A stretch of DNA of 35,147 nucleotides from Betaproteobacteria bacterium RIFCSPLOWO2_02_64_14 (GTDB taxonomy: Bacteria > Pseudomonadota > Gammaproteobacteria > Burkholderiales > SG8-41): assembly GCA_001770325.1 (NCBI GenBank), contig MEQT01000292.1, positions 1 to 35,147 on the forward strand, in the 5' to 3' direction. Positions 1 to 35,147 of this stretch are shown piece after piece; position 1 is the stretch's first letter, and every line of letters starts with the position of its first letter. The notes below the pieces were generated by a model. That model saw only the letters and a program-made list of their open reading frames with translations, did no database searches and had not been told where the DNA came from. The translations under genes were made by a program, and so were the position numbers.

Positions 1-123
1 CACCCGAATCGGGCGAGCGCGCCCCAATTCAGTGCTTTTCGCGGAATCGTTTTCGGGGTCGCGCGCCGTTTCTCCCTCGCGCAACCCTGGCACATGGCCG
101 TGGTACGCATCTTGCATTCCGTC

Positions 124-145
124 TTGTATACCGCATGAAATGCGG
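124..145. promoter_or_regulatory. Candidate operator: TTGTATAC next to inverted repeat CCGCAT-GAA-ATGCGG
   Basis: TTGTATAC resembles operators of FCD-type GntR regulators; a 6-bp-arm palindrome follows at 131-145, directly upstream of the operon that ends in a GntR gene. Confidence 0.35.
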
Positions 146-168
146 TTCGCCCAGGAAAGGAATGCGCC

Positions 169-1782
169 ATGAATCGTCGTGAACTTCTGAAATCCGCTGG
201 AGCTCTGGCCATCGGCTCGTCGATGCTGCCTTTCTTCAAGTCCGCCGCGTTCGCGGCGCCGAGCGACACGGTGGTCGTTCTGATCGGCAATACCATCAAC
301 AGCCTCGACATTCATCGCCCCGGAACCAACCGCCCGAGCTATCAGGTTGCGGTCAACGTCTACGACCGCCTGGTGACCTTCGGTACCCGGAAACTTGCCG
401 ATGGATCGCTCGCCTACGATTACGACAAGGTCGTACCCGAACTTGCCGAGAGCTGGGTCATCGCTTCGGACCGCAAATCGATCACCTTCAAGATCAAGCC
501 CAACGCCGCCTTCTGGGACGGCAGCCCGGTCACCGCCGAAGACGTGAAGTGGTCCTTCGAGCGTGCGCTCGCGCTGGGCGGATTTCCGAAAGTGCAAATG
601 GGCGCCGGCGGTTTCGTCGACCCGGCCCAGTTCGTCGCCGTCGATGCCAGGACCTTCCGCATCGACCTCAAGAAGCCGTCAAAGCTTTCGCTGCCGAACC
701 TCGGCGTGCCGGTCGCGGTGGTCATCAACTCCAAGGTGGCGAAGTCCAAGGCCACGGCGAACGATCCCTGGGCGGCGGAGTACCTGCATCGCACGCCCGC
801 CGGCAGCGGCGCCTTCAAGGTCGAGCGCTGGGATCCCGGCCAGCAGCTCGTTTACGTGCGCAACGATAAATGGGCCGGCGGACCGCTGCCGGCCGTGCAG
901 CGGGTGATCATTCGCGAAGTGCCGGCGCAGGCGACACGCCGCGCGCTGATCGAGCGTGGAGACGCGCACCTCTCGTTCCAGATTCCCAACAAGGATGCAC
1001 AGGAGCTCGCCGGGAACAGGAAGGTCGCGGTCACCGGCTCGCCGATCGACAACTGCCTGTACGTGGCGTGCCTCAACTACAACTTCGAGCCGTTCAAGGA
1101 TCAGCGCGTGCGGCAGGCGGTCGCCTGGGCGATTCCCTACGAGCAGATCTTCAGGCAGGCCGCCTACGGCCGCGGGGTGCCGATGTGGGGCGGCACGACG
1201 GCGAAGCCCGCTTCCGCAGTGTGGCCGCAGCCGTTCCCCTATGGCACCGACCTCGCCAAGGCGCGCGCGCTGCTCGATCAGACCGCGCACAAGGCCGGTT
1301 TCGAGGTGCCCCTCTCTTTCGATTTGGGCGAGGCCGACTGGGGCGAACCCGCCGCCCTGCTGATCCAGGAAAGCCTAGGCAAGATCGGCATCAAGGTGAC
1401 GCTGGACAAAGTGCCCGGCGCGAACTGGCGCACCGTCGCGCTGGTCGAGAAGAAGCTGCCGTTCCTGCTGGAGAACTTCGGCGGATGGCTCAACACGCCG
1501 TGCTATTACTTCTACTGGGCCTACATCAAGGGCAACCTGTTCAACGCCTCGAACTATGACGATGCGACGGTGAAAAAGCTGATCGACGAGACGCTGCACA
1601 TGGAGAAGTCCGATCCGGCGTACGAACCCAGGATACGTCAGTTGATCCAGAAGGCCTTCGACGACGTGCCGCGCATTCCGCTGTGGCAACCGACCCTGGA
1701 ATCGGCGATGGCGCCCAAACTGCACGGCTACCAGTTCTGGTTCCACCGCCAGGTAGATGCGCGTTCCTACAAGCTCGCGTAG
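169..1782 (+). CDS. ABC transporter substrate-binding protein, family 5 (dipeptide/oligopeptide type)
   Basis: 537 aa ORF; MNRRELLKSAGALAIG Tat-like signal; SBP_bac_5 features (VVPELAESW, FKIKPNAAFWDGSPVTAEDVKWSFERAL); followed by permease and ATPase genes. Confidence 0.95.
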   Translation: MNRRELLKSAGALAIGSSMLPFFKSAAFAAPSDTVVVLIGNTINSLDIHRPGTNRPSYQVAVNVYDRLVTFGTRKLADGSLAYDYDKVVPELAESWVIASDRKSITFKIKPNAAFWDGSPVTAEDVKWSFERALALGGFPKVQMGAGGFVDPAQFVAVDARTFRIDLKKPSKLSLPNLGVPVAVVINSKVAKSKATANDPWAAEYLHRTPAGSGAFKVERWDPGQQLVYVRNDKWAGGPLPAVQRVIIREVPAQATRRALIERGDAHLSFQIPNKDAQELAGNRKVAVTGSPIDNCLYVACLNYNFEPFKDQRVRQAVAWAIPYEQIFRQAAYGRGVPMWGGTTAKPASAVWPQPFPYGTDLAKARALLDQTAHKAGFEVPLSFDLGEADWGEPAALLIQESLGKIGIKVTLDKVPGANWRTVALVEKKLPFLLENFGGWLNTPCYYFYWAYIKGNLFNASNYDDATVKKLIDETLHMEKSDPAYEPRIRQLIQKAFDDVPRIPLWQPTLESAMAPKLHGYQFWFHRQVDARSYKLA

Positions 1783-1788
1783 CCGGTC

Positions 1789-2808
1789 GTGGGCCCGCTC
1801 ACGATCGTCTTCGCGCGCTGCCTGCAGGCGATCCCGACGGTGTTCGGGATCGTCGTGGTCACGTTCCTGCTGACGCGGGCGCTGCCCGGCGATCCGGCGG
1901 CGTACTTCGCGGGCGCCTCTGCGACCGCCGAGTCAATCGCGGAAATCCGCGCGAAACTGGGGCTCGACCAAAGCCTGCCCGTGCAGTTCTGGACCTACCT
2001 GAAAGACCTTTCCAGCGGCGACCTCGGCCAGTCGATCTCCACCGGTCAGCCGGTGGCGGCCGAATTGCTGAGGCGGCTGCCCGCCTCGCTGGAACTCACG
2101 CTGACCGCCTTGTTGCTGTCGGTGGCGATCGCGATTCCGCTCGGGGTGCTCGCCGCCGTGCGCCAGGACAGCTGGATCGACCAGTTGTGCCGCCTCGTCG
2201 TTACCGCCGGTGTCAGCCTGCCGACGTTCTTCACCGGGCTGCTGCTCATCTACGTGCTGTATTTTCTGCTGGGACTCGCTCCCGCGCCGCTGGGACGCCT
2301 TGACCTGCTGCACGTGACGCCGCCGCAGGTGACCGGTTTTCTGGTGCTCGACGCATTGATCGCCCGCGAGTGGGCCACCGCGTGGTCCGCGGCGAGGCAG
2401 CTTGCGTTGCCCAGCATCACGCTGGCGCTGTTTACGCTGGCGCCGCTCGCGCGCATGACGCGCGCGGCGATGCTGCAGGCGCTCGCTTCCGAGTACCTGC
2501 GAACCGCGCGCGCCGCCGGCCTGTCACGCGGCCGCGTGTTGATGGTCTACGCGTTCCGCAATGCGCTGCTTCCGATCGTCACCACGCTGGGGATGGTGTT
2601 CTCGTTTTCGCTGGGCGCCAACGTACTCGTCGAAAAAGTCTTTGCGTGGCCCGGCATCGGTTCCTACGCGCTCGAGGCGCTGGTCGTCTCCGATTACGCC
2701 GCGGTGCAAGGTTTCGTCCTGTCGATGGCCGTGCTGTTCGTGTTGGTGAACCTGGCCATCGATATCGTGTACACGCTGATTGATCCCCGGATGCGCATCG
2801 AAGGATAG
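1789..2808 (+). CDS. ABC transporter permease (DppB-like)
   Basis: 339 aa, GTG start; multiple TM segments; EYLRTARAAGLSRGRVLMVYAFRNALLPIVT permease EAA-type motif. Confidence 0.95.
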   Translation: MGPLTIVFARCLQAIPTVFGIVVVTFLLTRALPGDPAAYFAGASATAESIAEIRAKLGLDQSLPVQFWTYLKDLSSGDLGQSISTGQPVAAELLRRLPASLELTLTALLLSVAIAIPLGVLAAVRQDSWIDQLCRLVVTAGVSLPTFFTGLLLIYVLYFLLGLAPAPLGRLDLLHVTPPQVTGFLVLDALIAREWATAWSAARQLALPSITLALFTLAPLARMTRAAMLQALASEYLRTARAAGLSRGRVLMVYAFRNALLPIVTTLGMVFSFSLGANVLVEKVFAWPGIGSYALEALVVSDYAAVQGFVLSMAVLFVLVNLAIDIVYTLIDPRMRIEG

Positions 2809-2813
2809 TACGG

Positions 2814-3716
2814 ATGGCCGACGCCGCCTTTACGCCGCCACTCGCGCGGATCTCGCCGCCGCGCTCCGCGTTCACGCGCAGTTTCGCCCATTTCCGCTAC
2901 GTGATGACCTCCAATCCCATCACGTTTCTCGCGTTCCTGCTGCTCGCCGGAATGATCGTCATCGCGGCCTTCGGGCCGGCGTTGGTGCCGCACGACCCGC
3001 TGGCGACGCTCGCAGACAAGGCGCTGAAGCCGCCCAGCGCGCAACATTGGTTCGGCACCGACCAACTGGGCCGGGACGTGTTCTCGCGCGTGATCATCGC
3101 CACGCGGCTCGATATGCTGATATCCGTGTCGGCGGTGGCGATGTCGTTCGCCTGCGGCGCCACGCTGGGCGCGTTCGCCGGATACTGGGGCGGCTGGTTC
3201 GACCGGCTCTCCGGACGGGTGCTCGACACCATCATGGCTTTCCCGCTGTTCGTGCTGGCGATGGGCATCGTCGCCGCCGCCGGCAACACCATACAGAACA
3301 TCGTCATCGCCACTGCGATCATCAACCTGCCGTTTTATGCGCGGGTGGCGCGCGCCGAGGTGTCGATCCGCCGCAACGCCGGCTACGTGCAGGCGGCGCG
3401 GCTCTCCGGCAATTCGGAGTTCCGCATCCTGCTCCTGAAGATCCTGCCCAACACGCTGCCGCCGATGATGGTGCAGTTGTCGCTCAACATGGGCTGGGCC
3501 ATCCTGAATGCCGCCGGGCTGTCGTTCATCGGGCTGGGTGTGCGGCCGCCGACCGCGGAGTGGGGCATCATGGTCGCCGAGGGCGCCAACTATATCGTTT
3601 CCGGTGAATGGTGGCTCGCGCTGTTCCCGGGCGCGGCGCTGATGCTGGCGGTGTTCACGTTCAACCTGCTGGGTGACGGATTGCGCGACCTGGTCGATCC
3701 GCAGCGGCGCACATGA
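2814..3716 (+). CDS. ABC transporter permease (DppC-like)
   Basis: 300 aa; HWFGTDQLGRDVFSRVI and LLLKILPNTLPPMMVQ motifs typical of DppC/OppC. Confidence 0.95.
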   Translation: MADAAFTPPLARISPPRSAFTRSFAHFRYVMTSNPITFLAFLLLAGMIVIAAFGPALVPHDPLATLADKALKPPSAQHWFGTDQLGRDVFSRVIIATRLDMLISVSAVAMSFACGATLGAFAGYWGGWFDRLSGRVLDTIMAFPLFVLAMGIVAAAGNTIQNIVIATAIINLPFYARVARAEVSIRRNAGYVQAARLSGNSEFRILLLKILPNTLPPMMVQLSLNMGWAILNAAGLSFIGLGVRPPTAEWGIMVAEGANYIVSGEWWLALFPGAALMLAVFTFNLLGDGLRDLVDPQRRT

Positions 3717-5449
3717 TCCAGCCCCTGCACAATCCGCCGCTGCTTGCGGTCAGAGACCTGTGCGTGGAGTTCGCCACGCGCAGGGGCCCGGTCACCGCGG
3801 TGCGCGCGGTCAGCCTGCAGGTCGCCAAGGGCGAGACCCTGGGCGTCGTCGGCGAATCGGGGTCCGGCAAGTCGGTGACCTCGTACGCCGTCATGCGCAT
3901 ACTCGACCGCGCCGGCCGCATTGTCTCCGGAGCCATCGAGTTCGGCGGCATCAACCTGAACGGCGCTGACGAGCCCACGATGAGCGACCTGCGCGGCCGC
4001 GAGATCTCCATGATCTTCCAGAATCCGCGCGCGGCGCTGAATCCGATCCGTCCGGTGGGCAAACAGATCGAGGACGTGCTGATCCGCCACGCCCAGGCGA
4101 CCCACGATCAGGCGCGGGCGAAAGCGATCGCGGCGCTGGAGCACGTACGCATCCGTCACGCCGCGCAACGCTATCACGCCTACCCGTTCGAGCTCTCGGG
4201 CGGCATGTGCCAGCGCGTGGTGATCGCGATCGCGCTCGCCTGCAGGCCCCAACTGCTGATCGCCGACGAGCCGACCACGGGGCTTGATGTCACCACCCAG
4301 AGAGCGGTCATGGAACTCGTCCGCGACCTGACGCGCTCCGATGGCATGTCGACACTGCTGATCACCCACGACCTTGGGCTGGCCGGTGAATACTGCGATC
4401 GCATCGTCGTCATGGAGCAGGGCCAGGTCGTCGAGCAACAGGACACCCGGGCCCTGTTCACCACGCCGGCCCACCCCTACACGCAGCGCCTGATTCGCTC
4501 CACGCCGCACGCGGCGCGCACGATCCGCGACCTGCTGCCGGAGGACCTGCGCCTGCCGCAACCGCCCGCTGCTTCGCCGGCGGGCACGGGTACGCCGCTG
4601 CTGGAGGTGCGCAATCTCGTAAAAGTGTTCGATCCGCCGGGCGGCCTGCTGCAGCGTCTGAAATCCCGCGGCAAGTCCGCCGCCGGGACTTTCCGCGCGG
4701 TGGACGGCATCAGCTTCGGAATTACCCGCGGCGAGAGCGTCGGCCTCGTCGGCGAATCGGGCTGCGGAAAATCGACGACCTCGGCAATGATCATGCGCCT
4801 GCTCGACGCGACCTCGGGCAGCATTCTTTTCAAGGGACAGGAATTGACCGCGGTGCCGGCGGGCGAGTTTGCACGCTCGCCGCTGCGCCGCGAATTGCAG
4901 ATGGTGTTCCAGGATCCCCACGAAAGCCTCAATCCGCGCGCAACCGCCGCGCAGGCGATAGCCGATCCGCTCCTGCGGCTCGACGGCATGTCAGGCGCCG
5001 CGCAGATCCGTGCGCGCGTGGAGCGACTCGCGGCGCAGGTCGGGCTGCCCCTCGATCTGCTCGACCGGCTGCCGCACCAGCTTTCGGGCGGACAGAAAGC
5101 GCGCGTCGGGATCGCGCGCGCCATCGCCACGCACCCGGAGTTGCTGATCCTCGATGAACCGACCGCCGCGCTTGACGTATCGGTGCAAGCCGTCGTGCTC
5201 AACCTGCTGTCGGACCTCAGGGCCGAGTTCGGCATGAGCTATCTTTTCGTAAGCCACGACCTCGAGGTCGTGCGGCTGATGTGCAAGCGCGTCATCGTCA
5301 TGCGCGCGGGGCGCATGGTCGAAGAGGGCCTCACGGAACAAGTTCTCTCCGCGCCGGAGGCTGACTATACCAAGGAGCTGCTGGCGGCCATTCCGCGGCC
5401 GGCGCACCTGTTGCATCGCGTAAGCCACACCAAGGTGGCGCGGGCATGA
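3713..5449 (+). CDS. ABC transporter ATP-binding protein, two fused ATPase domains (DppD-DppF type)
   Basis: 578 aa; two Walker A (GESGSGKS, GESGCGKS), two signature motifs (LSGGMCQR, LSGGQKAR), two Walker B; overlaps the upstream stop by 4 nt. Confidence 0.96.
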   Translation: MIQPLHNPPLLAVRDLCVEFATRRGPVTAVRAVSLQVAKGETLGVVGESGSGKSVTSYAVMRILDRAGRIVSGAIEFGGINLNGADEPTMSDLRGREISMIFQNPRAALNPIRPVGKQIEDVLIRHAQATHDQARAKAIAALEHVRIRHAAQRYHAYPFELSGGMCQRVVIAIALACRPQLLIADEPTTGLDVTTQRAVMELVRDLTRSDGMSTLLITHDLGLAGEYCDRIVVMEQGQVVEQQDTRALFTTPAHPYTQRLIRSTPHAARTIRDLLPEDLRLPQPPAASPAGTGTPLLEVRNLVKVFDPPGGLLQRLKSRGKSAAGTFRAVDGISFGITRGESVGLVGESGCGKSTTSAMIMRLLDATSGSILFKGQELTAVPAGEFARSPLRRELQMVFQDPHESLNPRATAAQAIADPLLRLDGMSGAAQIRARVERLAAQVGLPLDLLDRLPHQLSGGQKARVGIARAIATHPELLILDEPTAALDVSVQAVVLNLLSDLRAEFGMSYLFVSHDLEVVRLMCKRVIVMRAGRMVEEGLTEQVLSAPEADYTKELLAAIPRPAHLLHRVSHTKVARA

Positions 5450-7257
5450 GCGCGCCCATAAGCGTCGCCGAAATGCGCGACGCAATCGCGGCAGGCCGCA
5501 TCTCCCCGCCCGAGTCCCTGCGCCAGCGCTGGCAGCAGCTTTGCAGGCTCAATGAACCAGTGCGCGACCCGGCCTGGATCTCACTTGCCACCGAGCCGCA
5601 ACTCGAAACTCAGCTCGCCGCGCTGGCCGAGCGCGCGCTGGAGGACTGTCCGCTTTACGGCGTGCCGTTCGCGGTCAAGGACAACATCGACGTCGCCGGC
5701 TGGACGACGACGGCGGCCTGTCCCGAGTTCGCCTACGTTGCCACGCACACTGCACAAGTGGCAGCTCGGCTCATGCAGGCTGGAGCGGTGCTCCTCGGCA
5801 AGACCAATCTCGACCAGTTCGCCACAGGGCTGGTCGGCACCCGCTCGCCGTACGGCCGCGTGCCCAACGTTTTCAACGCGGAACACATCTGCGGCGGATC
5901 GAGCTCCGGCTCGGCCTCGGTGGTGGCGCGCGGGTTGGTGGGTTTTGCGTTGGGCACCGACACCGCCGGGTCGGGGCGCGTGCCGGCGGGGTTCAGCAAC
6001 CTGATCGGCGTGAAGCCCACGCCCGGCGTCATCAGCAATGCCGGAGTCGTGCCGGCCTGCCGAACGCTCGACTGCGTCTCGCTGCTGACGCTGACTGCAG
6101 CCGACGCGGCCACGGTGTATTCCGTGATCGCGGCGCGCGACGCGCTGCCTCCCGCAGAAGCGATATACAACCGGCCGGAGTGCGCGCGCTACGCGCTGCC
6201 GCCGCGCCCGCGCGTCGGCGTTCCGCGCGATCCGTTTTTTGCGAGCGATGCTTACCGCGAACTGTTCGAGGCGAGCCGCGGGCATCTGCAGACGCTGCCA
6301 TGCGTGCACGGCACCTTCGATCTCGCGCCGTTCACGGAAGTGGCCGCGCTGCTTTATCAGGGGCCATGGACGGCGGAGCGTTACGCCGTTGCCGGCGCGC
6401 TGGTCGAGCGCCGCCCGCCGGGCATCGATCCGGTGGTCGCCGAGGTCATCGGCACCGGCAAACAGTACACCGCCGTTGACGCCTTCAACGCGTTATACCG
6501 CGTGCGGGAACTCGAAGCGCGGACACGGCACGTCTGGGACGAATTCGATCTCCTGATGGTGCCCACCGCGCCCGGCCTGCCGAAACTGGCGGATATCGCG
6601 GCCGAACCGATCCTGCGCAACAGCGAACTCGGCACCTACACCAACTTCGTCAACCTGCTGGGTCTTGCCGCAGTGGCGGTGCCCTTCGGCTTCACCGCAG
6701 ACGGCCTGCCGTTCGGCGTGACGTTCATCGCGCGCGGCGGCAGCGACTGGGCATTGATAGAGTTCGCTGCGCAATGGCAGCGCTCGCGGGAATTGCCGCT
6801 GGGCGCGCACCTGCGCCAGCTCCGATCCGCCGACACGCGGATCACGGCCACGCCGCCGGGCGCCATCCCGCTGGCGGTGGTCGGCGCGCACATGCAGGGC
6901 ATGCCGTTGCATCATCAACTGACGGCGCGCGGGGCGCGGCTCAATGCGGTGACGCGTACGGCAGCGTGCTACCGACTCTACAGCCTCAATGGAACGGATC
7001 CGCCCAAACCGGGACTGGCGCGCGCCGATGCCGGCGCGGCGATCGCGGTCGAGGTCTATGACATGCCTCCGGACACGCTCGGCACGCTGCTTGCCGAAAT
7101 TCCGCCGCCGCTGGGACTGGGCACGATCGAGTTGAACGACGGTACCTGGGTGAAAGGCTTCATTTGCGAGCCGCAGGCGTTGCGGGACGCGCAGGACATT
7201 ACCGCCCACGGCGGCTGGCGCGCGTATGCACTCGCGAATGCACTAAAAGGAACGTGA
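5446..7257 (+). CDS. atzF: Allophanate hydrolase-like protein (amidase domain plus C-terminal allophanate hydrolase domain)
   Basis: 603 aa; amidase signature GGSSSGSASVVARGLVGFALGTDTAGSGRVPAGF; C-terminal region PPLGLGTIELNDGTWVKGFICEPQAL...DITAHGGWRAY. Confidence 0.88.
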   Translation: MSAPISVAEMRDAIAAGRISPPESLRQRWQQLCRLNEPVRDPAWISLATEPQLETQLAALAERALEDCPLYGVPFAVKDNIDVAGWTTTAACPEFAYVATHTAQVAARLMQAGAVLLGKTNLDQFATGLVGTRSPYGRVPNVFNAEHICGGSSSGSASVVARGLVGFALGTDTAGSGRVPAGFSNLIGVKPTPGVISNAGVVPACRTLDCVSLLTLTAADAATVYSVIAARDALPPAEAIYNRPECARYALPPRPRVGVPRDPFFASDAYRELFEASRGHLQTLPCVHGTFDLAPFTEVAALLYQGPWTAERYAVAGALVERRPPGIDPVVAEVIGTGKQYTAVDAFNALYRVRELEARTRHVWDEFDLLMVPTAPGLPKLADIAAEPILRNSELGTYTNFVNLLGLAAVAVPFGFTADGLPFGVTFIARGGSDWALIEFAAQWQRSRELPLGAHLRQLRSADTRITATPPGAIPLAVVGAHMQGMPLHHQLTARGARLNAVTRTAACYRLYSLNGTDPPKPGLARADAGAAIAVEVYDMPPDTLGTLLAEIPPPLGLGTIELNDGTWVKGFICEPQALRDAQDITAHGGWRAYALANALKGT

Positions 7258-7259
7258 CC

Positions 7260-7973
7260 ATGGCGAAAATCATTGCCATCGACAAGGAATCGGTCAGCCT
7301 CGCCGATTACGCTTACGACGAAATCAAGAGGCGTATTTTCGATTTCGGGCTGATGCCCGGCGAGCGCTTTTCGGAATCCGAACTTGCACAGCAAATCAAT
7401 GTCAGCCGCACGCCGCTGCGGCAGGCGCTGCAGCGCCTGCAGCATGGGGGGTTCGTCGAGGCGATCCCGAAAGTGGGGTGGCTGATCCCGCCTCTGGACT
7501 TCGAAAAATTCGACGAGCTGTACGAATTCCGGGTTCTGATCGAGTGCCATGCCGTGCACGCGCTGTGTGCGGCCGAAACGGACCGTTCGACGCTGCACGA
7601 GCTTTCCCGAGCATGGCAGGTTCCCTTAAAGGAGAGGCTGCAGGACCCGAACAAGGTCGGCGCCGTCGACGAGGTCTTTCATATCCAGATCGTCGAGTGC
7701 ACCGGCAACGGCGAGATGCTGCGCACCTACCGCGAGATCACGGAGCGCATGCGCATCATCCGGCGGCTCGACTTCTACAAGCCCGAGCGCATTGCCGCGA
7801 CCTACGACGAACATGCCGGGATTCTGGCCGCGATCCAGAAGGGGCGGGGCGATGAGGCGCAGCGGCTGCTCCGCGCGCATATCGCGCACAGCAGGATCGA
7901 GGTGCGGAAGATTACGCTCGGGATGCTATACCAGGCGGGCGAGCGCAGCGCGGCAGCGCGCAAACACGATTAG
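7260..7973 (+). CDS. GntR family transcriptional regulator, FCD subfamily
   Basis: ATG at 7260; N-terminal wHTH (YDEIKRRIFDFGLMPGERFSESELAQQINVSRTPLRQALQRLQHGGFVE) plus FCD-like all-alpha C-terminus. Confidence 0.93.
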   Translation: MAKIIAIDKESVSLADYAYDEIKRRIFDFGLMPGERFSESELAQQINVSRTPLRQALQRLQHGGFVEAIPKVGWLIPPLDFEKFDELYEFRVLIECHAVHALCAAETDRSTLHELSRAWQVPLKERLQDPNKVGAVDEVFHIQIVECTGNGEMLRTYREITERMRIIRRLDFYKPERIAATYDEHAGILAAIQKGRGDEAQRLLRAHIAHSRIEVRKITLGMLYQAGERSAAARKHD

Positions 7974-8010
7974 CGAGCGGGCATTCGACGATCGGGCGAG
8001 AAAAACGTCT

Positions 8011-8056
8011 ACGTGCGGAAATCGTCCGGCGGATAGACGAGGCCCGACAAGACTCG
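8011..8056 (-). pseudogene. Remnant of an SDR oxidoreductase C-terminus
   Basis: Minus-strand frame reads RVLSGLVYPPDDFRT*; aligns to RLLAAGFVYQPDDFSN of the intact SDR at 8945-9676; 25 of 29 nt match over the core. Confidence 0.6.
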
Positions 8057-8515
8057 TCAAGCAACTGGCTCCAGATAGATCGTCGCTTCCAGCTTGACCA
8101 GCCTGCGGGCAAGCTCGATTCCCAGCCGGCGCCAGAGTTCGGGGCAGTGGGCTGCGATCTCCGTGAATTTCTGCCCGGATATCTGTGCCACCACGACGGT
8201 GTCAATTGCATCGACTGTCGCCGACCGCCCCTTGAACGGCTCCAACAGGGCGATTTCTCCCGTGTGCATTCCCGCGCCAACGGTTGAAACCTCGATTTCA
8301 CCCAAGCGCACGGAAACCTGCCCGGCGAGTATCAAGTACACGTCGGTACCCCGATCTCCTCGAGCGAAAAGACGCGCGCCGGGGGCGAATTCCCTGAGCT
8401 GCGCTGCCGAGGCGATCTTGTCGGCGACGTCCGTATTTCCGTCAACCAGGAACTGGCTGCGCAGCGCGTTCAGGAGCGCGGCACGTCCATCTCTACCCTG
8501 AAATCGTTCCAACAT
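8057..8515 (-). CDS. Cyclic nucleotide-binding domain protein without a DNA-binding domain
   Basis: 152 aa; cNMP-binding fold pattern (GARLFARGDRGTDVYLILAGQVSVRLGEIEVSTVGAGMHTGEIALLEPFKGRSATVDA); ends right after the C-helix; AGGAGG upstream of ATG. Confidence 0.88.
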   Translation of the reverse strand: MLERFQGRDGRAALLNALRSQFLVDGNTDVADKIASAAQLREFAPGARLFARGDRGTDVYLILAGQVSVRLGEIEVSTVGAGMHTGEIALLEPFKGRSATVDAIDTVVVAQISGQKFTEIAAHCPELWRRLGIELARRLVKLEATIYLEPVA

Positions 8516-8530
8516 GGCCTATGTCCTCCT

Positions 8531-8545
8531 GCGGGGCAATCCCGC
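8531..8545 (-). other. RBS-proximal stem-loop GCGGG-ATTGC-CCCGC
   Basis: 5-bp perfect stem just 5' of the AGGAGG of the CNB gene. Confidence 0.45.
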
Positions 8546-8571
8546 GACCGTGGTTCACCAGGGACACTCGA

Positions 8572-8596
8572 CCGAGAAAGCAACGCGCTTTCTCGG
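8572..8596 (-). other. Leader stem-loop CCGAGAAAGC-GCGTT-GCTTTCTCGG
   Basis: Perfect 10-bp inverted repeat in the CNB gene leader; no T-run. Confidence 0.7.
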
Positions 8597-8640
8597 AGGG
8601 GAGAAAGCCAGTTGGACTACGAGAGCGATCGTCGGGCGGC

Positions 8641-8683
8641 AAAAAAAGATTACCGGCAGCCCCACTACCCGCCCTCGGCAATC
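8641..8683 (-). terminator. Intrinsic terminator forming the riboswitch expression platform
   Basis: Minus strand GATTGCCG (8683-8676) pairs with CGGTAATC (8655-8648, one G-U), followed by TTTTTTT (8647-8641); the 5' arm overlaps the 3' end of the aptamer. Confidence 0.75.
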
Positions 8684-8762
8684 CCTCGGTCATGGAGCGC
8701 GGTGCTCTGTAGACCAGTGACTTTGCGTCCCCGCCTTTCGGTCGGGTTTGCCCTTTTCGAAG
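8672..8762 (-). promoter_or_regulatory. GEMM-I / c-di-GMP-I class riboswitch aptamer
   Basis: Minus strand: AAAAGGGCAAACCCGACCGAAAGGCGGGGACGCAAAGTCACTGGTCTACAGAGCACCGCGCTCCATGACCGAGGGATTGCCGA. Conserved GGGCAAACC, GAAA tetraloop on P1b, GGGACGCAAAG, GGUC/GACC stem with distal AGAGC/GCUC(C), terminal UUGCCGA. Confidence 0.9.
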
Positions 8763-8914
8763 TTGAGGAGAATCGCACGCAGGCGATTTCTCACTCGGCT
8801 TTCACGATATCCCCAACGGTGCCAATAATACTATGCCATTTATCACAAATCGATCATTTTCTAGAGGAAGTGCGAGCATGAGCGTTGCTCGCACCGCGCC
8901 TGTCCGCGGCTGGC

Positions 8915-8946
8915 AGGAAATTGTCGCCTCCGGGCGACAATTTCCT
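8915..8946 (-). terminator. Strong stem-loop at the 3' end of the SDR gene
   Basis: Perfect 14-bp inverted repeat AGGAAATTGTCGCC-TCCG-GGCGACAATTTCCT overlapping the SDR stop codon; no long T-run. Confidence 0.7.
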
Positions 8947-9676
8947 AGCGGTGCAAGTCGCGACTGATGAATTCGCCGTTGAGCGGAGCGGACATGTCGC
9001 TCGCAAGCAAGACTACGACGTTCGAGAAATCATCCGGCTGGTAGACGAAGCCCGCAGCGAGCAGGCGCTTGATCTCTTCTTCGGTCTTGCCGACGCGCCA
9101 CAACGGCGTGTCCGTCGCGCCGGGTCCGAAGCAGTTGATACGCACGCCGGTGTCCTTCAGTTCGAGCGAAACGGCGCGCGTGAAGCCGATGATCCCGGCC
9201 TTGGAGGCCGAATAGGCCGATCCCCTGGGCTGGCCCCGGATGCCCGTGCCGGAGGCCGTGCTCAACACGACGCCGCATTTGCGCGGAAGCATGCGCCGGA
9301 TCGCGGCGCGCGCGCCCAGGTACACGCTCTTGAGATTGAGCGTGATCACCGCGTCCCACGTTTCCTCCGTCATGTCCACGAGCGCCACGCGCGGAAACAT
9401 GCCGGCGATGTTGAGCAGAACGTCGAGCGGGCCGAACTCTGCCTCTGTGCGATCGAGCAACTGCTCGAATTGCGCCGCCTGGGTGACGTCCGCCTGGACC
9501 GCGACGGCCCGGCCACCGGCCTTGACGATCGCGTCCGCCGTCGCCTGCGCCGCGGCGAGGTTGATGTCGGAAACGGCAACGGCCGCGCCGGCTTGTGCCA
9601 TGGCGAGACCGTAACAGCGGCCCAGCCCGCCGCCGCCTCCGGTCATTGCAATCGACTTTCCTTCGAGCAGTTTCAT
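8945..9676 (-). CDS. SDR family NAD(P)-dependent oxidoreductase
   Basis: 243 aa; TGGGGGLGR nucleotide-binding motif, NIAGMFPR, YSASKAGIIGFTRA catalytic YxxxK. Confidence 0.93.
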   Translation of the reverse strand: MKLLEGKSIAMTGGGGGLGRCYGLAMAQAGAAVAVSDINLAAAQATADAIVKAGGRAVAVQADVTQAAQFEQLLDRTEAEFGPLDVLLNIAGMFPRVALVDMTEETWDAVITLNLKSVYLGARAAIRRMLPRKCGVVLSTASGTGIRGQPRGSAYSASKAGIIGFTRAVSLELKDTGVRINCFGPGATDTPLWRVGKTEEEIKRLLAAGFVYQPDDFSNVVVLLASDMSAPLNGEFISRDLHR

Positions 9677-9833
9677 GCGCCTCTTCCTTTTCGTGGAATG
9701 CGATCAATGTTCATCTTAAGGCATAATCCACACGCGGCGGGCGAGCCGGTAAGAGGATGCGTCCGGCACGCGCGGCACGCGAGGATCGCCGCCGTGAGGA
9801 AGCAGTTCGACACAACGATCCAGGAGGAAAAAG

Positions 9834-10805
9834 ATGAAAACCATGAAAGCGGCAAGCCTGCTGCTCGCCGCGATATGCCTGCACGTGTCTTCGCAGGCGT
9901 ATGCCCAGGACTATCCGTCGCGGCCGATCCGGCTGGTCGTCCCCTGGCCGCCCGGCGGTATCACCGATGTCATTTCCCGCAGCCTGGGCGCCGTGCTGTC
10001 CGAATCGCTCGGGCAGCAGGTGGTCCCGGACAACCGTCCGGGCGCCGCGGGAACACTGGGCGCCGCCATCACGGCCAAGTCGAACCCCGACGGCTATACC
10101 CTGATGATGCACGACGTGCCGAGCCATGCCATCAGCGCGACCCTCTACAAGAGGCTGAGCTATGACCCGCTGAAAGACATCGAACCGGTCGCACTGCCGT
10201 CGCGCTCGCCGCTGGTGCTCGTCGTCAATCCCAAGTACGGCTTCAAGTCGATCCCGCAACTGATCGACTATGCAAAGAAGCACGCCGGCGATTTCGCTTT
10301 CGCTTCTTCCGGTCCCGGCTCCATCACGCATCTCACCGGGGAGCGGTTCATCCGCGAGACCGGGATCAAGCCGCTGCACGTGCCCTACAAGGGCGGCGGG
10401 CCGGCCACGGCTGCTCTGGTCGCGGGAGAGGCCGGGATGTACTTTGCGTGCATTTCCGCCGCCATTCCGCACATCAAGTCCGGACGGCTGACCCTCCTGG
10501 GCATCACCTTGCCGAAGCGCTCGCCGCTGTATCCGGATACCCCGGCGGTCGCGGAAGCGATCCCCGGATTCATCATGGGATGCAACACCGGGTTTTTCGC
10601 GCCCAGCGGCACGCCGCCGAAGATCCTCGACCGGCTGCACGCGGAAATCATGAAGGCGGTGACACGGCCGAGAATGAAAGACGTGCTTACCGCGAACGCG
10701 GCCGAACCGGCACCGTACACGCGGGCCCAGTTCAAGCAGCACGTGGCCGATGAAGTGCGCGCCTGGGGCAAAGTGGTGCGCGCGTCGGGGCTGAAGGTCG
10801 ACTGA
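9834..10805 (+). CDS. Bug/TctC-family tripartite tricarboxylate transporter substrate-binding protein
   Basis: 323 aa; signal peptide; YPSRPIRLVVPWPPGGITDVISR and HVPYKGGGPA motifs. Confidence 0.95.
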   Translation: MKTMKAASLLLAAICLHVSSQAYAQDYPSRPIRLVVPWPPGGITDVISRSLGAVLSESLGQQVVPDNRPGAAGTLGAAITAKSNPDGYTLMMHDVPSHAISATLYKRLSYDPLKDIEPVALPSRSPLVLVVNPKYGFKSIPQLIDYAKKHAGDFAFASSGPGSITHLTGERFIRETGIKPLHVPYKGGGPATAALVAGEAGMYFACISAAIPHIKSGRLTLLGITLPKRSPLYPDTPAVAEAIPGFIMGCNTGFFAPSGTPPKILDRLHAEIMKAVTRPRMKDVLTANAAEPAPYTRAQFKQHVADEVRAWGKVVRASGLKVD

Positions 10806-10813
10806 ACCCGCCG

Positions 10814-11251
10814 ATGAAACGATCGTTCGCGCAACGCATCGCCGCGATGAACGCGATGTACAAACTCGCCGCCAACGACCGCCCTTCGTTGCCCGCGGAC
10901 GTAGCGGACCGCCTGGTCAAGTTCAAGGCCACGCTGCTCGACGAAGTGCACGAGATCGACGGGATCGTCGCGCTCTCGAAAAACGGCGCCGCGCCGACGG
11001 ATGTCGCAGTGGCGATTGCGGACCTGCTCGGCGACATCATGGTCTACTGCCGCTCCGAGGCGTTGAAGTACGGCCTGCCGCTGGAAGATGTGCTGGACAT
11101 CATCATGGACAGCAACGAGAGCAAGCTGGATGCGAACGGCAACCCGATCTTCGACGCGAACGGCAAGTTTCTCAAGGGGCCGAACTACTGGAAGCCGGAA
11201 CCGAGGATCAGGGCGCTGCTGGAAGAGCGCGGCGTTCGGGCCGCGCCCTAA
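10814..11251 (+). CDS. MazG-like / all-alpha NTP pyrophosphohydrolase family protein
   Basis: 145 aa; LLDEVHEID and ADLLGDIMVYCRSEALKYGLPLEDVLDIIMDSNESK motifs. Confidence 0.7.
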   Translation: MKRSFAQRIAAMNAMYKLAANDRPSLPADVADRLVKFKATLLDEVHEIDGIVALSKNGAAPTDVAVAIADLLGDIMVYCRSEALKYGLPLEDVLDIIMDSNESKLDANGNPIFDANGKFLKGPNYWKPEPRIRALLEERGVRAAP

Positions 11252-11315
11252 GAACCCGCAGCAGCGCTGCGAAGCGGTCTCTACTTGAGCGGAACGAACG
11301 CCCCGGCCTTGTCAG

Positions 11316-11897
11316 TCAGCCGCGCGGTTTCACCCACGTCTCCGACCACGCCAGGCACGCGCTCGTGCACTGCCGGTCGCCGCGCATTTCCAGCCACGGC
11401 ACGTCAGGCGCGAAGCGCCCGTCGCTCTCGATCTGTGCCGATTTGGCGGGAAAAAAAGTACTGAACACGCCCAGCGGACGGTTGCTCGTGCCCGGCGCCA
11501 TGGTGAGCACGAACGGCTCGATGCAGTCATACCAAGTGAGCACGATGCGCCCGGCGCCTGAGACCACCGTTTCCACCGCCGTCGAGCGCGGGTCGCCGGC
11601 GCGGGAGAACTGCGCGTCGAGCACCGGCAGCGCGGTGTCCGCGAAGGCGGGATAAAGGAAGGTCTCGATGGTGCGTTGCAGCCAGCGCGCCACCGCCACG
11701 TTATCGCTGTAGATTCGCACGCGGTCTTCGGTGAGCGGCGATTTCACGAACATCGCGTGGCCTGCGCCGGCCGGGCACCACAGCACGCGCCAGTGACTCA
11801 CGCGCGAGGTGTGCGTCTTGCCGCCATCCGCGCTCAACCGGATGAAGGAGTTTTCGCCGGTCATCAGAACTTCGTTGGGATCGACGGGCTGTGCCAC
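11316..11897 (-). CDS. Hypothetical protein
   Basis: 193 aa ORF with Shine-Dalgarno-like AGGAGG upstream; no family recognised. Confidence 0.65.
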   Translation of the reverse strand: MAQPVDPNEVLMTGENSFIRLSADGGKTHTSRVSHWRVLWCPAGAGHAMFVKSPLTEDRVRIYSDNVAVARWLQRTIETFLYPAFADTALPVLDAQFSRAGDPRSTAVETVVSGAGRIVLTWYDCIEPFVLTMAPGTSNRPLGVFSTFFPAKSAQIESDGRFAPDVPWLEMRGDRQCTSACLAWSETWVKPRG

Positions 11898-11923
11898 GAT
11901 ATCCTCCTACGTGATGGCTGCTG

Positions 11924-12808
11924 CTATTTTGCAGCGCGCGCTTCGGCCAGCAGGCGCACCACGTCCTTGCCGGTGCGCGACTTGTCCCGGTTCTCCGGCG
12001 TCTCCTTGCCAAGCGCCGTGCCGGCGACGAACTGGAAGATGTCCGCCTCTCCCTGGAACACCTTCGGGCCGATGCCGGCCGCGCTCAGGGTTTTGGAGAT
12101 CTCGATCATCTCCGGCACCCAGCGGTAGGCCTTGGGCGCGATCGAAGGAAACTGGCCGAGGATGAAATCGACGAGATCGGAGCGAGAAGTACGCAACTGT
12201 TTCTCCAGCAGCTCGTCCACGCCCAGGCGCTTGGCCGCAACCATGATTTCCAGCCATAGTCCCTGCGTGCCCTTGTTGATCGCGCTGTAGCACATCTTGA
12301 CCGCACTCGCGTCCGCGATGCGCTCGCTCACCACGTGCACGTTCAACTGCGGGCCAGCGAGGGCAGTGAGATCTGCGGCGCCGGGGCCCGAGACGTAGAG
12401 GTTGGTCTTCGCGGTTCCGCGCGGCGGCGACCCGATGATGCCGCCGTCGAGAAAGCGTCCCCCCGCGCCTTCGATCAGGCGCGCAATTTCATGCACTGTG
12501 GGAGGCGCGATCGCGTTGCAGTCGGCGACGAGCGTCTTGTGGCCGCCGGCCCGAATCGCGGCTGCCGCCTCGCGCGCGAAATCGACCGCGGCGCCCGGAT
12601 TCATGACCGAAAGCACGACATCGCATTCGGCGACGAGCCGCGCGATCGTGCCGACGTCGGTCAAACCCGCCTCGCGCGCGAGCGTGCGGCTGCGTTCGCT
12701 GCGCTTGTCGAGCGCGGTGCAGACGGTAAAGCCCTTGTCCTTGATCCGCATCGCGACTGCCTGCCCCATGTCGCCGGGCGTCATCAATCCGACTTTCTCG
12801 ATCTTCAC
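11924..12808 (-). CDS. NAD(P)-binding 3-hydroxyisobutyrate/6-phosphogluconate dehydrogenase-like oxidoreductase
   Basis: GTG start at 12808; VGLMTPGDMGQAVAMRIKDKGF Rossmann start; GGRFLDGGIIGSPP; KMCYSAINKGTQGL. Confidence 0.85.
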   Translation of the reverse strand: MKIEKVGLMTPGDMGQAVAMRIKDKGFTVCTALDKRSERSRTLAREAGLTDVGTIARLVAECDVVLSVMNPGAAVDFAREAAAAIRAGGHKTLVADCNAIAPPTVHEIARLIEGAGGRFLDGGIIGSPPRGTAKTNLYVSGPGAADLTALAGPQLNVHVVSERIADASAVKMCYSAINKGTQGLWLEIMVAAKRLGVDELLEKQLRTSRSDLVDFILGQFPSIAPKAYRWVPEMIEISKTLSAAGIGPKVFQGEADIFQFVAGTALGKETPENRDKSRTGKDVVRLLAEARAAK

Positions 12809-13083
12809 GGCGTTGCCTTTCAGGTGATTTGAGAATGCGCAAACATACCACGGCGGGCGCGACCGCGCACTTCTGTCCAGGCGCGCCTGCCCGTGGAACC
12901 GGGAAGTTCGGGCTGCGCGCAGACTTGCCCAGGCCGGCAAAGCGCGGCAAGATGCGTCCGGGTCGCAGTAGCGGCCGCGCCCAGAGGGAAGAGGATATGA
13001 AGACCGCAATCGCATCTGCCGTTCATCCGCGGTTCCAGAGTTGACGCGCGACACGGGGATGTCCGTTTAGGCCGGTCGCATTC

Positions 13084-14415
13084 GTGGAGATCGCCCGCGA
13101 GTTTGCCCGCTACCTCGTCGCGTCACGTCTCGACGTGGTGCCGCAATCGGTGCGGCACGAAGCAGTGCGCTCGGTGCTCAACTGGGCCGGCTGCGCGGTG
13201 GGCGGCTCGCGGCATGAAGCGATAAACCGCGCGCTCGCTGCGATCGCACCCATCAGCGGTCCGGCCCAGGCAAGCGTGCTCGGGCGCACGGAACGCACCG
13301 ATATCGCTCACGCCGCGCTTATCAACGGCATGAGCGCGCACGTGCTCGATTTCGACGACACGCACCTGCGCACCCTGCTGCACCCGAGCGTGCCGGTGGC
13401 ATCCGCCTTGCTCGCGCTGGCCGAGCGTCAGCCGATGACCGGCGCGGATTTTCTGCACGCGTTCATCCTCGGCATCGAGATCGAATGCCGCATCGCCAAC
13501 GCCATCTACTTCGCCCACAACACCGATTGGTATGTCACCGGCACCGCGGGCGTGTGCGGCGCCGCTGCCGCGACCGGCAAGTCACTGGGACTGGACGAGG
13601 GTCGGCTCGCGTGCGCCATCGGCATCGCGTGCGCGCAGGCAGCAGGGATGCGCGAAATGGCGGGCACCATGACCAAGAGCTTCATCCATGGCCGCGCCGC
13701 GCAGAATGGGCTGCTCGCCGCGCTGCTCGCGGGGCAGGGCTTCACCAGCGCCGAGTCGGCGCTCGAAGGCAAGCATGGTTTCTTCGCGGTCATGGCGCAG
13801 CGCTGCGACCTCTCGCAGATCGTTTCGGGTCTTGGCGAAACGTTCGAAATTGCGCTCAACACCTATAAACCCTATGCCTGCGGCGTGGTGGCGCACCCCG
13901 TGATCGAGGCGTGCATCCGGCTGCGCGAGGCGCATGGCGTGCGCGCGGACGATGTCGAAAGCATCACGCTCGAAGTCCACCCGAAGGCGCTGGAACTTGC
14001 CGGCATCAAAACGCCCCCAAGTGGCCTCAAGTCGAAATGGAGCCTCTACCACTCGGCAGCCGTGGCGCTCGTCGACGGCGCCGCGGGCGAACATCAATAC
14101 ACCGACGCGCGCGTGCATGATCCGGTGGTCGCGACCCTGCGGGGGCGGGTGGTAGCGCAGCCCAATCTCCAATTCGCCGAGGTCGAAGCACGGGCAACCT
14201 GCCGGCTGAAAGATGGCCGCTCGCTCACCCAGCACATCGACAAAGTGATCGGGAGCAGCGAACGACCAATGAGCGACCGCGCCCTGGAAGAAAAAGTCGC
14301 AGGCCTGTGCGAAGGTATACTGTCCCCGCAAAGGGCACGCGCCCTCATCGCAACCTGCCGGGCGCTGCCGACGCTCGCCGCTGCGGGTTCGGTCGCGCGC
14401 GCCGCCGTTCCGTGA
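13084..14415 (+). CDS. MmgE/PrpD family protein
   Basis: 443 aa; HVLDFDDTHLRTLLHPSVPVASALLALAE, GREMAG-type/ MAGTMTKSFIHGRAAQNG and YKPYACGVVAHPVIEA motifs. Confidence 0.93.
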   Translation: MEIAREFARYLVASRLDVVPQSVRHEAVRSVLNWAGCAVGGSRHEAINRALAAIAPISGPAQASVLGRTERTDIAHAALINGMSAHVLDFDDTHLRTLLHPSVPVASALLALAERQPMTGADFLHAFILGIEIECRIANAIYFAHNTDWYVTGTAGVCGAAAATGKSLGLDEGRLACAIGIACAQAAGMREMAGTMTKSFIHGRAAQNGLLAALLAGQGFTSAESALEGKHGFFAVMAQRCDLSQIVSGLGETFEIALNTYKPYACGVVAHPVIEACIRLREAHGVRADDVESITLEVHPKALELAGIKTPPSGLKSKWSLYHSAAVALVDGAAGEHQYTDARVHDPVVATLRGRVVAQPNLQFAEVEARATCRLKDGRSLTQHIDKVIGSSERPMSDRALEEKVAGLCEGILSPQRARALIATCRALPTLAAAGSVARAAVP

Positions 14416-14428
14416 TCATTCATCTCGA

Positions 14429-14782
14429 ATGCATGCAAACGTAAACACCCTGCTTCGCGGCCCGCTGTTCGAGCGGACATTCTTCTATCTGCGGCACGGC
14501 GAGACCGAAGCCAACCGTCTCGGCCTGATCACCGGCGCGACCGACATCGAGCTGAACGCCCGCGGACGCGAACAGGCGCTGGCCGCAGTGGCGCTGGTCA
14601 AAGCGCTGGAGGTGGATGCCGTCTATTCGAGCCCGCTCGTCGTCGCCCACTCCGGCGTGTTTCGCGTGCTGTGCCGGGCACTGGAGATCACCGCGCCTGC
14701 CGCGCCCATAGACAACGCACTGCCGCTGCGCCTCACGCCGCCGGCGGCCGCAGGAGCGCCGTGGTTGCTCGAGCGCGCCTGA
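14429..14782 (+). pseudogene. Histidine phosphatase (phosphoglycerate mutase-like) with an internal in-frame deletion
   Basis: FFYLRHGETEANRLGLITGATDIELNARGREQALAA...VDAVYSSPL joins directly to VVAHSGVFRVLCRAL; the middle of the fold is absent (117 aa versus roughly 200 expected). Confidence 0.7.
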
Positions 14783-14854
14783 TCTGCTGCGTCATCGGGG
14801 CGATCATGAAATAATGTGACTCCCGGTATACCACCGCTTCAAGCAGAGGTTCAC

Positions 14855-15151
14855 GTGGAAAGACTGACTACGCGCCTGCGTCAACTTCTCGCGCGGCCGG
14901 AGTGCACCGTGGCGCCGGGCGTCGCCGATGCGCTCGCCGCGCGGCTGGTGGCGCGCGAAAGTTTCGATGCCGTATACATGACCGGCTTCGGCACCAGCCT
15001 CACGCGGCTTGGCATGCCCGACGTCGGGCTGCTCACCGCGAGTGAAATGGTGGACAACGCCGGCCGCATCGTGGATGCGTCGGGCCTGCCGGAGATCCAG
15101 CAGCTCGAGGAACGCTACGGCGTGCCCGAGGATCAGCGGGCCGCGCTGTGA
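14855..15151 (+). pseudogene. Isocitrate lyase/PEP mutase family protein with a large internal in-frame deletion
   Basis: N-terminus [76 protein letters not shown] joins directly to family C-terminal-like [15 protein letters not shown]; the TIM-barrel core is absent. Confidence 0.7.
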
Positions 15152-15627
15152 GCGAACGGCCGTTCAGGATCCTCGGGATCCAGCAGATCGCGATCGGCGC
15201 GCCCGACAAGAGGCGGCTGCGCGCGCTGTGGGTCGATGCGCTGGGGCTGGCGGTGACCGGAAGTTACCGCAGCGAACGCGAGAACGTCGACGAGGATATC
15301 GCGGTGATCGGCAACGGACCGTTGGGCTGCGAGGTGGACCTGATGCAGCCGCTCGATCCCGCCCGCAGACCGGCGGTGCACGAGCCGCCGCTGAATCACG
15401 TCGGACTGTGGGTGGACGATCTCGCCGCCGCGATCGAATGGCTCTCGGCGCGCGGCGTGCGATTCGCCCCCGGCGGCATCCGCAAGGGCGCCGCGGGGCA
15501 CGACATCTGTTTCATCCATCCCCGCGGCAACGACGCTTCACCGGTGAGCGGCGAAGGCGTCCTCATCGAACTCGTGCAGGCCCCACCCGAGGTGATTGCT
15601 GCGCTGTCCGACAAGCGCGCCGGGTGA
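15148..15627 (+). CDS. VOC family protein, methylmalonyl-CoA epimerase-like
   Basis: 159 aa; [50 protein letters not shown]; adjacent to PCC/MCM genes; GTG overlaps the upstream stop. Confidence 0.7.
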
Positions 15628-15741
15628 TCAGTGAACCGGCGAGCGCACCCCGATCGGTTCGACGGGTCGGATCACGGATCACGGTTCACGCATTTCCGAT
15701 CTCGTGCCACCTGCGTTGATCGGCGTGCATCGGCGGTTATT
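15624..15741 (+). repeat. Intergenic nested-palindrome repeat, copy A
   Basis: GTGATCAGTGAACC (15624-15637) / ATCACGGATCACGGTTCAC (15671-15689), then TGCGTTGATCGGCGTGCATCGGCGG (15712-15736). Confidence 0.8.
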
Positions 15742-15753
15742 CTCTCTTACAGG

Positions 15754-17742
15754 TCATTCAAACCGCAGGATCGGCTGATCGACCGCGACGCTCTCGCCCT
15801 GCTTCGCCAGCACCTCGGCGACGACGCAGTCGCGGTCCGCCTTGAGGATGTTTTCCATCTTCATCGCCTCTATCACCGCGAGTTTCTCGCCGGCCTTCAC
15901 CTCCTGGCCCGGCTGCACCGCCAGCTCGGTGACCAGCCCCGGCATCGGCGAGAGCAGGAACTTCGACAGATCCGGCGCCGGTTTCTCCGGCATGAGCGAG
16001 AGCAGGTGTGCATCGCGCGCCGTCATCACCATCGCCTCAGCCTGCGTCCCGCAGTGGATGATGCGGTACTTCAACCCGCGGCGCTCGATCTGCAGGCAGA
16101 TGCGTTCGCCGTCGCATGTGCCCTGGAACAGGAGTTCTCCCAGTTTCCAGTTGGAGATCAGTTCGCGGGTCTCGCCGTCGCATGAAATGAAATAGCCGCC
16201 GGCGGCAGGCGTGAGCTGCAGCGCGTACTGGCGGCCCCCCATCAACACCACCCAGTCGCGCCCCACCGTACGGCTGCGGCCGTTGAACTGGCCCGTCACC
16301 TTGTATGCGCGGGTGATGTATTTCAGGCGGGCGAACGCGGCGACGCTCGCCAGCAGCAGCGGGTCTTCGTGCACCAGGTTGGCCGCGTGGAATCCGTCCG
16401 GATACGCCTCGGCCATGAAGCCGGTGTTGAATGTCCCCGCGACAAAGTGCGGGTGCTGCATCAGTGCGGCCTGGAACGCGATGTTCGACGAGACGCCGCG
16501 GATCACGAATGCGTTCAGCGCATCGCGCATGCGGGCAACGGCCGCTTCGCGCGTCGCGCCGTGACAGATGAGTTTCGCGATCAGCGAATCGTAGTGAATC
16601 GGAATCTCGCCGCCCTCGAAAACGCCGGTGTCCACGCGCACCGCTCCCGCCGTCTCTTCCGGCGGCATGTATTTGACGAGCCGTCCCACCGAAGGCAGGA
16701 AGTTGCGCAGCGGATCCTCGGCATTGACCCGGCATTCGATCGCCCAGCCGTTCAGTTTCACGTCCTGCTGGGCGAGCGGCAGCTTCTCCCCTGCCGCGAC
16801 GCGGATCATCAGCTCGACGAGATCGAGCCCGGTCACCATTTCGGTCACGGGATGCTCGACCTGGAGGCGCGTGTTCATCTCGAGAAAGTAGAAGCGTCGG
16901 TCGCTGCCGACGACGAACTCCACCGTGCCGGCCGACTCGTAGCGCACCGCTTTCGCCAGCGCCACCGCCTGTTCGCCCATGGCCTTGCGAGTAGCCGCGT
17001 CGAGAAACGGCGACGGCGCCTCCTCGGCGAGCTTCTGATGGCGGCGCTGAATCGAGCATTCGCGCTCCCCCAGGTGCACCACGTTGCCATGCGCGTCGCC
17101 CAGCACCTGGATTTCGACGTGGTGCGGTTGCTCGATGAATTTCTCGATGAACACGCGGTCGTCGCCGAAAGCGTTCAGCGCTTCGCTGCGGCAGGAGGCG
17201 TAGCCCTCGCGGCACTCGGCATCATTTGCCGCCACGCGCAGCCCCTTGCCGCCGCCGCCCGCGCTCGCCTTGATCATCACCGGGTAGCCGACCTCGCGCG
17301 CGATTTTCACCGCCTGGCCCGCGCTCGTGATCGCGCCGTTGTGGCCGGGAATGGCGTTCACACCCGCGCCGAGCGCCAGCTTCTTCGAGGCAATCTTGTC
17401 GCCCATCACCTCGATCGCCGCTGCCGTCGGGCCGATGAAGACGATGCCCTCCCCATCCAGGCGCCTGCGGAAGTCTGCGTTCTCGGACAGAAACCCGTAA
17501 CCCGGATGGAGCGCTTCGGCAGCGGTCTGCCGGCAGGCCGCGACGATCCTGTCCATTGAGAGATAGGACTCGCGCGAAGGCGGGGCACCGATGCACACCG
17601 CCTCGTCGGCGAGCGCCACGTGAAGCGCATCCTCGTCGGCCTCGGAATACACCGCGACCGTGGCGATACCCATCCTGCGCGCCGTCCGGATGACGCGGCA
17701 CGCGATCTCGCCCCGATTGGCGATCAGAATTTTACGGAACAT
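15754..17742 (-). CDS. pccA: Propionyl-/acetyl-CoA carboxylase biotin-containing alpha subunit
   Basis: Start MFRKILIANRGEIACRVIRTARRMGI; ATP-grasp GGGGKGLR; C-terminal biotin site EAMKMEN. Confidence 0.93.
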   Translation of the reverse strand: MFRKILIANRGEIACRVIRTARRMGIATVAVYSEADEDALHVALADEAVCIGAPPSRESYLSMDRIVAACRQTAAEALHPGYGFLSENADFRRRLDGEGIVFIGPTAAAIEVMGDKIASKKLALGAGVNAIPGHNGAITSAGQAVKIAREVGYPVMIKASAGGGGKGLRVAANDAECREGYASCRSEALNAFGDDRVFIEKFIEQPHHVEIQVLGDAHGNVVHLGERECSIQRRHQKLAEEAPSPFLDAATRKAMGEQAVALAKAVRYESAGTVEFVVGSDRRFYFLEMNTRLQVEHPVTEMVTGLDLVELMIRVAAGEKLPLAQQDVKLNGWAIECRVNAEDPLRNFLPSVGRLVKYMPPEETAGAVRVDTGVFEGGEIPIHYDSLIAKLICHGATREAAVARMRDALNAFVIRGVSSNIAFQAALMQHPHFVAGTFNTGFMAEAYPDGFHAANLVHEDPLLLASVAAFARLKYITRAYKVTGQFNGRSRTVGRDWVVLMGGRQYALQLTPAAGGYFISCDGETRELISNWKLGELLFQGTCDGERICLQIERRGLKYRIIHCGTQAEAMVMTARDAHLLSLMPEKPAPDLSKFLLSPMPGLVTELAVQPGQEVKAGEKLAVIEAMKMENILKADRDCVVAEVLAKQGESVAVDQPILRFE

Positions 17743-17814
17743 GTTTCTTCTTGTCGGTGACGGAGGAGCCCCTCGCCCCTCACCCTTCCGCCTTCGTCCT
17801 TCCGCCTTCATCCT

Positions 17815-19347
<1,533 letters not shown>

Positions 19348-19389
19348 GGCGTCCTTCCTTTCGACTCCAAGAGAGGTGGTCAGCTTCCG

Positions 19390-19543
19390 ACTAACGCAGA
19401 CGAAACGAAACCGGAAAGGCGTGAGCCGTGAGCCGTGATTCGATGCCCTCAGACAGACGCGGCCCTGTCGGTTCACGGTTCACGGATCACCTTCTCACGA
19501 TGAAACAATGCGCGCTGCGTTCATCTTCGTTGATCAGCGGTTT
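19390..19543 (+). repeat. Intergenic nested-palindrome repeat, copy B
   Basis: GTGAGCCGTGAGCCGTGATTC (19421-19441) / GGTTCACGGTTCACGGATCAC (19470-19490); outer arms at about 19390-19414 and 19514-19543. Confidence 0.85.
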
Positions 19544-19550
19544 CGCGCCT

Positions 19551-20552
19551 TCAGTTGTTCTCGCGGGCGGCGGCGAGGAGTTCCAGCGCGGCGGCGGACG
19601 GCGTCAGCGCGCCGCGGCTCACCGCCGCGGTGAGCCGGTCGAGGCTGTCGCGCACCGAAGGGTGGCGGCGAAAGCGCGCGCGCAGCTCCGCATCGATCAA
19701 ACCCCACATCCAGTCCACCGCCTGCCGCCGCCGCTTCGCCTGAAGTTCGCCGCTCGCGGTCATCGCTGCCTCGAAACGCGTGACCTCATTCCACAACCCA
19801 GGCACGCCGGCGCCGGTCAGCGCGCTCACCGCCAGCACCGGCGGCGCCCACTCCGGGGATGCCGGGGCAAGCAGGGTGAGGACATTCTGCACCTGCGCGC
19901 GCGCAAGTTCGGCTGCCCGCGCATCGAGATCCGCCTTGTTGATGACCACCATATCGGCAAGTTCGATGATGCCTTTCTTCAACGCCTGCAGTTCGTCCCC
20001 GGCATGGGGCAACTGCAGCAGCACGAACATGTCCACCATGCCGGCGACCGCGACTTCGGACTGCCCGACCCCGACCGTTTCCACGATGATGACGCCGTAA
20101 CCCGCCGCCTCGCACAGCAGGATCGCCTCGCGCGTTTTCTCCGCCACGCCGCCAAGCGTCCCACGCGAGGGCGAAGGCCGGATGAAGGCGTTGGGGTGCT
20201 GGGCGAGGCGTTCCATGCGCGTCTTGTCGCCGAGGATGGAACCGCCGCTCACCGCGCTCGACGGATCGACCGCCAGCACCGCAACGCGCCGGCCCTCCTC
20301 CGCTACGTGCACCCCGAGCGCCTCCAGCAACGTCGACTTCCCCACCCCCGGCGCGCCGCTCACGCCGAGGCGCAGCGACCGCCCGGTGTGCGGCGACAGC
20401 GCTTCGAGCAGGGACTGGGCGCGCAGCTGATGCTCGCGGCGCGAGGATTCGACGAGCGTGATCGCCCGCGCCAGCGCGCGCCGCTCGCCGGCAAGCACAC
20501 CGGCGGCAAGCGCTTCAGCCGCAGGATCCATGCCCGGCGGGAAACGGCTCAC
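19551..20552 (-). CDS. meaB: Methylmalonyl-CoA mutase-associated GTPase MeaB (ArgK family)
   Basis: [71 protein letters not shown]. Confidence 0.95.
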
Positions 20553-20559
20553 TGCGACG

Positions 20560-22731
20560 TCACCCTGCCGTTGCCACGATCCCGCGCCGTTCGCGCACCG
20601 CCCGGAGCACTTCGCGCGCCGCATCCGCGATCACCGTGCCCGGCCCGAACACCGCCGCGGCGCCGGCTTTCTTCAGAAACTCGTAGTCCGGGAGCGGGAT
20701 GACGCCGCCTACCACCACGAGCACATCCTCTCCCCCCGCTTCCCTGAGCGCATTCGCGAGCGCCGGCACCAGCGTCTTGTGCGCGGCGGCGAGCGTCGAT
20801 ACGCCGATGACGTGCACGTCGTTCTCGATCGCCTGGCGCGCGGCTTCTTCGGGCGTCTGGAACAGCGGGCCCACGTCGACATCGAAACCGAGGTCGGCAA
20901 AGGCGGTGGCGATCACTTTGGCGCCGCGATCGTGGCCATCCTGGCCGAGCTTGGCGATAAGGATGCGCGGGCGCCGGCCTTCATCCGCCGCGAACGCCTC
21001 GACATCGCGCTTCAACACCTGCCATTTTTCGTCGCGGCCGAACGCCGCGCCGTAGACGCCGGAGACGAGTTCGGTCGAAGCCTGGTAGCGGGTGAACGCC
21101 GCTTCGAGCGCGCTCGAGATCTCCCCCACCGTGGCGCGCAACCGGATGGCGCGGATCGCGAGATCGAGCAGGTTGCCGGCGCTGCTTCTGCCGGCCTCGG
21201 TCAGCGCGGCGAGCGCGGATTCAACCGCGCGCGCTTCGCGCTTCGCGCGGATCTCCCGGAGCCGGCGCACCTGCGCCTCGCGCACCGCGGTGTTGTCCAC
21301 TTCCCGCAAGTCGATCGGCGCTTCGTTGTCGGGACGATACTTGTTCACCCCCACGATCACATCGGAGCCCGAGTCGATGCGCGCCTGCTGCTCGGCGGCG
21401 CAGCGCTCGATGCGGCGCTTGGCCCAGCCCGATTCGATGGCGCGCACCATGCCGCCCATGCGCTCCACTTCCTCGATGATCTCCCACGCCTTGCCGGCAA
21501 GCTCGTGGGTCAGCCGCTCCATCATGTAGGAACCCGCCCACGGATCGACCACCTGCGTGATGTGCGTCTCTTCCTGCAGGATCAATTGCGTGTTGCGCGC
21601 GATGCGCGCGGCAAAGTCGCTCGGCAGCGCGATCGCCTCGTCGAGCGCATTGGTGTGCAGGCTCTGCGTGCCGCCGAACACGGCCGCCATCGCCTCGATC
21701 GCGGTGCGCACCACATTGTTGTACGGGTCCTGCTCGGTCAACGACCAGCCCGAGGTCTGGCAGTGGGTGCGCAGCATGAGCGACCGGGGCTCTGTCGCGC
21801 CGAACGTCTCCTTCATGATCCGGCACCACAAGAGCCGCGCGGCGCGCAGCTTGGCGATCTCCAGATAGAAATTCATGCCGATGCCGAAGAAGAACGACAA
21901 CCGCGGCGCGAATTCGTCCACCTTCATGCCGCGGCTCACCGCGGCGCGCACGTATTCCATGCCGTCGGCGAGCGTGAACGCGAGTTCCAGCGCCTGTGTC
22001 GCACCGGCCTCCTGGATGTGGTAGCCGGAAATCGAGATCGAGTTGAACTTCGGCATGTGCGCCGCGGTGTATTCGATAATGTCGGCGACGATCCGCATCG
22101 ACGGCTGGGGCGGGTAGATGTAGGTGTTGCGGACCATGAACTCCTTGAGGATGTCGTTCTGGATAGTGCCGGAGAGTTGCGCCTGGGCGACACCTTGCTC
22201 CTCCCCCGCAACGATGTAACCCGCGAGCACCGGAAGTACCGCCCCGTTCATGGTCATCGAGACCGACACCCGATCGAGCGGTATGCCGTCGAACAGGATC
22301 TTCATGTCCTCCACGGAATCGATCGCGACCCCCGCCTTGCCGACGTCGCCGATGACGCGCGGATGATCGGAATCGTAGCCGCGGTGCGTGGCGAGATCGA
22401 ACGCGACCGACACACCCTGGCCGCCGCCGGCGAGCGTCTGGCGATAGAACGCGTTCGATTCCTCCGCGGTCGAGAAGCCCGCGTACTGGCGGATCGTCCA
22501 CGGCCGGCCGCTGTACATGGTCGGCTGCGGCCCGCGCAGGTAGGGCTCGAAGCCGGGCAGCGTGTCGAGCGCCGGCAGCCCCTGGACATCGGCGGCGGTG
22601 TAGAGCGGCTTGACGCTCAGGCCCTCGGGCGTCGTCCAGTTCAGTGCGGAGAGCGGCTTGCCTTCCAGCGACCTGGCGACGGCGGCTTCCCAGTCCGCCA
22701 GCGTGGGCCGCTTCGTGTTGTCCGCGCTCAT
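20560..22731 (-). CDS. scpA: Methylmalonyl-CoA mutase, single-chain with B12-binding domain
   Basis: 723 aa; [41 protein letters not shown]12 site [16 protein letters not shown]. Confidence 0.96.
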
Positions 22732-22875
22732 GAAAATTCCTCCGGTGCGTCGCTGCTCAAGGATCGGTCAATGGCGTTCGGTTCGAGCCGGGTCGCGCTG
22801 CCGGACGCACCGCGCCGGGGAGGGTGGCGCGTCGTCATGATTGATGCCACCATACCAGAAAAGCGGGGAATTCGC

Positions 22876-24282
22876 ATGGATGCACCACGCACCCTATTCG
22901 AGAAAATCTGGGATCGGCACGTCATCCTCACCCGCGGGGAGAGCGAGGTGCTCATCTATATCGACCGCAATATCGTGCACGAGGGCTCGTTCCTCGCCTT
23001 TGGCCAGCTCGCGCGCGAAGGCCATAGAGTCAGACGGCCGCGCCAGAATATCGCGACCGCCGACCACTACGTGCCGACCGCCGGCCGCGGACAGGGCCTT
23101 GCCGGCGTCAACGATCCCGAGGTGCGCGGCATGATCGAGCTGCTCGAAAAGAACGCCGCAGAACACGGCCTGTCACATCTTGGCATCGACGATCCGCGCC
23201 AGGGGATCGTGCACGTCGTGGGCCCGGAACTGGGTTTCACCCAGCCCGGCCTCACCCTCGCCTGCGGCGATTCGCACACCTCCACTCACGGCGCGCTCGG
23301 CGCGTTTGCGTTCGGCATCGGCGCATCGCAACTGAAGCAGGTGCTCGCCACCCAGTGCCTGTGGCAGAAGAGGCCCCGCACGCTGCGCGTCACCGTGGAT
23401 GGCACGCTCGGGCCGGGCATCGGCGGCAAGGACGTGATCCTCGCGATCATCGCCGAAATCGGCACCGCAGGCGCTACCGGTCATGTCGTCGAATATGGTG
23501 GAGCCGCGATCCGGGCGCTGTCGGTCGAAGGCCGGCTCACGGTATGCAACATGTCGATCGAAGCCGGCGCGCGCGCCGGCATGGTCGCGCCCGACGACAC
23601 GACGTACGCGTATCTCGCCGGGCGCGAGTACTCGCCCAAGGGCCGGGACTGGGACCTGGCACTCGATCATTGGCGCACCCTGCCGAGCGACGACGGCGCG
23701 CGCTTCGATCGCGAGGTACGCCTCGACGGCTCGCGGCTCGCACCCATGCTCACCTGGGGCACCAGTCCCGAGGAAGCGGCCGCGGTCGACACCCGCGTGC
23801 CCGACCCGGCGCAAATGGCGGACCCCGGCAAACGCGCGCACGCCGAGCAGGCGCTCTCCTATATGGATCTGAAGCCCGGAATGCCGCTGAGCGAAATCCG
23901 CGTCGACCGCGCGTTTATCGGCACCTGCACCAACGGGCGCATCGAGGACCTGCGCGCAGCCGCAGCGGTGCTGAAAGGCAGGAAGTCCGTGGTGGCGGGC
24001 TGGGTGTCGCCCGGATCGACTCCAATCAAGCGCCAGGCGGAAGCTGAGGGTCTGGACCGGATCTTCCGCGACGCCGGCCTGGAATGGCGCGGCTCGGGCT
24101 GCTCGGGATGTGCCGCCATGAACGGCGATTCGGTGCCGGCAGGCATGCGCTGCGCCTCGACCTCCAACCGCAATTTCGAAGGACGGCAGGGCAAGCGCGC
24201 ACGCACGCACCTGATGAGCCCGGCGATGGTCGCCGCCGCTGCGGTGACCGGCAAGATCACCGACGTGCGCAATTTCCTGTAA
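22876..24282 (+). CDS. leuC: 3-isopropylmalate dehydratase large subunit (aconitase superfamily)
   Basis: ATG at 22876; TLFEKIWDRHVI; GDSHTSTHGALGAFAFGIG; FIGTCTNGRIEDL; CSGCAAMNGD Fe-S cysteines. Confidence 0.93.
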   Translation: MDAPRTLFEKIWDRHVILTRGESEVLIYIDRNIVHEGSFLAFGQLAREGHRVRRPRQNIATADHYVPTAGRGQGLAGVNDPEVRGMIELLEKNAAEHGLSHLGIDDPRQGIVHVVGPELGFTQPGLTLACGDSHTSTHGALGAFAFGIGASQLKQVLATQCLWQKRPRTLRVTVDGTLGPGIGGKDVILAIIAEIGTAGATGHVVEYGGAAIRALSVEGRLTVCNMSIEAGARAGMVAPDDTTYAYLAGREYSPKGRDWDLALDHWRTLPSDDGARFDREVRLDGSRLAPMLTWGTSPEEAAAVDTRVPDPAQMADPGKRAHAEQALSYMDLKPGMPLSEIRVDRAFIGTCTNGRIEDLRAAAAVLKGRKSVVAGWVSPGSTPIKRQAEAEGLDRIFRDAGLEWRGSGCSGCAAMNGDSVPAGMRCASTSNRNFEGRQGKRARTHLMSPAMVAAAAVTGKITDVRNFL

Positions 24283-24296
24283 AGACAATATTGGAA

Positions 24297-24476
24297 CCGC
24301 CGATGAACGCCGATACACGCCTATGGATGCCTTCCAGTACATTCCAGGGCAAACGGGTGATCCGTGAACCGTGAATCGACGAGAGCATCCGGGCTGTCCG
24401 GCGACATCGGATCACGGCTCACGGTTCACGCTTGCCCGGTGTCGTTTCATCCGCGTTCATCGGCGTTCATCGGCGG
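24297..24476 (+). repeat. Intergenic nested-palindrome repeat, copy C (most complete)
   Basis: Outer arms CCGCCGATGAACGCCGAT (24297-24314) / ATCGGCGTTCATCGGCGG (within 24448-24476); inner arms GTGATCCGTGAACCGTGAATC (24357-24377) / GGATCACGGCTCACGGTTCAC (24409-24429). Confidence 0.9.
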
Positions 24477-24489
24477 CTAAGGATTGCGA

Positions 24490-25128
24490 ATGAAGCCCTT
24501 CACTGAACTGACGGCGGTCGCGGCGCCGCTCGATCTGGCGAACGTGGATACCGACAAAATCGTGCCGGCACGCTATCTCCGGAAACCGCGCGAAGGCGGC
24601 TACGGGCAGTACCTGTTCCACGACCTCCGGTTCGACGCCGACGGCAACGAGCGGCCCGGATTCATTCTCAACCAGGCGCCGTGGCGCAGCGCGCAGATTC
24701 TCGTCGCCAGCGTGAACTTCGGCTGCGGCTCCTCGCGCGAGGCCGCGGTTTATGCGCTGATGGATTTCGGCGTCCGTTGCGTGATCGCCTCATCGTTCGG
24801 TGATATCCATTACGGCAACGCATTGCAGAACGGCATGCTGCCGGTGATCCTGCCGGAGGAAACCTGCGCCGCTCTTCGGCAGCATCTGCGCGCGAACCCT
24901 GGAGCGCAACTTACGGTCGACCTGGAAGCGCAGCGCGTGACCGGCGCCGACGGCGCGAGCCATCGCTTCGAGATCGACCCGGTGTACCGCGAGCGGCTGC
25001 TGAAGGGGCTCGACGACGTCGGGTTGATACTGCAGCACCTGCCCGAGATCGAGGCATTCGAGCAGCGCCACCGCGGCGTCATGCCGTGGCTCGGGTGCGA
25101 CAGGAAGGGCGTGAACCGTGAGCCGTGA
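24490..25128 (+). CDS. leuD: 3-isopropylmalate dehydratase small subunit
   Basis: MKPFTELTAVAAPLDLANVDTDKIVPARYLRKP; NFGCGSSREAAVYAL; FGDIHYGNALQNGMLPV. Confidence 0.94.
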   Translation: MKPFTELTAVAAPLDLANVDTDKIVPARYLRKPREGGYGQYLFHDLRFDADGNERPGFILNQAPWRSAQILVASVNFGCGSSREAAVYALMDFGVRCVIASSFGDIHYGNALQNGMLPVILPEETCAALRQHLRANPGAQLTVDLEAQRVTGADGASHRFEIDPVYRERLLKGLDDVGLILQHLPEIEAFEQRHRGVMPWLGCDRKGVNREP

Positions 25129-25230
25129 TCGGACGAACCCAAACTCGCGAAACAGACCTTGTCGGCTCACGGATCACGATTCACGGTTCACCCACGAATT
25201 TGGGCGTCGATCGGGGTCATCTACCGTTTA
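25105..25230 (+). repeat. Intergenic nested-palindrome repeat, copy D (overlaps the leuD 3' end)
   Basis: GGGCGTGAACCGTGAGCCGTGATC (25108-25131) / GGCTCACGGATCACGATTCACGGTTCAC (25164-25191); degenerate outer arm at about 25202-25230. Confidence 0.85.
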
Positions 25231-25252
25231 GCTCGGCAATAGGAGGGTTTTG

Positions 25253-26164
25253 ATGGCAGGGCAAGGCAAGGGCGCGGTACGGGCGATTCTCTATGCGCTC
25301 GCCGCGAACGCCGGGATCGCAGCGGCGAAAGGCGGTGCGGCGTTCTGGACCGGCTCGGGCGCGATGCTGGCGGAGACCATCCATTCGGTTGCCGACTGCG
25401 CGAACCAGGTGCTGCTGCTCATCGGGCTCAAGCGCTCGCAGCGTCCCGCCACCGCCGACCATCCGCTGGGTTACGGCCGCGCCACCTATTTCTGGTCGAT
25501 GATCGTCGCGCTGATGCTGTTTTCGGTGGGCGGCCTGTACGCGGTCTACGAGGGCATCGAGCGGCTCATGCATCCCGCGCCAATCAGGGACCCTTGGCTT
25601 GCCGTGGGCATCCTCGCTTTCAGCGTCGCACTCGAAGCGGGGTCGCTGTGGGGCGCATTGAAGATCATCCACGAGCAGCGGGGCAGCCGCACGTTCTGGG
25701 AATGGTTCCGCGCCACTCGCCAGAGCGAACTGATGGTGGTTGCGGGCGAGGATATTGCCGCGCTGCTCGGGCTGGTGTTTGCTTTGATCGCCGTGATCGT
25801 TGCGATCGTGACGGGAAACCCGCTGTTCGATGCGCTGGGCAGCCTCGCTATCGGCACGCTGCTGATCGTGGTGGCCTTTGCGGTCATGCGCGAAGTGAAA
25901 GGCATGATCGTCGGCGAGAGCGCCGATCCGCTCGTGCACGCCGAAATCGAGCGCTTCGTGGCCGTGCGTCCGGAAGTGGATGCGGTACTCAATCTCATCA
26001 CGCTGCAGTGGGGCGAGCGCGTGGTGGTGGCGGCCAAGGTGCGCATGCGGGAATCCAGCGATGCCGCGCGGCTCGTCGAACACATCAATGCCTGCGAGGT
26101 GGCCCTCAAACAGCGCTTCCCCCAAGTAGCATGGATTTTCTTCGAACCTGACGTTGTCACATGA
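25253..26164 (+). CDS. Cation diffusion facilitator family transporter
   Basis: AKGGAAFWTGSGAMLAETIHSVADCANQVLLLIGLKRSQRPATADHPLGYGRATYFWSM motif set. Confidence 0.93.
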   Translation: MAGQGKGAVRAILYALAANAGIAAAKGGAAFWTGSGAMLAETIHSVADCANQVLLLIGLKRSQRPATADHPLGYGRATYFWSMIVALMLFSVGGLYAVYEGIERLMHPAPIRDPWLAVGILAFSVALEAGSLWGALKIIHEQRGSRTFWEWFRATRQSELMVVAGEDIAALLGLVFALIAVIVAIVTGNPLFDALGSLAIGTLLIVVAFAVMREVKGMIVGESADPLVHAEIERFVAVRPEVDAVLNLITLQWGERVVVAAKVRMRESSDAARLVEHINACEVALKQRFPQVAWIFFEPDVVT

Positions 26165-26211
26165 CGGGGCTTGCCGCCGCTGCGTAGCGGGCCGGCGGGC
26201 TCGGACAGGAT

Positions 26212-26970
26212 ATGAGAATGTTGAACAACACAACGCTGCTCCTGCTGGCGGTCGCCGCGGGCGTGGTCGCCTGCTGGTGGCTGCTTGGCGGCGCAGCGGG
26301 GGCGCGCGATTGGCGCACCGCCAGCAGCGAACCGGTCGGAATCGCGCCTGACCCGGCGGTGACGCCCGACCCATTGATCCAGGTTTACGCGGCGCGCGCC
26401 TGGGGTTGGCGGGGTTACTTCGGCGTGCACACCTGGATCGCAGTCAAGCGCACCAACGGCGCCGCCTATACGGTCTACGAGGTGATCGGCTGGCGCCTGC
26501 GCTCGAGCGATACGGCGGTTGCCATCCGGCAACGCCCGCCCGACGCGCGCTGGTTCGGCAGCGCCCCCGTGCTGCTTGCCGAAAAGCGCGGCAACGGGAT
26601 CGACGCCCTGATAGACCGCATCGACCGCGTCGCGCGCGAATATCCTTACGCCGGGGTTTACTCGGCCTGGCCCGGACCCAATTCCAACACGTTCACCGCG
26701 TATCTCACCCGCGTCGTGCCCGAACTCGGCGCGGACCTGCCGCCCACCGCCATCGGCAAGGACTACCTCGGCGACAAGTTCGTTGCCCGGGCGCCGAGCG
26801 GGCGGGGTTTTCAGTTATCGCTCTATGGTCTGTTGGGCGTGCTGGCGAGCGGCCCGGAAGGCATCGAAGTGAATCTGTTCGGACTTTCCTTCGGCGTCGA
26901 TCCGTTGGCGCCGGCTATCAAGCTCCCCTTCTTCGGGCGTCTCGGCGCCACCAGCACCACGTATCGGTAA
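26212..26970 (+). CDS. DUF3750-like membrane-anchored protein
   Basis: 252 aa; N-terminal TM helix; IQVYAARAWGWRGYFGVHTWIAVKR...YPYAGVYSAWPGPNSNTFTAYLTR. Confidence 0.75.
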   Translation: MRMLNNTTLLLLAVAAGVVACWWLLGGAAGARDWRTASSEPVGIAPDPAVTPDPLIQVYAARAWGWRGYFGVHTWIAVKRTNGAAYTVYEVIGWRLRSSDTAVAIRQRPPDARWFGSAPVLLAEKRGNGIDALIDRIDRVAREYPYAGVYSAWPGPNSNTFTAYLTRVVPELGADLPPTAIGKDYLGDKFVARAPSGRGFQLSLYGLLGVLASGPEGIEVNLFGLSFGVDPLAPAIKLPFFGRLGATSTTYR

Positions 26971-27000
26971 CCGCATTCGTCGGGGCCAGCGCGGCCCGGC

Positions 27001-27999
27001 TTGCGCTATCATGCGCGCAGGAAGGAGCCGGAAGTGCTCATCAACTGCGCCGCATACCAGGACGGCAGGAAGCTCGCCGATATCGGCAAGCACGACATCC
27101 ACAGCTACCTCAACCGCCCCGGCTGCTTCGTCTGGGTAGCGCTGAAGGACGCGACCCCCGACGAACTCGCCGACATGCAGCGCGAGTTCGGCCTGCACGA
27201 ACTCGCGGTGGAGGACGCGAGCCACGGCCACCAGCGTCCGAAACTCGAGGAATACGGCGACTCGCTATTCGCCGTCGTACGCACGGTCGAATACGTCGGG
27301 GAGGAACTCAACGTCGGCGAAGTGCATATCTTCGTCGGCAGGAACTACGTGCTGTCGACGCGCAATCGCACCCGCGAGGGATTCGCCAGCGTGCGCGAGC
27401 GCTGTGAGCGCGAGCCGCAGCTACTCAAGCTCGGCGCGGGCTTCGTGCTCTATGCGCTCATCGACACGGTGGTGGACCGCTATTTCCCCGTGTTGGAAGA
27501 CCTGGAAGACGATCTCGAGCGGGTGGAGCGGCGCATCTTTTCGGGAGCGCCGGCGCGGGAGAACATCGAGCAACTCTACGCCCTCAAGCAGAAGCTGATG
27601 GAACTCAAGCACGCGGCGGGACCCCTGCAGGAGACCGCGGGCAAGCTCTACGGCGGGCGGGTGCCGGAAGTGTGCCTTGGCACCCAGGACTATTTTCGCG
27701 ACGTCTACGACCACCTGCTGCGCATCAACCAGTCGATCGACAGCCTGCGCGAGATGGTGACGACCGCGATCTCGGTGAACCTGTCGCTGATCACGCTGGG
27801 GGAGAACCAGACCACCAAGCAGCTCGCGGCTTACGCGGCTCTCGTCGCCGTACCCACCATGATCGCCGGCGTCTACGGCATGAATTTCGATTACATGCCG
27901 GAAATCAAGTGGGTATGGGGCTACCCTTTCGCCGTCGGCCTCATGGTGGTGATCGACGTCTATCTCTTCGTCCGCTTCCGCAAGGCGGGGTGGCTCTAA
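27001..27999 (+). CDS. corA: CorA-type magnesium/cobalt transporter
   Basis: C-terminal TM pair with YGMNFDYMPEIKWVWGYPF; QKLMELKHAAGPLQET; start may be the GTG at 27034. Confidence 0.92.
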   Translation: MRYHARRKEPEVLINCAAYQDGRKLADIGKHDIHSYLNRPGCFVWVALKDATPDELADMQREFGLHELAVEDASHGHQRPKLEEYGDSLFAVVRTVEYVGEELNVGEVHIFVGRNYVLSTRNRTREGFASVRERCEREPQLLKLGAGFVLYALIDTVVDRYFPVLEDLEDDLERVERRIFSGAPARENIEQLYALKQKLMELKHAAGPLQETAGKLYGGRVPEVCLGTQDYFRDVYDHLLRINQSIDSLREMVTTAISVNLSLITLGENQTTKQLAAYAALVAVPTMIAGVYGMNFDYMPEIKWVWGYPFAVGLMVVIDVYLFVRFRKAGWL

Positions 28000-28045
28000 C
28001 GGCGCATCGCGTCAGGGCCGGCTCACGCTGCGGCCGCGCGCCGAG

Positions 28046-28615
28046 TCAACTGCGAATCGCCTCAAGCCAGCGCGTCACTTGTTCCGCGTTCTGGTCGGGC
28101 GGGAATACCGGGTAGAACACCTTCTCGATCGTGCCATCGCGGAGGATGAGCGTGAGGCGTTTGATCAGCGTCATGCCGTCGACCGAGAAGGTCGGCAGCT
28201 TGAGCGCCCGCGCAAATGCGAGCTTCTCGTCAGAGAGCAGATCGAACGGCAGGTGCAGCCGCTCGGCCGCTTCGCGCTGATAGGCGCTGTCCTGGGTGCT
28301 CAGGCCGAACACCTCGCCCACACCAAGACCGCGCAGTTCCTGGTAGTGATCGCGGAAGGCGCACGACTGGGGGGTGCAGCCGCGCGCGCCGGGAATCTGG
28401 TTCCAGCCCGCCGGCACCTCGCGGTCCGGGCGGCCGGTGCGTGGATAGCAATAGACGACCGTGCGGCCGGCGAGTTGCGAGAGATCAACGCCCCGCCCGC
28501 CGGTCGAAACGAGCGGCACGGACGGCAGCCGTAGGCCCGCAAGATGCGCGCACGCACCGTCGTCAACGGGCCGCGGCAGGTCCTTCGGCAGTTCGTAGAG
28601 ATTGTCGCTGCGCAT
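28046..28615 (-). CDS. Peroxiredoxin (AhpC/TSA, BCP-like)
   Basis: YCYPRTGRPDREVPAGWNQIPGARGCTPQSCAFRDHYQELRGLGVGEVFGLSTQD. Confidence 0.88.
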   Translation of the reverse strand: MRSDNLYELPKDLPRPVDDGACAHLAGLRLPSVPLVSTGGRGVDLSQLAGRTVVYCYPRTGRPDREVPAGWNQIPGARGCTPQSCAFRDHYQELRGLGVGEVFGLSTQDSAYQREAAERLHLPFDLLSDEKLAFARALKLPTFSVDGMTLIKRLTLILRDGTIEKVFYPVFPPDQNAEQVTRWLEAIRS

Positions 28616-28646
28616 GCGCGGGAGACGCGTCGTGAAACGGAAACGA

Positions 28647-28850
28647 CTATACGGGACGCGCGCCCTGCGCCGCCTTTCTCAGCCCCATCACGCGCTTGAA
28701 GCAATCCGGACAGGCATAGCGAACACCGCCCCCGAAACGGGTGCGGGACAGCGGCCGCATCGTCGACGCCTCAACGAGGCGCCGGCATTCCGGGCAGCGT
28801 TTGATCTTTGATGGATCCTTGCTCAAATTGTGGCCTTTGGGATCCGGCAA
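28647..28850 (-). CDS. Small zinc-ribbon-like protein
   Basis: 67 aa; two CxxC knuckles, KRCPECRRL and YACPDCFKR. Confidence 0.5.
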   Translation of the reverse strand: MPDPKGHNLSKDPSKIKRCPECRRLVEASTMRPLSRTRFGGGVRYACPDCFKRVMGLRKAAQGARPV

Positions 28851-28877
28851 TCCTCATTCCCCTGTCGCGTTCATCCG

Positions 28878-31074
<2,197 letters not shown>

Positions 31075-31078
<4 letters not shown>

Positions 31079-32043
31079 GAGTTCGTGTCACCTTGCTACC
31101 CGTCGCGGCGGCGCTTGCGCTCGCCGCGCTGTCTGCGCCGGCCCAGACCTATCCCCAGAGGTCGGTTCGCATCATCGTGCCGTATGCCGCCGGCGGCAAT
31201 ACCGATATCACGGCGCGGGCGATCGGCGCCAAGCTCACGGAAGTGTTCGGCCAGCAGGTGATCGTCGACAACCGCCCGGGCGGCGCAACCAATATCGGTT
31301 CCGAACTCGCAGCCAAGGCGCCGCCCGACGGCTACACGCTGTTCATGGGCGGTGCATCCAATGCGATCAACATGACGCTTTTTGCGAAGCCACCGTATGA
31401 GACGTTGCGTGATTTCGCCCCTGTCGTCCTGTGTGTCAAGGGGGCAAACGTGCTATCGGTGCACCCTTCATTGCCGGCGAAGACTCTGAAGGAGCTGATC
31501 GCGCTCGCCAAGGCGCAGCCCGGGAAGCTCAATTTCGCCTCCAGTGGAATCGGCGGCTCCAACCAGATGGCGGGCGAACTGCTGAAAATGATGGCAGGCA
31601 TCAACATGGTGCACGTGCCGTACAAAGGCAACGCGCCGGCGCTGGTCGACACCATCGCGGGCAATGTCCACATGATCTTCAGCGGCGTGCCCGCGCTGGT
31701 GCCGCACATCAATTCGGGGCGGCTGCGTGCAATTGCGATCGGGAGCCTCAAGCGCTTCCAGGCGATCCCTGCTGTTCCGACGTTCGACGAGTCGGGGCTC
31801 AAGGGCTACGAGGCCACCACCTGGTTCGGACTGTTCGCACCGGTCAAGACCCCGAAGGACATCGTCGCGCGCCTCAACACCGAGATCGGCAAAATCCTGG
31901 GTGGTGCCGACATCAAGGGGCGCTTCATCAACGACGGCCTCGAACCGATCGGCGGCACGCAGGAACAGTTCGCGCGCTTCATCCGCGAGGAAATCGACAA
32001 GTACGCGACGGTCATCAAGGCCGCCGGCATCAAACCGCTATGA
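31075..32043 (+). CDS. Bug/TctC-family substrate-binding protein
   Basis: 322 aa; signal peptide; YPQRSVRIIVPYAAGGNTDITARAIG; HVPYKGNAPALVDTIAGNV; ATGA overlap with upstream gene. Confidence 0.95.
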
Positions 32044-34154
32044 GCAGTGCCGGTTTTGCCCGCCTGTTCAATCCGCGGGCGATCGCGGTCGTCGGCGCTT
32101 CCGGCAATCCCGATCGCATCGGCGGCCAGCCGGTCAAGGTGCTGCAGGGCACCGGCTACCGCGGGGGGATCCATCCGGTCAATCCGAAGTACCCGAAGGT
32201 TTTCGGGCTGCCGTGCTTTCCCGATCTGGCGTCCGTGCCCAAGCCGTGCGATCTCGCCATCATCGCGGTGAATGCCGCGCTGGTGCCGCAGATGATCCGC
32301 GACTGCGGCGCGGCCGGGATTCCCTACGCCATCATCTTCTCCGCCGGCTTTCGCGAGATCGGAGCGCCGGGCGTCGCACTGGAAGAAGAGATCAAAGTCG
32401 CGGCCCACGATGCCAACGTGCGCTTCATCGGCCCCAACTGCATCGGCACCATGAATCTCATCGATCGTGTCTACTGCGGTTTCGGGCCGGGCTTCGCCGA
32501 CGCCGGCCTCAAGGCCGGCCCGGTCGCCTTCGTCTCGCAGAGCGGGGGGTTCGCGTTCAGCGTGGTCGCGCTCGCCGAGGCCGAAGGCGTGGGCTTCAAT
32601 TACATCGTGTCGGCGGGCAACGAAACCAGCATTACTTCGCTCGATCTCATCGCCGATTTCATCGAGCGCGACGATACCGAAGTCGTCGTGAGCTACATGG
32701 AAGGCATCACCGACGGCCGGCGGCTGCGCGAAATCGGGCGGCGCGCGCTGGAGCTCGGCAAGCCGATCCTGGTATGGAAAGTCGGCAACACCGACATGGG
32801 TCGCGCCGCAGCCGAATCGCACACCGCCAGCATGACCGCAGGTTACGCGCTCTACCGGGCCGCGTTCGAGGAGGGAGGTTTCATCGAGATCGGCGACGTG
32901 CACGACCTGGTCGATGGCGTGCGCGCATTCAGCGGCCGCCGCCTGCCGCGCGGGCCCAACCTCGGAGTGCTCACAACCTCGGGCGGTTCGGGCGTGCTCA
33001 TGGTCGACGCCGCGGACCGGCATGGCCTCAAGTTTCCCCGCCTCGCGCCCGAAACGCTGCGCGCCGTGAAGGAGATCGCGCCTCCGTATGCCTCGCTCGC
33101 CAATCCCGTGGACCTCACCGCGCAGGTGACCGGCAACGCCGAGTGGGTGAACCGCATCACGCGGCTCGTGCTCGCCGATCCCAACATCGATCAGCTCATC
33201 GTCCGCTACGGCTCGGTGCAGGGCGCCAAAGGCGAGGAGTGGGCCAATGGTCTGGCAGCGCTCGTGACGGAGGCTGAAAAACCCGTGCTCGTCGCGTGGA
33301 GCCGCGTCCCCGACCGCAGCGAACGCTCGGTCGAAGTCCTCGAACGGCACCGCATTCCATGGCTGATCACACCCACGCGCACTGCGGATGCGGCCGGAAT
33401 GCTCTACCAGTTCTCACGCAAGCGGGCGGCGCTTGAACAGCGCTGCAAGCGTTCCGGCGCGCGGGTCGTTGCGCCCCGCAACGTGCCCCTGCCCGCGCGC
33501 GCGCGACGGCTGTCGGAACACCAGTCCAAGGCGGTGCTTGCCGCATACGGCATCCCGGTCGCGACTGATGCGCTCATTGCGGTGGCGGGCGTCGCCCGTC
33601 TGAAGCGCGCCCCGATGCCTTTCCCGGTCGCGGTGAAAATCGATTCGCCGGACATCCCGCACAAGACCGAAGCCGGGGCGGTGCGGCTCAACGTCCGCAA
33701 CCTCCCGCAGTTGAAGCGCGCGGCGCGCGAGGTGGCGGCCGCGGCAAGGCAGTACGCGCCTAAGGCCGCCATACGCGGCGTGCTGGTGAGTGCGATGGCA
33801 TCGGGCGTCGAGGTAATCGCGGGAGCGACCAACGATCGCTTTTTCGGTCCCCTGGTCATGTTCGGGCTCGGCGGCATCTTTACCGAGTTGCTGCGTGAAG
33901 TGAGCTACCGCTTCGCGCCGTTTGACGTCGAGACCGCGCACGAGATGATCCGCGAGACGCGCGCCTGGCGGCTCCTCGCGGGCTACCGGGGCAAACCGCC
34001 CCTTGCGGTCGACGCCCTTGCCAACGCGCTCTCGCGCCTGTCGCTGCTCATCGCCGATCACGCCGACCGCATCGCCGAGATCGATATCAACCCGCTGTTC
34101 GTGAATGAGACGCGCGTGGTAGCGGCGGATGCGCTGGTGGTGTTGCGTCGCTGA
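32040..34154 (+). CDS. NDP-forming acyl-CoA synthetase / acetate-CoA ligase family protein
   Basis: ATG at 32040 (ATGA overlap); N-terminal CoA-binding domain FNPRAIAVVGASGNPDRIGGQPVKVL; C-terminal ATP-grasp region VAVKIDSPDIPHKTEAGAVRLNV...GPLVMFGLGGIFTELL. Confidence 0.93.
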   Translation: MSSAGFARLFNPRAIAVVGASGNPDRIGGQPVKVLQGTGYRGGIHPVNPKYPKVFGLPCFPDLASVPKPCDLAIIAVNAALVPQMIRDCGAAGIPYAIIFSAGFREIGAPGVALEEEIKVAAHDANVRFIGPNCIGTMNLIDRVYCGFGPGFADAGLKAGPVAFVSQSGGFAFSVVALAEAEGVGFNYIVSAGNETSITSLDLIADFIERDDTEVVVSYMEGITDGRRLREIGRRALELGKPILVWKVGNTDMGRAAAESHTASMTAGYALYRAAFEEGGFIEIGDVHDLVDGVRAFSGRRLPRGPNLGVLTTSGGSGVLMVDAADRHGLKFPRLAPETLRAVKEIAPPYASLANPVDLTAQVTGNAEWVNRITRLVLADPNIDQLIVRYGSVQGAKGEEWANGLAALVTEAEKPVLVAWSRVPDRSERSVEVLERHRIPWLITPTRTADAAGMLYQFSRKRAALEQRCKRSGARVVAPRNVPLPARARRLSEHQSKAVLAAYGIPVATDALIAVAGVARLKRAPMPFPVAVKIDSPDIPHKTEAGAVRLNVRNLPQLKRAAREVAAAARQYAPKAAIRGVLVSAMASGVEVIAGATNDRFFGPLVMFGLGGIFTELLREVSYRFAPFDVETAHEMIRETRAWRLLAGYRGKPPLAVDALANALSRLSLLIADHADRIAEIDINPLFVNETRVVAADALVVLRR

Positions 34155-34238
34155 GGAAGGGCGTGAGCCGTGATCCGGCCGTCTGCGTTTCCCCGCCCAC
34201 GCCCAAGAGGGTTCGTCGATTCACGGATCATGATTCAC
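34155..34238 (+). repeat. Intergenic repeat, copy E (reduced)
   Basis: GGAAGGGCGTGAGCCGTGATCC (34155-34176) / ATTCACGGATCATGATTCAC (34219-34238); shares GGAAGGGCGTGARCCGTGA with copy D. Confidence 0.75.
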
Positions 34239-34310
34239 TCTGCAGTCCGCGAGATGCTTAAAATACCCGTCTCGCCACGTCGCATCCGGACCCTTTGACA
34301 AGGAACGCGC

Positions 34311-35147
34311 TTGTTTTTCGAAAACGTCGATTTCTCCGCGCTGGAGCTGCCGCCGCCGGCGCTGAAGCTGCGCGAGGAGGTGCGCGCGTTTCTCAGGGCC
34401 GAAGTCGCGGCGGGGTCGTTTGCGCCGCGCCTCGGTCATGCCGAGTTCGACGCCGAATTCACCCGCCGGATAGCAGCGCGCGGCTGGATCGGCATGACCT
34501 GGCCCAAGCGCTACGGCGGGCAGGAACGCCCGTACCTCGAGCGCTTTGTCGTCACCGAGGAGATGCTCGCCGCTGCCGCGCCCTGTGCAGCGCACTGGGC
34601 CGCTGACCGTCAGACCGGACCGAGCCTGCTGCGGCACGGTTCGGACTATCTCAAGGAGAAGTACCTGCCGGCAATCGCGCGCGGCGAATGCTATTTCGCG
34701 CTCGGGATGAGCGAACCGAATTCCGGTTCGGACCTCGCTTCGGTGCGCACGCGCGCGGAGCGCGTCGCCGGCGGCTGGCGCGTCACCGGGCAGAAGGTGT
34801 GGACCAGCTGGGCGCACAGGGCGCACGCTTTCTTCGTCCTGTGCCGCACCTCGCCCGACAGCGGCGACCGTCACCAGGGACTGTCGCAACTCGTCGTCGA
34901 ACTCAAGTCTCCCGGCGTCACGGTGCGACCGATCCCGTTCATGGACGGCCGCCAGAGTTTCAACGAGGTCTTCCTGGACAACGTCTTCGTGCCGGACGAG
35001 AGCGTGGTGGGCGAGATCGGACAGGGATGGAAGCAGGTGACCTCGGAACTTGCGCTGGAGCGCAGCGGGCCGGAGCGTTACATGACGACGTTTCCGCTGC
35101 TGGTGGAATTGATCCGGCGCCTGGGTGCGGCGCCCGACGCCCGCGCG
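34311..35147 (+). CDS. Acyl-CoA dehydrogenase, truncated by the window end
   Basis: Open frame from TTG 34311 to the end: LFFENVDFSALELPPPALKLREEVRAFL...WPKRYGGQERPYLERFVVTEEM...FALGMSEPNSGSDLASVRTRAERVAGGWRVTGQKVWTSWAHRAHAFFVLCRT; absent from the supplied ORF track because it has no stop in the window. Confidence 0.93.
   Translation, partial: MFFENVDFSALELPPPALKLREEVRAFLRAEVAAGSFAPRLGHAEFDAEFTRRIAARGWIGMTWPKRYGGQERPYLERFVVTEEMLAAAAPCAAHWAADRQTGPSLLRHGSDYLKEKYLPAIARGECYFALGMSEPNSGSDLASVRTRAERVAGGWRVTGQKVWTSWAHRAHAFFVLCRTSPDSGDRHQGLSQLVVELKSPGVTVRPIPFMDGRQSFNEVFLDNVFVPDESVVGEIGQGWKQVTSELALERSGPERYMTTFPLLVELIRRLGAAPDARA

Follow-up and report, generated by a model that had tools for sequence, protein, structure and literature searches.

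A c-di-GMP-I riboswitch aptamer precedes the gene of a stand-alone cyclic-nucleotide-binding protein in one betaproteobacterial genus

The stretch of DNA that we analysed, called the window below, is contig C292 (35,147 nt) of a draft genome that comprises 3.94 Mb in 304 contigs. Among named genomes, its nearest relatives are assemblies of Betaproteobacteria from metagenomes, including RIFCSPLOWO2_12_FULL_62_58 and 62_13, and all genomes that we compared are draft assemblies. On the minus strand of the window, a long leader with several predicted RNA elements precedes an open reading frame for 152 aa (Table 1), whose ATG follows an AGGAGG. Upstream of this unit and on the same strand there is an SDR gene (8945-9676) with a strong hairpin at its 3' side (-23.5 kcal/mol, z -4.6), and downstream of the ORF there is a convergent gene for a GntR/FCD regulator. 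Because of this hairpin on one side and the convergent gene on the other, the riboswitch unit is probably monocistronic. Upstream of the aptamer, at 8846-8830 of the minus strand, we see a block GTGA..AT.CATA that is similar in every copy of the leader reaching that far and may be related to a promoter.

Table 1. Features of the leader and of the gene behind it (window coordinates).
Feature	Position	Strand	Basis
Stand-alone cyclic-nucleotide-binding protein, 152 aa, PycTIR receptor-domain type	8057..8515	-	Pfam, PADLOC, PDB
Two mutually exclusive hairpins, GCUUUCUC/GAGAAAGC and CCGAGAAAGC/GCUUUCUCGG	8572..8608	-	sequence, fold
Longer competing platform hairpin	8614..8685	-	predicted in all seven copies folded
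U7 tract 3' of the 12-bp hairpin	8641..8647	-	sequence
Alternative 12-bp hairpin using the aptamer 3' strand (predicted terminator stem)	8644..8687	-	pair conservation, folds
c-di-GMP-I (GEMM-I) riboswitch aptamer	8674..8762	-	RF01051, 67.1 bits, E 3.1e-11
Hairpin immediately 5' of the aptamer	8765..8796	-	predicted folds, seven leader copies

An earlier note on this DNA, made from the sequence, had described a near-textbook GEMM-I aptamer at 8762-8672 of the minus strand, and the covariance model it had proposed as a check gives a significant match. The score lies far above the gathering score of 35 bits, and the match spans the whole model (1-87) with one non-standard base pair (cmscan); the start at 8762 holds, and the 3' end has to be moved to 8674, that is, 2 nt before the 8672 given there. 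This is the sole Rfam match in the whole window. The E-value establishes the aptamer, the regulatory action of which is predicted. The end of the aptamer is 158 nt away from the ATG, so that its position upstream of the 152-aa gene also agrees with the note. The hairpin that directly precedes the aptamer is kept in all copies of the leader despite differing sequence. As a whole aptamer with a G at the G20 place, the riboswitch itself is a standard member of its class; what sets it apart is its target, a stand-alone cyclic-nucleotide receptor domain, which is unusual and specific to the lineage.

The G at the G20 place, a position that we presumably locate correctly by the numbering of the Vc2 structure, is invariant in eight copies of the leader. 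G20A is the change that has been used for studying cGAMP binding in the GEMM-I class (PMC6274999). Together with the 21 GGDEF matches in the genome, from which it follows that the host very likely makes c-di-GMP, this residue makes c-di-GMP the expected ligand. That the riboswitch senses cGAMP instead seems highly improbable to us: cGAMP-preferring GEMM-I variants do exist, and GGC-type and A-containing variants are also present in the genus, but every leader copy carries the G at the place where the cGAMP studies introduced an A (PMC6274999). As a separate observation, four GEMM-I variants (L025, L026, L027 and L020) have AAGCC replacing GGGC, two of them being called c-di-GMP-I-GGC (RF03167), and the genes behind them encode, by eye, long and secreted-looking proteins.

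The aptamer 3' strand, GAGGGAUUGCCG, is able to pair over 12 bp with CGGUAAUCUUUU. Over eight distinct copies of the leader, 99.2% of the pair cells of this hairpin hold, compared with 41-59% when the partner is slid along, and what variation there is among these copies is one-sided only. In a shuffle test of the pairing alone, 332 of 2000 shuffles were as good, and the isolated hairpin did not fold better than its shuffles (z -0.9). As the shuffle comparisons were of no help, what speaks for the hairpin is its conservation.

In the window copy we find what is expected of a transcriptional ON switch, namely a predicted terminator that excludes the aptamer and that is then followed by a U-tract. 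When this copy is folded up to the U-tract, folding into the 12-bp hairpin is favoured over the aptamer fold by 3.7 kcal/mol, and in the other copies by 8 to 16 kcal/mol, the energy of ligand binding being excluded from both figures. The layout is that of the GEMM-I ON switch of Geobacter metallireducens pilM, in which the terminator takes the aptamer 3' strand including the ligand-pairing C, so that aptamer and terminator are mutually exclusive (PMC9262584). The pilM switch senses cGAMP (PMC9262584), whereas for the window copy, with its G at G20, c-di-GMP is expected. As a conserved hairpin can take the aptamer 3' strand and runs into U7 in the window, the riboswitch is most likely a transcriptional ON switch, a direction that we infer from this arrangement.

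The U7 tract is also found in one copy of G007 (L013). In the remaining copies there is no U-tract, and there the 12-bp hairpin is not a canonical terminator. Moreover, the longer platform hairpin, which likewise uses the aptamer 3' strand, is conserved in all copies folded. Both facts would fit a real aptamer whose control is exerted on translation, through Rho or by the long platform hairpin, possibly as an OFF rather than an ON switch. We regard this as unlikely, given that a hairpin competing with the aptamer is kept in every copy and that in the window copy the U7 follows it directly. In the part of the leader that links the predicted terminator to the ATG, the segments GCUUUCUC, GAGAAAGC and again GCUUUCUC follow one another and allow two exclusive hairpins.

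Pfam finds in the 152-aa protein PF00027 (cNMP_binding, E 1.8e-13) and neither an HTH nor any other domain, in accordance with the earlier note. The ORF is a real gene, since relatives at 58-68% identity share its start and differ little from it in length. Six relatives came from an alignment query; a scan of the genome contigs with the single protein gave none. The PADLOC model of PycTIR matches with an E-value of 5.4e-41 (model positions 1-140 of 288), and among solved structures the PycTIR chains 8jsk (E 2.3e-22) and 8jsj give the best sequence matches. A structure model of the protein is of moderate quality (pLDDT 72.7). By these comparisons the protein consists of a receptor domain and lacks an output domain, ending where in PycTIR the TIR domain would follow.

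The match to PycTIR (PDB 8jsk) is ungapped over residues 1-141. In PycTIR, cUMP is contacted by G86, E87, A89, R97, S98 and R138, and N143 is the specificity residue (PMC11224242). All six contact residues, and with them the ribose and phosphate contacts, are kept in the 152-aa protein, whereas R12 and E114 are not kept and N143 is replaced by E143, a position read by extending the ungapped alignment two residues beyond its end at residue 141. Five of the relatives have Q143. In the cGMP receptor XC_0249, the place of N143 is taken by E146 (PMC11224242), so that a glutamate at the base-specifying place is shared with XC_0249-type domains by the window protein only, its relatives having Q; unlike these, the window protein consists of this one domain, and no GGDEF or other output domain was found in it. 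It is thus unlikely that the protein is a cUMP receptor. Probably it binds another cyclic mononucleotide, perhaps cGMP or cAMP. There are nine class III cyclase matches in the genome, and the matches of the PycC model among its cyclases are all on other contigs; in the window this model matches the CNB protein itself only, and no pyrimidine cyclase gene adjoins the 152-aa gene, which is a further difference from PycTIR.

The best family match being the receptor domain of PycTIR, one could think of the protein as what is left of a Pycsar anti-phage effector, or as a decoy of one, instead of a signalling receptor. We find this quite improbable. The TIR domain of PycTIR type (PF10137) does not occur in five genomes of the genus; N143 is replaced by E or Q; and since the six relatives, from two or more genera, keep length and start, the gene is not decaying. 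Another locus of the collection, L076 (G247:C1:2640302-2640730), encodes a PycTIR-like protein that does have N at position 143 and an adjoining cyclase-like ORF, and is apparently a complete Pycsar system from another family of the order.

The leader, consisting of the aptamer and a platform of about 140 nt, is present nine times in total, spread over five genomes that belong to a single betaproteobacterial genus. Five of the genes behind it belong to this CNB family, two encode ankyrin-repeat proteins and one encodes a pilin; the remaining copy of the leader is cut off. The window genome has three RF01051 sites, two of which, in the window and on C256 (L003), precede paralogous stand-alone CNB genes. 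The pairing is also present in G005, G006 and G008, which gives five places in four genomes. That the pairing comes back in a second copy within this genome and in three other species speaks against a chance neighbourhood. The two-layer layout of aptamer and stand-alone CNB gene that the note had pointed out is confirmed; a response to the ligand and an actual relay of signals are predicted. A probe of 138 bases from the platform alone, run against 74 genomes of the family, hit nine places, always in this genus and always next to an aptamer; hence aptamer and platform have spread as one cassette.

The note had also called the pairing uncommon. A CNB gene of this family lies downstream in 5 of the 60 GEMM-I loci that we read in the family and order (with flanks of about 1.5 kb), all of them from this genus, and in the literature that was covered, in part and with few subscription journals, we found no precedent for GEMM-I with a cyclic-nucleotide-binding protein or a Pycsar system. 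Stand-alone CNB homologues that lack GEMM-I are found in G004 and G070, and G005 has one in addition to its riboswitch-linked copy; Rfam finds no aptamer at these three loci. The one in G004 (L036, C65) comes after a gene that by eye resembles a LOG-family nucleotide hydrolase.

Taken together, we consider it likely that a single gene, that of a free receptor domain for cyclic mononucleotides, is under the control of a c-di-GMP-I riboswitch which most likely works as an ON switch of transcription. In the absence of ligand, the aptamer 3' strand would pair with CGGUAAUCUUUU into a terminator hairpin with U7 at its end, so that transcription would stop. With c-di-GMP bound during transcription, the 3' strand would be held in the aptamer and the gene would be read, so that a rise in c-di-GMP would lead to read-through and to accumulation of the receptor domain. 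The domain would then respond to a cyclic mononucleotide, probably not cUMP, and, with this nucleotide bound, might act on a partner or buffer the nucleotide. In this way one messenger probably sets the amount of a receptor for a second one. More tentatively, and with some doubt on our side, the riboswitch could set the level of a free Pycsar-type receptor domain (perhaps for cGMP) that serves as a sponge or adaptor joining the two networks.

If true, this would link c-di-GMP in a concrete way, at the RNA level, to signalling by cyclic mononucleotides, and would be a case of a Pycsar-type receptor domain in use outside a Pycsar system. With the same leader also standing in front of ankyrin and pilin genes, a small c-di-GMP regulon takes shape, the members of which can be tested together.

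The leader precedes a gene for a 205-aa ankyrin-repeat protein in two genomes, at the third RF01051 site of the window genome (L001:755-1372, G000:C26) and in G007 (L030, C130). L030 and the copy L013 of the same genome (G007:C119) have the look of reciprocal chimeras between a CNB-type and an ankyrin-type leader and may be misassembled, because their contigs end inside the shared repeat. Apart from the ankyrin gene, G007 has one copy of the leader cut by a contig end and one (L024:910-1359, G007:C312) before a type IV pilin gene (Pfam Pilin), pilin genes being a classical target of GEMM-I.
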